Of a DNA stretch of 64,000 nucleotides, positions 1 to 64,000 are shown piece after piece. The notes under the pieces were generated by a model, which worked only from the letters and a program-made list of their open reading frames with translations, was not told the DNA's origin and did no database searches. The first letter of the stretch is position 1, and each line of letters opens with the position of its first letter. Origin of the DNA: Marinobacter sp. LV10R510-11A (GTDB lineage: Bacteria; Pseudomonadota; Gammaproteobacteria; Pseudomonadales; Oleiphilaceae); NCBI RefSeq assembly GCF_900215155.1, contig NZ_LT907980.1, positions 2,914,001 to 2,978,000 of the forward strand, written 5' to 3'. Made by a program: the position numbers and the translations under genes.

Positions 1-1
1 C

Positions 2-1360
2 ATTCTCGTTGCTGCCCTGACCTGGATCATACCTGCCGGCCAATACGACCGGGCGATGAACGAAGAAGTCGGGCGCGAGGTAGCCGTGCCTGGTACCTAC
101 CAGACCGTCGACCCCAACCCTCAAGGCTTTATGGACATTATGCTCGCGCCTACGGCCGGGTTCTATGATCCCGATAGCTATGTGGCCAACGCCATTGATG
201 TTGCCCTATTCGTGCTCTTCCTTGGCGGTTTCCTTGGGGTGATGAACGCCACGGGGGCAATTGATACTGGTATACGCAGCGCCATGCGCCATCTCAAAGG
301 CCATGAAATCTGGATGATACCAATCCTGATGACCCTGTTTGCCATCGGCGGAACAACCTATGGCATGGCCGAGGAGACCCTGGCTTTCTATGCCATTCTG
401 ATACCAGTAATGATGGCCGCGGGGTACGACGCCGTAACCGGGGTGGCTATTATTTTGATCGGAGCCGGTATCGGCGTACTGGGCTCCACCATCAACCCGT
501 TTGCCACAGTCATCGCCGCTAACGCGGCCGACATACCGTTTACTGACGGCATTGTCGTGCGCTTTATTCTGCTGATTGGCGGCCTGCTGATCTGTGCGGC
601 GTACGTTATGCGTTACGCACTGCGCGTAAAAGCAGATCCCTCCCGCTCTGTTGTCGCCAAACAGTGGGATGCTCACCGCCGGCTGTTCCTAGGCAAGCAT
701 GAGGATGAATTTCATGACTCCACACTCACCAGAACACAAATTATTGCCCTCCTGATCTTCGCCGCAACCTTCGTTGTCATGATCTGGGGCGTATCGTCAC
801 AGGGCTGGTGGATGGCCCGTATGGGCGCACTGTTTTTTGGCGCAGCCGTTGTGATCGGTATTGTTGCCCGTCTTGGCGAGAAAAAGCTCACCGGCAGCTT
901 TGTTGATGGCGCACGTGATCTCTTGGGTGTTGCGCTTGTTGTAGGCCTTGCACGGGGCATTGTGGTGATCATGGATCAAGGGATGATTGCCGATACCATT
1001 TTGCACAGCGCTGAAGCGTCTCTGGGCGGCCTGCCTGAATTGGCGTTTATCAACCTGATGTTCTGGATAGAGGTGGGCATGAGCTTCTTCGTACCCTCTT
1101 CATCCGGTTTGGCGGTTCTCTCCATGCCGATTCTGGCACCGCTTGCGGACTTCGCTAACGTGGGGCGTGATCTTGTCGTAACCGCTTACCAGTCTGCCAA
1201 CGGCCTGGTAAACCTGATCAACCCAACCTTTGCCGTAGTGGTTGGTGGGCTGGCGATTGGCCGTGTGTCCTACGATCGCTGGATCGCATTCATCTGGCCT
1301 TTGCTATTGATTCTTACCATTTTCATTTCGGTGGTTATCAGTGCAGCCGCACTGGTTTAA
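2..1360 (+). CDS. YfcC/DcuC-like carrier, 5' end outside the window
   Basis: An integral membrane carrier that looks like the YfcC family of the C4-dicarboxylate/arginine-ornithine type (DcuC-like, ion transporter superfamily). The frame is open from base 2, before the first internal ATG at 56, and encodes hydrophobic residues (a TWIIPAGQYDR stretch), so the true start lies upstream. About ten membrane segments are visible, with the typical GTTYGMAEE and GSTINPFATV stretches near the first third and NLINPTFAVV near the end. It lies 14 nt before arcA in the same direction, which suggests it moves arginine, ornithine or citrulline for the arginine deiminase pathway. The substrate is inferred from context only. 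Confidence 0.82.
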   Translation: MLVAALTWIIPAGQYDRAMNEEVGREVAVPGTYQTVDPNPQGFMDIMLAPTAGFYDPDSYVANAIDVALFVLFLGGFLGVMNATGAIDTGIRSAMRHLKGHEIWMIPILMTLFAIGGTTYGMAEETLAFYAILIPVMMAAGYDAVTGVAIILIGAGIGVLGSTINPFATVIAANAADIPFTDGIVVRFILLIGGLLICAAYVMRYALRVKADPSRSVVAKQWDAHRRLFLGKHEDEFHDSTLTRTQIIALLIFAATFVVMIWGVSSQGWWMARMGALFFGAAVVIGIVARLGEKKLTGSFVDGARDLLGVALVVGLARGIVVIMDQGMIADTILHSAEASLGGLPELAFINLMFWIEVGMSFFVPSSSGLAVLSMPILAPLADFANVGRDLVVTAYQSANGLVNLINPTFAVVVGGLAIGRVSYDRWIAFIWPLLLILTIFISVVISAAALV

Positions 1361-1374
1361 CGGAGGATTGAACC

Positions 1375-2604
1375 ATGTCTGAACACAAGCTTGGAGTACA
1401 TTCCGAAACCGGAACCCTGCGGCAGGTCATTGTCTGCCGCCCGGGGCTGGCACACCGGCGCCTGACGCCGACCAACTGCGATTCTCTGCTGTTTGACGAC
1501 GTGTTCTGGGTTAAACAGGCACAGAAAGATCACGATGTGTTTACCAGCGTGATGCGGGAGCGGGGGGTCGAAGTACTTGATGTTAACGAGTTGCTGGCCG
1601 AGACCTTGGACATTCCCGAAGCCCGCAAATGGATCCTGGATCACCGGATTACTTGGAACGATATTGGCGTAGGGATGATTTCGGACCTGCGCGCCTGGAT
1701 GGACGAGCTTCCGGGCAGCAAGCTTTCAGAACACCTGATTGGCGGCCTTGAGATAGGGGATCTGCCGTTTGATCCAACCGGACTTTTTGGCAACCACCTG
1801 GGGCACTACGGATTTGTGCTGCCGCCGCTGCCCAACTATCTGTTTACACGGGACAACAGCGCCTGGATTTACAGTGGCGTGACGCTTAATCCCATGTACT
1901 GGGCCGCTCGCAAACCCGAAACACTGTTGATGGCAGGTGTGTACCGTTTCCATCCGAAATTTGCCGGAAAAGTAGACGTACTCTGGGGTGACCCGACAAA
2001 AGAACATGGCCTTGCCACGCTCGAAGGCGGCGATGTAATGCCCGTGGGCAACGGCACCGTGCTTGTGGGTATGGGAGAACGCTCATCTCCACAAGCCGTC
2101 GGGCAACTGGCCAACACCCTGTTTGAAAAAGGCACAGCGGAGCGGGTGATTGCCTGTCAGATTCCGAAATCTCGTACCGCTATGCACCTAGACACAATCT
2201 TCACCTTCTGTGGCGGCAACGTGGTCACCGCTTTCAAAGAAGTCGCAGATGAAGTGGTCTGCTACGACCTGCGCGCCGGTGAGGGCAAGAAACACCTGAC
2301 TTTCCACCAGGATCCTCGGCCGATGTTTGACGTGGTTGCTGAAGTTCTCGGCTATAAATCTCTGGAGGTTGTTCCCACCGGTGGCGATAACCCGGCGGAG
2401 CGGGAGCGGGAGCAGTGGAACGATGGCAACAACGTGCTGGCGCTGAGCCCAGGCGTGGTCGTGGGTTATGACCGTAACGATGACACCAACGCGGCACTTA
2501 AAGCGGCGGGCATTGAAGTACTGGCCATTCCCGGTGCTGAACTTGGCCGTGGCCGAGGCGGCGGGCGCTGCATGAGCTGCCCTACGATTCGTGACCCCAT
2601 CTGA
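1375..2604 (+). CDS. arcA: arginine deiminase
   Basis: Hydrolyses arginine to citrulline and ammonia, the first step of the ADI pathway. The 409-residue length fits the family. Seen in order: [10 protein letters not shown] (about 157-166), EGGDVMP near 220, HLDT with the catalytic His near 271, and the C-terminal glycine-rich loop [11 protein letters not shown] with the likely nucleophile Cys at 399. It starts with ATG after a GGAGG-like site (CGGAGGATTGAACC). It is followed by arcB after 18 nt and so belongs to an arcDABC-like operon. No sign of decay. Confidence 0.96.
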
Positions 2605-2622
2605 CCGGAAAGGATAACGACC

Positions 2623-3624
2623 ATGGCTTTTAATCTGAAGAATCGTCACTTCCTGACCTTGCGGGATTTCTCCCCGCAGGAGATCAGTTTTCTGCTGAAA
2701 TTGTCCAAAGATCTGAAGGCGGCCAAATACGCTGGCACCGAGGTCCCGCAGCTAACCGGCAAGGAAATCGCTTTGATCTTCGAAAAGAACTCCACCCGGA
2801 CACGGGTGGGGTTCGAGGTAGCGGCTTATGACCAAGGCGCCCGAGTCACCTATCTCGGGCCTTCGGGCACCCATATCGGCCACAAGGAGTCGGTAAAGGA
2901 TACCGCCCGGGTGTTGGGCCGGGTTTACGATGCCATCGAGTATCGTGGTTTCGGTCAGAAAATTGTCGAGGAGTTGGCAGAGTATGCCGGCGTGCCGGTT
3001 TACAACGGCCTGACCGATGAGTTCCACCCCACGCAGATTCTCGCTGACTTTCTCACCATGCAGGAGCACGTGGAGAAGCCATTGCATCAGGTGGCCTATG
3101 CTTTCCTCGGCGATGCCGCCAACAACATGGGCGACAGCTTGCTGATCGGCGGTGCCAAAATGGGCATGGATGTGCGCCTGTGCGCACCCAAAGTCTGCTG
3201 GCCACACCAGTCGATACAAGATGAAGCCCAGGCGATTGCCCGGGAAACCGGTGCCCGTATAACCATTACCGAAGACTTGGATGCCGCTGTCGCCGGGGTA
3301 GATTTTATCTACACCGATGTTTGGGTATCCATGGGTGAGCCGAAAGAAAAGTGGGGTGACCGAATCAAGCTGTTAATGCCCTATCAGGTGAACGCGGCCG
3401 TGATGGAAAAAACCGGCAACCCCCGCGCCCGATTCATGCACTGCCTGCCGGCGTTCCACAATACCGACACCATCGTTGGCAAAGAAATTCAGGCAGAGTT
3501 CGGGATCAGTGCCATGGAGGTGACCGACGAGGTTTTCGAGAGCCCCGCGTCGATTGTTTTCGACCAGGCGGAAAACCGCATGCACACCATCAAAGCGGTA
3601 TTGGTAGCCACCCTTGGGGCCTGA
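2623..3624 (+). CDS. arcB: ornithine carbamoyltransferase (catabolic type by context)
   Basis: Converts citrulline and phosphate to ornithine and carbamoyl phosphate when run in the catabolic direction. The 333 residues carry the carbamoyl-phosphate site STRTRVGFE (about 57-65), HPTQILADF (about 135) and the ornithine loop HCLPAFH (about 273). The ATG is preceded by GGAAAGGA. Placement between arcA and arcC supports the catabolic assignment; sequence alone would also allow an anabolic argF. Confidence 0.95.
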
Positions 3625-3658
3625 TCCCGGCGCGAAATGCTGATAAAGGATGCACAGT

Positions 3659-4582
3659 ATGCTGATTGTTGCAGCTCTGGGCGGCAACGCCCTGTTGAAA
3701 CGCGGCGAGCCACTGACGGCTGAGGCCCAGCGCACCAACGTTCAAACCGCAGCAAAATCATTGGCTGAACTGGTGCGTGCTGGGCATCAGCTGGTGATTA
3801 CCCACGGCAACGGCCCTCAGGTAGGTCTGCTGGCACTACAGGGTGCCGCCTACAAACCTGAAGAGGCCTATCCGCTGGATGTGTTGGGCGCCGAAACTGG
3901 CGGCATGATTGGTTATATGATCGAGCAGGAAATGGAGAATGCTCTGGGCCATGATCGCCCGGTGGCAACTCTGCTCACACAGGTGGTTGTCGATCGAGAC
4001 GACCCAGCTTTCGCCAACCCGACCAAATTTATCGGCCCGGTTTACGATAAAGAAGAAGCAGAATCCCGGGCAGCGGCGGCCGGCTGGCATATCGCAGCCG
4101 ATGGCGACAAGTGGCGCAGAGTAGTGCCCTCGCCCGCTCCCAAAGAAATCCCTGATATGCGCGTGCTGAAATTGCTACTGGCTCAGGGTGTGGTTGTTAT
4201 CTGCACCGGTGGTGGTGGTATTCCGGTACTGCGCCGTAACGACGGCAGCATGACTGGCGTTGAGGCCGTCATCGACAAGGATGCCGCCAGCGCTTTGCTG
4301 GCACGGGAGTTGGGCGCGGATGCCCTCCTACTGCTGACCGACGTGGATGCGGTGTATCGCGACTTTGGCAAACCAGCGGCAGCCCCGGTTCGCACAGCCA
4401 CCCCGGAACAGGCAAGGACACTGGATGTGCCAGCCGGTTCCATGGGGCCGAAGGTGAAAGCAGCCTGCGATTTCGCGGAGGCTGGCGGCATCAGCGGCAT
4501 TGGCCGGCTGGAGGATGCTCTCGCTATTCTGGATGGCCATGCGGGGACGCTTATTACCAGAACAGCTGCTGAAAACTCATGA
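3659..4582 (+). CDS. arcC: carbamate kinase
   Basis: Transfers phosphate from carbamoyl phosphate to ADP and so makes the ATP of the arginine deiminase pathway. The N-terminus [17 protein letters not shown] and the later [16 protein letters not shown] and [10 protein letters not shown] blocks are family hallmarks. I prefer the ATG at 3659 to the one at 3650, because the AAAGGA site at 3645-3650 would overlap the earlier codon and because carbamate kinases normally start a few residues before the ALGGNAL strand. The 307-residue length is normal. Its stop lies 18 nt before atpD. Confidence 0.94.
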
Positions 4583-6416
<1,834 letters not shown>

Positions 6417-6420
<4 letters not shown>

Positions 6421-6719
6421 GTACGAAAAACGACCGTTCTGCAGAAGACATCCGCCGCAGTGCTGAACGCATGAAGCGCGCGCGCACTGAGCCCGGGTTC
6501 AGCCCTCTGCGGGGGCTGGGCGCCTTCGGGATCATCGGCTGGTCCATCGCGGTGCCCACAGTGGGTGGCGCATTTCTGGGATTATGGCTGAACAAGGTGG
6601 TGCCACAGACCTTTTCCTGGCCCATTGCATTAATTCTGGGTGGCGTAGTCGTCGGGGGCATTATTGCTTGGAGCTGGATCGATAAAGAAGGCCCGAATCA
6701 GAAGGGAGACAAACGGTGA
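6417..6719 (+). CDS. atpQ: N-ATPase AtpQ (AtpI/AtpZ-like two-helix protein)
   Basis: A 100-residue protein with a charged N-terminus, two membrane helices (about 34-57 and 66-87) separated by NKVVPQTFSW, and a charged tail. This layout and its place between atpC and atpR match AtpQ of N-ATPase operons, an AtpI-like assembly protein. It overlaps both neighbours by 4 nt. Confidence 0.85.
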
Positions 6720-7030
6720 TAACAGTAGACTGGCAAGCGGTACTGCTGGGAGTTTCAGTGGGTTTGCCCTTCAGCGCCCTGTTCTTTGCGGGCCTGGCTT
6801 GGGGTATGCGACGCGCCCTGGGTTCTGACCGACCCGGGCTCTGGCTGATGGCCAGTTCTTTCTGCCGCATTGCGGTACTGCTGGCCGTTGGTTTTTGGGT
6901 AACCGCAAGCGCCGGGAGCAACTGGGCAGTGGCCGGCTACGGGCTGGCGTTTTTCCTAGCCCGGCTGATTGCCGTGCTCTGGGCCAGGGTGAGCAAAACA
7001 CCCGCCACCGCCAAACAAGAGGGCGCATAA
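6716..7030 (+). CDS. atpR: N-ATPase AtpR
   Basis: A 104-residue protein with three predicted membrane helices, found as AtpR in N-ATPase operons and thought to help c-ring assembly or ion handling. It uses a GTG start at 6716 that overlaps the atpQ stop (GTGA). The helix containing SSFCRIAVLL has a buried-looking Arg, as is usual for AtpR. The stop TAA shares its last A with the atpB start. Confidence 0.85.
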   Translation: MITVDWQAVLLGVSVGLPFSALFFAGLAWGMRRALGSDRPGLWLMASSFCRIAVLLAVGFWVTASAGSNWAVAGYGLAFFLARLIAVLWARVSKTPATAKQEGA

Positions 7031-7728
7031 TGCAACTTACCCCTGATGACATTATTGTTTTCACGCTTGCCGGCTGGGAGGTCAACGCCACCCTCGTCAA
7101 CACCTGGATCGTGATGGCACTGCTGGTGGGTATTTCCATGATGATTACCCGCAATCTACGGGCCGATGTGCCGCCCAATCGCTGGCGCACCGCTCTGGAA
7201 GTCATCGTAAAGCTGATTCAGGGCCAAATCGAAGAAGTTACCCGTAACTCCGCGCGCCACGTGATGTACTTTGCTGGTACCTTGTTTCTGTTCATTGCCT
7301 TATCAAACTTGATGCTGGTGATACCTGGGTTTTCGCCACCCACCTCTTCGTTATCCACCACGGTAGCCCTGGCCTTGTCTGTGTTGGTGGCTGTACCTGT
7401 ATTCGGAATTGCCAGCGGCGGTGTAGGCCGGTATCTCAAAACGTTTATTGAGCCTTCAGTTATTATGCTGCCGTTCAACATCATCGGTGAATTCTCACGG
7501 GGCATATCTCTGGCCATTCGGCTTTACGGCAACGTGATGAGTGGCGCCGTTATCGCAGCCATTTTGCTTACCGTCGCGCCGTTTTTCTTCCCGGTGATAA
7601 TGGACATGCTCGGATTACTAACCGGCATGATCCAAGCCTACATTTTCGCCATTCTCGCCACCGTTTACATCTCATCTGCTACAGCAGAGCCAGACCCTTC
7701 ATCACCACAGCACGAGGATAAGTCATGA
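7030..7728 (+). CDS. atpB: N-ATPase subunit a
   Basis: Membrane subunit a (232 residues), which forms the ion half-channels next to the c-ring. The start at 7030 is chosen because TAATG joins it to the atpR stop and because MQLTPDDIIVF fits the family start; the reading frame is open further upstream. The helix GISLAIRLYGNVMSG carries the essential Arg, and the last helices contain MIQAYIFAILATVYIS. It overlaps atpE by 4 nt. Confidence 0.93.
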   Translation: MQLTPDDIIVFTLAGWEVNATLVNTWIVMALLVGISMMITRNLRADVPPNRWRTALEVIVKLIQGQIEEVTRNSARHVMYFAGTLFLFIALSNLMLVIPGFSPPTSSLSTTVALALSVLVAVPVFGIASGGVGRYLKTFIEPSVIMLPFNIIGEFSRGISLAIRLYGNVMSGAVIAAILLTVAPFFFPVIMDMLGLLTGMIQAYIFAILATVYISSATAEPDPSSPQHEDKS

Positions 7729-7841
7729 CCGATCTTGCCATCATTGCGGCCATTTCGATTTTTACCGCCGGCTTTACCATCGCCATAGGTGCCATTGGCC
7801 CCGCTCTGGGCGAAGGACGGGCAGCCGCCGCAGGAGGCTAG
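7725..7841 (+). pseudogene. atpE: N-ATPase subunit c, truncated to one helix
   Basis: Only 38 codons remain. The first helix is intact and family-like, ending in GAIGPALGEGRA, where Glu30 corresponds to the helix-1 ion ligand of Na+-type c subunits. The loop and the whole second helix with its essential carboxylate are missing, and the frame ends in AAAGG and TAG just 8 nt before atpF. A normal c subunit has about 80-95 residues, so about 150 nt appear to be deleted. As it stands no c-ring could form from this gene. The start overlaps the atpB stop (ATGA). Confidence 0.9.
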
Positions 7842-7849
7842 AGCCAATC

Positions 7850-8620
7850 ATGTCCATTGACTGGATTACCGTTATCGCGCAGATCGCCAACTTCCTGGTG
7901 CTGGTTTGGCTGCTGAAACGCTTTCTCTACCGCCCAATCCTTGACGGTATTGATGCCCGCGAGGCTGAGATAACCCGCCGCATGGCCGAAGCCGGAGAGG
8001 CGGAAAAAAAGGCGCAGACGGCAGAAACGGAATTTCGCCAACAGCAAAAACAGCTGCTGTCAGATCAAGATTCGGCAATCGAACAGGCCCTGCAAGAATC
8101 AGAAAACCAGCGTGACTCTCTGCTGGCCGAAGCACGCACCAAGCTTGAGCAAGAGCAGAAAGACTGGCACAAACACCTTGAACGAGAGCGCCAGAAATTC
8201 ACGGCTCAGCTGCAGCGAGCCGGAGAAGAAACCCTGCTGGAACTCACTCGCAAAGCCCTGCGCGATCTCGCGGATGAATCGCTGGAAGAAGCTATTGTTC
8301 GCCACGTCAGCGCAAGACTGCGCCCGATTGCGAGCGAGCTTTCCGAAGCCGCAGGCGACAGCAAGGAGGCGGTAGCCACCACCCGCGATCCCTTACCGGA
8401 TGCGGCGCAGGCGCTGATGCAGGCAGATCTCAAAAGCCTGTTGCCAAGCATGACTCTGCACTTTGAAACCGACCCGCAGCAAGCGCCGGGGCTGGTTCTG
8501 CGTATTGGCGGCGCGCAAGTTGCCTGGACGGTCGACAGCTACACCGAAGAGTTTGATGCGCTGTTAAGCGAACGCATGGGTGCCGGTGCTTCCGGGCGAG
8601 TTCAGCCCGGTGATGCTTAA
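7850..8620 (+). CDS. atpF: N-ATPase subunit b (long form, b/delta-like)
   Basis: Peripheral stalk subunit of 256 residues. It has one N-terminal membrane helix (about 5-22, ending before RFLYRPILDGID), then a long charged coiled coil to about residue 130, and a C-terminal region that in N-ATPases is thought to replace the absent delta subunit. No atpH-like gene is present in the operon, in line with this. There is a 35-nt gap to atpA. Confidence 0.92.
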   Translation: MSIDWITVIAQIANFLVLVWLLKRFLYRPILDGIDAREAEITRRMAEAGEAEKKAQTAETEFRQQQKQLLSDQDSAIEQALQESENQRDSLLAEARTKLEQEQKDWHKHLERERQKFTAQLQRAGEETLLELTRKALRDLADESLEEAIVRHVSARLRPIASELSEAAGDSKEAVATTRDPLPDAAQALMQADLKSLLPSMTLHFETDPQQAPGLVLRIGGAQVAWTVDSYTEEFDALLSERMGAGASGRVQPGDA

Positions 8621-8655
8621 ACCCCGTTGTGCACAAAAAGGATAGATAAAACGCT

Positions 8656-10275
8656 ATGACCGACACCGATCACAGCGCTTCGGAAAAGCACTCTCAATCC
8701 CACTCTCAACCGCGCCCTCAATCCCACTCTGAGCTGCATTCTCCCGAGCAGTTTGATAGCTGGCGGGAAGCGCTGCTAGCGACGCCTACGCCCGCCCCGG
8801 TGCTGACCGAAGTTGGCAGGGTAACGGAAGTGGGCGACGGTGTTGCTGTTGTTACCGGCCTCGCCCGCGCATTGGCGGATGAGTTACTGATATTTGAATG
8901 CGGCGTGCGCGGCATAGTGCTAGATCTGGAGCCCGGCCGGCTTGGTGTCATCCTGCTTGGCCCCTCTGAACTCATAACCATGGGCGAGGATGTGCGGCGC
9001 ACACGTAAGGTGGTGAGTGTGCCCGTTGGCCCCGCACTGCTCGGGCGCGTGGTTGATGCCATGGGCCGCCCAAGAGACGGTCTAGGGCCTATCGTAGCAG
9101 TGGCCGAAACACCGATTGAAGCGGAAGCGCCGGGCGTTTTAAGCCGTTCGGCTATCTTTCGGCCACTGGCAACCGGTATCAAAGCCATCGATGCCGCTGT
9201 CCCCGTTGGCCTGGGCCAACGCGAGCTGATCATCGGCGATCGCCAGACAGGTAAAACCTCCATTGCTGTGGACACCATCCTCAATCAGTCGCGATCACAG
9301 GTTATCTGTATCTATTGCGCCATCGGACAGCGTGGTGATGCGGTCTCCCGGGTGATCGCTGCCGTGAAAAAAGGCAACATGCTGGCACGCAGCGTAATCA
9401 TGTCTGTTGGTGATGAAGAAACACCGGGGCTAGCCTACATCGCACCCTATGCCGCTATGGCCATGGCCGAGTACTTTTCAGATCAGGGCCGGGATGTGCT
9501 GATCATTTTTGACGACCTGACCCACCACGCTCGCTCCTACCGGGAACTGTCGCTGCTCTTACGCCGGCCCCCGGGACGTGAAGCCTTCCCCGGCGATATT
9601 TTCTACGTCCACGCCCGCTTGCTGGAGCGGGCCGGCCAGTTTACCCAGGAAGTCGGCGGTGGCTCGATTACCGCATTGCCGGTGGTAGAAACCCAGGCGG
9701 AGAACCTGTCGGCCTATATTCCCACCAACCTGATTTCCATTACCGATGGCCAGATTTACCTCTCGCCAAGGCTGGTACGCAAAAACCAGTTTCCTGCGGT
9801 TGATCTGGGGCTGTCGGTCTCTCGGGTAGGTGGCAAGGCCCAGAGCCGCGCCCTACGCGAAGTGGCTGGTAACTTGCGGGTTACCTTGTCGCAGTTTGAA
9901 GAGCTGGAGGACTTCGCGCGCTTTGGTACGCGGCTGGACGACACAACCCGCGCACGGCTAACCCGGGGCGCAGCCGTTCGCACAGCGTTGCGCCAAGCCG
10001 AACGTGACCCCATGCCGGCCGCTGAGCAACTGGCGGTTTTGATTGCCGCAATGGAAGGACTTTTCGATACCTTGTCTGAGCAGCAACTGACCGATGCCAT
10101 GGCACGTATCCGTGCCGCTGCCAGCAAACAATTGCAGTTCATTGACGAGCGCATCAGTGAAAACAAAGGGCTAAGCAAAGAAGACCGAGAACGGATTATC
10201 ACGACCGCTCGCAACGCGCTGCCTGCGAGCCGTTCACCCAGCGCAAACGAGGTCAGTAATGGCCCAGACGCTTGA
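8656..10275 (+). CDS. atpA: N-ATPase subunit alpha
   Basis: Non-catalytic nucleotide-binding subunit, 539 residues. The P-loop GDRQTGKT is at 194-201; [10 protein letters not shown] and the [17 protein letters not shown] block follow. The first 30 or so residues are a low-complexity His/Ser/Gln stretch built from repeated CACTCTCAATCC-like units, which is not part of the conserved fold. A GGATAGATAAAACGCT leader gives a reasonable ribosome site. It overlaps atpG by 17 nt. Confidence 0.95.
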
Positions 10276-11239
10276 GACCCTAACTCGCCACAGCGAAACG
10301 CTGACCAGCATTCGTGGCATTGTCCACACCATGAAAACCCTGTCGGCGATTAACGCGTCACCTTATGAACACGCTGCCCGATCAATCGAAGCCTATCACC
10401 AGACCATACTTCAGGGTTTCGCCGCCTTCGCTTACCGAACCGGCGGGATCGCCCTGCGCCAGGAGGACGCGCTGGAGCATCTGGTGATCGTGTTCGGCTC
10501 CGACCACGGTCTTTGTGGCAACTACAACGAGGTTCTCGCGGAGATCGTTAAGCAGCACGACCAAGCACCAACAAACGGCAAAAAACGCATGCTCTGCATT
10601 GGCGCGCAGATGAACGATGCCCTGGATGATCAGGGCCTGACGCCCGATGCTGTTCTGCTACCACCGGCGTCTGCCGAAGGCATCGGCCGCATTGCCGGCG
10701 ACATAGTTACCCGCATAGACAAATTCAGCCGGGGACAACCACTGTACCGCCTGGCCGTCACTCTGGCGTTCACCCAGCGTGGCGAACAGGGCCTGCGGGA
10801 ACCGGTGACACAAAGGCTTCTGCCACTGGAGCCTGCGTTGCTACAACGCTCAAAACACTGGAATTCCCGCTCGCTTCCGGATTACACCATGGAGGCGGAA
10901 GCCCTGCTGTCATCGCTGATTCGCAGCCATATCTTTGCCAGTGTTTTCCGCGCCTCCGCAGAAGCCATGGTCACTGAAAACTCGGCGCGTTTGGCCCTTA
11001 TGCAGCAGGCGGAGCAGTCCGTGGATGAGCGCATAGAAGATGTAAAAGGTGAGTTGAGATCGGTACGGCAAGACGAAATAACCAATGAACTGATGGATGT
11101 GATTATTGGTTTTGAGGCGTTGAAGAAGCCCAAAAAAAACCGCAGCCTTAAGACTGCGGTTCGGATGCGATTTCTATTCAACAATTACAATAGAAACTTC
11201 AGTTCATCCCAAGAGTTGAATCCATATTGCAACCCATGA
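10259..11239 (+). CDS. atpG: N-ATPase subunit gamma, with an abnormal C-terminal extension
   Basis: Central shaft subunit. The N-terminal helix ([17 protein letters not shown]), the [12 protein letters not shown] block (about 80) and the C-terminal helix ending [19 protein letters not shown] are typical. After FEALKKPK the frame runs through an A8 run, a strong hairpin and 41 nt of the convergent lipoprotein gene, adding about 35 residues with no family character. One extra A in the A8 run would end the protein at the TAA at 11149-11151, giving about 297 residues, close to the usual length. A base change, sequencing error or slippage at the A run is likely. Confidence 0.85.
11131..11161 (-). 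terminator. rho-independent terminator for the minus-strand lipoprotein operon
   Basis: Arms AACCGCAG (11138-11145) and CTGCGGTT (11154-11161) are perfectly complementary. On the minus strand the hairpin is followed by eight T residues (the A run at 11132-11139), the classic intrinsic terminator. It lies 38 nt beyond the stop of the lipoprotein gene and inside the 3' end of the gamma reading frame. Confidence 0.85.
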
Positions 11240-12182
11240 ATGAGCAGCTGTGATCGACACGCACTTCATCACCGACGCGTACTTTTGAAATCACTTCATC
11301 GTCTACAACCACAAAAGCCCCGCTGCGAACAACGGGATCGCCGATTCTACCTTCACCAACCGGATAGCGATCGCCATCGGCCGTTACGTTAATCAGGCGA
11401 ACATTCCCACCAGCCTTTGCACCCAGATCTGACGTCAAAGATGTCTTCAGTACAAATTTGCCTTCGGAGGTTTTATAACCTTCAAGAACGTAGCCGGTAG
11501 GGGAGAAGAAAGCCTTCAACTCTTCCTGAACTTCATAAACGGAATCTTTGGCTGCCGCACGAACCAAGTTACCGCCGTTAGCCGGGCAATTGGAGTTGCG
11601 CGTTTCCTCAGAGCTGCTCTCACTGCCCTGGCCACGAAATGATTTAACGCGCGTCAATTCTGGAACCGTGTAGACGTTTACGCTAATACTCACTTTGCCA
11701 GAATAGCTGCACTTGGGCGGGGTTGTGCGGCGTTTACCGTCATCGTCAGTCCAGCTACTGGCTTCAGTGAAGCTTGTACCGAAACTTGCCTGTGTCACCG
11801 TTGTTTTAATAGCATAGTCTGCAACTGGTGCACCTTTATAAGCTCCTGCTCCGCCCATTTCTGCCCTGAGCACTTCATCTTTTAGCTCTGCGGCCAGAGT
11901 GCGATCAACCAGTTCTGCACCCGCGTCGTTAAGATAACCGTCAATAGCAAAACGAATTGGCTCGCCTGCTTGGGCCTTGTCCGCTGTTCCCGAATTCGAA
12001 GTGTCGACATCGAAAATCACGACCTTACTGACATCTGCGCCACGCGGCGATGGGTTCGACGCGGAAACCGGCAAATCCATTATATCCGTCAGATGCTCTT
12101 GCTTAACAATTGGTGTTGAAGAGCAGCCTGCAGCCAACACACCAGCAATAACCACACTCAGCGTTAAAGTACTTCTCATCAT
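11199..12182 (-). CDS. outer-membrane lipoprotein of unknown family
   Basis: A 327-residue lipoprotein. A signal peptide with lipobox VLAAGC places the acylated Cys at about residue 20. I choose the ATG at 12182, which sits behind GGAGTTAGTTTC; the open frame extends to 12230 without a better site. The body has several Ser/Thr-rich beta-like stretches, a CSYSGKVSISVNVY segment and a pair of Cys near the end (CSFMGC). I do not recognise the family, although the layout recalls CsgG-operon accessory lipoproteins. It is the last gene of a five-gene operon and is followed by a strong terminator. Confidence 0.75.
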   Translation of the reverse strand: MMRSTLTLSVVIAGVLAAGCSSTPIVKQEHLTDIMDLPVSASNPSPRGADVSKVVIFDVDTSNSGTADKAQAGEPIRFAIDGYLNDAGAELVDRTLAAELKDEVLRAEMGGAGAYKGAPVADYAIKTTVTQASFGTSFTEASSWTDDDGKRRTTPPKCSYSGKVSISVNVYTVPELTRVKSFRGQGSESSSEETRNSNCPANGGNLVRAAAKDSVYEVQEELKAFFSPTGYVLEGYKTSEGKFVLKTSLTSDLGAKAGGNVRLINVTADGDRYPVGEGRIGDPVVRSGAFVVVDDEVISKVRVGDEVRVDHSCSFMGCNMDSTLGMN

Positions 12183-12226
12183 GAAACTAACTCCTTTTTT
12201 TAAAAACTTGAACACGGGCCCCGCAC

Positions 12227-13234
12227 TCAAGGCTCTTTATGCATATTCAGAGCACGCCAAATACCACGCTCTTGAATTTCCTCAGCAACCAATCGGTTTG
12301 TTGTTTTCAACGCCAGATCAAAATCGGTAAGCGAGCTGGCGGCAGCGTCGTAACGAGCAGATGAGATCTCACTACCTTTGTTATCATTAAGCGAAATCAG
12401 TGCCTTCAGCTGAACGTGATACTCATCAAATATTTCACGTTTGGAAGGGTCGCCAGTCACGGCAATCACGCCATCATAATTTCCATTTGGGGTACCAACT
12501 TCTGCTCGCAAACCAAGCTCCAACAGCATCGTCAAAAGCTCTTCGCCAACATTCGACGTGTAAGGGTCCCAAGTTACTGCCAGGTTCAGGGACTGCTGAA
12601 TACGGTCGCGCTCTGCCAGCAACGACTGATACCGAGACAACGCCCCCTGCCTCAAACTGCCATCCTGACCGGCTGACTGCACCAGCAAGACCTTATCGAT
12701 AGCCTCTGTGATCAGGCCTCGGGCAAGGGTAAGACGGTAAAGGTATTTCACACGGGTGCTGTTTTCTACATCGGATAGGCGAGCGTCAATTTCCCGGCCC
12801 AACCGATCAATATCCTTTAGGATGGAATCGACTAGGGTTTGACGATCCACAGATAACAACACGAACAGTCGGTTACCAGCCTGGGCATTATTGACCGTCC
12901 GAAACTCCGACAATTTTAACGATTCTGTGGTCGTACGAACGCGATTTCGCGTTTTTGAAGTTTCTTGACCATCCGTCAGCACTGTTTCGGTTTGAACATC
13001 GGACGTCACGTGGGTTTCAAGCTTCCCCGCAATCACTGCCAGGGCATCATCTCGCGCGCCACGCAATGCCATTCCTTCACCAACCCCGTAAATTGTTGAC
13101 GAGGTATCTACCGGCGGGCTGAGCACCCATTCCGCCAACACTCCCGATTTGCCGTTGCTCGCACATCCGCTCAGCACAAGGCTTAAGAACAGGGTAATCA
13201 GAAGCGCCGGGCTATTAGTACGCACGTTAATCAC
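12227..13234 (-). CDS. LPP20-like lipoprotein
   Basis: A 335-residue lipoprotein with lipobox LVLSGC. I place the start at the GTG at 13234, because the AGGAGG at about 13244-13249 lies 9 nt upstream and the GTG overlaps the preceding stop (GTGATTAA); the ATG at 13252 would put the ribosome site inside the gene. The N-terminal part, with YGVGEGMALRGARDDALAVIAGKLETHV, has the pattern of LPP20-type domains, where Ala-rich helices follow a small GxG motif. A long helical region follows (about 145-210). The function of this family is not known. Confidence 0.78.
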   Translation of the reverse strand: MINVRTNSPALLITLFLSLVLSGCASNGKSGVLAEWVLSPPVDTSSTIYGVGEGMALRGARDDALAVIAGKLETHVTSDVQTETVLTDGQETSKTRNRVRTTTESLKLSEFRTVNNAQAGNRLFVLLSVDRQTLVDSILKDIDRLGREIDARLSDVENSTRVKYLYRLTLARGLITEAIDKVLLVQSAGQDGSLRQGALSRYQSLLAERDRIQQSLNLAVTWDPYTSNVGEELLTMLLELGLRAEVGTPNGNYDGVIAVTGDPSKREIFDEYHVQLKALISLNDNKGSEISSARYDAAASSLTDFDLALKTTNRLVAEEIQERGIWRALNMHKEP

Positions 13235-14609
13235 TCGACAGTACCTCCTCATACTTGGCCAAACGACTGGTCACTTTGCGCAGATAGTTAACCGTCTCCT
13301 CATAAGGCAGATTGCTCATCAAATGGGCGTGAACCTCTGAGGGCGACATGGTATTGGCGATACGAGTAGCCGGCTTGAGAGCCATGGAGTTACCGGTTAA
13401 AGCCTTGGATACGTTGCCCGGCCCTGTGTTATAGGCCGCAATCGAGCAGTACAGGCGAGAGAGCGGATCCTCGATACCGCGGAAATAGCGGTAATACAGA
13501 ATATTGAAATAAGCCGCACCAACCTTAATATTGTTTTCAGGATTGTAAAGATAAGACGGTGCAAGCAGCCTAGGCTTACCAAACAGCTTCTCGGTTGCGT
13601 CTTGCCCTGCGCTAGCCGGTACTATTTGCATAAGGCCGAAAGCGGGAATCGGTGATTTTGCCATCGGGTTAAAAGCCGACTCTGTCTCCATAATGGCCAG
13701 CAGTAGTTCTGCTGAAAGCTCGAACTTCACGTTTTCACGGTTGATAGATGAAACGAAAGGACGCGCCCGAGCTGGGAGATGCTTAAGCTGATCCGCGTCG
13801 ATGGCTTTCGTCCTCCATACTTCACCTGAGCCCAGCATGGGAGTCGGTGCTGCCTTGATCTTGGGTTTAGCCTTAGGCTTGGACATTGGCTTAGATTGCG
13901 GCGTTTCGACTGTTGGCGGCTCGATTGAGCCCTCATCAATTGCCATCGGAAAAGTCCAAACGACAACTGATTGTCCCTGTTGATTTCGCTCAACCTTCTT
14001 GGCCGAGGCAACCATGGAGTCAATCGCCCCATCAACCCGTGACTGGCTCGCCGCACTATCACCAAACAGGTAGGCGGGCAAAACAGGCTTGTCATCCAGC
14101 TCCGCCGTTTCCAGATGATCGAACTGGGCAAGACTCTTGGATTCAACCTCGCTCGCCACTTCGTCCTGCTCAAAAGCTTGCCGATGCGTGAGCGACATCA
14201 GCTCAGCAAGCACGGTTTTAGCCTCCGCCAGATCAAAGCCAGAATTGGCGTAACGCTCAGGCGTAGACCAAACGATCGTGCCCTTCTTAAAATCAACGAC
14301 GCGCTTGCGTTTATACTCGTCTTCGTAGAGCACCCAGCGGGTTTGGGACGACTGCTCAGGATCAGCCCATACATCGGCAATTCGGCTCTCGTAACCAGCC
14401 GATACCTGTTCATGAAGCGCTGCGAATTCACGCGCCTCTTTCTGCACCTGGTCCCGATAGGACGCGTAGCCTTGCTGCACGTCTTGCTTATACGCCGCAA
14501 AGCCCGAGTCGCCCGATTTGTATTCAGATTTTGCAGCTAAGTGGTAGCTACCCAATGCAAGAGGGCAACCAATCAGCAGCACAGACATGGCTCTACGAAA
14601 ACGACTCAT
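13227..14609 (-). CDS. MltC-like membrane-bound lytic murein transglycosylase
   Basis: Cleaves the glycan strand of peptidoglycan by forming 1,6-anhydro ends. The 460 residues comprise an N-terminal signal region, a domain resembling that of MltC (about 30-180, including DEYKRKRVVDFKKG), a proline/lysine-rich linker around 230-260 and a C-terminal SLT domain with AIMETESAFNP (catalytic Glu), FGLMQIVP and AAYNTGPGNV. The ATG has AAGGATAAG before it. It is longer than E. coli MltC (about 360) because of the linker. It overlaps the LPP20-like gene by 8 nt and lies 3 nt after the lipoprotein gene upstream. Confidence 0.88.
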   Translation of the reverse strand: MSRFRRAMSVLLIGCPLALGSYHLAAKSEYKSGDSGFAAYKQDVQQGYASYRDQVQKEAREFAALHEQVSAGYESRIADVWADPEQSSQTRWVLYEDEYKRKRVVDFKKGTIVWSTPERYANSGFDLAEAKTVLAELMSLTHRQAFEQDEVASEVESKSLAQFDHLETAELDDKPVLPAYLFGDSAASQSRVDGAIDSMVASAKKVERNQQGQSVVVWTFPMAIDEGSIEPPTVETPQSKPMSKPKAKPKIKAAPTPMLGSGEVWRTKAIDADQLKHLPARARPFVSSINRENVKFELSAELLLAIMETESAFNPMAKSPIPAFGLMQIVPASAGQDATEKLFGKPRLLAPSYLYNPENNIKVGAAYFNILYYRYFRGIEDPLSRLYCSIAAYNTGPGNVSKALTGNSMALKPATRIANTMSPSEVHAHLMSNLPYEETVNYLRKVTSRLAKYEEVLSSD

Positions 14610-14612
14610 TTC

Positions 14613-15200
14613 TTATCCTTCTAGGGCTTCGTCTAGCTCTTCAGCCGCACGCTTGGCGCGATATTCCTGATACAACAGGGCTTCGTTGTTGGGGTTCAAC
14701 TGACGGTTGGACTTGTCGATAATTTGCTCGAAAATCTTGCGATTCTTCTCTGGGGCCAGCACTACCATGCTGCAGAACAGCATCTTGTCGCCCGGGCCTT
14801 CCAGATAATCCATTCGCTGGGGAATCGCGCCGTTGAGCATCTGATCAGCCACCTGCTTCGAGACACTCTCGAAAGTAGAGCCTGAGCCCGCTTCGTCACC
14901 GTTCTCGGTGAGTGTCTGATAGGTTTTGTCCATCGCCTGGACATTCACCCCGATCTGCTGCGCCAATGCCGCTCGAGCCAAAGCAACGGATTTGGCTTTA
15001 AGAATGCTCATGTTGGCGTTATCGGGAACGCACTCCGTGGCTGCCAATGCGCCCTCTCCTGCCACACTAGCAGGCGTCATAACCCAGGCTGGCAAGCCGC
15101 TATTGGATGTGGGCTGTTCAGGCGCCTGATTGCTGGCACAACCTGCCATCAGGCTTGCTGCCAACATTGCGGTTACTAATTTGATCTTTGAATGAATCAT
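14613..15200 (-). CDS. small LPP20-type lipoprotein
   Basis: A 195-residue lipoprotein with lipobox LMAGCAS. The ATG at 15200 is chosen because GGAG stands 6 nt before it; an upstream open frame lacks such a site. The body has the LPP20-like pattern of a PAWV motif, a polar strand (EGALAATECV) and an Ala-rich helix (SVALARAALAQQIGVNV). It is the second gene of the operon. Function unknown; the presence of two LPP20-like proteins in one operon suggests they work together in the envelope. Confidence 0.75.
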   Translation of the reverse strand: MIHSKIKLVTAMLAASLMAGCASNQAPEQPTSNSGLPAWVMTPASVAGEGALAATECVPDNANMSILKAKSVALARAALAQQIGVNVQAMDKTYQTLTENGDEAGSGSTFESVSKQVADQMLNGAIPQRMDYLEGPGDKMLFCSMVVLAPEKNRKIFEQIIDKSNRQLNPNNEALLYQEYRAKRAAEELDEALEG

Positions 15201-15226
15201 TACACGCTCCTTCGATTGTCGTTTTA

Positions 15227-15985
15227 TTACTGATAGGCCGAGAGATAATGACCCAGATCCGCCGGGCTCAGGATTGACGATTTCAGATCGCCAAGGGACA
15301 CAGTGCCCCAACCATAAACATTAGGTTTGGTCGACTCGCGCAAGACCTTGCGCAACGCTTCGGAATCACCACCCAGCAAGACGCTCTGATAAAGTTCTGC
15401 CAGTCCTTGCTCACGACTGCCATCACCGTAATTGACCCAACCGGCAAAGGCCTTTTGATTCAGCGACCCTCCCCCAAGATTGACTGATTCGAGGTAAGTC
15501 GCACTGTTTTTTGTCCAGTCCGCAACAAACTCGTCCGGCATACCTTTCAGCTCTGCAAAGGTAAACTCCCCGAGGTCACCTCCCCACTCGCCGAACACAG
15601 ACGGGGCAAAGCCTTCCTGAAGGCTGATCACAACAAAACCAGCAACTTCATCTGATTTCACAAGCAGGGTAAGTAGGTATTTTTCATCAAAAAAATATTC
15701 TGCGCTTAGTTCCCGCTCCAAGTTGCGACTGACTTGCGGCGTACCGAATATTTCTCTGGCGTAATCCAAGCTTATGCCAGACTGGAGATAACCTAGGTCT
15801 TTGTATTCGGGAATATTGGTAAAGGTCGATATGGCACGGTCGGTGGCACTTTCAACAATCATGATTGCTTCAGAAAAGTTGCCAAGAGCAATAACGGGCA
15901 ATGTTAATGCGGCTACCCAGCTCAACACTTTCTGGCGAAAGCGAGTATCTGAGTTGGCTTCATCCTGTTGCTGGGCGTCGCTCAT
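15227..15985 (-). CDS. membrane-anchored protein of unknown family
   Basis: A 252-residue protein with a charged N-terminus (rich in Asp, Gln and Asn), one hydrophobic segment at about 19-40 (SWVAALTLPVIALGNF) and a polar remainder likely to be periplasmic. The segment SGISLDYAREIFGTPQVSR resembles short SmpA/OmlA-like start motifs, but I would not assign it on that basis. It is the first gene of the lipoprotein operon and lies 26 nt before the next gene. I do not recognise the family. Confidence 0.65.
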   Translation of the reverse strand: MSDAQQQDEANSDTRFRQKVLSWVAALTLPVIALGNFSEAIMIVESATDRAISTFTNIPEYKDLGYLQSGISLDYAREIFGTPQVSRNLERELSAEYFFDEKYLLTLLVKSDEVAGFVVISLQEGFAPSVFGEWGGDLGEFTFAELKGMPDEFVADWTKNSATYLESVNLGGGSLNQKAFAGWVNYGDGSREQGLAELYQSVLLGGDSEALRKVLRESTKPNVYGWGTVSLGDLKSSILSPADLGHYLSAYQ

Positions 15986-16390
15986 TTATTAATGCTCACG
16001 AAATGCTTCAACGGGTTCATAGAGTTTCTCAGATACCTTTTCTGAAGCCAGCGAGTATAAGCAGGCGAACACAAACTATGTAGATTCTTATCCCGAAAGA
16101 AAAACCTCATGAGCAGAGGTGCACGGGGGAGGCATTAAGTTATCTTTGTGATTGAAATCAATAGAAATATCTCAAAATATTATTTCAGCATTACCGACTG
16201 TTAACAATCCCTGCTTTGTAAACGTTAGTAAAATTTACAAACTACTAAACCTGTCACCAACCGCTGCGACGCAGTGGATCCAGAAACTCTTTAACGTGGC
16301 CAAGGCTGCGGTGGGTTTTTTCGGCGTCGAGCGTGGCGCCCCAGATCGTCAGATTGTAGGCTCGTGGGTATCATAAAATTTCATAGCCGC
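15986..16390. other. gene-poor AT-rich gap
   Basis: No convincing gene is visible in these roughly 400 bases. It should hold the promoter of the minus-strand lipoprotein operon near 16000-16150. Part of it (16150-16260) is markedly AT-rich compared with the neighbourhood. A 74-codon plus-strand frame at 16152-16376 has no ribosome site or family character. Confidence 0.5.
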
Positions 16391-17173
16391 TTACTTTGTC
16401 AATTTGGTCAGCAACGCCTCATCGTCCAGCGCAACACCTGTGCCCCGCCCTGCGCGTGCAGCCAAGTCAGATCCGCGCGGGTGCTTTTGCTACCGGGAAG
16501 GATAATAAGATCCGCCGGCGGAATGGGCTGATCCGGGCCGATAAACTGAAGGTTCACGCCTGGATGCAGGCGCAACGGATCAAAATCGTTGTGATTACTG
16601 ATGCGGGGTACAACAGGCACAATCACGTTGAGAGCCTCAGCTTCGCTGGTGCCCGAAGTACCGATGCTGTCTTCGGAATCCACAATCAAGCCGTGAAGGT
16701 AGGCAATCCGTCGCCTCTGCAAAGCCCATGTTGGCGACGTCGTTGGCGCGCAGGTTAATCTCAGCCGGGCTACCTGCACCCTCGGCAATGATCACATCGT
16801 AGCGTTCGCTGAGTGAACGCCAGGCTTCCATAACCGCCGTCATGGCCTCGGCTTTGTAAGCGTGATAATCCAGTGCATCCATATTGCCATGCACTTGGCC
16901 GCGCAGAATAACCTGGGCGCCACAGTCGCTTTGGGGCTTGAGCAATACCGGGTTCATGTCGCTGTGGGGTTCAAGGCCACAGGCCAATGCCTGCAGCGCC
17001 GTGGAGCGACCGATCTCACCGCCATCCACTGTGACTGCACTGTTCAGAGCCATGTTTTGGGGCTTGAACGGTGCTACCGACACACCTTGACGGGCCAGCC
17101 AGCGACACAGGGCCGCAACAACGGTGGTTTTACCTGCGTCGGAGGTGGTGCCCTGGATCATCAGGGTGGTCAT
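16391..17173 (-). pseudogene. cobQ: cobyric acid synthase, remnant with large deletions
   Basis: CobQ amidates adenosylcobyrinic acid a,c-diamide. The intact N-terminus shows [15 protein letters not shown] and [11 protein letters not shown], and the frame continues to [14 protein letters not shown]. Near 16702-16716 it jumps frame to [11 protein letters not shown], which belongs more than 100 residues later in Cob[18 protein letters not shown] follows, and then the glutaminase domain with its catalytic Cys is missing. A third frame ends [11 protein letters not shown] at a TAA at 16391-16393, perhaps the old C-terminus. About 780 nt remain of the usual 1450 or so. The start follows the cobO stop directly. 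Confidence 0.88.
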
Positions 17174-17785
17174 TTACAGTTCGACACCCTTCTGGGCCTT
17201 GATGCCCTGATCGTTGAAAGCGTGCTTCACAACGCCCATTTCGGTGACCGTATCGGCGATGTCGATCAGCTCTTGCGGGGCGTTACGGCCGGTGACAACC
17301 ACATGCTGCATCTCAGGACGGGCCTGCAGATCATCCAGTACACGATCCAGATCAAGGTAATCGTACTTCAGCGCAATGTTGAGTTCATCCAGCATAATCA
17401 AATCATAGCTATCATCTTTCAACATGCCGGCAACTATGTCCCAGGCAGCATTGGCGGAGGCCACGTCCTGCTCACGGTTCTGGGTCTCCCAGGTGTAGCC
17501 CTGCCCCATCACGTGGTAGTCCACATTGGGCAAATCCCGGAAGAAGGCTTCTTCGCCGGTGCTGAATGCACCTTTGATGAACTGCACGATGCCTACTTTC
17601 ATGCCGTGCCCCAAAGAGCGGGCCACCATGCCAAAACCCGAGCTGCTTTTACCTTTGCCCGGACCGGTCAGAACCAGCAATATGCCCTGCTCTTTCTGAG
17701 CATTGGCGATTCGTTCGTGCATGATTTTCTGCTTGGCTGCCATGCGTTTGGCGTGGCGTTCGGGGTCTTTTGCGCGTTCCTTCAT
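17174..17785 (-). CDS. cobO: cob(I)yrinic acid a,c-diamide adenosyltransferase
   Basis: Attaches the 5'-deoxyadenosyl group of ATP to cob(I)alamin precursors. The P-loop GPGKGKSSS is near residue 41, and GIVQFIKG, the IMLDELNIALKY strand and VVTGRNAPQELIDIAD are CobO/BtuR hallmarks. It has 203 residues with a charged N-terminal extension typical of proteobacteria. It lies downstream of the btu genes, in a position to be expressed from the B12-controlled transcript. Confidence 0.95.
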   Translation of the reverse strand: MKERAKDPERHAKRMAAKQKIMHERIANAQKEQGILLVLTGPGKGKSSSGFGMVARSLGHGMKVGIVQFIKGAFSTGEEAFFRDLPNVDYHVMGQGYTWETQNREQDVASANAAWDIVAGMLKDDSYDLIMLDELNIALKYDYLDLDRVLDDLQARPEMQHVVVTGRNAPQELIDIADTVTEMGVVKHAFNDQGIKAQKGVEL

Positions 17786-17811
17786 GGTGTATGTCTCCCA
17801 GAAAAATTGAT

Positions 17812-18579
17812 TTATTGTGCCGGCACAAACACCAACACACCGTCTGCCTTAAGGGTCATCAATCGCTGGTTGTATAAGCGCTCCAGCGCATCAGGCACCA
17901 GCATATTTTCTGCCGGCCCCCAGCAGGCATCGCCATTGGTATAAAGCAGCAAAACATGGCTGCACCAGCGAGCGGCCAAATTCAGGTCGTGCAGGCACAT
18001 AAAAACGGCTTTACCAGACTGGGCCTGATCACGAAGCAGGTTCATCACTTTTACCTGATGGTGCAGATCCAGATGGTTGGTGGGCTCATCCAGGAGCCAG
18101 ACATTGGGATTTTGGGTCATCAGCGTAGCGATGGCGACACGCTGACGCTCACCACCAGACAATGTGTCCAGCAAGCGATCAGACAAGTGACCGACATCCA
18201 ACGCAGCCAATGCCTGCTGCGCACGCTCCTGATCTTCACCCTGCTCATTTTCCCAAGGCGACAACCAAGGATGACGGCCGATAAGGGCGGCTTCCATGAC
18301 TGTCGCCGGAAAACTGTCCTGCCGCTCCTGAAACACCAGGCCGACTTGTTGGGCAATATCACGGCGCTTCAGCTCTGATAGCGACGATTCATTCAGCATC
18401 ACCTTTCCGCTGCGAGCGGGACGTAAACCGGCGAGTGTATGAAGCAGGGTGGTTTTCCCGGCACCGTTGGGACCAAGCACGCCCCATATCTGGCCAGGCT
18501 CAATGCTGAGATTCAGTGCAAAGCCATCCGGCCTTCCCGGGATGTTTATAATCAGATCGCGCGTATGCAACGTGCTCAT
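17812..18579 (-). CDS. btuD: vitamin B12 ABC transporter ATPase (BtuD-like)
   Basis: ATPase of a FecCD-type importer. Seen: Walker A GPNGAGKTT (about 36-44), the Q-loop VFQERQ, the signature LSGGERQRVAIA and Walker B VWLLDEPTNHLDLHH. The ATG at 18579 shares an A with the btuC stop (TGATG), a better choice than the TTG one codon earlier. B12 is inferred as substrate from the adjacent btuB, btuF and cobO; the ATPase alone could also serve siderophore import. Confidence 0.9.
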   Translation of the reverse strand: MSTLHTRDLIINIPGRPDGFALNLSIEPGQIWGVLGPNGAGKTTLLHTLAGLRPARSGKVMLNESSLSELKRRDIAQQVGLVFQERQDSFPATVMEAALIGRHPWLSPWENEQGEDQERAQQALAALDVGHLSDRLLDTLSGGERQRVAIATLMTQNPNVWLLDEPTNHLDLHHQVKVMNLLRDQAQSGKAVFMCLHDLNLAARWCSHVLLLYTNGDACWGPAENMLVPDALERLYNQRLMTLKADGVLVFVPAQ

Positions 18580-19553
18580 CAACGGCTCCGGTGCAGCAGG
18601 TACAGGAACATGGGCACACCCAACAAGGCGGTAATGACGCCAACCGGCAACTGTTCGGGAGCAACGACAGTACGTGCCAGAGTATCCGCAAGCACCAGCA
18701 ATGTACCACCGGCCAAAGCGCTGGCAGGCAGGATAATGCGCTGGTCATTGCCCAGCACCAGCCGGAGCATGTGAGGCACAATCAGGCCCACAAAGCCGAT
18801 ACTGCCCGCCGTCGTTACAGCAGTAGCCGTTAGCAGGCCAGCGAACAGATAAACCGTCCATTCCAACGGCCGCACAGAGACGCCAAGCGCGGCTGCTTGC
18901 ATAGGGCCGCGCGCCAGCACATTAAGATTCCGGGCAAGCGGCATAATCAATACGATGGATACAACCAGCACAACCAATGCCGGCCAGGGTGTGCGGGCGT
19001 ATGAAACATCGCCCATCAGCCAGTACAGCATGCCGGGAAGTTTGTAGGACGGAGTAATTGCCAGCATTAACGTAATCACCGCCCCCCAGCCGGATGCAAC
19101 CACAACGCCAGTGAGCAAGAGGCGGGTAGGCGTCCAACTGCCGGTACCATGAGCGAGGCCAAATACTAGTAAGATGGCCAGCATGGCGCCGGCAAAGGCT
19201 GAACCCGATATCAGCAGTGTTCCCATTCCAGCCAGCATAGCTAACAGAGCCCCGACGGCAGCACCGCCAGATAACCCCAAAATATAGGGATCGGCCAAGG
19301 GGTTGCGCAGCAGCACTTGCATAAGCGCGCCTGCTACACCCAACAGACCACCGGTGGCAAACGCCGCGAGTGCGCGCGGCAGACGCAGATCCAACAGGAG
19401 GGTACGGTTTAATGCACTGCCTTCGCCCTGAACAACCTGCCAGAGATCAGGCAGCGGGATAGTCACACTGCCTATGGCAAGGGCCAGCAACATAGCGGCC
19501 AAAGCCAGCACACCAAGGACAAGCAGAGAGCGGATCACTGACAGCAAGCCCAC
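18579..19553 (-). CDS. btuC: vitamin B12 ABC transporter permease (BtuC-like, FecCD family)
   Basis: Integral membrane permease of 324 residues with about ten helices. GGLLGVAGALMQVLLRNPLADPYILG, here split between the second and third helices, and GFVGLIVPHMLR are the FecCD hallmarks. It starts with GTG at 19553, 18 nt after btuF. It would form the channel with BtuD and take B12 from BtuF. Confidence 0.9.
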   Translation of the reverse strand: MGLLSVIRSLLVLGVLALAAMLLALAIGSVTIPLPDLWQVVQGEGSALNRTLLLDLRLPRALAAFATGGLLGVAGALMQVLLRNPLADPYILGLSGGAAVGALLAMLAGMGTLLISGSAFAGAMLAILLVFGLAHGTGSWTPTRLLLTGVVVASGWGAVITLMLAITPSYKLPGMLYWLMGDVSYARTPWPALVVLVVSIVLIMPLARNLNVLARGPMQAAALGVSVRPLEWTVYLFAGLLTATAVTTAGSIGFVGLIVPHMLRLVLGNDQRIILPASALAGGTLLVLADTLARTVVAPEQLPVGVITALLGVPMFLYLLHRSR

Positions 19554-19571
19554 AATTGCTCATTCGTGTCA

Positions 19572-20516
19572 TCAATGTTCACGGGCAACATCCAGCTTTT
19601 GACAGATCAATTTGCTGGCTTCGAGAAGCCTGGGGGTGGGTCTGGAAATCGGTGATGCTGGAACAAAAACAAGATTGTCCCGGGCTACCGCACCCAATCC
19701 AGAATAACCTTTCCATCGGTCGAGTTGGCCATCGTTTACACCTTCGGAACTTCCGGTAAGAATGGCTTGAGGGTTGGCTTGCAACACAACTTCTGCGCTG
19801 ATCCGCGGTACCAGGCGCGGCATATCGCCAAACACATTGACCCCACCACACAACTGCAGAACCTTGCCAATCAAATGATCATTATTGATCGTCATCAGAG
19901 GCTGCTCCCACACCTGATAGAAAACCGGTATCGGTTCGGCATTGCGGTACTGCTCAGACAGCTCAGCAATGCCAGTACGAAAGCGTTTAGCTTCCGCAAA
20001 ACCCTCGGCCTCCGTTCCTGCCAAAACAGAGAGGCGCTCAATAGCACTGGAAACCCCTTCGAATGTGCGGGGTTCAATGGCAAACAGAGGCAAGCCTAGC
20101 TCTTGCAGCAGCTCAACCTGTGCTGGCGGGTTGCCCGTTACCCAAGTAATCACCAGATCTGGATCGAGTGCCAGTAGGGCTTCGAGATCTATTCGGGTGT
20201 GATTACCAACGGAGGGTAGCTTCTGAGCTGCCGGAGGGTAATCGCTGTACGCTACGACGGCGACCACTAAATCACCTGCGCCAGCAGAGAACAATAACTC
20301 GCTGGCGCCAGGAGACAGCGAAACTATTCTTTTTGCTGACTGCGTTAGACACACTTCTTTCTTGAGATCATCCTGGACGCAGAGAGCGGCAAAGCTCTCT
20401 CTGCCATATAGCGTAAAAACAACGAAAACCAGAATGGCCAAGACTGGCCATACATTGATTCCATGCGTCCTAGTATTCAAACTATCGTCCAGGCTGAACA
20501 AAACTAGTTGCCACAC
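19572..20516 (-). CDS. btuF: cobalamin-binding periplasmic protein (BtuF-like)
   Basis: Substrate-binding protein of 314 residues of the helical-backbone type. A hydrophobic segment at about 22-40 (VLAILVFVVFTLYG) acts as signal or anchor. RIVSLSPGASELLFSAGAG is the typical first strand-helix and DLEALLALDPDLVITW the next conserved block. The start is uncertain: the GTG at 20516 begins right after the btuB stop, and signal-peptide length would also allow a later start. Confidence 0.88.
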   Translation of the reverse strand: MWQLVLFSLDDSLNTRTHGINVWPVLAILVFVVFTLYGRESFAALCVQDDLKKEVCLTQSAKRIVSLSPGASELLFSAGAGDLVVAVVAYSDYPPAAQKLPSVGNHTRIDLEALLALDPDLVITWVTGNPPAQVELLQELGLPLFAIEPRTFEGVSSAIERLSVLAGTEAEGFAEAKRFRTGIAELSEQYRNAEPIPVFYQVWEQPLMTINNDHLIGKVLQLCGGVNVFGDMPRLVPRISAEVVLQANPQAILTGSSEGVNDGQLDRWKGYSGLGAVARDNLVFVPASPISRPTPRLLEASKLICQKLDVAREH

Positions 20517-20519
20517 ATA

Positions 20520-22337
20520 TTAATGGCCAAAATTGTACCTCACAGAGAGGAATGCAAGGCGACCAGCGCTGATGTAATCGGTGCTAACATCTTTTTTCGC
20601 TGTAGCATATTCTTTGTCCAACACGTTACCAACAGTTAGGGAAGCGACAAAACCTGAGGCAAACGTTTTCTGGGCGCGAAGATCCCATACGCCATAACCT
20701 GGCATTTGTGTACGCACGCTACTAAAAGTGCTCATGTCGTAATACTGATCAGGGCGCTGGTCTTCAGCCCTGATTGTTGTTCCAAAAACCCAAGTACCTA
20801 CTTCTTTGTCTAGATCTACACGAATGGTGTTCTCCGCCCTGCGTATCAGTTGCTTTCCATCTTCCTTGTTCTCGAAATCACCGACACTCGCAACCGCCCT
20901 CAAGTTCCAGCCATTTTGACGCCAACCACTACTAAGTTCGACGCCACGCAACCGAGCTTCCGGTATACTCCCAGCGGCATTTTGCGATGGCAGAGATAGG
21001 TCTTCTACATCGGATTGGAATACAGCTGCGTCCCAAAACCATCTTGTATAACGGCCTTCTATTCCAAGCTCATAGCTAGTTGCTTCTTCTGGCTGAAGGT
21101 CAGGATTGCCAAAACCCGGATAATAGAGATCATTAAAAGTCGGTGCCTTGAACGAAGTGCCGGCACTGGCGCGTACCCGATAATTTTTATTCAGAGCATA
21201 CCCAACTCCTACACCCCAAGTTTGCTCTGTACCGAACGTTTCATTGTCGTCACTTCGTAAGCTCAAATGGACATCCAGAGCGTCAAAATTCAATAATGCC
21301 TGGCTAAAAAACGCACTATTAGAACGGCTACGTTCATCATAAACTACGGTGCTATCTACCTGATCCACCGTATACTCAGCGCCCAACACAAACTCGTGCG
21401 CCCCAAAGGTCAGCCAATTCTCTAATCGAGAATTTCTCGTTCTAGTATTAAATACTCCAGGAAATGAGCTGAAATCTTCCATTTCGTCTCTCGCATCAGA
21501 AAACTGCAATGATGCGCGCCAATTTGCGGTAATTGGAACATCCAGATTCACACCTGCAACCTGAAAGACGAAGTCTTGTTCCCCGCCGTCATACTCAGTG
21601 TTACCTTCGGCATTCAGGAATGTGAAGCCAAGACGGACACCATTATCAAATTGATGACGTCCACTTGCCACACCAGACGTATTCTTATAGCTTTTATCTT
21701 CCCCGCCAGTAACTACAGGCGCACCATCTGTACGGAACTGATTTATACCAATGCTGAGCTTTGAAGAGTCGTTCGCAAGCGCAGCTCCTGCAGCATACTG
21801 CTGGCTGTTATAGTTGCCACCACCCGCTTCTAGCCAGCCAGTCTCCCCCTCATTTTGAGGCAAAGTAAAAGCCTGTATCACGCCGCCAGTGGCGTCAGCG
21901 CCATATAGACTGCTGCGGCTTCCCCGAACAATCTCAACTCGGTTAATTAATTGTGGTGGCAGATGCTGCCAAGCAGCCCCGCCGAGAGTTGCGGAACGAA
22001 TCCGAATACCATCAACCAAAAGCACCGAAGCATCTGAAGAATTCCCTCGGATGAAAACACTCGTTGTTTTACCAAAAGAGCCATTGGGCACTACAGACAC
22101 ACCAGGCTGAGATTCAATGAGCTCACGAAACTCTTTGGGTTGTTGATAGCGAATATCATCTTCCTCAATGACAGTAACGGACGTCAGGCTTTCGCCCACC
22201 GTTTTCGGCCCAAGAGTTGCCGTGACAACAATCGGGTCTAACTGAGGAGTCTGTGAATCCTGAGCGATGGCAATTGAGAGGGGGCTAAACGCAAACGGGA
22301 CTACCAGAGCTCTGATAACTGGCCGGGAGACTTTCAT
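20520..22337 (-). CDS. btuB: TonB-dependent vitamin B12 receptor
   Basis: Outer-membrane receptor of about 605 residues. The signal peptide ends near IAIAQ, the TonB box is LDPIVVTAT, and the plug contains FIRGNSSDASVLLVDGIRI and VEIVRGSRSSLYGADATGGVIQ. The remainder is a 22-strand-like beta-barrel. The last residues are YNFGH, so the usual terminal aromatic is two residues from the end. It is under a B12 riboswitch about 170 nt upstream and would need the exb/tonB genes found at 53 kb or similar ones. I prefer the ATG at 22337 to a GTG at 22346. Confidence 0.92.
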   Translation of the reverse strand: MKVSRPVIRALVVPFAFSPLSIAIAQDSQTPQLDPIVVTATLGPKTVGESLTSVTVIEEDDIRYQQPKEFRELIESQPGVSVVPNGSFGKTTSVFIRGNSSDASVLLVDGIRIRSATLGGAAWQHLPPQLINRVEIVRGSRSSLYGADATGGVIQAFTLPQNEGETGWLEAGGGNYNSQQYAAGAALANDSSKLSIGINQFRTDGAPVVTGGEDKSYKNTSGVASGRHQFDNGVRLGFTFLNAEGNTEYDGGEQDFVFQVAGVNLDVPITANWRASLQFSDARDEMEDFSSFPGVFNTRTRNSRLENWLTFGAHEFVLGAEYTVDQVDSTVVYDERSRSNSAFFSQALLNFDALDVHLSLRSDDNETFGTEQTWGVGVGYALNKNYRVRASAGTSFKAPTFNDLYYPGFGNPDLQPEEATSYELGIEGRYTRWFWDAAVFQSDVEDLSLPSQNAAGSIPEARLRGVELSSGWRQNGWNLRAVASVGDFENKEDGKQLIRRAENTIRVDLDKEVGTWVFGTTIRAEDQRPDQYYDMSTFSSVRTQMPGYGVWDLRAQKTFASGFVASLTVGNVLDKEYATAKKDVSTDYISAGRLAFLSVRYNFGH

Positions 22338-22499
22338 AAAACGCACTCAAATACGCACCACGCGCACCCGCATGGCTGATTATTGGTGCTGCAAAGGGAG
22401 AGAAAACCCGGCGGCAAGCCAGGCTGGAGCAATACAAAGGGTGGGGAAATTCCGTAAGACAGGCCGGTGTTTACCCACCGCAACTGCCCTCCGCAGCGT

Positions 22500-22665
22500 T
22501 CGGTGTGTTTACAGGCCGGTCTCCGGACTTGTGAGTTGTAATACTGAGCAGCGTAAGCCTTCCCATGCTTGCGCACAGTGGCATCTCTCTTCGCCGATCA
22601 CTCACTTACCGTTGCGGGGGCAGTGCCGGACTTTAACCGGCTTCCCGTTTCACTGTTGTAACGAC
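22500..22665 (-). promoter_or_regulatory. cobalamin riboswitch
   Basis: Read on the minus strand, the element runs from a GGGAAGCCGGTTAAAGTCCGGC block through the B12 box core GCCCCCGCAAC (complement of 22611-22621), then GCCACTG (complement of 22576-22582), GGGAAGGC, and GTCCGGAGACCGGCC followed by TGTAAAC. These are the conserved blocks of the AdoCbl aptamer in the right order. It sits upstream of btuB and should switch off btuB and the downstream genes when B12 is plentiful. Edges are approximate. Confidence 0.95.
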
Positions 22666-22735
22666 GATGATTGCACCACAACAGCACCTACAAACGCCGG
22701 GAAAGGCTAACAATGCGTTAATGTTTGGTCAATGA

Positions 22736-23758
22736 CTAATCACAACTCTTTCCAACCAAAGCCATTTCCAGCTTTCGCCACTGACTTTCATCTGCTGCCA
22801 GGCCAAACCTCGACATTCCCGGCTGCTCAAAGACCCGAACCAAAACCCCCTGCTCAGCCAGTTGATCCGCCAGCAGCCGTGGATAATCAGTGCGAACTGT
22901 CAGGAACAGCGCACTACCACCAGCCAGCGTAAGCCCGGCTGCCTGCAACACCCCGCGCAATCTGCCCGCACTCCGCTGCAAGCGGGCACGAGCCTGAAGC
23001 TGCCAATCCGTATCGCTCAGCGCCTGCGCCATCACGTAGCGAGCCGGCCCACCAAGCGACCAAGGGCCAAGCACTCGCTTTAAAGCATCAGCAACTGCAG
23101 AGTCCGCAAGCACCACCCCGGCGCGCACGCCCGCCAAACCAAAAAACTTCCCAAGCGAGCGGAGCACTATTAAACCTGGCAGCCCAGCATGAGAACACAA
23201 ACTGAACGCTGGCGTAGCATCCATAAATGCCTCATCAACAACCAACCAGCCACCGCGCTTTTGGAGCCGCTGGCACCAGCGCATCAATGTAGAGGGCGGG
23301 ATTATTTCCCCGGTGGGATTATTGGGGTTAATCCACACCAGCACATCCAGCTGATCTAACCAACGATTATCGCAACCTGACGCGCCACAACGGGTTTGCT
23401 CAGGCCCTATGGGGATAACCGTGTGGCCCGCATTTCGCCAGCTGTGCCCATGTTCACGATAGCCAGGCACAGGTATGCCGACACGGCAGGGTTTGCGCAA
23501 TCTCGGCAAAGCCATAATGGCCGCTTGGCTGCCGGGCACAGGAACACAGGCTGCAGAGAAAGGCGCGCCGGACCACTGGCGAATAATCTCCTCGAGCCCG
23601 TCATCGGCTTCCGGCAGCCTTTGCCATAGCTCCGCCGGTATATCGGGCACCGGCCAGCCAATCGGGTTTATGCCAGTGGACAGGTCCAGCCAATCAGCGC
23701 GGGGAATGCCCCAACGTTCTGCCGCTTCATTCAACCGCCCACCGTGTTCCAACATCAT
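22736..23758 (-). CDS. cobC: L-threonine-O-3-phosphate decarboxylase type aminotransferase
   Basis: PLP enzyme of the aminotransferase class I/II fold (CobD of Salmonella, CobC of Pseudomonas) that makes the aminopropanol part of the lower ligand. The start MMLEHGGRLNEAAERWGIP at 23758 overlaps the cbiB stop (TAATG); the frame is open further upstream without a ribosome site. WLDLSTGINPIGWP, NPNNPTGEIIP, VVDEAFMD and the LRSLGKFFGLAGVRAG block with the PLP Lys are clear. Length 340, normal. Confidence 0.92.
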   Translation of the reverse strand: MMLEHGGRLNEAAERWGIPRADWLDLSTGINPIGWPVPDIPAELWQRLPEADDGLEEIIRQWSGAPFSAACVPVPGSQAAIMALPRLRKPCRVGIPVPGYREHGHSWRNAGHTVIPIGPEQTRCGASGCDNRWLDQLDVLVWINPNNPTGEIIPPSTLMRWCQRLQKRGGWLVVDEAFMDATPAFSLCSHAGLPGLIVLRSLGKFFGLAGVRAGVVLADSAVADALKRVLGPWSLGGPARYVMAQALSDTDWQLQARARLQRSAGRLRGVLQAAGLTLAGGSALFLTVRTDYPRLLADQLAEQGVLVRVFEQPGMSRFGLAADESQWRKLEMALVGKSCD

Positions 23759-24726
23759 TATGAGTGCACCATCAAAAAGATAAGCGCTGTCACTGCCAGA
23801 ACAACACCAACCCAGAGCCAAACCCCGTGCCGCACCAGCGTGATTGCAGCTTCAATACTGGCTGAACTCGCATCCTGAATGCCACCCAGAGTCGGGCGCT
23901 GCTTAACACCAGAGGGATAAGGCGAGGGCCCACCAAGCCGCACATTTAATGCACCTGCACCCGCCGCCATAACAGGCCCGGCATTGGGGCTGTCCCATAG
24001 TGGCGCTTGGGTTCGCCAGCACCACCAAGCCAGCTTGCGGTCGCCCAACAGCATATAGGTGAGCGCTGTCAGCCGGGCGGGCACCCAGCCCATCAGGTCA
24101 TCCAGCCGCGCTGCAGCCCGGCCAAAATACAGAAATCGCGGGTTGCGATACCCCCACATGGCATCCAGGGTATTCACCATTCGATGCAAAACCACGCCTG
24201 GAATACCCGCTATCAGGAACCAGAACAGGCTGGCAAACACCGCATCTGCTCCGTTTTCAAGCATGGACTCGGTCGCCGCAGCGGCCACGCCTTGCTCATC
24301 CAGCGCACTGGCTTGGCGGCTGACAATACGGCTAACCTGTTCACGAGCCCCGTCAAGGTCACCCTCATGCAGCGGTTGCGCTACAGCTTGCCCATGCTCC
24401 GCCAGCCCTCTAAGAGAAATCGCCAACCAGAGCATTACTGCCTGAGCTAGCATCAACAATAGCCCCTCAAGTGCCACAGAAACCCAAACGGCCAAGATCA
24501 GCATGGGTACCGTTAGCAAAAGCACCGCTAACATCCCCGCAGGTAGACTTCGCCAGGGGTTTTCTGGTGCGATGTTGAGCCTCTTTTCTACAACGGTTAC
24601 CAACCGCCCAAACCCAACAATCGGGTGCATGCGGCGTGGCTCGCCCAATAAGTGATCAAGTGCGAGAGCAAGCACACAAACAATGAAGGGAGCGAATAAC
24701 AACACAGGTGTTCCCGGGCCGGTCAA
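23758..24726 (-). CDS. cbiB: adenosylcobinamide-phosphate synthase
   Basis: Membrane enzyme joining the aminopropanol arm to adenosylcobyric acid. The N-terminus has LALDHLLGEPRRMHPIVGFG, the family signature; later GMAVTESMLE-like (ATESMLENGADAVFASLFWF) and WDSPNAGPVMAAGAGALNVRLGGP blocks are present. About five membrane segments are seen. The start at 24726 is a TTG with weak ribosome site, so the exact start is uncertain. Its stop overlaps cobC. Confidence 0.93.
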   Translation of the reverse strand: MTGPGTPVLLFAPFIVCVLALALDHLLGEPRRMHPIVGFGRLVTVVEKRLNIAPENPWRSLPAGMLAVLLLTVPMLILAVWVSVALEGLLLMLAQAVMLWLAISLRGLAEHGQAVAQPLHEGDLDGAREQVSRIVSRQASALDEQGVAAAATESMLENGADAVFASLFWFLIAGIPGVVLHRMVNTLDAMWGYRNPRFLYFGRAAARLDDLMGWVPARLTALTYMLLGDRKLAWWCWRTQAPLWDSPNAGPVMAAGAGALNVRLGGPSPYPSGVKQRPTLGGIQDASSASIEAAITLVRHGVWLWVGVVLAVTALIFLMVHS

Positions 24727-24859
24727 AAGGTGAAGCCGTCAAGCCTACCTGATTACATCCAGTCGGAGTATGATCCCGCATTGTATTGGATTGAACTCAA
24801 GCTCCACCTCCGTAATCAGAACCCGCTTTACCGTCTATTGATGCCTAAAGGTATGTGAA

Positions 24860-25924
24860 ATGTCGTTTCCTAGCAGTTGGACTACCTCTCCCCAGCAACC
24901 CGAAGCACGTTTTTTTGAGCGGGCCGCACAGCGCCAAAGCGTGTTGACCAAACCCGCAGGATCTCTAGGCCGGCTGGAAAATGTTGCGGTTCAGCTTGCT
25001 GGGCTTCAGGGCACAGACAAGCCGACGCTTGATCGCGTCCAAATTAGTGTGTTTGTGGGTGATCACGGTATTTGTGAGGAAGGGATTTCCGCATACCCCC
25101 AGGCGGTTACTGCCCAGATGATTGCCAACTTTGCCAGTGGTGGCGCGGCAATCAGTGTATTGGCCAAATCACTGGGCGCGGAGCTGGAAGTTGTTAACCT
25201 CGGCACGGTTGCAGACGTCGCGCCTGATTTACCGGGCGTAATAGATGCCCGCATCGCTCCGTGCACCCGCAATTTTGCGGAAATTGATGCCATGACCACC
25301 GAGCAGGTATGCGCCGCGCTTACACATGGCGATGCAGCGGCTCAGCGGGCGGCAGATAAGGGCTGCCAATTGTTTATAGGCGGCGAAATGGGCATAGGTA
25401 ACACCACGTCGGCAACAGCCATGGCGTGTTCGCTGATGGGTAAGAACCCTATGAAGCTGACCGGCCCCGGCACAGGCTTAGACGTAGCCGGCGTACGCCA
25501 CAAAGCCGAAGTTATTATCAGTGCTGTTCAGCGCCACGATAACGATGATGATGGCGAAGATGCGATGGCCGTGCTCAAAGCCTTTGGCGGCTTTGAGATT
25601 GCGGCGTTGGTGGGCGCCATTGCCGGCTGTGCAGCGCGATCCATTCCGGTGCTGATTGACGGTTATATTGTCTCTGTAGCCGCGTTGATTGCCATAAGCC
25701 ATCAACCAGACATTCGCCCATGGCTACTATTTGCCCACCGTTCTGCCGAGCCTGGCCACCAGGCTATTTTGTCAGCACTGAATGCCGAACCACTGCTTGA
25801 TCTTGGCATGCGCCTTGGCGAGGGTAGCGGTGCAGCTACAGCCGTTCCACTGCTTAGAATTGCCTGTGAGCTACACAACGGCATGGCCAGCTTTGAAGAC
25901 GCTGGGGTTAGTAACAAAGAGTAG
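24860..25924 (+). CDS. cobT: nicotinate-nucleotide-dimethylbenzimidazole phosphoribosyltransferase
   Basis: Activates the lower ligand base to alpha-ribazole phosphate. The 354 residues include [10 protein letters not shown] near the start, [20 protein letters not shown] and [12 protein letters not shown], and the catalytic Glu falls in the [12 protein letters not shown] loop near the end. Divergent from cbiB with 133 nt between. The last codons lie in a 13-bp tandem duplication. Confidence 0.95.
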
Positions 25925-25949
25925 TAACAAAGAGTAGTTATAAAGAGGG
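25911..25949. repeat. 13-bp tandem repeat spanning the cobT stop
   Basis: The unit GTAACAAAGAGTA occurs twice exactly (25911-25923, 25924-25936), and a third degenerate copy (GTTATAAAGAGGG) follows. The repeat includes the cobT stop codon and ends in what serves as the ribosome site of the next gene. Confidence 0.85.
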
Positions 25950-25957
25950 CAGTCACG

Positions 25958-26581
25958 ATGTCTGATAGCACCACAGTGTTTGATCTCATTCGCCATGGCG
26001 AGCCCGAAGGTGGGCCCATGTATCGTGGCAGCAAAGACGACCCGTTAAGCGAGGCTGGCTGGCAGCAAATGCGGGGCGCTATTACGGAAACCGATACCTG
26101 GGATGCGATTGTCACCTCACCCATGCTGCGCTGCGTTCACTTTGCTCAGGAATTGGCAGACCGCTACGGAATCCCTCTAAACAAAGATGAACGCCTGCGA
26201 GAGATCAACTTTGGAGATTGGGAAGGGCGCACGGCGGATGAGGTAATGGCCAGCGATGGCGACAGGCTCAGCCGGTTCTGGGCGGACCCGGTTGCCTGCA
26301 CGCCACCGGGCGGTGAGCGGGCTGCGCACTTCAACCAACGTGTTGTTGAAAGTTGGCATCACTGGCAACAAGCGCTTGCGGGCCAGAATGTACTGATTGT
26401 TTGCCACGGCGGTGTCATAAGGATGGTTATTGCGAACGCCATGAACATCCCACTGCAGCACTCATTCTCCAGCCTAACCACACCTTATGCTTGCCGAAGC
26501 AGAATACGGGTAGACACCTCAGATCACGGGCGGTTTCAAAGCCTGGTGGCGCACGGAGCATTCACGGCTTCAACACCATAG
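25958..26581 (+). CDS. histidine phosphatase family protein, likely alpha-ribazole phosphatase
   Basis: Phosphoglycerate-mutase-fold phosphatase of 207 residues. LIRHGEPEG has the catalytic His, LREINFGDWEGRTADEV the typical second block, and VCHGGVIRMV the second His. Its place between cobT and cobU points to alpha-ribazole-5'-phosphate as substrate (CobC of Salmonella), which I infer rather than see. It ends 20 bp inside the convergent cobU. Confidence 0.85.
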   Translation: MSDSTTVFDLIRHGEPEGGPMYRGSKDDPLSEAGWQQMRGAITETDTWDAIVTSPMLRCVHFAQELADRYGIPLNKDERLREINFGDWEGRTADEVMASDGDRLSRFWADPVACTPPGGERAAHFNQRVVESWHHWQQALAGQNVLIVCHGGVIRMVIANAMNIPLQHSFSSLTTPYACRSRIRVDTSDHGRFQSLVAHGAFTASTP

Positions 26582-27080
26582 ACAACCCGGCGACACTCAT
26601 CACCACCTTGTCGCTTACCGTTGCCAGTGACTGATTCAGCCAACCCAGCTCATCGGCAAACCGGCGGGTGAGCGGATCCATCCCAATCGTACCCAGCCCT
26701 ACTTCGTTGCTAACAATTACCAGCTCGCCGGGATAACGGCTTACGTGTTGTAAAAACGCTTCTCGCTCACAGGCAAACGTTTCTTCACCGGCGTGCAGCA
26801 GGTTACTCAGCCACAGGCTCATGCAGTCCACCAGAAGGCACGGCGCGCTCTGTGTCTGTGCATAGCGGGCAAGCACCTGCCCCAGAGCAAGCGCCTCTTC
26901 CTCCAGCCCCCAGTCGGCGGGGCGTTGCTGCTGGTGGCGCTGAATACGCGCCCGCATCTCGTCATCATTCGCCGTTGCCGTGGCGAGATACACAACGGAG
27001 CTATTTGCTGTGTTTGATGCCAAGCGCTCTGCAAGCGCGGTTTTACCTGAACGGATGCCGCCAAGAACAAGAGTATGCAT
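26562..27080 (-). CDS. cobU: adenosylcobinamide kinase / guanylyltransferase
   Basis: Bifunctional enzyme of the nucleotide-loop pathway. The P-loop GGIRSGKTALAE (about 7-18), YLATATANDDEMRARIQRH with the phosphorylated His, LLVDCMSLWLSNLL and VIVSNEVGLGTI are all typical. 172 residues, normal. It overlaps the plus-strand phosphatase by 20 bp at their 3' ends, so no terminator fits between them. Confidence 0.95.
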   Translation of the reverse strand: MHTLVLGGIRSGKTALAERLASNTANSSVVYLATATANDDEMRARIQRHQQQRPADWGLEEEALALGQVLARYAQTQSAPCLLVDCMSLWLSNLLHAGEETFACEREAFLQHVSRYPGELVIVSNEVGLGTIGMDPLTRRFADELGWLNQSLATVSDKVVMSVAGLSMVLKP

Positions 27081-27219
27081 GTTTGGGTGTTTCTCTCAGA
27101 ATCATGCAGGCATGCTAACCGGCTGATACGCCGCAAAGCAAAAACCCCGGCCTCGCCGCGCAACCGGTGGTTTCTGCTATAGTTTTGCCAAAGCGCTATT
27201 TTTTCATCCGGGAGACAGC

Positions 27220-29094
27220 ATGCAGGCTGAACTGATCGATATCCGCAACCACCTTGTCCAGCATTCGCCGTTTAACGACATGCCGGAGGAGCTGGTTAAT
27301 CAGCTCACTGCCAGCATTGAAATCAGCTATGTGCGAGCGGGAACCCAGATCCTGGAAACAGGGCAACCCAGCACCCACATGTATTATTTGCGCAGCGGTG
27401 CCGTGGAAATTTTCCGTCGCTCCGGCGAGCTCTATAACCGCATAGGTGAGGGCGAAATTTTCGGCCAGTTTGGCCTTCTTATGCAGCGGCAGGTGCGGTT
27501 TCCTGCCCGGGCGCTAGAAGACAGCCTGCTATACCGAGTGCCAGCCGAGATCTTCCATTCCGTGTTTGAAAACGATGAAAGCTTTGCCGACTTTGTGGAG
27601 ATAGAGGATCGCAGCCGTTTGCGCTCGGCGCTCTCACGCCGGGAAAAGTCCAACGCACTGATGACCTCCCGCGTTAGCCGCCTGATCTCCCGTAAAACCG
27701 TGTCAGCACCCAGCACCGTGCGGTTGCAGGAAGCCGCGCGCATTATGACGGATAACGGCGTATCGGCTCTGCTACTGATGGACGGTGAGGGCGACAGTGC
27801 ACGCCTGGCGGGCATTATCACCGACCGTGATCTGCGCACCCGCGCTGTCACCGAAGCACTGCCCTCTGAAACACCCGTCAGCGAAATCATGTCTGAAGGG
27901 CTGATCACCATACGTGCCAGCAGCTATATCTTTGAAGCCATGCTCACCATGTTGCACAACAACGTGCACCACCTTCCGGTGGTAGATGGCCATGAGGTTC
28001 GGGGCGTGGTCGCGCTTGCGGATATTGTGAAATATGAAAGCCAAAGCAGCCTGTACCTAGTAAGCAATATCTACCATCAAAAGCATGTAAAAGGCCTGAA
28101 GAAAATCAGCCGCGATGTCCGCGACAGCTTTGTGCGTATGGTCAATGAAGATGCCAACTCGCACATGATCGGCAGTGCCATGGCCGGTATTGGCCGCAGC
28201 TTTACCCAGCGCCTGCTGGAGTTGGGTGAGGAAGAACTGGGCCCACCACCTGTGCCCTACTGCTTCATGGCTCTGGGTTCCATGGCGCGGGACGAACAGT
28301 TGGTGGTGACCGACCAAGACAACGCCATGATTCTAGACGACAGCTTTGTGCCGGAAGAGCACGATGAGTACTTTCTGGCGCTGGCGAAGTTTGTGTCCGA
28401 CGGCCTGGCCGATTGCGGCTATATCTACTGCACTGGCGATATCATGGCCACCAACCCAAAGTGGCGCCAACCTTTAAAGGTATGGCGGAGTTACTTTATC
28501 GACTGGATTGGAAACCCCAAGGCGGAAGCCCTGCTGAACAGCAACATCTTCTTTGATCTCGATGGCATCTACGGCCGTACGGGGTTTGCAGAAGATCTCA
28601 AAACTCTGATTGCAGAAAAAGCCAGTAACAGTCAGCTTTTCTTAACCTTGATGGCGCGCAATGCACTCAACCGCACGCCCCCGCTCGGCTTTTTCCGCAC
28701 CTTTGTGCTCGAGGAAGACGGCAAGCACCAGAAAACGTTCAACCTAAAGCGTCGGGGCACGGCGCCTCTGTCTGATCTTATCCGCATTCACGCTCTGGCA
28801 TGCGGTTCCCGGGCACAGAACTCCTTTGAGCGTCTGAAGGATATCGGCAGCACCAAGCTTATCCTTGAAGATGATTTAGGTAACTTGAGAGACGCGCTCG
28901 AGTTCATTTCTATTGTGCGCATACGCCACCAGGCACTGTCTCTCGAGGCGGGTGAAGAGCCGGACAACAACGTGCGGCCAGAAGACTTGTCGCCATTTGA
29001 GCGTAGCCATCTGAAGGATGCTTTCCAGGTTGTTAGCAACGCCCAGAAGTTTCTCCGGTTCCGTTACAACACCCAGGCGACTCGGCATGTCTGA
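27220..29094 (+). CDS. cyclic-nucleotide-binding/CBS/nucleotidyltransferase-like signalling protein (DUF294 type)
   Basis: A 624-residue cytoplasmic protein. Domains in order: cNMP-binding-like domain (about 20-135, with GTQILETGQPSTHMYYLRSGAVEIF), two CBS domains (about 150-275; LLLMDGEGDSARLAGIITDRDLR and HHLPVVDGHEVRGVV), a putative nucleotidyltransferase domain (FMALGSMARDEQLVVTDQDNA, about 345-365) and a helical substrate-binding C-terminus. GSxxRxE-like residues are changed to GSMARDE with DQDN, as is usual in this family. A GGGAGA site precedes the ATG. Target unknown. It overlaps the exonuclease by 8 nt. Confidence 0.85.
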   Translation: MQAELIDIRNHLVQHSPFNDMPEELVNQLTASIEISYVRAGTQILETGQPSTHMYYLRSGAVEIFRRSGELYNRIGEGEIFGQFGLLMQRQVRFPARALEDSLLYRVPAEIFHSVFENDESFADFVEIEDRSRLRSALSRREKSNALMTSRVSRLISRKTVSAPSTVRLQEAARIMTDNGVSALLLMDGEGDSARLAGIITDRDLRTRAVTEALPSETPVSEIMSEGLITIRASSYIFEAMLTMLHNNVHHLPVVDGHEVRGVVALADIVKYESQSSLYLVSNIYHQKHVKGLKKISRDVRDSFVRMVNEDANSHMIGSAMAGIGRSFTQRLLELGEEELGPPPVPYCFMALGSMARDEQLVVTDQDNAMILDDSFVPEEHDEYFLALAKFVSDGLADCGYIYCTGDIMATNPKWRQPLKVWRSYFIDWIGNPKAEALLNSNIFFDLDGIYGRTGFAEDLKTLIAEKASNSQLFLTLMARNALNRTPPLGFFRTFVLEEDGKHQKTFNLKRRGTAPLSDLIRIHALACGSRAQNSFERLKDIGSTKLILEDDLGNLRDALEFISIVRIRHQALSLEAGEEPDNNVRPEDLSPFERSHLKDAFQVVSNAQKFLRFRYNTQATRHV

Positions 29095-29815
29095 GATCCC
29101 ATCCATACCCGATGCCGTAAAACGCTTGCCTTGGCCAGAGCAGTACCAAGCTCTAGCCAACAGTGCCGAAGCGCCCGTACTGAAAGCCTTTTACGAAGCT
29201 GGCTGCCCCTCTGCGGAAACCCCAATATCCGAGGTGCCCATGGTGGCACTGGATTTTGAGACCACAGGTATGGAGGCAGAGGGGCACTCGATCGTCAGTA
29301 TTGGGCTGGTACCCTTTACACTGGACGCCATTCAGCTTAACCAGGCAAAACACTGGGTAGTTCGCCCCAGACTACCGCTACACCAAACGTCAGTTACCTT
29401 TCACGGCATCACCCACGCCGACATAGACGCAGCGCCGGATCTGTCAGAAATACTTGAGGAGGTCTTTGCCAGCCTGAACGGCCGCATTCCCGTGGTGCAC
29501 TTCAGGAATATCGAGCGACCTTTCCTGAATGTGGCTTTGCTGAGCCGCCTTAATGAGGGGATTCGTTTCCCAGTGATCGACACCATGGCCATTGAGGCGC
29601 ACCTGCACCCAGATCGGCAACCGTCTTTTGTGCAACGGGTTATGGGTAAGCAATCGGTATCTATCCGCTTGGCAGACAGCAGAAAACGCTATGGGCTGCC
29701 TCACTACGCCGCCCATAACGCTCTGATTGATGCCATTGCCACTGCGGAATTACTGCAGGCCGAGATACTTCATCACTTCAGCCCGCAAACTCCTATTGGT
29801 GACTTGTGGCTTTGA
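29087..29815 (+). CDS. DEDD-family 3'-5' exonuclease
   Basis: Exonuclease of the DnaQ-like fold, 242 residues. ExoI is LDFETTGMEAEG (about 54-65), ExoII lies around HFRNIERPFLN (unusually lacking the standard Asp at the NADFD-like position), and ExoIII is AAHNALIDAIATAELL with His and Asp. The ATG at 29087 overlaps the previous stop (ATGTCTGA), better than the upstream frame. Paired with the DUF294-type gene by overlap, which suggests joint translation. Confidence 0.85.
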   Translation: MSEIPSIPDAVKRLPWPEQYQALANSAEAPVLKAFYEAGCPSAETPISEVPMVALDFETTGMEAEGHSIVSIGLVPFTLDAIQLNQAKHWVVRPRLPLHQTSVTFHGITHADIDAAPDLSEILEEVFASLNGRIPVVHFRNIERPFLNVALLSRLNEGIRFPVIDTMAIEAHLHPDRQPSFVQRVMGKQSVSIRLADSRKRYGLPHYAAHNALIDAIATAELLQAEILHHFSPQTPIGDLWL

Positions 29816-29830
29816 TGCACTCTTCAGGCT

Positions 29831-31045
29831 TTACTGCGACGCCTTCACTTGGGCTATCCAGTCGCCGTAGCCAGCCTCCGCCATTTCTTCCAGAGGGATG
29901 AACGTCATAGCGGCGGAGTTCATGCAGTAACGCAGGCCGGTAGGCGCGGGGCCATCATTGAATACATGCCCTACGTGTGAATCGGCAAAGCGGCTGCGAA
30001 TCTCTGTGCGAGTGGTAAAAAACCCGTTGTCTTCTTTTTCCACGACCATATCCGTGCTCAGCGGGCGGGTGAAACTCGGCCAGCCAGTGCCGGATTTATA
30101 CTGGTCGCGGGAGGAGAACAGAGGCTCACCCGACACAACATCTACGTATAGTCCTAGGCGTTTGTTATCCCAATACGGATTACTGAATGCCCGCTCCGTG
30201 CCGTCGTTCTGTGTTACGTTAAACTGAGTGCTGGTAAGGCGCTGTTTCAGAGTGTCTGCATCCGGCTTAACGAACGCCTGTGGATCAAAACCTTTTTTGC
30301 CACCCGAGCTACTTGCTCCTACGTTCTCTTTAGTGCTCTTTGCGGCACTGGCGGCTGGTTTGAACTGGCTGAAGTCCAGCTCATAATCATCACCATAAAC
30401 ATCTTCGATGAACTGGTAACGGCCCGAGTTGAAGGTGTAGAAATTATAGCGCACCGGATTCTTTTTGTAGTAATCCTGGTGATACTTCTCAGCGGCATAA
30501 AAGGTCTTCAGCGGTGTAATCTCGATGACTACCGGGTTGTCATAAATACCAGACGCCTGCAGCTCTTTCTTAGCGGTTTCAGCCACGCGCTTCTGTTCGG
30601 CGTTGTGGTAGAAAATACCCGGGCGGTACTGTTTGCCACGGTCAACAAACTGACCATTGGCGTCTGTGGGGTTCATCATTCTCCAAAGGCCTTGCAGCAA
30701 ACCTTCGTAGGTGATTTCTTTCGGGTCGTAGTAAACCTGCACAGCTTCGGTGTGTCCGGTGCTGCCGGAAGCCACCTGCTGATAGGTCGGGTTGGTCTCA
30801 TCCCCGCCGGTATAGCCAGAAACGGCCTCTACCACGCCGGGGATTTTCTCGTAACCGGATTCCACACACCAGAAACAGCCACCGGCAACAGTCGCGACCT
30901 TCAGGCGGGGATCTGACGGTGCATATTCATTGGCGCTTTCATTGGCACTAGCTGTACTCTTTTCGGCCGTGGCAATGGCGGCATAGAAGGCGCCGGTGGC
31001 CGCTACGAGCAGCGCGGCGACCATAGCGAGTATTTTTCGGTTCAT
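29831..31045 (-). CDS. msrAB: fused peptide-methionine sulfoxide reductase MsrA-MsrB, exported
   Basis: Repairs both epimers of oxidised methionine. The start at 31045 (MNRKILAM) has AGGAGAG before it. An N-terminal hydrophobic segment (about 5-26) exports or anchors the protein. The MsrA domain has [11 protein letters not shown] with catalytic Cys57; the MsrB domain begins about residue 260 and ends [11 protein letters not shown] with its catalytic Cys. The MsrB positions that bind zinc in many homologues (CxxC) read DVVSGEPLF and HVGHVF, so the metal site is absent. About 404 residues. Confidence 0.93.
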
Positions 31046-31123
31046 AACAACTCTCCTAAGAGTAATAACGTAAGCCATCCTATCGCCGTGACTTCACCAA
31101 AACGTTCCCTAATTCTTACGAAT

Positions 31124-32473
31124 CTATAACGTTGTGGATTCTTTTTCCGCTGAATCAGCCAGCGGCAACCAGAAACAGAACGTGGCACCTGCCCTCGGAT
31201 GGCTTTCTACGGAGACCCGCCCCTGCTGCAATTCCGCCATCCTGCGTGCAATGGCAAGGCCCAGGCCAGCATGCCCTGTGCGGCTCGCGCCAGGCCCCTG
31301 ATAAAACGGGTCGAACACATGGTCGATATCTGCCAGCACCATCGCAGGCTGAGCCGTGGTGATGTTAAGCGCAACGCTTGCCTGCTCTGCCTTCGGTCTG
31401 TGCTTTTGCACCACATCGTGCAGCAGTTCTGCTGGCATGAACGGCTCTGCAAAAGGCTGCCGTTCGCGGGCATCCAAGGCTGCAAGTTCAAACAGCTCAT
31501 CAACCAGTTTGCTGAGGCGAAGGGTTTCAGCCAGTGCCACATTAAGAAAGCGCCGGCGCTCATCTGGGCTCAGTTCCTGCTGCTTCATTCCCAGGGTTTC
31601 CAAGTAGCCCTGAATCGACGCCAGCGGTGTGCGCAAATCGTGTGACACCTGAGCCACTAACTGACGGCGCTGGTGATCTTTGTCTTTCAGCAGTTCCAGT
31701 TGGCCTGCAATACGCGCCGCCATTTGATCAAACCGAATCGCCAGATAATCTACATCGTCCCCCGGGACACCGGTTTCATCTGCAATGCCAATACTCGCGG
31801 TATCTTTTGTCTCCGCTTCAAAGGCCTCCACACGAGCGGTCAGCCCCGACAGGCGTCGTGTCAGTAGCCGGAAGAACACCAGGCCTGCCAGCAGCCCCAC
31901 AAAAAGACTGATGGCCAGAGCGCCTCCGCCCATCCGCAATAATCGATCGCTGTGCACCATGCCCTCAGCAAAATCGTATTCCTCGCCCCGGAGCACGACA
32001 TACAGGTAACCAGTGGGATGTTCGGCGCTGGGTACCGGGGTGACTGAGAACACCTTGTGCCGGTCATGGCTGCGCGGGTCATCGCCCTGTATAGGATAGG
32101 CGTCTGGGTTATTCAGCAGCTTGTGAATAGGCTCCAGCGATACGTGCTTGCGTTTGATCTTGGCCGGATCGGCGGAGTAGGAAAGAATACGCCCGGCCTG
32201 ATCCAGCAGATAAATCTCGATGCTGGGGTTGATGCTCATGTAAAGCTCAAACAGGCGTTCCAGCTCGCTGTGGTTGATTTTGCCGTTAGTCACCAGATTA
32301 CGATCTGAGACTAGGTTGCTGGCTAGATCGCGGTTGAGTTCCTGGCCTACGGCTGCGCTGTACTCACGCACGGAATATAGGCTTAGCGCCGTAAACAGCC
32401 CGCCAACAATCACCAGCAGCAAAAACAGGCCCAGGGCCAGGCGCGCATAAAGGGTTTGAAACAGGGGGCGGAT
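31124..32473 (-). pseudogene. sensor histidine kinase with internal deletion and lost start
   Basis: The frame encodes an N-terminal membrane helix, a periplasmic sensor region, a second helix (about 170-190), HAMP, a dimerisation domain with the phospho-accepting VSHDLRTPLAS, and the end of the ATPase domain (HVFDPFYQGPGASRTG, GLGLAIARRMAE). After MVLADID it jumps directly to HVFDPFYQG, so the N box and first glycine box (about 55-60 residues) are missing in frame. No start codon of standard type is found between the stop at 32474-32476 and the first GTG or ATG; the start appears lost in the junction with the regulator gene. Confidence 0.85.
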
Positions 32474-32476
32474 CTA

Positions 32477-32742
32477 CCCGCCGGAACAAGGCTTTAATGC
32501 GAGCAGAAAGCTCAGCGATGCTGAAGGGTTTGGTGAGATAATCATCCGCACCCATTTCTAGCCCAAGCACTCGATCCAGCTCGGTGCTTTTGGCGGTCAG
32601 CATAAGCACCGGAACATAACCGGGAATCCCACGAATCTCCCCGATCCACGAGCACCGGCTGCATATCCAGATCTTTGATCTGCATACTGACCAGCTCGCC
32701 GATCCCGGGGTTGTCCTCAATAATCAGTACGGCTCGTGTCAT
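32477..32742 (-). pseudogene. OmpR-type response regulator, remnant
   Basis: Starts [15 protein letters not shown] behind a GGAG site. After VLVDRGD the frame changes into [17 protein letters not shown], which skips about 27 residues that hold the phosphorylated Asp. The rest of the receiver ([15 protein letters not shown]) is intact to LFRRVD, where it runs into the kinase sequence; the whole winged-helix DNA-binding domain is missing. Two deletions in one gene leave it non-functional. Confidence 0.88.
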
Positions 32743-32931
32743 GGTGCTCCGGCTCATTTGTCTGTGCTGTGCAATCAGCCCATTACGCTTAGGGTTCTTA
32801 GTGCAGTCTAACGTGAAAACTTCACGAATCTGTCACACGTGGCAGTTTGTTCTTTTTGAGCCTACGCTAAAGAAACTTCCCGATGGATGGAACCTGAAAC
32901 ATGTCACTAATAAGGAGAGCCTTACCCTGTG
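32743..32931. promoter_or_regulatory. leader with an orphaned ribosome binding site
   Basis: Between the regulator remnant and the insertion sequence lies a stretch ending ACTAATAAGGAGAGCCTTACC. AAGGAG (32912-32917) is a strong ribosome site, but it is followed by the insertion sequence end and not by a start codon. It probably once served the gene now starting at 36105. Confidence 0.5.
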
Positions 32932-33004
32932 TGTCAACCTCAGTCCATACACTCAGTCTATGAGTTAACATAGATTTCAGGGCGCGGATTGAGGAGTAAA
33001 AGCT

Positions 33005-33412
33005 ATGCCAAAACCCGAGTCACAGATCCCTGATAACCAGGTCCAGCCGGATGCCCGTTTGGAGAAGCGTACCCGTCGTCGGTTTTCTACGGAATACAAG
33101 CTGAGAATATTGGCTGAAGCGGATCAATGCGCCCATGGTGAACTGGACCAGTTATTGCGTCGTGAAAAGCTCTACAGCAACCAGTTGAGCGAATGGCGCA
33201 AGCAGCTTGAGATCGGCGGGGAGGCCGGTCTGTCCAAGTCTTCGCCGGGGCCGAAAGCCGCCAAGACTCCAGAGCAGAAGCGCATTGAGCAGTTGGAAAA
33301 GGAACTGGCGAAAACGCAACACCGGTTGCGGGTCACTGAAGACTGTGTGGATCTCCAAAAAAAAGCCTTGTCGATGCTCGATCTGTCGAACAATGGGAAG
33401 GATCCATCATGA
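33005..33412 (+). CDS. IS3-family transposase OrfA (HTH)
   Basis: A 135-residue DNA-binding subunit. RRRFSTEYKLRILAEADQC (about 21-39) is the helix-turn-helix start typical of IS3 OrfA, and the C-terminal half is a leucine-zipper-like coiled coil (EQKRIEQLEKELAKTQHRL). A GAGGAG site precedes the ATG at 33005. Its stop overlaps the orfB start (ATGA). Confidence 0.88.
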   Translation: MPKPESQIPDNQVQPDARLEKRTRRRFSTEYKLRILAEADQCAHGELDQLLRREKLYSNQLSEWRKQLEIGGEAGLSKSSPGPKAAKTPEQKRIEQLEKELAKTQHRLRVTEDCVDLQKKALSMLDLSNNGKDPS

Positions 33413-34339
33413 GGGTTCTGACGCAGCGTCCTGAGCTTATGCCGCTGACACTGGCCTGTGATGTTCTGGGACCAGACACCGTATCAGGTCTATCACACGC
33501 TGCTCGAACGCGGTGAATGCCTGGGGTCGCTCAGTACGTTGTATCGGGTGCTGAGAGAAGCTAACCAGACCGGCGAGCGACGCAACCAGCGTGCACCCCA
33601 ATCGCATGCCATGCCACGGCTCACGTCCACACGGCCCAACGCAGTGTGGACGTGGGACATTACCAAATTAGCGACAACCCGGCGGGGCGTTTACCTCAAT
33701 TTGTACGTGGTCATGGATCTGTTCAGCCGTTATGTGGTTGCCTGGATGGTCTCTCGCAAGGAGAACAGTCAGCTGGCTCAACAACTCATGGAGCAGACAT
33801 TGACACGCTATGGCCTGGACAACCAGCAGGTCACCCTGCATCAGGATCGCGGCTCCCCGATGATCGCCAAGAGCTTCCTCGACCTGATGGCGGACTTCGG
33901 CGTGGTCTGCAGCCACAGTCGCCCCAGAGTCAGCAACGACAATCCGTACAGTGAAAACCAGTTCAAGACACTTAAACACCAGCCCGACTATCCGGGCCGG
34001 TTCGACAGTCCGGGGCATGCCCGGCTCTGGGCCTCCGATTACTTTGCCTGGTATAACCATGAACACCACCACGGTGGCTTGAACGGCTTTACGCCGGCCC
34101 AAGTCTATACCGGTGAATTCACGGGTATCGCGAAAAACCGACAAGCTGCCCTGACACGCTATTACGAGAAGCACTCTGAACGCTTTGTACGCGGCAAACC
34201 TACTTCAGCCTTGCCGCCGGAGGCCGCTCACATCAACTCGATTACATCAGAAGACTCAGGCAGCGAGGACAGCGCCGCCGTGAACTTCCCGACTCTGTCT
34301 GCCGCACGCGAAGCGTTGGCACGGGCAAATCGATATTAA
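33409..34339 (+). pseudogene. IS3-family transposase OrfB (DDE), internal deletion
   Basis: Starts MRVLTQRPELMPLTLACDVLG at 33409 and then loses frame; the rest continues from FWDQTPYQVYHTL at about 33464. The linking segment (arrangement TLYR... to the HTH of OrfB) is missing. The catalytic triad is present: TWDITKL (D), LHQDRGSP (D) and NDNPYSENQFKTLK (E). The reading frame beginning at 33458 could give a 293-residue protein but lacks the N-terminus and a ribosome site. Confidence 0.85.
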
Positions 34340-34365
34340 CTTTTTAAAGAGCTGTCCATATGAGG

Positions 34366-34393
34366 TTGACAGGTTCGAAAAGGCTTTTATACT
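34366..34393 (+). promoter_or_regulatory. hybrid promoter formed by the IS end
   Basis: TTGACA (34366-34371), a perfect -35 hexamer, is the last 6 bases of the insertion sequence. TATACT (34388-34393) lies 16 nt further in the flank and is one base from the consensus -10. Transcription would run toward the azoreductase at 34510. A second TATACT at 34397-34402 is too far from the -35 to matter. Confidence 0.6.
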
Positions 34394-34509
34394 ATTTATA
34401 CTGGGGTCTTCAATATCCGCCACCGGTTTGCGCACTACGACTTCATACCTCGACCGAATACGGCTAACACTGGGAACCGCCAGTTTCAGTCATTCCATGG
34501 GAGAAAACG

Positions 34510-35124
34510 ATGTTCCGTCTGCTTCATGTCAGTTCGTCCCCGCGCCGTGGGGAAAGTGAGTCGTTGGCCCTCGCCGAGGTATTTCTTGATGCCTACACCG
34601 CCAAGCATCCCGAGGTAGAGGTGGAGCGCCTCGACCTGTGGCAGGCCAACTTGCCGGCGTTTGGCTTCGATTCGGCCAGCGCGAAGATGGCTGTCTTCGG
34701 CGGCGGCGAACCCGCCGGCAATGATCAGGTGTCTGCGTGGGAACAAGCCAGAGCGATCTTCGATCGCTTCGCTGCAGCGGATGCCTACCTGTTCAGCGTG
34801 CCCATGTGGAACGCCGGCGTTCCCTACATCCTCAAGCAATGGATCGACATCATCACCCAGCCCGGCTGGGCGTTCGGACTCGATCCGGAGGCCGGCTACA
34901 CCGGCCTGATCCAGGGCAAGAAGGCCACCACCATCTACACCAGCGGCGTACACCCGGCCTTTGGCCAGGATTTCCAACGCAGCTTCTTCGACGACTGGCT
35001 GCGCTTCATCGGCATTACGGACATTACCGAGATCCGCTTCCAGCCGACTGTGCTTACCGCCAATCCCGATGAAGACCGAGCCGCGGCGCAAGCCCAAGCC
35101 CGCGATGCTGCCAAGGCTTTTTGA
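34510..35124 (+). CDS. FMN-dependent NADH azoreductase-like flavoprotein
   Basis: A 204-residue flavodoxin-like quinone/azo reductase. LLHVSSSPRRGESESL is the FMN phosphate loop, VPMWNAGVPYILKQWIDIITQPGWAFG the second flavin-binding block and YTSGVHPAFGQDFQ the third. The start has GGGAGAAAACG before it. It lies in an island bordered by IS3 ends and is intact, unlike the surrounding mobile genes. The likely role is detoxifying quinones or nitro/azo compounds. Confidence 0.9.
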   Translation: MFRLLHVSSSPRRGESESLALAEVFLDAYTAKHPEVEVERLDLWQANLPAFGFDSASAKMAVFGGGEPAGNDQVSAWEQARAIFDRFAAADAYLFSVPMWNAGVPYILKQWIDIITQPGWAFGLDPEAGYTGLIQGKKATTIYTSGVHPAFGQDFQRSFFDDWLRFIGITDITEIRFQPTVLTANPDEDRAAAQAQARDAAKAF

Positions 35125-35149
35125 GCAAGTGGTTGGGCCGGTTACTACA

Positions 35150-35472
35150 TAAATCGGGGTAGACGAGAAGAACATCAGTCGGAACACGTCCCCGACAGCC
35201 AGCATCAGCAGTAGCTGGCGCCGGGTCAGGCACGCCTGAGGGATGAATCGGATCAGCGTCGACACGCCGGCAGCCATCATCAAGTCCGTAAAAGCTGATG
35301 CGCTGTATGGGTCGGGCGGCGCCCCGTAGGCGAATGCCGGCGCGATCAACACGATACCGACAAGGATCGCGCCGAGCCCCAGAGCTGGCATCCAAATGCG
35401 CTCTTGCGCGGTGGCAGGCCCGAAGGAAAAACCGGAGTCAGATCGGCATCTCACCAGGGACCAACGTTTCAT
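35150..35472 (-). pseudogene. fragment of a small membrane protein
   Basis: The N-terminal part of an unknown protein with at least two membrane segments (MPALGLGAILVGIVLIAPAFA and LLLMLAVGDVFRLMFF) and the PPDPYSASAF link. It runs without a stop into the antisense strand of the azoreductase, so the 3' end was probably cut when that gene was joined. I do not recognise the family. Confidence 0.5.
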
Positions 35473-35686
35473 GGATATGGCACCATAAACCCTCTTTTCG
35501 GGCCAGCAAGAAATTAAGCTAAAGTCTGTGTACGGGAGACGGTAGGTAGGAAAGGTGGTGTATCTTGTTGATTGATCAAGACCAAGATCTCAAGCAAGAC
35601 GCGTGGATACGCCATGACCGACTTTACCCACCGGGGGGCATTATCTGATATTTACCACCTGACCCTTTTCATCCGGAGAAGGCCAG

Positions 35687-35870
35687 ATGCCAGCGAAAAG
35701 GTTATCCATGCGTAAGATCAAAGAAGTTCTTCGCCTCAAGTGGGAGCGAGGGCTGAGTAACCGCCAGATTGCGGCGGCCTGTGGCGTCAGCCGCCCCACG
35801 GTGAGCGAATACCTGCGCCGTACGGCCGAGGCAGGTCTGAGCTGGCCACTGCCAGCGGACCTAAACGAGT
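35687..35870 (+). pseudogene. IS21-family IstA transposase, N-terminal fragment
   Basis: MPAKRLSMRKIKEVLRLKWE and the HTH LSNRQIAAACGVSRPTVSEYLRR are typical of IstA. After about 61 codons the sequence switches into an IS3 fragment, so the DDE domain and IstB are lost. A CCGGAGAAGG site precedes the ATG. Confidence 0.85.
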
Positions 35871-36099
35871 GCCCTGACACGCTATTACGAGAAGCACTCT
35901 GAACGCTTTGTGCGCGGCAAACCTACTTCAGCCTTGCCGCCGGAGGCCGCTCACATCAACCCGATTACATCCGAAGACTCAGGCAGCGAGGACAGCGCCG
36001 CCGTGAACTTCCCGACTTTGTCTGCCGCACGCGAAGCGTTGGCGCGGGCAAATCGATATTAACTTTTTAAAGAGCTGTCCATATGAGGTTGACAGGTTC
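35870..36099 (+). repeat. second copy of the IS3 3' end
   Basis: These 230 bases repeat 34147-34376 with about five substitutions by eye (offset 1723). The copy holds the last 64 codons or so of orfB, the right inverted repeat and five bases beyond it (GGTTC). It lies in the same orientation as the larger IS3 copy, so the two form direct repeats around the azoreductase. Confidence 0.92.
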
Positions 36100-36104
36100 C
36101 GCTT

Positions 36105-36695
36105 ATGAATCCGTTTAACACGCAACACACTACCTTTCATTACCGCCAGCTGACGGTTGTGCTGGCGCTCATGCTGTCTTTAGTATCGTTCAGCGCCCAC
36201 GCAGAGAAGCTAACGGACAGCACAATCCGCGCCTTCATCACGTCGTTGGAAAAAGCCCAGACTTTGGCGCCAGAGTTTGAGGAACTGAATGACGAACAGA
36301 ACATTGAATCGATTGATCTCTCACGAATTTTTAGCTCTTCCGTTGAAGAACTAAAAGGCGAGGATGCCTACGGGCGCTTGGAAGACTTGGTTCAAGACAA
36401 TGGCTTCAACGACCTAAACGAATGGGCCGCCACCGGCGACCGTATTTACGCTGCCTGGATGGCCATTGAAATGGCGGATCAAAGCCCTGAGATCAATCAG
36501 GAAATGCAAAGCGCCATGGCCGAGCTAGAGAATAATCCGAACATGAGCGATCAGCAAAAAGCCCAAATGCGATCGATGATGGAAGCGGCGCTTGGTGTTA
36601 CTAAAATGGCCAGCGAAGCGCCCCCCGCTGACATTGAAGCCGTCAAACCCCACGTGAAAGCGTTGCAAGCCGTCACAAACGACGCGGAGGACTAA
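36105..36695 (+). CDS. secreted protein of unknown function
   Basis: A 196-residue protein with a signal peptide (hydrophobic VVLALMLSLVSFSAHA, likely cleavage after AHA) and an acidic, helical mature part. It may be a member of a small periplasmic family that I do not recognise. The ATG is only 6 bases from the insertion sequence remnant and has no ribosome site; the orphan AAGGAG at 32912 may be its original site. It overlaps the convergent EamA gene by 4 nt. Confidence 0.7.
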   Translation: MNPFNTQHTTFHYRQLTVVLALMLSLVSFSAHAEKLTDSTIRAFITSLEKAQTLAPEFEELNDEQNIESIDLSRIFSSSVEELKGEDAYGRLEDLVQDNGFNDLNEWAATGDRIYAAWMAIEMADQSPEINQEMQSAMAELENNPNMSDQQKAQMRSMMEAALGVTKMASEAPPADIEAVKPHVKALQAVTNDAED

Positions 36696-37585
36696 CTTTC
36701 GCCCACAAAATAGCTGTGGGAAGCACGGGGATGAAGGCGAGCGTTCACCCACAGTGAAAACGCTAAAACAGCGCCCCCTATGGCAAGCCGAAACAGATCG
36801 GCGTCCTGGTTCCAGATCAGGAGGTTTACCAGCAACCCCGCTGGCACCAGAACGTTGTTCATGATGGCGAGTGTGCCCGCATCCACTTTGCAGGCGCCGC
36901 GGTTCCACAGGAACAGGCCAATCCCGGAAGCTGCCAGCCCCAGCCACGTCAAAACGCCCCATTGCAGCGCCGTTGTGGGCAAGCGGTCGGCATTGCCGAA
37001 CACTATAAAAGACGGCAATGCGATAATCAGCGCACCCATAAAGAAGTAGCCAAAGGTACGATACGCGGGGATATCAACCGGGTAGCGCTTCATAACGTGT
37101 TTATAGCCAACCTGGCCTGCGGCAAAGGTGAAGTTCGCAACCTGCAGCAGCAAGAAACCCGTAATGAAATCCTCGCTGAGGCCATCGTAACGAATTATTC
37201 CGGCGCCGAGTGTGGCTATCGCGGCAGCCACCAGTGCAACTGGGGAAAATCGACGGAACAGCGCGTCGTCAAGCAAGGTTACGTAAAGCGGCGTGAATAT
37301 GGTGAACAGCAGCACTTCCGGTACCGTTAGATAGCTGAACGAGCGATACAGGCACAGGTAGGTAATGCCAAACTGCAGCATACCCGTTACCAGAATGCCC
37401 AACCGGAGCCCTCCGGGTACACCCCGCCACCGGGTAAAAGGCAGAAAAATCAGCGTCGCCAGCAACACACGGCTAAGTACCGCAAAATCGCTGTCTACCT
37501 GCCCGGCGAGAAACTCGCCAATCAAGCTGAAGGAAAAAGCCCAGAGCACTGTTACAAAGACCAGTAGTCCCATAATGACTGCCAT
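36692..37585 (-). CDS. EamA/DMT-family transporter
   Basis: A ten-helix drug/metabolite exporter-like protein of 297 residues with two internal EamA repeats. RVLLATLIFLPFTRWRG, the FTPLYVTLLDDALFRR stretch and the late ASGIGLFLWNRGACKVDAGTLAIMNN block are typical of a carboxylate/amino-acid transporter subgroup. Substrate unknown. Divergent from the MATE gene. Confidence 0.88.
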   Translation of the reverse strand: MAVIMGLLVFVTVLWAFSFSLIGEFLAGQVDSDFAVLSRVLLATLIFLPFTRWRGVPGGLRLGILVTGMLQFGITYLCLYRSFSYLTVPEVLLFTIFTPLYVTLLDDALFRRFSPVALVAAAIATLGAGIIRYDGLSEDFITGFLLLQVANFTFAAGQVGYKHVMKRYPVDIPAYRTFGYFFMGALIIALPSFIVFGNADRLPTTALQWGVLTWLGLAASGIGLFLWNRGACKVDAGTLAIMNNVLVPAGLLVNLLIWNQDADLFRLAIGGAVLAFSLWVNARLHPRASHSYFVGES

Positions 37586-37748
37586 CTGTATGAATTAGGG
37601 CGAGTATCTTAGCGGGTTTTCAAGCTGGTTTCAGTGTCTCTGAGTGGCAATTCCTTATGACATGAACCATCGCAACCCGGTAGCATGTTCAGCCCGCAAA
37701 TAAACCAGCCGAGACATTTGTCAGTTTCAGCTCTTCGGACAACACCCT

Positions 37749-39152
37749 ATGGATGAAGCCCACCAGCCACTTCCACAAGTCCGCAAGCCGCTAATTTCGC
37801 GGACGCTGATTGAATGGAAAACCCTGGCAATACTGGGCGGGCCGATTCTGATTGCCCAGATAGCGCAAATGGCCAACGGTGTTATCGACACGGTCATGGC
37901 CGGCCATGCCAGTGCCGAAGACCTTGCGGGCGTGGGTATCGGTAGCAGCCTGTGGATGCCGTTGTTCCTGTTTTTTATGGGTATGCTCGGAGCACTGCAG
38001 CCCATTATTTCCGGTTACAACGGTGCCCGCACGCCAGAGAAAATCATGCCGGCCACTTGGCAAGGCTTATACATCGCCGGTGTGGGCGCAATCATCATGA
38101 TTCTGCTGCTCACCAACGTGCACCCGGTTCTGGAGGGGCTGAACCTGGAAGCCAGCACGGCACGCATTACCCAAGGTTACCTGAATGCCTTTGCCTGGGG
38201 CATTCCCGCGCTCTTGTTGATGACCGCGCTCCGAGGACTAACTGACGGCCTGGGGTACACCCGGGTGATTATGGCGTTTTCTGTGCTGAGCACGCTGATT
38301 AACCTGCCGCTCAATTACATTTTTATTTATGGAAAGCTGGGCCTGCCTGCCATGGGCGGCATTGGTTGTGGCTGGGCAACGTCACTTTCCAACGGGTTCG
38401 CCGCAATCGCACTGCTGATCTATCTGAATCGAAGCAAACTCTTCAAGCAGTTTCACCTGATTGGCAGCCGTGCAAAGCCCAACGCGCGCCTGATTCGCTA
38501 TATCCTCAGCATTGGCATACCCATCGGGTTCACAATTTTTGTTGAAGCCAGCATGTTCTCGGTGATTGCGCTGTTTCTTGCGCCACTGGGGCCGGTTGTC
38601 GTGGCCGGTCATCAGGTGGCATTGAACGTGGTGTCTCTGCTGTTCATGCTGCCGCTGAGTATCGGCATGGCTCTTACACTGCGAGTTAGTTTTCTTCTGG
38701 GTGCAGGCGCGCCAGATACGGCCCGCTTGATTTCCCGCAGTTCACTGATTCTTGCGGCCACCACAGCCTTGGTGTTCGCCATTCTCCTGTTTGCTTTCTC
38801 ACAGGGCATCTCAGCTCTTTACACCAGCGATGCCGATGTTCAGGCGGTTACTACAAGACTGTTGATGTTTGCGGCTATATTCCAGGTGGCGGATGTTATC
38901 CAGGTTACCTGCATCAGCGCCCTGAGAGGCTACAAGGACACGGGCATACCCATGTTGATCATGCTGTTCTCATTCTGGGGTGTGGGGTTGCCGCTGGGTT
39001 ATGCCCTAACGTTTACCGACTTGATTACTCCCGCTATGGGCGCGGCAGGCTTCTGGGTGGGGCTGACCGGGGGCCTGGCATCTGCCAGTGTGTTGCTGGG
39101 GTGGAGGCTATTTCGCTATCGCCCGAAACCCAGTGGGCAACTAGCCGGTTAG
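37749..39152 (+). CDS. MATE-family efflux transporter (NorM-like)
   Basis: A 467-residue, 12-helix cation-coupled multidrug antiporter. LGGPILIAQIAQMANGVIDTVMAGH, which I see near residue 30 in the first helix, and GIPIGFTIFVEASMFSVIALF in the second half are MATE hallmarks. The substrate could be organic cations or flavin-type compounds. Convergent with a diguanylate cyclase, sharing 12 nt at their 3' ends. Confidence 0.93.
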   Translation: MDEAHQPLPQVRKPLISRTLIEWKTLAILGGPILIAQIAQMANGVIDTVMAGHASAEDLAGVGIGSSLWMPLFLFFMGMLGALQPIISGYNGARTPEKIMPATWQGLYIAGVGAIIMILLLTNVHPVLEGLNLEASTARITQGYLNAFAWGIPALLLMTALRGLTDGLGYTRVIMAFSVLSTLINLPLNYIFIYGKLGLPAMGGIGCGWATSLSNGFAAIALLIYLNRSKLFKQFHLIGSRAKPNARLIRYILSIGIPIGFTIFVEASMFSVIALFLAPLGPVVVAGHQVALNVVSLLFMLPLSIGMALTLRVSFLLGAGAPDTARLISRSSLILAATTALVFAILLFAFSQGISALYTSDADVQAVTTRLLMFAAIFQVADVIQVTCISALRGYKDTGIPMLIMLFSFWGVGLPLGYALTFTDLITPAMGAAGFWVGLTGGLASASVLLGWRLFRYRPKPSGQLAG

Positions 39153-40178
39153 CTCGGGGCTGCCAGCAGGCGAGCTCTTGTCAGCCGCTGGTATATTATC
39201 CGAAAAAACGACTCGGTCGCGGCCAGTTTCTTTAGCCTCATAAAGCGCCGTATCCGCCCGCTTCAGCCAGCTATCAACACCTTCACCGTGTTTGAGCAGT
39301 GCTACTCCGAACGATGTGCTGATAGTGCCCCCCGGATGCTTAATCTTTTTACGCATAATATGCTGAAGGTTATTCATTACCGCTGTCAGCCCATCCCCGT
39401 CAACACCTGGCAGCAGGAGTACAAACTCTTCGCCGCCATAACGAAAAAGCTGGTCGGATTTGCGTGTGTGCTGCTGAACCAGTGTCACCAGGTCAACCAG
39501 TACACCATCTCCAACTCCATGACCGTACTCATCGTTCACCTTCTTGAAGTGATCAATATCCAGCATCACCAGAGCGTATAGCAAACCGGTGCGCTCAGCG
39601 TAGGCTGCTGCCAAGTTAAGCTCCTCATCCATGGAGCGCCGATTTTTTACACCGGTCAGCGGGTCCAGGGTCGCTAACTGTTCCAAGCGCTCGCGCTGCT
39701 CGTCTGAACGCTGGGCAAACGCATAGGCGGTGGCGCTGACCACAATGGCGGTTGCCGCAAAGCTCCACATTTGGACATCGCTCTGAAAAAGATCGCCCTG
39801 AACCATCATGGCGGCGATCGACGCAAGATTGAGAAAGGTGGCAATGCGGGGGCTAACCAGGAAGAAGGCGGTCACAAGGCAGGGATAAAGCCAGAACAAA
39901 CCTACCTCCCCAACCACCGCAGCTACCGCAACTGCCCCAGAGCAGGCGATGACAGCGAGCACCATCCCGCTGCGACGGGTGTCGCCGGTTATCCACGCAT
40001 AAGCCATTGCGCTAGAGATACCCAGCAGAATAGACGTATCTATCAATCCGGCGACAACATTACCCTGCAGAAAGCGCATGGCAGCAAACGGGGTAATCCC
40101 CAGTAATGCACTGGCACCCAAGATAGTAATAATCGACAACCGAAAGTCATTTTTGAGGCGATTTAGCATGCCTGTCAT
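39141..40178 (-). CDS. membrane diguanylate cyclase (GGDEF)
   Basis: Makes c-di-GMP. Six or so membrane helices (about 12-160) precede the catalytic domain, which begins ATLDPLTGVKNRR. The active-site motif RYGGEEF and an inhibitory-site RxxD (RKSD, five residues before GGEEF) are both intact. It is divergent, with 218 nt between, from the degenerate HD-GYP gene. 345 residues. Confidence 0.92.
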   Translation of the reverse strand: MTGMLNRLKNDFRLSIITILGASALLGITPFAAMRFLQGNVVAGLIDTSILLGISSAMAYAWITGDTRRSGMVLAVIACSGAVAVAAVVGEVGLFWLYPCLVTAFFLVSPRIATFLNLASIAAMMVQGDLFQSDVQMWSFAATAIVVSATAYAFAQRSDEQRERLEQLATLDPLTGVKNRRSMDEELNLAAAYAERTGLLYALVMLDIDHFKKVNDEYGHGVGDGVLVDLVTLVQQHTRKSDQLFRYGGEEFVLLLPGVDGDGLTAVMNNLQHIMRKKIKHPGGTISTSFGVALLKHGEGVDSWLKRADTALYEAKETGRDRVVFSDNIPAADKSSPAGSPELTG

Positions 40179-40321
40179 CTTCCCGCCAAGCAGAGTTTAC
40201 CCCTCAAGCATAATCCAGAGAGGCGCAATAAGCGCTGAATCCTACGTTTTTTAACAAAATGACCGCAAAGTGTCATGAAAAAGACATGTTATCGACGCAT
40301 TTGACCCTCAGTCGGGTAGCT

Positions 40322-40349
40322 CTGACAATTCAATTACCATTACTATAGT
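40322..40349 (+). promoter_or_regulatory. putative sigma-70 promoter of the HD-GYP gene
   Basis: CTGACA (40322-40327), a 16-nt spacer and TATAGT (40344-40349) resemble sigma-70 -35 and -10 boxes. They lie about 48 nt before the TTG start of the HD-GYP gene. Confidence 0.45.
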
Positions 40350-40396
40350 CGCAGCCGTATTAAAACCAGACCTGCTCTAAAGGGATCAAAGGGATT

Positions 40397-41542
40397 TTGA
40401 GTGAACTCGTTCGAATAGCCCCCGGCGCATTAACCATTGGCCGCCCGCTGCCATGGGAGGTGTTAGACGCCGACGGCAACGTGTTGCTGTGCCAGGGCTA
40501 TGTGATACAGACAAATTCACAGCTCGAACAACTGTTTGAGCGCGGCCTTTTCAAACCACGGGTTATTGAGGCACCGCTGGAAGACGACGGGGCACTTGGT
40601 GATGAAGTGGGCTGCAACCCGTTTGCCCGTTACCCGGACTATCTTCACGCACTTGAAAAAGCTCTGGCCGCGATCGCCGCTGGCGAGCCAGAAGCTCGCA
40701 AGCATTTGCAGGATCTGGCTCACGCTCTGGAGCAGGCTTGCATACAGGCGCCGGATTCCAGCTTAGCGCTCATACACCTGTACTCCGTCGGACCGACCAT
40801 CCACGAACAGATCATTTTTTACGCCATTCTCTGCCAGCTTATCGCCCGACAATTCGGGCTCGATGAGAAGCGTATCCCGATACTGACAGAAGCCGCACTG
40901 AGTGCAAATCTCGCCCTGGTGCCAATCGCCGACAAGCTTAACGCCTTCAACAAAATACTCAGCAGTGAGCAGAGAAACGTTATTCGCAAGCACCCACAAC
41001 GGAGCATTCGCGCTCTGAACGCGGTGGGTATTGATAGCGACCTGTTGTTTACCATCATTGCGCAGCACCATGAGCAGGCAGACGGCAGCGGTTACCCGAA
41101 TGGCCTGAGCGGTGCGGACATTCGGCCCGAGGCGGAAATCCTGGCGCTGGCCGAGCGCTACGTCGCCATGATCACAAAACGCGCTTATCGCAAGCGGATG
41201 AACGTAACAGCCGCGCGCAAACTGATAGCCAACCTGGCAGACGGAAACTTCCGGCCAGCCCTTCCCAAAGCCTTGCTCCAAGTTCTGGGCGAATACCCGC
41301 CAGGAACCTTGGTGCGGCTAGAAAACAACGAAGTTGGCGTAGTAACAGGCAGGCCAGTGCGGGCTCGCGGGCCTTTTGTGCGGGTTGTGTTCGATTCTTC
41401 GGGCAAAAGCGAGGCCTCCCACCGAGAGCGCGACACCAGCGCGCTGGACTTCAATGTCCAGGCAATAGAAGAGCCCGACATTATGCCATCCATGAACTTC
41501 AGCCAAATCTGGGGCTTCCCGGGCCAGCCCCAGATCGGGTGA
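40397..41542 (+). CDS. degenerate HD-GYP domain protein
   Basis: A 381-residue protein with an N-terminal domain of about 130 residues (DUF3391-like beginning ELVRIAPGALTIGRPLPWEV) and an HD-GYP-like domain. The GYP block is intact (HHEQADGSGYPNGLSG), but the metal-binding HD is replaced (AALSANLALVPIADKL), and the later ASP of the VADxxDA block reads AERYVAM. Loss of two or more metal ligands suggests no phosphodiesterase activity. It starts with TTG after AAAGGGA. A role as a c-di-GMP binder, beside the divergent cyclase, is possible. Confidence 0.78.
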   Translation: MSELVRIAPGALTIGRPLPWEVLDADGNVLLCQGYVIQTNSQLEQLFERGLFKPRVIEAPLEDDGALGDEVGCNPFARYPDYLHALEKALAAIAAGEPEARKHLQDLAHALEQACIQAPDSSLALIHLYSVGPTIHEQIIFYAILCQLIARQFGLDEKRIPILTEAALSANLALVPIADKLNAFNKILSSEQRNVIRKHPQRSIRALNAVGIDSDLLFTIIAQHHEQADGSGYPNGLSGADIRPEAEILALAERYVAMITKRAYRKRMNVTAARKLIANLADGNFRPALPKALLQVLGEYPPGTLVRLENNEVGVVTGRPVRARGPFVRVVFDSSGKSEASHRERDTSALDFNVQAIEEPDIMPSMNFSQIWGFPGQPQIG

Positions 41543-41547
41543 ACCGC

Positions 41548-42393
41548 TCAGCTCAGGCCCAAAGCCTTGGCATGGTGGTTTAGGTGGTCTTCAATAAACG
41601 AAGCGATAAAGAAGTAGCTGTGATCGTACCCATCGCGCATACGCAGATTAATGGGGTGGCTGTGTTTATCGCAAGCCTCTACCAACGCTTCAGGATTGAG
41701 CTGGCTTTCAAGGAAATCATCCGCCGTGCCCTGGTCTATTAGTAGGGGCAATCGCTCACTGGCTTGTGGGATAAGCAATGTGGCATCCCACTCTTCCCAG
41801 CTCGCCGTGTTGTCACCAAGGTAACCGCTGAACGCCTTCTCGCCCCAAGGGCATTTGGTGGGGTGGGCGACGGGGGCAAATGCAGAAACCGACGCATAGC
41901 GACCTGGATTGCGGAGTGCGCAGATCAGTGCGCCATGACCACCCATAGAGTGCCCGCTGACACTACGCTTGTCGGTTAGCGGCAGCTCGTTTTCAACCAA
42001 CTGCGGCAACTCCTTCACCACATAGTCGTACATCCGATAGTGGGGCGCCCAAGGCTGCTGCGTGGCGTTGATATAAAATCCTGCTCCACTTCCGAAATCG
42101 TAGCTGTCATCTTCCCCCGGCAGGTTAATGCCGCGAGGGCTGGTATCCGGGCAAATAATTGCCATACCCAGCTCCGCTGCCTTTTTCTGAGCACCCGCCT
42201 TCTGCATGAAATTCTGGTCATTACAGGTCAGCCCCGACAGCCACCACAGGGCGGGCACTGTTTTCGGTTCTGGCCCCACCGCGGCCGGGGGCAGGTACAC
42301 GGCAAATTCCATCGTGCACTCTAGAGTGGCAGACGTATGGCGATAGCGGCGATGCTCCCCGTCAAAACTAACGTTGGTGGATAAGAGTTCCAT
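41548..42393 (-). CDS. fghA: S-formylglutathione hydrolase
   Basis: Releases formate and glutathione in formaldehyde oxidation. The esterase nucleophile GHSMGGHGAL, the PDTSPRGINLPGEDDSYDFGSGAGFYINATQQPW region and DQGTADDFLESQL (catalytic Asp) are clear, with a final His in GYDHSYFFI. The start at 42393 (MELLSTNVSF) has AGAGGA before it; the upstream open frame is discounted. 281 residues. The usual partner, glutathione-dependent alcohol dehydrogenase, is not next to it here. Confidence 0.94.
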   Translation of the reverse strand: MELLSTNVSFDGEHRRYRHTSATLECTMEFAVYLPPAAVGPEPKTVPALWWLSGLTCNDQNFMQKAGAQKKAAELGMAIICPDTSPRGINLPGEDDSYDFGSGAGFYINATQQPWAPHYRMYDYVVKELPQLVENELPLTDKRSVSGHSMGGHGALICALRNPGRYASVSAFAPVAHPTKCPWGEKAFSGYLGDNTASWEEWDATLLIPQASERLPLLIDQGTADDFLESQLNPEALVEACDKHSHPINLRMRDGYDHSYFFIASFIEDHLNHHAKALGLS

Positions 42394-42414
42394 AGTGTCC
42401 TCTGTAGAATATGG

Positions 42415-42453
42415 ATTGAGAGTGCGAATTGAGAGTGCCAATTGAAAGTGCGG
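42415..42453. repeat. 13-bp tandem repeat between fghA and the CBS remnant
   Basis: Three units: ATTGAGAGTGCGA, ATTGAGAGTGCCA and ATTGAAAGTGCGG, followed by two looser versions as far as about 42485. They lie upstream of fghA on the minus strand. Confidence 0.8.
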
Positions 42454-42486
42454 TTTATGAGAGCACCGCTTAAGAGCACAGCTTAA

Positions 42487-42825
42487 TCAGTCGTCGGCGC
42501 CCCTGCGCTTAGAAAGCTTAATCCCGCAACCAATGCGAGCCAGCTCCGCTAGCACAGCAGCGCGCGTAACTATGCCAATGAGTTTTCCGTGTTCCACTAC
42601 AGGGTACACTTTCGGTTTGCCAGAACCGAGCTTCTGGGCAAGATCAACAATCGCTGTGCCAGGTGAAATCGACAAAGGCTCACGGAACATGACATCGTCA
42701 ACAATAGGGTCTCCCTCACAGTGATAACCGCTCACCAACAGTGCGTGGATGCAATCCTGTTCAGAAACAAAGCCCAGCAAACGCCGATCCGCATCAACCA
42801 CCGGCAGCACATGCCCACCGAAGCC
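42487..42825 (-). pseudogene. CBS-domain protein, N-terminus missing
   Basis: The frame begins after a TAG at 42826-42828 and codes GFGGHVLPVVDADRRLLGFVSEQDC, the middle of a first CBS domain, followed by a complete second one (PLSISPGTAIVDLAQKL, VYPVVEHGKLIGIVTRAAVL). The start of the first CBS, usually 30 residues or so, is missing. A GTG at 42810 could start a shortened protein, without a clear ribosome site. Confidence 0.75.
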
Positions 42826-42974
42826 CTACACTGTAAACATAGGCAATTAGCTCCAAATCCTCCAACTTTCCGAGCCTATAAGTTTACAGATTGCCATATT
42901 CGACTAAACTCAGTCAGTTATAACCCTTACGGGTACAACAAAAACATCAACTATGGCAAAAACAGGGGAACCCC

Positions 42975-44336
42975 ATGGAAGCCATCGAAAACATTCTAGG
43001 GCAAATCAACAGTCTGGTCTGGGGCCCACCCATGCTGGTGCTAATTCTGGGTGTCGGCCTGTTTCTGAGCCTCGGCCTGAAACTGATGCCAATGCTCAAA
43101 CTTGGCGCCGGCATACGCCTAATGTGGAGTGGCCGTAGCGCAACAGGTGCAGAATCGGATGGTGAAATTCCGCCATTCCAAGCGTTAATGACAGCGCTCG
43201 CGGCAACGGTGGGAACAGGTAACATCGCCGGTGTCGCGACCGCTGTTTTCCTCGGGGGCCCGGGCGCGTTGTTCTGGATGTGGCTAACCGCTCTGGTGGG
43301 CATGGCCACCAAGTACTCCGAAGCAGTACTCGCTGTACGCTTTCGCGAGGTAGATGAGCGCGGCGCCCACGTTGGCGGCCCCATGTATTATATTCGAAAC
43401 GGTCTTGGCAAAAAATGGGCGTGGCTAGGTGTGTTGTTTGCCATTTTTGCCGCCATCGCAGGGTTTGGCATTGGCAACACCGTGCAAGCCAACTCGGTGG
43501 CAGACGTTATGGAAGCCACCTTTGGCCTGCCACACTGGATTTCCGGCATTATTCTGATGGTAATGGTAGGTTTGGTACTCATTGGCGGTATCCGCCGCAT
43601 CGGTCAGGTAGCCAGCGCTCTGGTTCCTCTCATGGCTGTGTCGTATGTGATCACCGGCTTGGTTGTACTGGCACTGAACGTTGCTGATATCCCCGCCGCC
43701 TTTGCACTGATTTTCGAGCATGCCTTCAGCCCCATCGCCGCCGAAGGTGGCTTTGCCGGTGCTGCTGTTTGGGCCGCCATTCGGTTTGGTGTCGCCCGGG
43801 GTGTCTTTTCTAACGAGGCAGGCTTAGGTTCTGCCCCTATCGCCCATGCCGCCGCGCAAACCAAGAACCCGATCAATCAGGGCTTGGTGGCCATGCTGGG
43901 CACCTTTATCGACACCATCATTATTTGCACCATCACCGGTTTGGTTATCATCACTTCTGGTGTTTGGACATCCGGCGAATCTGGCGCCGCACTTACCTCC
44001 ATGGCGTTTTCGAAGGCGCTGCCCGGGGTTGGTGATTATGTAGTGGCCATTGCTCTGGCGGTGTTTGCGTTCACTACCTTGCTGGGCTGGTCCTTCTACG
44101 GTGAACGCTGTGTCGAGTTTCTGTTCGGTGTGAAAGCCATCGTGCCTTATCGTGTGGTTTGGGTTCTCGCCATTCCTCTTGGCGCAACGGTAAATCTGGG
44201 CCTAATCTGGCTGGTGGCCGACACGTTGAACGCCATGATGGCACTGCCCAACCTGATCGCTCTTATCCTCCTCAGCCCAGTGGTATTCAAGCTGACCAAA
44301 GAGCACTTTGAACGGGAAAAGGCGGCGGGGGTGTGA
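42975..44336 (+). CDS. sodium:alanine/glycine symporter (AGCS family)
   Basis: A 453-residue Na+-coupled amino-acid symporter. FQALMTALAATVGTGNIAGVATAVFLGGPGALFWMW with its repeated glycine pattern, the PMYYIRNGLGKKW region and GVFSNEAGLGSAPIAHAAAQT are AGCS signatures; about ten helices. Na+ coupling fits a marine host. Ribosome site GGGGA lies before the ATG. Confidence 0.93.
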   Translation: MEAIENILGQINSLVWGPPMLVLILGVGLFLSLGLKLMPMLKLGAGIRLMWSGRSATGAESDGEIPPFQALMTALAATVGTGNIAGVATAVFLGGPGALFWMWLTALVGMATKYSEAVLAVRFREVDERGAHVGGPMYYIRNGLGKKWAWLGVLFAIFAAIAGFGIGNTVQANSVADVMEATFGLPHWISGIILMVMVGLVLIGGIRRIGQVASALVPLMAVSYVITGLVVLALNVADIPAAFALIFEHAFSPIAAEGGFAGAAVWAAIRFGVARGVFSNEAGLGSAPIAHAAAQTKNPINQGLVAMLGTFIDTIIICTITGLVIITSGVWTSGESGAALTSMAFSKALPGVGDYVVAIALAVFAFTTLLGWSFYGERCVEFLFGVKAIVPYRVVWVLAIPLGATVNLGLIWLVADTLNAMMALPNLIALILLSPVVFKLTKEHFEREKAAGV

Positions 44337-44397
44337 TTGACCCTTGCAATCCCATCATCCGGCACCAATGATTCTTGTATACACTCAGTGAATAGAT

Positions 44398-44416
44398 CCG
44401 GCAGCCAAGCTGCCGG
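44398..44416 (+). other. hairpin in the peroxiredoxin leader
   Basis: CCGGCAGC and GCTGCCGG (44398-44405, 44409-44416) form an 8-bp stem with a 3-nt loop. No T run follows, so it is not a classical terminator; it may be an mRNA structure about 45 nt before the peroxiredoxin start. Confidence 0.4.
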
Positions 44417-44461
44417 AATTTCAAGCAACATCAAGAGAAGTTGCACTAAAGGAGAGCGAAT

Positions 44462-45115
44462 ATGAGCTTACGTTTAGGGGATACCGCACCGGATTTCGAA
44501 CAGGATTCCAGTGAAGGCAAAATTTCGTTCCACGAATGGCTAGGTAATGGCTGGGGCGTGCTGTTCTCTCACCCTGCAGACTTTACTCCAGTGTGCACAA
44601 CGGAACTTGGCCTAACTGCGAAGCTTAAAGACGAGTTTGCACAGCGCAACGTAAAAGCCATCGCACTGAGCGTTGATCCCGTTGATTCCCACCACGAGTG
44701 GATCAAAGACATCAACGAAACCCAAGGCTGCGCAGTGAACTTCCCGATCATCGCCGACCACGATGGCAAGGTGGCTGAGCTGTACGACATGATTCACCCC
44801 AACGCCGACAGCACGCTTACCGTGCGCTCGCTGTTTGTGATTGATCCGAACAAAAAAGTTCGCCTAATCATCACATACCCAGCCAGCACCGGCCGTAACT
44901 TCAACGAAGTTATTCGGGTGATTGATTCCCTGCAGCTGACCGACAACCACAAAGTCGCCACCCCGGGCAACTGGGAGCGCGGCGGAGATGTCGTTATTGT
45001 GCCGTCACTTCAGGATGAAGACGAAATCAAGAAGCGTTTCCCGAAAGGCTATAAGGCGGTGAAATCCTACTTGCGGATGACACCGGACCCCACGGCTAAC
45101 TGGAGCGGTGATTAA
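44462..45115 (+). CDS. 1-Cys peroxiredoxin (Prx6 type)
   Basis: Reduces hydroperoxides. The peroxidatic site is HPADFTPVCTTEL (Cys at about residue 46), with the Prx6-type FPIIADHDGKVAELYDMIHPNAD region and the long C-terminal GNWERGGDVVIVP extension; 217 residues as expected for Prx6. AAGGAG lies before the ATG. Confidence 0.94.
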   Translation: MSLRLGDTAPDFEQDSSEGKISFHEWLGNGWGVLFSHPADFTPVCTTELGLTAKLKDEFAQRNVKAIALSVDPVDSHHEWIKDINETQGCAVNFPIIADHDGKVAELYDMIHPNADSTLTVRSLFVIDPNKKVRLIITYPASTGRNFNEVIRVIDSLQLTDNHKVATPGNWERGGDVVIVPSLQDEDEIKKRFPKGYKAVKSYLRMTPDPTANWSGD

Positions 45116-45130
45116 TCACGAGCGCCCGGC

Positions 45131-45178
45131 ACTGAATTTAGAAGGTACTGAGTGCAGAAGGTACTGAATGTAAAAGGC
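45131..45178. repeat. 16-bp tandem repeat after the peroxiredoxin gene
   Basis: Three units: ACTGAATTTAGAAGGT, ACTGAGTGCAGAAGGT and ACTGAATGTAAAAGGC. The last unit runs into the terminator stem. Confidence 0.8.
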
Positions 45179-45208
45179 CGGGCAGCTTTCGCTACCCGGC
45201 CTTTTTTT
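45172..45208. terminator. bidirectional rho-independent terminator
   Basis: The stem GGCCGGGCAGC / GCTACCCGGCC (one mismatch, loop TTTC) is followed by seven T on the plus strand and by four T on the minus strand (A run 45172-45175). It lies between the convergent peroxiredoxin and metQ genes. Confidence 0.9.
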
Positions 45209-45249
45209 GCCTACTTTTCAGATTATGCCCGGTATCACCCGGGCCCTAA

Positions 45250-46032
45250 TCAGAATGCCGGAACAACAGCACCTTTATAGTTTTCCTTGATGAACTCGCG
45301 AACTTCGTCAGATTTCAACGCTTTCGCCAGCTTTTGCATAGCTTCGCTGTCTTTGTTATCAGGGCGCGCCACTAGAATATTCACGTACGGAGAGTCGGAG
45401 CCTTCGATGATCAGAGCATCTTCCGTCGGGTTCAGGCCTGCTTCCAACGCGTAGTTGGTGTTGATCAGCGCTACATCCACCTGATCAAGAATCCGGGGCA
45501 GTGTTGCCGCCTCCAGCTCTTTGAAGTCGAGATCTTTGGGGTTGTCAGCAATGTCGCGCGGGGTTGCGGTGATCTTGCTGCCTTCCTTCAACATGATCAG
45601 CCCGGCTTTTTGCAGGAGCAACAAGGCCCGGCCACCGTTGGTGGGGTCGTTTGGAATAGCGACAACGTCGCCCTTTTTCAGATCATCCAGAGAGTCGATC
45701 TTGTTGGAATAGGCGCCAAATGGCTCAACGTGAATGCCGGCAACGGTGACTAGGCTGGTGCCACGGCCGTCATTGAACTCGTCCAGGTACGGCTGGTGCT
45801 GGAAGAAGTTGGCGTCCATACGTTTCTGGTCGACTTGAACGTTCGGCTGGATATAGTCGGTAAACACCTTCACATCCAACTCCACGCCCTGTTCAGCCAG
45901 CTTCGGCTTCACAAATTCCAGCAGCTCGGCATGGGGTACAGGCGTTGCGGCTACAGACAGCTTTTCGGCGGATACCGCAGCAGAAAAAAAGGATGCGGCA
46001 GCTAGGGCTACCAAGGCTGTTTTAAACTTCAT
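45250..46032 (-). CDS. metQ: MetQ/NlpA-family substrate-binding protein
   Basis: Binds methionine for the MetNIQ importer. The signal peptide (MKFKTALVALAAASFFSAAVSA) lacks a lipobox Cys, so this copy is periplasmic or uncleaved rather than lipid anchored. The mature part has the family blocks PHAELLEFVKPKL, DANFFQHQPYLDEF and IPNDPTNGGRALLLLQKAGLI. 260 residues. Confidence 0.92.
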   Translation of the reverse strand: MKFKTALVALAAASFFSAAVSAEKLSVAATPVPHAELLEFVKPKLAEQGVELDVKVFTDYIQPNVQVDQKRMDANFFQHQPYLDEFNDGRGTSLVTVAGIHVEPFGAYSNKIDSLDDLKKGDVVAIPNDPTNGGRALLLLQKAGLIMLKEGSKITATPRDIADNPKDLDFKELEAATLPRILDQVDVALINTNYALEAGLNPTEDALIIEGSDSPYVNILVARPDNKDSEAMQKLAKALKSDEVREFIKENYKGAVVPAF

Positions 46033-46073
46033 AAATGTACTCTCCTGTTAACTGATATTTACTTTGGATCAAA

Positions 46074-46739
46074 TTACTTCCGGCTGAAATGCAGAACCAA
46101 TCGATCACCAATCATCTGCAGCACCTGCACGAAAATCACCAGCAAGGCCACGGTAATCACCATTACATCGGTCTGAAAACGCTGGTAACCAAAACGAATC
46201 GCCAAGTCACCTAAGCCGCCACCACCGATAACGCCAGACATGGCGGCATAAGACACCAGCGTAATCGCGGTTACCGTAATACCCGCGATAATGCCCGGAA
46301 GCGCTTCTGGCAGCAAGGCACCGAAAACGATCTGCCGCACGCTGGCTCCCATGGCTTGCGTTGCTTCGATGATACCCCGGTCGACCTCCCGCAGGGATGT
46401 TTCCACCAGCCGGGCAAAGAACGGCGCACCGCCTGCAACCAGCGGCGGGATAGCACCCGCCACGCCGAGAGACGTACCAATAAGCATCACGGTAAACGGT
46501 ATCATCACAATCAGCAGGATAATAAACGGCACGGAGCGTAATACGTTCACCACAAACGACAGCACTGCATAGGCGACCGGCTGCTCCAGCAGCTGGCGTT
46601 TACCCGTCAAAAACAGCAACACGCCTATCGGCAGGCCAGCCAGCACACTGAACAGCAGCGACATGCCGACCATTATCAGGGTATCCCAGCTCGCTATGCC
46701 AATCTCTGGCCAGTCCACATTACTCAGTAAGGCTTCCAT
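46074..46739 (-). CDS. metI: methionine ABC transporter permease
   Basis: A 221-residue permease with about five helices. The EAA-like loop is IIEATQAMGASVRQIVFGALLPEALPGIIAG, and NVLRSVPFIILLIVMIPF is typical of MetI. Its ATG shares an A with the metN stop. Confidence 0.93.
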   Translation of the reverse strand: MEALLSNVDWPEIGIASWDTLIMVGMSLLFSVLAGLPIGVLLFLTGKRQLLEQPVAYAVLSFVVNVLRSVPFIILLIVMIPFTVMLIGTSLGVAGAIPPLVAGGAPFFARLVETSLREVDRGIIEATQAMGASVRQIVFGALLPEALPGIIAGITVTAITLVSYAAMSGVIGGGGLGDLAIRFGYQRFQTDVMVITVALLVIFVQVLQMIGDRLVLHFSRK

Positions 46740-47746
46740 CAGCGCAACACCTCCACGTGAACATCGGCCGCTTCTAGTGCGCCCATAGCCACCGCTAGAT
46801 CGCCGCCTACCAAAGACAGCGTCAGCTGGCCGTAGGGCGTATCCTTGATGTGATCAATGCGGCCAGAGAGGATGCTGAAATCTACGCCGGAGGCGCGAGC
46901 TACGCTGCCCAACAGCGGCTGATAGGTGGATTCACCCTTGAACGTCAGGCGCAAAATACGGCCTTTGGCCTTTTGCAGATCTTCTTGCCGACTTTGGCTA
47001 TCAACATTCTCGCTTTCAAACACGAATTCCCGGGTGGTGGGGTGCTGTGGGTGCAGGAATACGTCGCTAACCAACCCCATTTCCACCACACGGCCACCGT
47101 CCATCACGGCAACCCGGTCACACACACGGCGTACCACGTCCATCTCGTGGGTGATGAGTACAATGGTGAGGCCCAGCTCTTTATTAATCTCCGCCAGCAA
47201 GCGGAGCACAGACTGGGTGGTTTGCGGATCCAGTGCGCTAGTGGCTTCATCACACAGAAGAATCGTGGGCCTGCAGGCCAGTGCGCGGGCAATACCAACT
47301 CGCTGCTTTTGGCCACCGGATAACTGAGAAGGGTATTTATCGGCCTGATCCATAAGGCTAACGCGGGCCAGTAATTCCTGCACACGATCCCGAATTTCCG
47401 CTTTGGAATAAATGCCCGCAAGCTTCATCGGGAAGGCAATGTTGTCTGCGGCCGTTTTGGAGGACAGCAGGTTAAAGTGCTGGAAAATCATGCCGACTTT
47501 ACGACGGAAGGCTCGCAGCTCTGCGGCGCTGTACTGGGTGATATTCTCGTTATCAACCAGAATATCGCCGTCAGTGGCTGGCTCCAGCAGGTTGATCAGG
47601 CGCACCAGGGTAGATTTCCCGGCCCCGGAATGCCCAACAATGCCGAACACCTCGCCGGTTTCAATGGTCATATCAGTAGGGTGGAGCGCGGGGATCGCCC
47701 GGCCGCCCACCTGATACGACTTCTGTACCTGGTTAAATACAATCAC
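46739..47746 (-). CDS. metN: methionine ABC transporter ATPase
   Basis: ATPase with Walker [11 protein letters not shown] (about 38-47), signature [15 protein letters not shown], Walker [16 protein letters not shown], and a C-terminal NIL domain (about 250-335) that senses methionine and closes the transporter. It starts with GTG. 335 residues. First gene of metNIQ. Confidence 0.94.
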
Positions 47747-47858
47747 GGTCAGCGCCTTGTGGGTGCAGTATTAAAGCCGGCGATTATAGACTATTCGCTT
47801 GCCAAACCCGAATCCGGGTTTCCCCCACACACCTTAATACTGACCGCGACCGGCAAGC

Positions 47859-48491
47859 CTAGTGCATCGCTCGTAATTGCCGTGGATACAATGCCGCACT
47901 TACTTCGGGTTCTTCCAGAAGATCGGAAAGTTCAAGATCCACGTCACTCTCTTCACCATGCTCCGGTAGGGGCTCAAACAGTGTGCTGAGCCAGGATGCA
48001 ATCGAAGGCTCTTCATCGCGCTTGTAATCCGTAGACAGCGCCTTGATACGGCGAAAGCCGATGATGCGCTGATGCTTCGGATCCCGGATCTGTTCAAATC
48101 CACGCCAGTACACGTGATCCCGGGTATGCAGTTGTACAAACAACGTGTCTATCGGCTCGTTTGATTCATGCTCGGCATCATCATCTGCCGAAGCCTCAAG
48201 AGCACCTTCTTTTGTATCGCTACTTTCTTCTGTTTTTTCCGTATTTTTATGGCGAATGGTTGTCCAGGCGGGGTACAGAACCGCCACGGCATCCGCTTCA
48301 ACATGCTCGCGGGCAGCGCGGAGAATCAGTCCCCAGCGTGCCTTGTCGGCATCGGTTTCAAGTGAGTTGATGGGCAGGTCATAGCTTTGTTCGCTGGACA
48401 AAACAATCGCCATCATCGGGGCGTCTAGCTCCCCCATGGCTTCTGCCTGTGCTACTGATACCAGTTCGTCGATTGCCATCGGTTGGTTCAT
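47859..48491 (-). CDS. uncharacterised acidic protein
   Basis: A 210-residue soluble protein, very acidic in the middle (EKTEESSDTKEGALEASADD). It is flanked by positions of good amino-acid density (WGLILRAAREHVEADAVAVLYPAW near the first third, VYWRGFEQIRDPKHQRIIGFRRIKAL). No signal peptide or membrane segment. I do not recognise the family. It lies in the same direction as metN, 112 nt upstream. Confidence 0.65.
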   Translation of the reverse strand: MNQPMAIDELVSVAQAEAMGELDAPMMAIVLSSEQSYDLPINSLETDADKARWGLILRAAREHVEADAVAVLYPAWTTIRHKNTEKTEESSDTKEGALEASADDDAEHESNEPIDTLFVQLHTRDHVYWRGFEQIRDPKHQRIIGFRRIKALSTDYKRDEEPSIASWLSTLFEPLPEHGEESDVDLELSDLLEEPEVSAALYPRQLRAMH

Positions 48492-48602
48492 AATACGCTC
48501 GCCTCCTCGATGCCATCAGGATGTATCAGGAAGATGGTCTCCCTGACACACAGCATAGCCTGTTACGGGCACAAAGATAAACGTGGGGTTTCGATCAACG
48601 GA

Positions 48603-50105
48603 TCACAAGCCTGCAGCGGGAAAAGCATTTTCAAGCCGCTCGTAATAGCCAAACCAGGGCGCAGCCTCTTCAAGCTGGGCCGCCAGTTGCAACAACACAT
48701 CTTCACCACCATGGGGTGCGCCTAGTTGCACGCCTACGGGCAGCCCCTCGGCCGTCCAGTGCATGGGCACAGACATGGCCGGCGTTCCCGTGAGGTTGGC
48801 AAGCTGAGTGAACGGCGTGCGGGCAAGGCTCTCCATAGCCATCTGATCCACCTGGCCACTGCGGTGCAGCATTTTCCCGGCTTTAAGTGTCAGCATCAGT
48901 TTTGCCGCCAGTTTCAGGTGCCCCGGGGTCTCCAGCTCACCGATACGGGCCGGCAACTGGCCGGTTGTGGGGCAGAGGTAAAGATCGTATCCACTAAAAA
49001 ATGCACCCAGAGCCCGGGCGAATTCATTCCACTGCTGGCGCCGAAGCACGTAGTCGGACAGTGGCATGGTATTACCCAACATACCCATCAGCCGGGTATC
49101 CAACTCAAAATCACTATCAGATGCACCAAGCTGCTCTTTGGCTTTCGCCATCATGGCGGACACTTCACCAAAATAAAGCCCAAGGTAGCAACTTGCCAGC
49201 GCCATGCCATCGAATTCCGGCCGGGCATACTCAACCTTGTGCCCCAGGTTTTCCAGAATCCGCGCCGTTTCCTCAACGGCTGCAACGCATTCGGGAGCCA
49301 CCTCTGTGTCGTAAGGGGACGCGGTGAACACGCCAATTTTTAGGCTGCCGGGCGACTTTTGCATTAAATCAGCATAGGCGGCACCGGGGGCGGGAATAAT
49401 AAATGGATCGCCAGAGGCAGGGCCACTGAGCACATCTAGCATGGCAGCACTGTCGCGTACGGTGCGGGTAACCACGTGGTCCGAAGACGCGCCAGTCCAG
49501 GTTTCGCCCATCAAGGGGCCGCTGGAGACGCGCCCGCGAGATGGCTTGAGCCCAAACAGCCCGTTGTAGGCTGCAGGTATGCGAATCGAGCCACCGCCAT
49601 CGTTGGCGCCGGCCATAGGCACAATGCCCGCTGCGGCTGCGGCGCCAGAGCCGCCACTTGAGCCCCCGGGAGTGAGTTTGGTGTTCCAAGGGTTGCGGGA
49701 AGCCCCCCACAACTCGGATTCGGTAACTGCCTTAAGGCCGAATTCCGGCGTTGCGGTTCGCCCTAAAAACACCAACCCACCCGCACGGGCCCGACGCACA
49801 AACTCTGAATCTTGTGGCGCAATGTTATTTCTAAAACCGCGGCTACCGTAGGTGCACGGCCGGTCCGCCTGCTCCTGCGCGAGATCTTTGAGCAACAATG
49901 GGACACCGGCGAACACCCCTTGCTCAGGAAAACGCTGCGCCAGAGCTTCGGAAAACTGGGGAAAGCAGATGGCATTGAGGGAGCCGTTCACAGAGCTTGC
50001 CCGTTCCACTGCGGCCTCGCATACTTCTCTGGAGGTTACTTCGCCACGGCGTATTAAATCCGCCAGCGCGGTGGCGTCGTAACGAAGATACTCAGATTGC
50101 TTCAT
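48603..50105 (-). CDS. amidase-signature enzyme
   Basis: An amidase of the signature family, about 500 residues. The triad Lys is in GVPLLLKDLAQEQADRP, and the TPGGSSGGSGAAAAAGIVPMAGANDGGGSIRIPAAYNGLFGLKPSRGRVS block gives the two serines. The pattern resembles 6-aminohexanoate cyclic dimer hydrolase-like amidases; substrate unknown. The start may be the ATG at 50105 (MKQSEYLRY) or at 50117; neither has a good ribosome site. Confidence 0.92.
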   Translation of the reverse strand: MKQSEYLRYDATALADLIRRGEVTSREVCEAAVERASSVNGSLNAICFPQFSEALAQRFPEQGVFAGVPLLLKDLAQEQADRPCTYGSRGFRNNIAPQDSEFVRRARAGGLVFLGRTATPEFGLKAVTESELWGASRNPWNTKLTPGGSSGGSGAAAAAGIVPMAGANDGGGSIRIPAAYNGLFGLKPSRGRVSSGPLMGETWTGASSDHVVTRTVRDSAAMLDVLSGPASGDPFIIPAPGAAYADLMQKSPGSLKIGVFTASPYDTEVAPECVAAVEETARILENLGHKVEYARPEFDGMALASCYLGLYFGEVSAMMAKAKEQLGASDSDFELDTRLMGMLGNTMPLSDYVLRRQQWNEFARALGAFFSGYDLYLCPTTGQLPARIGELETPGHLKLAAKLMLTLKAGKMLHRSGQVDQMAMESLARTPFTQLANLTGTPAMSVPMHWTAEGLPVGVQLGAPHGGEDVLLQLAAQLEEAAPWFGYYERLENAFPAAGL

Positions 50106-50157
50106 AATGGCGTCCATTTGTTATTGTGGTGCCCAGAATGCCACGGACACATCGTTT

Positions 50158-51303
50158 ATGAACTCAAGATTTGCAAGCTTACGTCAGCTTGCCCTGATTT
50201 TCATCCTGACAACATTGGCGCAAGCACCTGTGCTCGCTGAAGAGGATCAGGCTGGGGGTGAAGGTGCTGACACCACCGGTTGGACTGCCATTGTGAGGAG
50301 CTCTCCTTACTGGGTCAGCCAGGGCGTTTACACGAACATTCTCACCATCCGTCGCTGGGTTCTGAAGGAATCCGGTTATTGCTCAAGCACCGACCGCCAC
50401 ATTCTGTTCGACATGCGCGGGCAGTTCTTGGGCTGGATCAGCAACGGCGACGACAGTGCAGAAACCCAAAAGCGCCTAAACGATACTCGCCAGTCGCTAC
50501 ACAAAAAAGGACTCACCGAGGAGTGGGTTGCCGGTGATGCAAACACCAAGGGCTATCCGTTCGCCTTGGCCTGTGACCAACCCCATGTAAACCTAGACCT
50601 TGCTGTTGGCCGCTATCTGGGCGCCCGTACCAAAGATCGTGTATGGGGTGCCTGGGACGACCTCTCTTTCGCAACCCGTGACCAGCCTGGCTCTCTGCAC
50701 GATGCACTGATGTATATCGTGCAGCGCCGCAGCGAGCAAAACCGCTTTAAACTACCCGCCGTTTTGCCTAACTATCTGGCCGGACAAATTTTGATTGAAA
50801 GCGGCGGACAGGCACGAGCGCACTCACGAGCAGATGCCAAGGGCATTCTCCAGCTTTCACCCTCTGCTCTGAAAGATTGCCAAATCAAGCCACAAAACTA
50901 TTGGCACCGGCTGGCGCAGATCGATTGCGCGTTACGCCTAATGCACCAGAATGCCCGCAACCTGCAGCCGGTCTTTGACGAGAGATTTGGCCACTTGCCA
51001 GAAAGCAAACGCGACGCGCTATTCTTACTCTTGCTGGTTCAGGCATACCACGGGGGCGCTGGCCGCGTTCAGGCGCTTTTGGATGACGAGATACTGGCTA
51101 AGCCAGCAGACTATTTTGCATCGAATCACGAGCGGTTTACCGCGGGCGACATCGCCTTTGGCATGGTGTTTCATAATTTAGGCCGAGACAGGCTGGGGCT
51201 GGCCTCACTGTATTACGTTGCCGACGTGCAACTGGCAACCGAGGCACTGTGTCGAACGGCCAAGCTCGAATCCACGGAGTTCTGCGCAGGAAAGCAGCCC
51301 TGA
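50158..51303 (+). CDS. secreted lytic-transglycosylase-like protein
   Basis: A 381-residue exported protein. The ATG at 50158 begins a signal peptide (LRQLALIFILTTLAQAPVLA). The second half has the SLT-like pattern ILIESGGQARAHSRADAKGILQLSPSAL, with the catalytic Glu in ESGG, then HRLAQIDCALRLMHQNARNL and QAYHGGAGRVQALL. The N-terminal part (about 30-170) is unrecognised. It is divergent from the amidase, with 52 nt between. Confidence 0.8.
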   Translation: MNSRFASLRQLALIFILTTLAQAPVLAEEDQAGGEGADTTGWTAIVRSSPYWVSQGVYTNILTIRRWVLKESGYCSSTDRHILFDMRGQFLGWISNGDDSAETQKRLNDTRQSLHKKGLTEEWVAGDANTKGYPFALACDQPHVNLDLAVGRYLGARTKDRVWGAWDDLSFATRDQPGSLHDALMYIVQRRSEQNRFKLPAVLPNYLAGQILIESGGQARAHSRADAKGILQLSPSALKDCQIKPQNYWHRLAQIDCALRLMHQNARNLQPVFDERFGHLPESKRDALFLLLLVQAYHGGAGRVQALLDDEILAKPADYFASNHERFTAGDIAFGMVFHNLGRDRLGLASLYYVADVQLATEALCRTAKLESTEFCAGKQP

Positions 51304-51329
51304 CCCGATAAAGCCCTGGCGTGTTATCG

Positions 51330-52863
51330 CTATGGTGCAGGCATTACCACAACCCGGTTGCGGCCTTCGGATTTCGCAGCGTAGGTACCTTCGTCTGCCC
51401 GGGCGCCCACCTCTTTGGGTTCCTTGTCCGCAACAATCAGCTCAGTCATACCGATACTCGCCGTAACGCCAAACATTCGGCCGTTCTGTTCTACCTTGAG
51501 AGACTCAACACCGGCGCGGATACGCTCGGCAAGGGTCTTAGCCCGCACAACCGTAATGGTGCCCATAACCTTTTCTGGGGTTTCAAGAGACGCTGTCATT
51601 ACCTGGCACCAAACCGGGGTGCTAGCATTCAGCCCCTGCAATCGCAAGCGGTCGCGGAATACGTCCTGCCGCTCAAGGGCTTGCTGCCAGCCATTAATAA
51701 CAGCACCACGATCATCATCCGAGACACAGTCGAACAAATGCGTGCCGCTAAGGTCGGCCAGAGAGCTCATAACATCGTCGCGCTCGTCCATCACCATGTT
51801 GAATATATCTGCTACCTGGCGGATCTCCGAGCCACCGGAGCCACCCACGGGGTTGCTTCGCACACCCAAGTGACGTTCGTGTACTTGTTGCCCCAATTCG
51901 TGCAGCGGTGCCATCAAGCGCCGGAAGCGCCACAGGGCCAAGGGCACAATCAGCAAGATCACTGCCAACAGAATCCAAAGAAATGCGTCTTTCATGCGAG
52001 TAACGGGAGCATAGGCTTCACGGGCAGGCCAAACAGCTGCCACAAACCAGGGCATCTCAGACATTTGCTGCACCGACAAAATAACGGGATCACCGTCGCT
52101 ATCGCGGCTCTGGGCGGTACCCTCAAAACCATCCATGGCGCTCTGAAGCATCGGGGTAATGCCCTTTAACGGCCGCATGACTTCGCCCGTGCGGCCATGA
52201 GCAAGCATGATGCCGTTGCGAGCTACGACGGCCAGATACCCGGTTTTACCAATGCGAATACCGGAAAATCCTTCCATAAGGTGCTTGCCCGCAAGCGAAA
52301 TCGCACCCCCGAGCATCCCGATAAAACGCTTCTGGTGATCGAACACGGGCGCGGTCACCATCACTGCGGGTTTGCCTTCGTTGTTTGATCGGTAGGGTTC
52401 GCTAATAAACGGGATCAGTTGCCCGGAGGCCTGCTGGAAGTATGAACGGCTACTAACATCCATCCCGATCATATTCAAAGCCTCGGGGGACTCGGCAACA
52501 ATGTTGCCTTTCGCATCGATCAGATAGAGGCCATCAAACAAGTGCTGCAATGCGGTCTGGCAGCGCATCAATACTTTCGCCCGCACCTGAAAAGCCGTCT
52601 CGCTCATAGTGAACCCTTGCGCGACATGGCTGAGTGCGTCGAGGCGCTGCGACAGCTTGTCGTCTAGCTCTCCTGCAACCAGCTGGGCAAATAGTGGTCA
52701 CCTGATTTGCCGCCTGCTGTTCGAGCTCCGACCGGCTAATGAGCGTACCCGCGAATGCAACCAGCAGCGCTGTCAGAACAACGACACCCACTACCAGAAG
52801 CACCGCCCGGTTAACGAGGCTACCTAACCATCGACTAATCAGCACCGCAGAGCCACTCCGCAC
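51330..52863 (-). pseudogene. diguanylate cyclase with sensor domain, frameshifted and lacking the active site
   Basis: The N-terminus (MRSGSAVLISRW, membrane helix ALLVAFAGTLI) breaks after QAANQVTT. Removing one T of TTT would restore T-I-A-Q-L-V-A-G-E-L and the cache sensor domain that follows (LFDGLYLIDAKGNIVAE). A second helix (about 230-250 of the restored protein) and a PAS-like domain ending GTITVVR come next. The sequence then jumps to AKTLAERIRAGVESL, the end of a GGDEF domain, so the start of GGDEF and the GGDEF motif itself are deleted. Confidence 0.85.
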
Positions 52864-52983
52864 TGCAAGAATTCTATGTGAATGGTACAGCCTCCGTATT
52901 CGGTCATATCGTTCAAGAATGCGTTTAGCAACGACATGAATTCTATCAGAGCGTGGTGATGCAACAGCTTACATACTTGCAAA

Positions 52984-53002
52984 CACAATGATAATCGTTA
53001 TG
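52984..53002 (+). promoter_or_regulatory. Fur box upstream of exbB
   Basis: CACAATGATAATCGTTATG matches 15 of 19 positions of the Fur consensus (GATAATGATAATCATTATC). It lies 36-54 nt before the exbB start, consistent with iron-dependent control of the exb-tonB operon. Confidence 0.75.
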
Positions 53003-53037
53003 ATTTGTATCACACCTCAGTAAGAGCGATATCTCGC

Positions 53038-53748
53038 ATGAGCGATTTCTTGGCACCCTTCAGCTCCACGCTGACAGATGGCCCCCTTAACCAACTGCTA
53101 GTCATGGGCGGCCCAGTGATGACGGTGCTGCTTGTAATGGCGGTTCTGGGCCTCGTCACGTTTATCTACCTGATACTCCTAGGCGCGCTTTATGCACCCA
53201 GGTTGTCCAGAAAACTTAAAAGCATTATTACGCTTTGGCAACAGAACCCCGCCGGCGTGAACCCACAAGTCATTCGTCAGCAGGCTAACCGTTGGGGAAA
53301 ACTAAACCCTCTGCAAAATGTGGTAACCAACACCATTGAGTCACTGCAAAGCAATCAAGACAATCGACAGGTTCGCGAGACCGCTGCACGAGACGCACAG
53401 CAAGGCCTTGAACCCTTTGAAGCCCCCCTCAAAATCATTGAAGTGATCGCGGCCCTTGCACCTCTACTAGGCCTGCTAGGCACCGTTCTTGGCATGATGG
53501 AAGCCTTCAGCGCTATGGCTGCGACAGAAGGTCGCGCCAACGCATCGCAGCTAAGTGGCGGCATTTACGAGGCACTGACCACCACCGCGGCTGGCCTTGT
53601 GGTCGCCATTCCATTTGCCGCTCTGGCGGCCTGGATTGAGTTCCGGTTGCGGCGCATTCATAAGGTGGTTAACAGCACGTTGGTGTCTGTGCTTACCGTG
53701 ACGCCGGAAGCCTCTTCCCAGCAGCATTTCGCCCATGCAACTGGTTGA
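53038..53748 (+). CDS. exbB: ExbB-like proton channel subunit (MotA/TolQ/ExbB)
   Basis: Three-helix inner-membrane protein of about 236 residues. GGPVMTVLLVMAVLGLVTFIYL is helix 1, IAALAPLLGLLGTVLGMMEAF (about 147-167) the conserved helix, and ALTTTAAGLVVAIPFAALAAW the last helix with the Thr-Thr motif. The ATG at 53038 is preferred to the TTG at 53005, which falls in the Fur region. Forms the motor with ExbD and TonB. Confidence 0.9.
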   Translation: MSDFLAPFSSTLTDGPLNQLLVMGGPVMTVLLVMAVLGLVTFIYLILLGALYAPRLSRKLKSIITLWQQNPAGVNPQVIRQQANRWGKLNPLQNVVTNTIESLQSNQDNRQVRETAARDAQQGLEPFEAPLKIIEVIAALAPLLGLLGTVLGMMEAFSAMAATEGRANASQLSGGIYEALTTTAAGLVVAIPFAALAAWIEFRLRRIHKVVNSTLVSVLTVTPEASSQQHFAHATG

Positions 53749-54130
53749 ACCCAGGCCCAGCCGGCCCGTTCCTATCCGTATCACACCACTGATTGATGTG
53801 GTGTTCATCCTGCTGGTGTTTTTTATGCTCACAAGCCGGCTGATGCCGGTGAATCATCTGGAGCTTGCCAACAGTACTGAAAGCCGCAGCACGGTAACAG
53901 GCGAACCTCTACCATTGCTGACGGTGGCCCAAGGGGGCGACGTAACATGGCAGGAACTTACTTTGCCTATCGGCCAGTTGCTACCGGAGCTCCGCAGTGC
54001 AGGCGTTTCTGAGGTCAACCTCACTACCGCACCAGATACCCAGCTTAGCCTGTTCACAGCCACTCTGGGTGAGCTGTCCCGCAACGGCATTCAAACCCAT
54101 TGGAAACGTGCAACCGAAGAAGCTCCATGA
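53735..54130 (+). CDS. exbD: ExbD-like subunit
   Basis: A 131-residue protein with one N-terminal membrane helix. PLIDVVFILLVFFMLTSRL contains the conserved proton-carrying Asp (Asp21). The C-terminal part is periplasmic. It overlaps exbB by 14 nt and the next gene by 4. Confidence 0.92.
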   Translation: MQLVEPRPSRPVPIRITPLIDVVFILLVFFMLTSRLMPVNHLELANSTESRSTVTGEPLPLLTVAQGGDVTWQELTLPIGQLLPELRSAGVSEVNLTTAPDTQLSLFTATLGELSRNGIQTHWKRATEEAP

Positions 54131-54537
54131 CCGAACTGATCCCACCGCCCTCCACCTCCGACAAGTCTTTGATGGAGCGAGTAGAAGATGCACTCCTGCC
54201 ACTCATCAATCTGGTTTTCTTGCTCCTGATGTTTTTCATCGTGGCTGGCCAGCTTGCTGACGACCCCTTGCCCGACCTGCCGGCTACGCCTCCGAGTGCC
54301 GAGCAACAGTCGCCCCATGCCGATCTGTTAGTCAACGCTAGGGGCCATTGGCGAATAAGCGGCGAAACGCTGGATGCACAAACCCTGCTTCAGCGGCTGC
54401 CCGAACCAGATGCACAGAACCCACTAAGAATTGCCGCCGCCAGCAGCATTTCCATGGCCGACCTAGAAAGTCTTTTACGCACATTGGAAAAGGGCGGTTA
54501 CGAGGAAATACTACTGCTTACGGAGCCTGACACGTGA
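54127..54537 (+). CDS. second ExbD-like subunit lacking the conserved Asp
   Basis: A 136-residue protein with the same layout as ExbD. The membrane helix reads LLPLINLVFLLLMFFIVAG, with Asn28 in the place of the Asp. The ATG at 54127 overlaps the exbD stop (ATGA); its own stop overlaps the tonB start. It may have a structural role in the ExbBD complex or help TonB. Confidence 0.85.
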   Translation: MTELIPPPSTSDKSLMERVEDALLPLINLVFLLLMFFIVAGQLADDPLPDLPATPPSAEQQSPHADLLVNARGHWRISGETLDAQTLLQRLPEPDAQNPLRIAAASSISMADLESLLRTLEKGGYEEILLLTEPDT

Positions 54538-55226
54538 AGGATACCGGAAGGCTTGCCCGTCTCGGACTACTGGTAATTGCCGTTGTATTGAGCGCGGGAA
54601 TTCTCATGGCTGCCACGCCAGAGAAACCCATCGAGATCAACCAGCTAGGCAACGCCGCCGTCAATACAGCACCGGCTATCAAAATCTCGCTTGCGGGCAA
54701 GGCAGCGCCCGCGCCTGCAGAGAAGGCAAAGCCCGAACCTGTGCAGAAAGCCAAACCAAAGCCCGAGCCAGAGCCAGAAACGGTAGCGGAACCTGAGACG
54801 ACCGAAGCAACACCCGAAGAACGAACGGATAATTCTCAACCAGAGGCTTCCGCCAGCGAGACGCCAGAGCCGGCGCCAGAAAACGGGGATTCCCAGTCGC
54901 AATCTTCAGTGCCATTGCAAAATGCTGGCAACCCCTCAGCGGTTGATGAGTACCTGGCAAAACTCAGCAGGCACCTTTCCCGGTTTTATAAATACCCCCG
55001 CCGTGCCCGCAGGCTGGGGCAGGAAGGTGCGCCGGTTATAACCTTCAAATTCCGCCGAGACGGCTCACTTATCGGCCACAGCCTGCGCACAAAATCCGGC
55101 CACTCCCTGCTGGATAAAGCGGCTCTTTCCATGCTTGAACAAGCTGCACCTCTACCTCCTGTACCGGATGATATGTCCGGCAGCACTTTCAGCTACGCAC
55201 TGCCCGTCAGATTCAGCTTGCGCTGA
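54534..55226 (+). CDS. tonB: TonB energy transducer
   Basis: A 230-residue protein. An N-terminal anchor (LGLLVIAVVLSAGILM, about 8-23) is followed by a Pro/Glu/Lys-rich rod (about 60-125) and a C-terminal domain (YLAKLSRHLSRFYKYPRRARRLGQEG, GSLIGHSLRTKSGHSLLDKAALSML). It starts with GTG at 54534, overlapping the previous stop. It powers TonB-dependent receptors, such as the BtuB in this window or siderophore receptors; the Fur box favours iron. Confidence 0.92.
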   Translation: MKDTGRLARLGLLVIAVVLSAGILMAATPEKPIEINQLGNAAVNTAPAIKISLAGKAAPAPAEKAKPEPVQKAKPKPEPEPETVAEPETTEATPEERTDNSQPEASASETPEPAPENGDSQSQSSVPLQNAGNPSAVDEYLAKLSRHLSRFYKYPRRARRLGQEGAPVITFKFRRDGSLIGHSLRTKSGHSLLDKAALSMLEQAAPLPPVPDDMSGSTFSYALPVRFSLR

Positions 55227-55284
55227 CATAGAGGGCGAAAACATAAGCGATAAGGCTCGCATGATGTTGCCTTTCGAAATAGAA

Positions 55285-56190
55285 CTATTCATCAACCTGC
55301 CGAATCCATGGCCCGGGTGGGTACCATATTTTCTGCTCGGTCTCGGCAGACTTGTTCTCCATCACAGGAGCAAGGAATGTAACCACCGCAGCAACAATCG
55401 CCGAGAACGCCTGCGGCACATGCGGCTGGCCAAGACGCTTATGAAAGGCTTGCCATTGTGGCTGCTTGCTGTCCGTAAAAGCAGTAGAAAAGGGGCTAAT
55501 TTGAGGGAGCTCGGTGCCCCGATTCTGAAAGGTTTGCCCCACGGCCCCAAACAGATCAAGCAACGTGAATACATGCTGGCGCGACAACAGCCAGATATCG
55601 TAAAAGTCTTTCATGCGGCTGTTCAGTTCGCCAAGATTAACCATCGCCTGAAACTTCTCGGCAATCGAAGATTCCGGGGTGTAGCACTGGATTCTGGCAG
55701 AGGGAAAATCCAGTAACGCTGGAAAGTCTTGCCAGGAGGGTAATGGAAAGACCGTGTCGCCAAAGCCGATATCCAGCTGCATGGGAACTCGCGCCTTATC
55801 AAGTGTTCCAGTGAACGTCACCCTCAACCCTTGATAATCGGCATCTGCAGTAATCAACTCAGCTTTCAGCGTATTCGGATCAAAGCTCAGGCCATCATCA
55901 ACGACTTTGGTAGCAATCACCTCACGGACTTGAGCCAAAATAGCCCTAGGCTCATTACTGGTCTGGCCCAACATATCAATGTCTCGGGTGGGACGGCTAT
56001 TTGGCCCCTGTATAACCCAAAGCATCAGCGCTCCCTTGAGCGTAAAGCAACGGTTATGGGTTGACTGGCTCAGTCGGTATAAAAACCGCTCCATGGCAAA
56101 GTATTGAAGCAATTCCTGAAAGGGACGCTTTTCCTCTTGGGATTTATTCAGCAGTTTCTGTCGCACAGAGGCGGCGATATTCTTGGCCAC
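55285..56190 (-). CDS. AbiEii-type nucleotidyltransferase toxin
   Basis: Toxin of a type IV toxin-antitoxin/abortive infection pair. The 301 residues start MAKNIAASVRQKLLN and contain FTLKGALML, RPTRDIDMLG (the nucleotidyltransferase motif with the Asp pair, about 66-75) and PVQLDIGFGD-like MQLDIGFGDTV; IAEKFQAMVNLGELNSRMKDFYDIW is the typical late block. Located 32 nt after the antitoxin gene. All key residues look intact. Confidence 0.92.
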   Translation of the reverse strand: MAKNIAASVRQKLLNKSQEEKRPFQELLQYFAMERFLYRLSQSTHNRCFTLKGALMLWVIQGPNSRPTRDIDMLGQTSNEPRAILAQVREVIATKVVDDGLSFDPNTLKAELITADADYQGLRVTFTGTLDKARVPMQLDIGFGDTVFPLPSWQDFPALLDFPSARIQCYTPESSIAEKFQAMVNLGELNSRMKDFYDIWLLSRQHVFTLLDLFGAVGQTFQNRGTELPQISPFSTAFTDSKQPQWQAFHKRLGQPHVPQAFSAIVAAVVTFLAPVMENKSAETEQKIWYPPGPWIRQVDE

Positions 56191-56222
56191 GGTGATCTCC
56201 TTTCACGTTAGGCTAATTCCGT

Positions 56223-56864
56223 TTACAGTTTGGCTTCCACATACGGGGCCATCACATTGGCGACTCTGCAGATTCGGGCGTATTCCATCAGCTTGCCTGG
56301 CCTAAAAATTTTGCGGGTACGATATAGCTCGAGAGCTTCCAGCACTACATCCATTCCAATGTGATTACGGAACTTGAAGCAGTCCGCCAGAGTTTTCTCC
56401 GGACTGTAAACCTGCAAAGTGATGCCATCGACCTCCGCCTGCTCAATACCTTCACGGAAGGCCTGACCCGAAAACCGGTAGCCGGCCACTGGAGGATAAT
56501 CAAGAACCGGCAAACGGGCACCCCGCTCTACCGCGAGGTGAACCTCATGGGGAATTTGTGTGGTGATGCCATGCCAGTCCAATGCGGATATCAGGCACAG
56601 CACCGCATGGGGAAAACGAGTGGCGACTGTCACCAGATCCGGATTCTGTATCAGGGGTAGATCTGCCAGCCGGTAGAGTCCACGACTAACCTGCTTAATC
56701 TGCCCCTCATCCCGAAGCTGGTAGAACTGGTAACGGCTAACACCCTGCGCCAGCGCCTCGCTCATACGGAGTTGGCCGCCGTGCTGTCGGAACAAAACTT
56801 GGAGCTGTGCCCGGAAGTTATGGGCGAAGCCTGAGTCAGACAAACTGTCACCACTTATCAACAT
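56223..56864 (-). CDS. AbiEi-type antitoxin / transcriptional regulator
   Basis: A 213-residue protein with an N-terminal winged helix (LFRQHGGQLRMSEALAQG, YQLRDEGQIKQVSRGLYRL) and a C-terminal AbiEi domain (FPHAVLCLISALDWHGI, VYSPEKTLADCFKF). In known systems AbiEi binds inverted repeats in its own promoter and represses the operon. The ATG at 56864 lies in the spacer of the operator palindrome, with no ribosome site, so translation may be leaderless or begin at another codon nearby. Confidence 0.9.
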   Translation of the reverse strand: MLISGDSLSDSGFAHNFRAQLQVLFRQHGGQLRMSEALAQGVSRYQFYQLRDEGQIKQVSRGLYRLADLPLIQNPDLVTVATRFPHAVLCLISALDWHGITTQIPHEVHLAVERGARLPVLDYPPVAGYRFSGQAFREGIEQAEVDGITLQVYSPEKTLADCFKFRNHIGMDVVLEALELYRTRKIFRPGKLMEYARICRVANVMAPYVEAKL

Positions 56865-56882
56865 GTGGTGACAGTTTGTCTG
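56837..56882. promoter_or_regulatory. palindromic operator of the AbiE operon
   Basis: CAGACAAACTGTCACCAC (56837-56854) and its exact complement (56865-56882) form 18-bp perfect arms with a 10-nt spacer, TTATCAACAT. It covers the start of the antitoxin gene. AbiEi-type regulators are known to bind inverted repeats there, so this is the likely binding site. Confidence 0.85.
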
Positions 56883-57046
56883 GTTATGGAGAGCAATTCA
56901 AGCGATTGCGCTGACATCCACTGCCCGGGCAAATTTTCGCTCGGCCAGCAATTCCTCGCTCAAAACCCGGGCACAAGCTTGCCCGCCGCGGCCAAACATT
57001 GTCATAAATACTCTTTACTTATTGTTTTATATGATCTTTATGAATC

Positions 57047-57062
57047 TGGCACGGGCTTTGTA
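57047..57062 (+). promoter_or_regulatory. putative sigma-54 promoter of hcp
   Basis: TGGCACGGGCTTTGTA matches the sigma-54 consensus TGGCACG-N4-TTGCA with a single difference (T for C at the -12 GC). It lies 64 nt before the hcp start. hcp genes in many gammaproteobacteria are sigma-54 dependent. Confidence 0.55.
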
Positions 57063-57125
57063 TATATCTTGTCGTCCAGGGAAGACCCAAGGACATTTAC
57101 TCATTCAAACGTCACGGAGCAGACT

Positions 57126-57644
57126 ATGCCAACTCCTTGTTATATCTCTATCGAAGGCAAGACCCAGGGTAACATCACCGCTGGTGCATTCACTTCCGAT
57201 TCCGTAGGCAACATCTACGTTGAAGGCCACGAAGACGAAGTGCTGGTTCAAGAATTCAGCCACGTTGTCACCGTACCTACAGATCCCCAGTCCGGTCAGC
57301 CTTCCGGTCAGCGTGTACACAAGCCGTTCAAATTCACATCGGCACTGAACAAATCCACACCGCTGATGTACAACTCTCTGGCTTCGGGCGAAATGCTGCC
57401 AAAGGTTGAGCTGAAGTGGTACCGCACTTCTGTAGAAGGTAAGCAGGAGCATTTCTTCTCTACCATCCTAGAAGATGCCACCATCATCGACATCAGCTGC
57501 AACATGCCACACTGCCAAGACACCGCCAGTGCTGACTTCACGCAGCTGGTTACCGTTTCCGTGTCCTATCGCAAAGTAACCTGGGAACACACTGTTGCCG
57601 GTACTTCCGGTGCAGACGACTGGCGTTCGCCAATCGAGGCGTAA
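57126..57644 (+). CDS. hcp: Hcp, type VI secretion tube protein (orphan)
   Basis: A 172-residue Hcp that forms hexameric tube rings. The start MPTPCYISIEGKTQGNIT is standard, and RVHKPFKFTSALNKSTPLMYNSLASGEMLPKVELKWYR and the late VSVSYRKVTWEHTVAGTSGADDW blocks are family typical. A GGAG site lies before the ATG; the upstream open frame is not real coding. No other T6SS gene is in the window, so this is an orphan copy. Confidence 0.95.
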   Translation: MPTPCYISIEGKTQGNITAGAFTSDSVGNIYVEGHEDEVLVQEFSHVVTVPTDPQSGQPSGQRVHKPFKFTSALNKSTPLMYNSLASGEMLPKVELKWYRTSVEGKQEHFFSTILEDATIIDISCNMPHCQDTASADFTQLVTVSVSYRKVTWEHTVAGTSGADDWRSPIEA

Positions 57645-57667
57645 GACTCACCGCCTTGATGTCAAAG

Positions 57668-57694
57668 AGAGGGGGGCTGAGGCCCCTCTTTTTT
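57668..57694 (+). terminator. rho-independent terminator of hcp
   Basis: AGAGGGG / CCCCTCT (57668-57674 and 57683-57689) with an 8-nt loop and six T. Confidence 0.85.
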
Positions 57695-57851
57695 CATTCC
57701 ATCTATCAAAGGGAAATTGGTAGTGAGCACCTGGAGCGCCATTCGCCCGAGGCTCGGTCAAAATCAGCCTTACCTGCAAATTGACTCGTGGGTTACAATT
57801 TAGGAGCCCACTGGAAGCCTCTCTCGGATAAGACAAGGACGCCTGAAACAA

Positions 57852-58289
57852 ATGAAGCTCATTGCAACCGTCATACTCATTTTGATTCTCTCCGGCTGTG
57901 CATCGACCCAGCCAATATCGTTTTCACCCAGTCAAGATTACGCGGTGTCGGTTCAATCATCTTTATTTGATGCTGTGCGTATCGACGAGAACGACACATC
58001 CCTCTTTCGCAACGGAAAAGCCATCGGATTCATTAGGGTTGAACCCGTACCCGAAAATGTTGCTTCAACATCCGACTTTCTGAGCAAACTCAGATCCGAC
58101 TCTGAATCAGAGACCGTTGAAACAAAATCGCTGAGCTTTTCATCAGGGTTCAGAGGATTTTCAGCAAAGTATCGTAACTACGTGACCGGCTATCTATTCA
58201 GTGAGGAGAACCCTGACTCAATCCTTATTTTCAGCTTTCCGGAAGATGATTTTGATAAAATTGCTGGGACGGTCTCGTCCGGCATTTAA
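57852..58289 (+). CDS. small lipoprotein of unknown function
   Basis: A 145-residue lipoprotein with lipobox LILSGC (Cys at 16). The mature part is Ser-rich (FLSKLRSDSESETVE) and has alternating hydrophobic strands, for example AVSVQSSLFDAV. The base composition is more AT-rich than the neighbours. The family is not recognised. It lies 200 nt after the hcp terminator, so it has its own promoter. Confidence 0.65.
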   Translation: MKLIATVILILILSGCASTQPISFSPSQDYAVSVQSSLFDAVRIDENDTSLFRNGKAIGFIRVEPVPENVASTSDFLSKLRSDSESETVETKSLSFSSGFRGFSAKYRNYVTGYLFSEENPDSILIFSFPEDDFDKIAGTVSSGI

Positions 58290-58300
58290 TGGCCTAAATT

Positions 58301-58346
58301 CAGACATACTGTCACCATTTATTCTCATCTGGCGACGTTTTGTCTG
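58301..58346. promoter_or_regulatory. second AbiE-operator-like inverted repeat
   Basis: CAGACATACTGTCACCA (58301-58317), a 12-nt spacer and TGGCGACGTTTTGTCTG (58330-58346). The left arm matches the AbiE operator arm at 16 of 17 positions and the right at 14 of 17, with the same 17-12-17 geometry, and the flanking ACTCA is shared too. It lies 24 nt before the TTG start of the metalloprotease gene. Confidence 0.75.
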
Positions 58347-58370
58347 ACTCAATACCAAGAATCAAGTAAG

Positions 58371-59132
58371 TTGGTCGCTAAACTTGTCGAACTCTACTTC
58401 TCAGATTATGAGGTTTGCAGCTCGTTAATTGCTATGAATGACCCTAAATATCAAGCCCGTAGGCTCGGCGAACTGATGTGCGAAGTTACGCAAAGCACTC
58501 TCTGGCAACCGGCAGCCGCCTGGGTCAAAAACCGCGTTCCCAGCAGCACCCTGGTATGCCGAGTCGGTTCTGGTCAGGCCACCTATCATCGCTTTGATCC
58601 GCAGTACAAACAGCATCAGATTACCTATGGCCTTCGTATGATTCAGGCCAAACACCAGCCAAATACGGCCAGTGGCTGGCTCTCCAGCCGGGAGATCCTG
58701 AAGCGGGGTTATTTCGACGGTGAGCTGAGCACACTAAACTTATTGGCGCACACCTGCTGCCACGAGTTCGCGCATCTGCTGCAACACAGTGCTGGGCAAC
58801 GATTTCGTGGCTCGGTTCACAACCGACATTTCTACACGATTCTTGATGAACTGCATGAAAATGGCGGAGCAAACGCCGTGCGAGAAGAGCTGGCAGAACG
58901 TGCGGGGCAAATCGGAATGCCATTGCCTGAGCAGACCTTTGAGTTACCGAACCCAAGCCAACAGCGGGCAGGCTGGAATGTGGGTGAAGCAGTGTGTTTT
59001 GATCACGGCCTGCGGGATTTTCAGGGCGAGATTGTAAGAGTCAATCGCAAGACCTGCACCGTGCATGGCACAGGTAAATCCCGGGGCACACGTTACCGAG
59101 TGCCAATGCAAATGCTGCGGCGCGCAACGTGA
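58371..59132 (+). CDS. SprT-like zinc metalloprotease
   Basis: A protein of up to 253 residues with the zinc site TCCHEFAHLLQH (HExxH at about 131-135), followed by RGSVHNRHFYTIL, which fits the third zinc ligand of SprT-like enzymes. The C-terminal part (about 195-250) is a small beta domain (GEAVCFDHGLRDFQGEIVRVNRKTCTV). The start is uncertain: TTG at 58371 or ATG at 58434. SprT-type enzymes act in DNA-protein crosslink repair in eukaryotes; the bacterial role is open. The nearby AbiE-like operator suggests shared control. Confidence 0.75.
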   Translation: MVAKLVELYFSDYEVCSSLIAMNDPKYQARRLGELMCEVTQSTLWQPAAAWVKNRVPSSTLVCRVGSGQATYHRFDPQYKQHQITYGLRMIQAKHQPNTASGWLSSREILKRGYFDGELSTLNLLAHTCCHEFAHLLQHSAGQRFRGSVHNRHFYTILDELHENGGANAVREELAERAGQIGMPLPEQTFELPNPSQQRAGWNVGEAVCFDHGLRDFQGEIVRVNRKTCTVHGTGKSRGTRYRVPMQMLRRAT

Positions 59133-59196
59133 AAACGCTGCTACTCTCAATGCATGGATTAAGATCAGCAGAACACCCATAAAAAGGACGCCGACC

Positions 59197-60594
59197 GTGA
59201 AGCCTCTCAGCCCCACCGATCAGCTTTTCCTCTGGTTGGAGAAGCGCCAGCAACCCATGCATGTGGGCGGGCTGCAGATTTTTTCGTTTCCCGACGATGC
59301 ACCTGATGATTATGTGGCCAGGCTTGCCGCGCAACTTCGAAACGATACTGAGGTGACGGCGCCATTTAACCGGCGCCTGGACAGCCGGCTGGCGCAGCCT
59401 GTCTGGGTGCAGGACAAGCATCTGGATCTAGAACATCACTTCCGCTTTGAGGCCCTGCCCACGCCCGGCCGAATCCGTGAATTGCTTGGTTTTGTCTCTG
59501 CGGAACACTCACACCTTATGGATCGGGAACGGCCGCTTTGGGAGTTTCATCTCATAGAGGGGCTGGGCGAAAGGCAATTTGCAGTTTATATCAAGATACA
59601 CCACTCCCTGATGGATGGCATTTCTGCCATGCGGATGACTCAAAGGATGCTGTCTACCAATCCTTCAAAGCGCAATATGCCACCGATCTGGGACTTATCG
59701 GTACGACCACGGCGGGATGAGGACAGCAGCGGCCCTTCGCTATGGAGCAGTATTAGTCATTTTCTGGGAGCATCGGGAAAACAACTGGGTACGGTGCCGA
59801 CCGTGGCGCGTGAGCTGTTGCGCACGGTTAACACCGCCCGCAAAGACCCGGCCTACAACTCCGTCTTTCAAGCGCCGCGCAGTATTCTGAACCAGAAAAT
59901 TACCGGCTCCCGGCGTTTTGCCGCCCAGTCGTATTGTCTGAAACGGATAAAAGCGGTTTGCCATGCGTATAGCGCCACCGTAAACGACGTGGTCACGGCC
60001 ATGTGCGCCAGCGCTCTGCGCACCTACCTCATGAATCAGGATGCGCTGCCAGATAAACCATTGATCGCTATGGTTCCGGTATCGCTGCGTAAGTATGAGA
60101 GCTCTGCCGGCGATAAAGCGGAAAACAACCAGGCCGAAGGCAATCAAGTGGGCGTTATTCTGGCCAACCTGTATACAGATGAGAGCGACGCAGGCACGCG
60201 ACTGCGGAAGATTCACCAAGGCATTCAGGAAGCGAAAGAACGCTACTCTCGAATGTCGCCCGAAGAAATCGTCAATTACACCGCCTTGACGCTGGCGCCA
60301 GCGGCGTTTCACCTGCTGACCGGCATGGCTCCAAAATGGCAGACATTCAACGTGGTGATTTCCAACGTGCCCGGACCCAAAAAGACCTGTTACTGGAACG
60401 GTGCCAAACTTGAGGGCATGTACCCCGTGTCCATCGCCATGGATCGATTAGGTCTGAACATGACACTGACCAGTTACAACGATCAGGTGGAGTTCGGGCT
60501 GATCGGTTGTCGCCGCACGCTACCAAGCCTCCAGCGGATGCTGGATTACTTGGAAGATGGGCTGGTAGAGCTGGAGCAGGGTGCAATCAGCTAA
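59197..60594 (+). CDS. wax ester synthase / diacylglycerol acyltransferase
   Basis: Makes wax esters and triacylglycerols from acyl-CoA. The 465 residues start LSPTDQLFLWLEKRQQPMHVGG, with the catalytic HHSLMDG (about 133-139) and the late NVVISNVPGPKKTCYWNGAKL block. I start it at the GTG at 59197 because AAGGA lies 8 nt before and because the family begins with PLSPTDQLF; the frame is open to 59065. The sequence strongly recalls Marinobacter wax synthases. Confidence 0.94.
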   Translation: MKPLSPTDQLFLWLEKRQQPMHVGGLQIFSFPDDAPDDYVARLAAQLRNDTEVTAPFNRRLDSRLAQPVWVQDKHLDLEHHFRFEALPTPGRIRELLGFVSAEHSHLMDRERPLWEFHLIEGLGERQFAVYIKIHHSLMDGISAMRMTQRMLSTNPSKRNMPPIWDLSVRPRRDEDSSGPSLWSSISHFLGASGKQLGTVPTVARELLRTVNTARKDPAYNSVFQAPRSILNQKITGSRRFAAQSYCLKRIKAVCHAYSATVNDVVTAMCASALRTYLMNQDALPDKPLIAMVPVSLRKYESSAGDKAENNQAEGNQVGVILANLYTDESDAGTRLRKIHQGIQEAKERYSRMSPEEIVNYTALTLAPAAFHLLTGMAPKWQTFNVVISNVPGPKKTCYWNGAKLEGMYPVSIAMDRLGLNMTLTSYNDQVEFGLIGCRRTLPSLQRMLDYLEDGLVELEQGAIS

Positions 60595-60994
60595 ATGTTA
60601 CTTCCCGGTTACGCTCGGAAATTTGGTCATTCAGCGTCCAAAAATCGTAAAGAATACCCATCAGGAACAAGCCACCGGTCAGCAGATAAATAATCCCGGT
60701 GATCCACTTGCCCATATACATCCTGTGCAAGCCAAAAACGCCGGTAAAGGTCAGTAGCAACCAACCAATGCTGTAATTGACCTCGCCCTCACGAAACCGG
60801 CTGTCTGCTTCCTCATCCATGGACGGAATCAAGAACAGATCGATAATCCAGCCGATGAAAAACAAACCAAAGGTAAAAAACCAGATCGTTCCCGTAATCG
60901 GTTTTCCGTAGTAAAAACGATGGGAACCAAGAAACCCAAAGATCCAGATAAGGTATCCGAGCAGCATGTTGTGAGTATTCTGTCGATTAGCCAT
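60587..60994 (-). CDS. TM2-domain membrane protein
   Basis: A 135-residue protein with two similar halves, each of the TM2 type: GYLIWIFGFLGSHRFYYGKPITGTIWFFTFGLFFIGWIIDLFLI and the later GWLLLTFTGVFGLHRMYMGKWITGIIYLLTGGLFLMGILYDF. Four membrane segments with DRF-like HRFY/HRMY motifs. Function unknown. Its 3' end overlaps the wax synthase by 8 nt. Confidence 0.85.
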   Translation of the reverse strand: MANRQNTHNMLLGYLIWIFGFLGSHRFYYGKPITGTIWFFTFGLFFIGWIIDLFLIPSMDEEADSRFREGEVNYSIGWLLLTFTGVFGLHRMYMGKWITGIIYLLTGGLFLMGILYDFWTLNDQISERNREVTFS

Positions 60995-61097
60995 AAAACG
61001 TTCCGATAACGATTAAATTCGAAGGTTTTTTTAATATGGGGCCAGTGCTTTGGTTCCACAAGGTCTGCTAGTAAGGTGCCGGGCCGGAGGGTTGTAT

Positions 61098-62204
61098 TTA
61101 TGGCCCTACTTCCGGAGCCGGATCAGGCCCTCCTTCGCGGAACTCACTGGCCGATTTACCGGTCCACTTTCTGAAAGCACGGCTGAAGTTTGAAAGGTCG
61201 CCATAACCCAGCTCATAGCCAATCTCGCTTACCGATTGATTGGTATAGCGCAGCAACTGAATCGCACGGTCTTTTAGAACGGCCTCTACAATTTCACGGT
61301 AACTGGTTTCTTTCTCCGCCAGCCGGCGCTTTAACGTTCGAGAAGACACGCAAAAACGCTCTGCCATGGCTTCCAGCGAGGGCAAAGGCCCGGGCATCAT
61401 GCGCAGCATATTGCGCACAGCCATCGCGAGGTCGCCTTGCTCCTTCAGAGCTTTCTGCAGCTCGAACTCACACTCGTCGCGGGCCATCTGGGAGGCCTCG
61501 GCATCTGCCAGCCGCATACGCACGTCCAGCAACGCTTTCGGGAGCATCAGCAGTTCATCGGGCTGGTCATACTCGAACCGCACCGGTAGCTGATCCGCAA
61601 ACTGGCGGTAATAAGCTGGTTCTGGCCCGCCAAGGCGTACGGTTACGCCCGGCAGTTTGCCGTCCGCAAGGCCAAATCCGCGTTTTTCCGCATCGCTGCG
61701 ATCTAGTAACTGTTCGGTAAGCAGAATAAGGGTCGCGCTGACTGTTTCTGCCAAAAACAGATAGAGGCCCGGTGCGTCAATCTCAGTACGCAGCTTAACC
61801 AGTACATGATCATCAGTTTCGGACTGGCTCATGCTCAGAAAAGGCGCCCGCAACTGAAGATAACGGCGCACAGAATCTAGGGAACCGGCAAACGTAGGGC
61901 TGGTTAGCGCAGCAAATCCAAGAGTGCCGTGAATGGTTACCCGCAGCTCCCGGGCAAGCATAAAGCTCAAGCCGTCTTTACCCGCCAGAGCCAGCGCACG
62001 CTCGGCCATAATCATGGCATCAGTAACGAACACCCGGCTGTCGTTGGCTTTCAGATCTTCCGGGCCAAAATTCAGGCCCTCGTAAAGCAACCTGTCATTG
62101 TGACCAAGCTGCCTGACAGTCTCAGCCATCACCCGCATGTACACGCCCGGCACCAGGAATAAACCCAGCATCTGCCGTTCTTTTTCCGATCGGGTGATCG
62201 CCAT
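61098..62204 (-). CDS. AraC-family transcriptional regulator
   Basis: A 368-residue regulator. The N-terminal 200 residues are an arabinose-binding-like domain (as in OruR or ArgR-type AraC regulators, starting MLGLFLVPGVYMRVMAETVRQLG). The C-terminal HTH_18 has FCVSSRTLKRRLAEKETSYREIVE and VSEIGYELGYGDLSNFSRAFRKWTG. The ATG at 62204 lies behind GGGAAA. It is divergent from the PF10118-type gene and may control it. Confidence 0.9.
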   Translation of the reverse strand: MAITRSEKERQMLGLFLVPGVYMRVMAETVRQLGHNDRLLYEGLNFGPEDLKANDSRVFVTDAMIMAERALALAGKDGLSFMLARELRVTIHGTLGFAALTSPTFAGSLDSVRRYLQLRAPFLSMSQSETDDHVLVKLRTEIDAPGLYLFLAETVSATLILLTEQLLDRSDAEKRGFGLADGKLPGVTVRLGGPEPAYYRQFADQLPVRFEYDQPDELLMLPKALLDVRMRLADAEASQMARDECEFELQKALKEQGDLAMAVRNMLRMMPGPLPSLEAMAERFCVSSRTLKRRLAEKETSYREIVEAVLKDRAIQLLRYTNQSVSEIGYELGYGDLSNFSRAFRKWTGKSASEFREGGPDPAPEVGP

Positions 62205-62424
62205 AGGTTTCCCTGATTGCCTGAGTGAAAGCCTCAAAACGACTCTAGCAGAAGCCCTCAGCCACTACAGTGGGGCGAGTTGCACCCGGGCCCGCGTCGC
62301 GTTGGCCAACTTTTCTGCCGCTTTGTCCCATTTAGAATGGTGGCCGTCCCGTTTTCGCATTCATCCCAACGCTGGACTCCGACACACTGAAGCCATGACA
62401 TCAGCCCATGTGAGGAGTAGACCC

Positions 62425-63305
62425 ATGCTGAATACAAAAACCACCGAAAAACACGCTACAGCAGCCAGTCGGGCATCAAAAACCCCGGATAGCGTCCACA
62501 TCAAAGCCCAGCGCATGGGGTTTGAGTTTAACGAAAAAGTGCCCCAGTACTGGCTGGAGAACAGCCATTTCCTAAGCCACACCATGAATGCACTGTCGGT
62601 GCTTTTCCCACAAGGCGAGCAATTTTTTGTGGATTCGGTGCGGGCCTTTCAAGGTCAGATCAGCGATCCCAAGCTGAAAGCCGACGTGCGGCGTTTTATT
62701 GGACAGGAAGCCATGCACTCCCTGGAGCATATCGCCATAAACCAGCATATACGGGATCAGGGCATGCCAGTTGAAGGTATGGAAAAGCATCTAACTGTTG
62801 TTTTAGGTATAGCCAAAAAGCTACCAAAGCGTCACCAGCTGGCGATTACCTGCGCCTGGAACACATGACGGCCATGATGGCGGATATGCTTCTGGAGCGC
62901 GACGATGTGCGTGAAGGCATGCATGAGAGCATGCGCCCGCTCTGGGCATGGCACGCCATTGAGGAAACCGAGCACAAGGCGGTGGCTTACGATGTGTTTC
63001 AGCAGGCCGGAGGCACCTACGTTGAACGAACCTTCTATCTGGCCTTCAGTACGGCGGCTCTGGGTGTTATGAGCACTTATTTCACCTGCCGGATGATGCT
63101 GAATGATGCCAAACGCTTTTCCATTGCCGATACCGCCGGCGGCCTATGGCGTCTGCGGGGAAAGAACGGCACCTTCTCCAGCCTGATCCCGAATTGGCTC
63201 AGCTACTTTAAGCCGGGCTACCACCCTTGGGATCATGACAACAGCGAGCTGATCGCACGTTTTAAAACTGAGATCCAGGCCCACATTGCACCGCGATACC
63301 TTTAG
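62425..63305 (+). pseudogene. PF10118-type metal-dependent hydrolase, single-base frameshift
   Basis: The gene starts at 62425 behind TGAGGAG and reads to LAITCAWNT. Adding one C in TGCGCCTGG restores ALEHMTAMMADMLLERDD and the second half to HIAPRYL, giving about 293 residues. His/Glu pairs (EAMHSLEH, LEHMTAMMAD, HAIEETEHKAVAYDVF) are typical metal ligands of this family. The error is at a short C run, so a sequencing mistake is plausible. Found near AraC regulators in related genomes. Confidence 0.82.
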
Positions 63306-64000
63306 CCTCCACAATACCCTTGCGCCACAACCGCCACTCGCCTGGCTGGTAGATATCCCATTCTTCATCGCTTGTCAGCGGCTCGGTTACGATCACGCTT
63401 ACGACGTCGTTCGGCGTGGTTTCCGACTCAAAGTCCACAATAACGTCTGCGTCTTTCAGCCTTGCCGGGCCGAAGGGCGCACGGCGGGTAATACTGGCCA
63501 TTTTGGTGGTGCAGTAGGTGAACAGCCAATCGCCGTTGCTCAGCAGAAGATTGAAAATGCCCTGGCCCGCATAGGCCTTTGAAAGCTGAACCAAGCGTTC
63601 TGTAATAGCTTCTACCGCGTCATTGCGATCACAGTGGTTGCGCAGGTGGTTGAGGATATCGCAGAACAGCGCCTCGCTGTCTGTGCCGCCTACGGGCTCG
63701 TAAAACCCCAGCGATGGCCGGAACTCAGAAAGCTGCCCGTTATGGGCAAACACCCAGTACCGGCCCCAGAGTTCCCGTATAAACGGATGGGTATTGGCCA
63801 GGCAGATTTCGCCCACATTGGCCTGGCGAATATGGCAGATCGCCACTTCGCTTTTGATAGGGTGAGTCTGAACCACTTCGGCAATGCGCGAGTTGGCACT
63901 GGCATCCACATCGTGGAACGCCCGCACGCCCTTGCCCTCGTAAAAAGCCACACCCCAGCCGTCCTTGTGGGGGCCGGTGTCGCCGCCTCTGCGGGTCAGC
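63262..64000 (-). CDS. class II glutamine amidotransferase (YafJ-like), N-terminus outside the window
   Basis: The frame is open to the window edge (TRRGGDTGPHKDGWG, then VAFYEGKGVRAF), so the Cys at the start is beyond it. VAICHIRQANVGEICLANTHPFIRELWGRYWVFAHNGQL and GGTDSEALFCDIL are the hallmarks of the YafJ-type Ntn amidotransferases. The 3' end overlaps the hydrolase by 44 bp. Substrate unknown. Confidence 0.9.
   Translation of the reverse strand, partial: LTRRGGDTGPHKDGWGVAFYEGKGVRAFHDVDASANSRIAEVVQTHPIKSEVAICHIRQANVGEICLANTHPFIRELWGRYWVFAHNGQLSEFRPSLGFYEPVGGTDSEALFCDILNHLRNHCDRNDAVEAITERLVQLSKAYAGQGIFNLLLSNGDWLFTYCTTKMASITRRAPFGPARLKDADVIVDFESETTPNDVVSVIVTEPLTSDEEWDIYQPGEWRLWRKGIVEAKGIAVQCGPGSQF

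Follow-up and report, generated by a model that had tools for sequence, protein, structure and literature searches.

The window, a 64,000-nucleotide stretch of the Marinobacter sp. LV10R510-11A genome, contains a variable locus bordered on one side by a tonB-like gene (54534-55226, plus strand; an ORF named after its sequence and found on the same side in many relatives) and on the other by a SprT-like protease gene. The AbiE operon at this locus consists of abiEii, encoding the nucleotidyltransferase toxin (55285-56190, minus strand; Pfam AbiEii, 150.2 bits against a cut-off of 22.5), and abiEi, encoding the antitoxin/repressor (56223-56843, minus strand; Pfam AbiEi_4, 42.9 bits against a cut-off of 25). 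AbiEi, a wHTH protein, and AbiEii are encoded side by side on one strand, 32 nt apart (55285-56864), in the arrangement of an AbiE type IV toxin-antitoxin system. The ORF list starts abiEi at ATG 56864, and comparison with relatives suggests TTG 56843 as the likely start, which lies inside the AbiE operator (56836-56882, unstranded). This operator is a perfect 18-10-18 palindrome (56837-56882) overlapping the likely start codon, and it supplies the inverted repeats of an AbiE operon promoter, the promoter itself not being found by consensus. Elsewhere in the same genome, further AbiEi_4-like places are present at 1738789-1738905 and 2735612-2735680 (G000:C1), one of them below the cut-off, and further AbiEii-like places at 46008-46697 and 99055-99828 (G000:C1).

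The operon is followed on the plus strand by hcp (57126-57644), encoding a T6SS tube protein identified by Pfam and NCBIfam, and by a small lipoprotein-like gene (57852-58289) with no Pfam family at E<=0.001. The SprT-like HExxH metalloprotease gene (58434-59132, plus strand) is started at TTG 58371 in the ORF list, and its likely start is ATG 58434. It is a core gene of the genus, present in 118 of 124 genomes. The protein carries the HExxH zinc motif in the form CCHEFAH, with H110, E111 and H114 invariant in 21 sequences including that of the window, and scores 15.4 bits against Pfam SprT-like (PF10263), below the cut-off of 25.6. A Foldseek fold search gave no match at E<=0.001, and a second look listed two entries, 6mdw and 6mdx, both from one study of a DPC-repair protease.

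A second copy of the operator

The longest direct repeat of the region pairs 56836-56882 with 58300-58346 (47 nt, 81% identity, 1464 nt from start to start). The second site (unstranded), identified by this repeat match, by its matrix score and by six relatives, lies upstream of the SprT-like gene, between the stop of the lipoprotein-like gene (58289, 10 nt away) and the likely ATG 58434, 87 nt from the palindrome. The first-pass annotation, which had proposed that the AbiE operator is duplicated 1.4 kb away in front of an HExxH protease gene, is borne out in this respect, as are the arm matches that it gave: direct comparison of the 17-base arms of the two sites finds 16 of 17 and 14 of 17 positions alike. 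When the whole single-contig genome of 4.44 Mb is queried with the AbiE site, these two places are the only ones at E<=0.001. The second site also has the operator pattern, a pair of inverted CAGACAAnYYGTCACC half-sites separated by 14 nt. It is an orphan: hcp and the lipoprotein-like gene separate it from the nearest abiEi, at a distance of 1.4 kb, and in 13 relatives a full-length abiEi occupies the corresponding place.

A half-site matrix derived from the AbiE operators of 20 relatives gives 58300-58346 a score of 43.4; the top of 243 mononucleotide shuffles of SprT upstream regions is -11.0, and 80 of the 81 real SprT upstream regions classed as lacking the palindrome score below that value. 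Counting against a fully typical operator, the score is lower than those of all 20 reference operators (lowest 49.3), one arm change falls at a position invariant in 42 reference half-sites, and two further arm changes introduce a letter that occurs in only one of the 42.

The orientation of the copy is likely, though not certainly, forward. Its loop fits that orientation better (0.79 against 0.48, in comparison with the references; the first site was compared by eye), and the 20 nt of its right flank resemble the hsdS side of the references (0.40) more than the AbiEi side (0.30), the AbiEi side being the better match over 8-16 nt. The arms slightly favour inversion, the left arm resembling the reference right arm (0.94 against 0.90) and the right arm the reference left (0.86 against 0.81). 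Inversion was also suggested by the flank ACTCA, said in the earlier annotation to be the same at both sites. The pentamer does occur at both, but at opposite ends (TGAGT at 56832-56836, left of the first site; ACTCA at 58347-58351, right of the second), and it is probably a coincidence, because the loops point to a common orientation of the two sites. Given the loop and the 20-nt right flank, an inverted copy was rejected. The right flank, now in the SprT upstream region (58346-58369, unstranded), is a probable relic of the 3' end of hsdS, judged from weak similarity. It contains a TCAAG whose spacing from the palindrome equals that in relatives, and its shortness counts against the explanation preferred below.

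A REP-like mobile palindrome was considered as a source of the copy and rejected, carriers mostly holding one clear copy and the window genome two. Across genomes, most matches to the palindrome pattern with three mismatches look like chance.

Distribution of AbiE and the palindrome

We mapped the proteins of the window and the palindrome (with up to 4 mismatches) on all 119 SprT loci from 118 genomes, some of them cut by contig ends, three at 490-650 nt upstream. The palindrome lies within 0.5 kb upstream of SprT at 31 of the 119 loci, including the window, and about 3.5 kb upstream at seven more. In 17 loci (class A), a whole or broken abiEi lies divergently and directly upstream of SprT with the palindrome between the two genes, and abiEii or a piece of it is present in 15 of these. 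Three further loci retain AbiEi fragments only, ten have the palindrome alone (class B; one, G129, with 4 mismatches), and in seven (class C) abiE lies about 3.5 kb upstream of SprT. At the remaining 81 loci, mapping at up to 4 mismatches finds neither AbiE nor the palindrome. The site is therefore conserved beside SprT-like genes, the property whose absence the first-pass annotation had named as refuting its proposal. Because the classes are scattered on the SprT tree, with at least 30 changes, the place before SprT is, as read from these loci, a hotspot with fast turnover.

The earlier suggestion that AbiEi, AbiEii, Hcp, the lipoprotein and the protease form a five-gene defence module is not supported by this survey. 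SprT is core (118/124), AbiEi, counting fragments, has matches in 28 of 124 genomes, and Hcp is a resident of the locus independent of AbiE, since it is common (55/81) at loci without AbiE or palindrome. Of 75 plasmid records with a match, the 20 listed align with the hcp stretch only. Among the proposed partners, only the lipoprotein-like gene tracks the AbiE or palindrome loci, with matches (which include distant paralogues at 19-32% identity) at 27 of the 31 loci with the palindrome near SprT (class A 13/17, AbiEi-fragment loci 3/3, class B 10/10, and the window) against 2 of 81 without it, one of which (G018) retains a piece of hsdR. In class C the gene lies at the hsdR end of the island described below. 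It may belong to that island, or may be linked to either the island or Hcp, and its tracking supports a shared locus, not a joint function. Distant paralogues of this gene, sometimes in tandem, are found in G110, G010, G015 and G137.

Exact or nearly exact palindromes that do not adjoin this AbiEi are also found at other places. Two diverged members of the genus, both without a match to this AbiEi, carry the palindrome at a shared position between MATE-like and histidine-kinase-like genes: G030 (L213:4207-4250) and G069 (L066:1501-1544 and L231:2145-2188, which are one location). In Saccharospirillum salsuginis (L242:6566-6609), an exact palindrome precedes a gene for a WYL-domain regulator, next to a gene resembling a cas3-type HD gene; the names of this gene and of the MATE-like and histidine-kinase-like genes come from the sequence only. 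In Wenzhouxiangella (L243), the palindrome lies between AbiEii and hsdS 3' ends, and its neighbour is a different AbiEi_4-AbiEii pair. These copies may be further scars or further targets.

Probable origin from a type I restriction island

In the class C loci, the gene order is hsdR-abiEii-abiEi-palindrome-hsdS-hsdM, followed directly by SprT, and the 3.5-kb gap corresponds to hsdS and hsdM. These seven relatives have matches to hsdM, hsdS and hsdR (the HsdR query comprised only the first 451 residues and was named from sequence alone), the set of genes of a type I restriction-modification system; the island of G135 is recognized by Pfam (HsdM_N, N6_Mtase, Methylase_S, AbiEii and AbiEi_4), and that of G127 has no abiEii match. 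Beyond hsdR, hcp and the lipoprotein-like gene are found in five of the seven loci (in G104 and G127 the lipoprotein match is a distant one); G009 has hcp but lacks the lipoprotein-like gene, and G086 has neither within the stretch covered.

Partial islands are found in class A, where pieces of hsdR, hsdS or hsdM remain in 7 of 17 loci (G022, G130, G090, G139, G110, G014 and G083), compared with one (G018) of the 81 loci without the palindrome. A full-length AbiEi is retained by 13 of the 17 class A loci, and a full-length or nearly full-length AbiEii by six. Seven loci have a whole antitoxin and a toxin that is not whole (G067 by an internal gap only), and none shows the reverse; this fits the order expected if the toxin cannot outlive the antitoxin. 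The operator appears in this series as the last element left in island decay. Given the seven class C islands before SprT and the decay stages down to the palindrome alone, 58300-58346 is most likely an island leftover. The reading of the site as the scar of a second AbiE locus, offered in the earlier annotation as its alternative, is thereby well supported, AbiE or the whole hsd-AbiE island lying directly upstream of SprT in relatives, followed further out by hcp and in many cases by the lipoprotein-like gene.

The AbiE operon of the window is also flanked by island ends. A remnant of the hsdR 5' end lies behind abiEii (55263-55284, minus strand), where blastn alignments to five of the seven islands run to 55271-55263, and a remnant of the hsdS 3' end lies before abiEi (56883-56904, minus strand), where alignments to five of the seven start at 56904-56881, furthest in G009. 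Apart from these stubs, the window has no hsdM, hsdS and hsdR. Because the homology to these islands spans the hsdS end to the hsdR start, the AbiE operon is, on this comparison, a second island remnant, between tonB and hcp.

Two palindromes of other loci show arm or loop rearrangements. At L186 (G015), where the palindrome is some 141 nt ahead of the SprT reference point, comparison by eye shows a loop oriented opposite to that of the other loci and a right flank that remains similar to the hsdS stub, as though the segment between the arms had been turned round. In L138 (G112), which holds an AbiEi fragment only, the palindrome about 103 nt upstream of the reference point has the same A-to-T change in both arms, suggesting arm-to-arm conversion.

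Conservation of the orphan block

Seven loci (window, G129, G107, G098, G137, G143 and G111) share both junctions: the lipoprotein gene stops about 10 nt short of the palindrome, and the right flank is common to all of them. In the other six this AbiEi has no match (genome completeness being only 82% for G111 and 85% for G129), and G107 alone among them has any AbiEi_4 match. Over the 21 pairs, the mean p-distance is 0.07 and 0.11 in the arms, 0.15 in the loop, 0.38 in the left spacer, 0.19 in the first 30 nt of the right flank and 0.27 in its remainder, against 0.45 and 0.47 at fourfold sites of the lipoprotein gene and SprT. Taken over the full 21 pairs and over the 18 that remain when one close trio is set aside, the ranges are 0.07-0.11 for the arms, 0.38-0.43 for the 9-nt left spacer and 0.45-0.52 for fourfold sites of both neighbouring genes. 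Because the arms differ by 7-11% against 45-52% at fourfold sites, the junction is probably old and the block constrained.

The arms are less variable than both spacers (9/32 against 58/96 variable columns, p=0.002), and a comparison with the right flank's first 30 nt shows no significant difference (Fisher p=0.42 for seven loci, 0.094 for five), so the constrained block comprises the palindrome and about 30 nt towards SprT. For this reason promoter function would account for the conservation without a regulator; the block fits promoter DNA, and the SprT promoter may have adopted the palindrome. By eye, the right arm reads TTGTCT in five of the seven loci, and about 16 nt further on the flank reads TCAAGT (window) or TCTAGT (five of the six relatives), which would be a weak promoter at best. 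A consensus scan for a sigma-70 promoter at the two palindromes (56836-56882 and 58300-58346) found none. Changes in the seven-locus group fall at the tolerated half-site positions 8-9 in three of nine cases (p=0.09), which counts against the explanation preferred below.

Alternative explanations and the proposed history

As an inverted repeat between two co-directional genes, the palindrome could also be a conserved RNA hairpin in the transcript of the lipoprotein gene or SprT, acting as a terminator or on mRNA stability. The variation in its arms makes this highly improbable. In the 20 reference operators and the AbiE site of the window, the half-sites largely retain CAGACAAnYYGTCACC, yet the arm pairs of the references are mismatched at position 9 in 15 of the 20 and at position 8 in seven (counted from 0), the two arms varying independently at these positions (5/20 the same against 4.5 expected). 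Since each half-site keeps its own consensus while the arms mismatch independently, the variation is the mark of a putative protein half-site and not of a stem; no terminator-like site was found, and the hairpin was rejected. AbiEi would be the protein concerned, as its linkage to the palindrome suggests. Were the palindrome instead owned by another regulator, such as a repressor of the WYL/BrxR type, with AbiE, SprT and a few other genes as its targets, copies without a relative of this AbiEi beside them, as at L242 (WYL), L213, L066/L231 and L243, would be accounted for. This is improbable, however: the palindrome is present in each of the 28 genomes where AbiEi has a match, and it lies at the AbiEi start in the 21 loci with a full-length AbiEi; of seven records outside the genus that contain the exact pattern, five carry this AbiEi, whole or in part, next to it (in Vreelandella arcis the pair is accompanied by hsdM and hsdS). 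The WYL candidate, prompted by L242, was not preferred; a relative is present in 124 of 124 genomes and so does not track the palindrome, and 30 loci examined among more matches hold no copy (best score -9.3).

A purely neutral scar, either young or slow to decay and without a role at SprT, is harder to dismiss but still unlikely. Decay products are seen, including a degraded copy in G124, half copies in G008 and G027 (the right half only, by eye) and the weak site of G129 (30.7), and these count against a strict need for the site; the extension of the conservation into the flank also suits a scar. Against it stand the seven same-junction loci, in which about half of the fourfold sites have changed and the arms only 7-11%, and the scores of SprT upstream regions, which are mostly either operator-like or at the level of shuffles, with few between.

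The explanation that we prefer, with a probability of roughly 0.78, is that island loss left an operator copy which has been kept as SprT promoter DNA and is possibly bound by AbiEi. On this reading, 58300-58346 would be a true copy of an AbiEi-type operator. An hsdR-abiEii-abiEi-operator-hsdS-hsdM island between the lipoprotein gene and SprT would have been lost in the lineage of the window, leaving the operator joined to the SprT promoter region, where the conservation suggests that it and about 30 nt have since been kept by selection, most likely as promoter DNA of SprT. The window genome would then carry AbiE again, as the second island remnant between tonB and hcp, and AbiEi from this remnant could bind both operators, repressing SprT as well as its own operon, so that scarcity of AbiEi would release the two together. 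The origin by island loss is well supported by whole islands, partial islands and conserved junctions, and control of the protease by AbiEi in the window genome is plausible. A wider idea, tentative and on balance doubtful, is that the core gene has exapted an antitoxin operator, so that any later acquisition of AbiE, such as that by the strain of the window, automatically places the SprT-like protease under antitoxin control; the protease would then be turned on by phage attack or by loss of the island.

Should the orphan operator be functional, a mobile toxin-antitoxin system could rewire a resident core gene wherever it inserts, and the arrival or loss of AbiE would alter how strongly the protease, a possible actor on DNA-bound proteins, is expressed. 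Defence genes are gained and lost, and this locus shows their leftovers, the genus having side by side the whole island, AbiE only, antitoxin with broken toxin, operator only, and nothing. Even without a regulatory role, the locus would provide a clear decay order for a type IV toxin-antitoxin system.

Comparison with known systems

Among the papers listed on AbiEi operators, AbiE with type I restriction, antitoxin targets, AbiEi in Marinobacter and SprT in defence, we noticed no account of this locus, and none was listed on orphan operators of toxin-antitoxin systems. The probable source of the operator, in relatives, is an island of the type I restriction-modification kind at a fixed chromosomal site (hsdR-abiEii-abiEi-hsdS-hsdM before SprT); unlike such islands, the window retains only small hsdR and hsdS ends around AbiE. 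MqsA of E. coli (PMC4803016) belongs to a type II system, unlike the type IV AbiE, and its other targets, in the part of that account which concerns them, are not presented as relics of a copy of its own locus that has been lost. For Rv1044, an AbiEi-family protein of M. tuberculosis, abiE-repeat-like sequences elsewhere are described and regulation outside the operon is raised by the authors (PMC7319586); that discussion, as far as it goes, gives no defined target gene or conserved site, whereas here the site is conserved beside one gene. A further likeness is to AbiE of Streptococcus agalactiae, described as a bicistronic AbiEi-AbiEii operon with a long inverted repeat at its promoter, where AbiEi binds the repeats and represses (PMC3985639; PMC7319586). 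One of those repeats is reported to carry the -35 element (PMC3985639; PMC7319586), as is supposed here for SprT. The S. agalactiae repeats are given as two of 23 bp, 3 bp apart, at the system's own operon (PMC3985639; PMC7319586), in contrast to the 18-bp arms of the window, which are 10 bp apart, lie over the likely start codon and have a second copy at an unrelated core gene.
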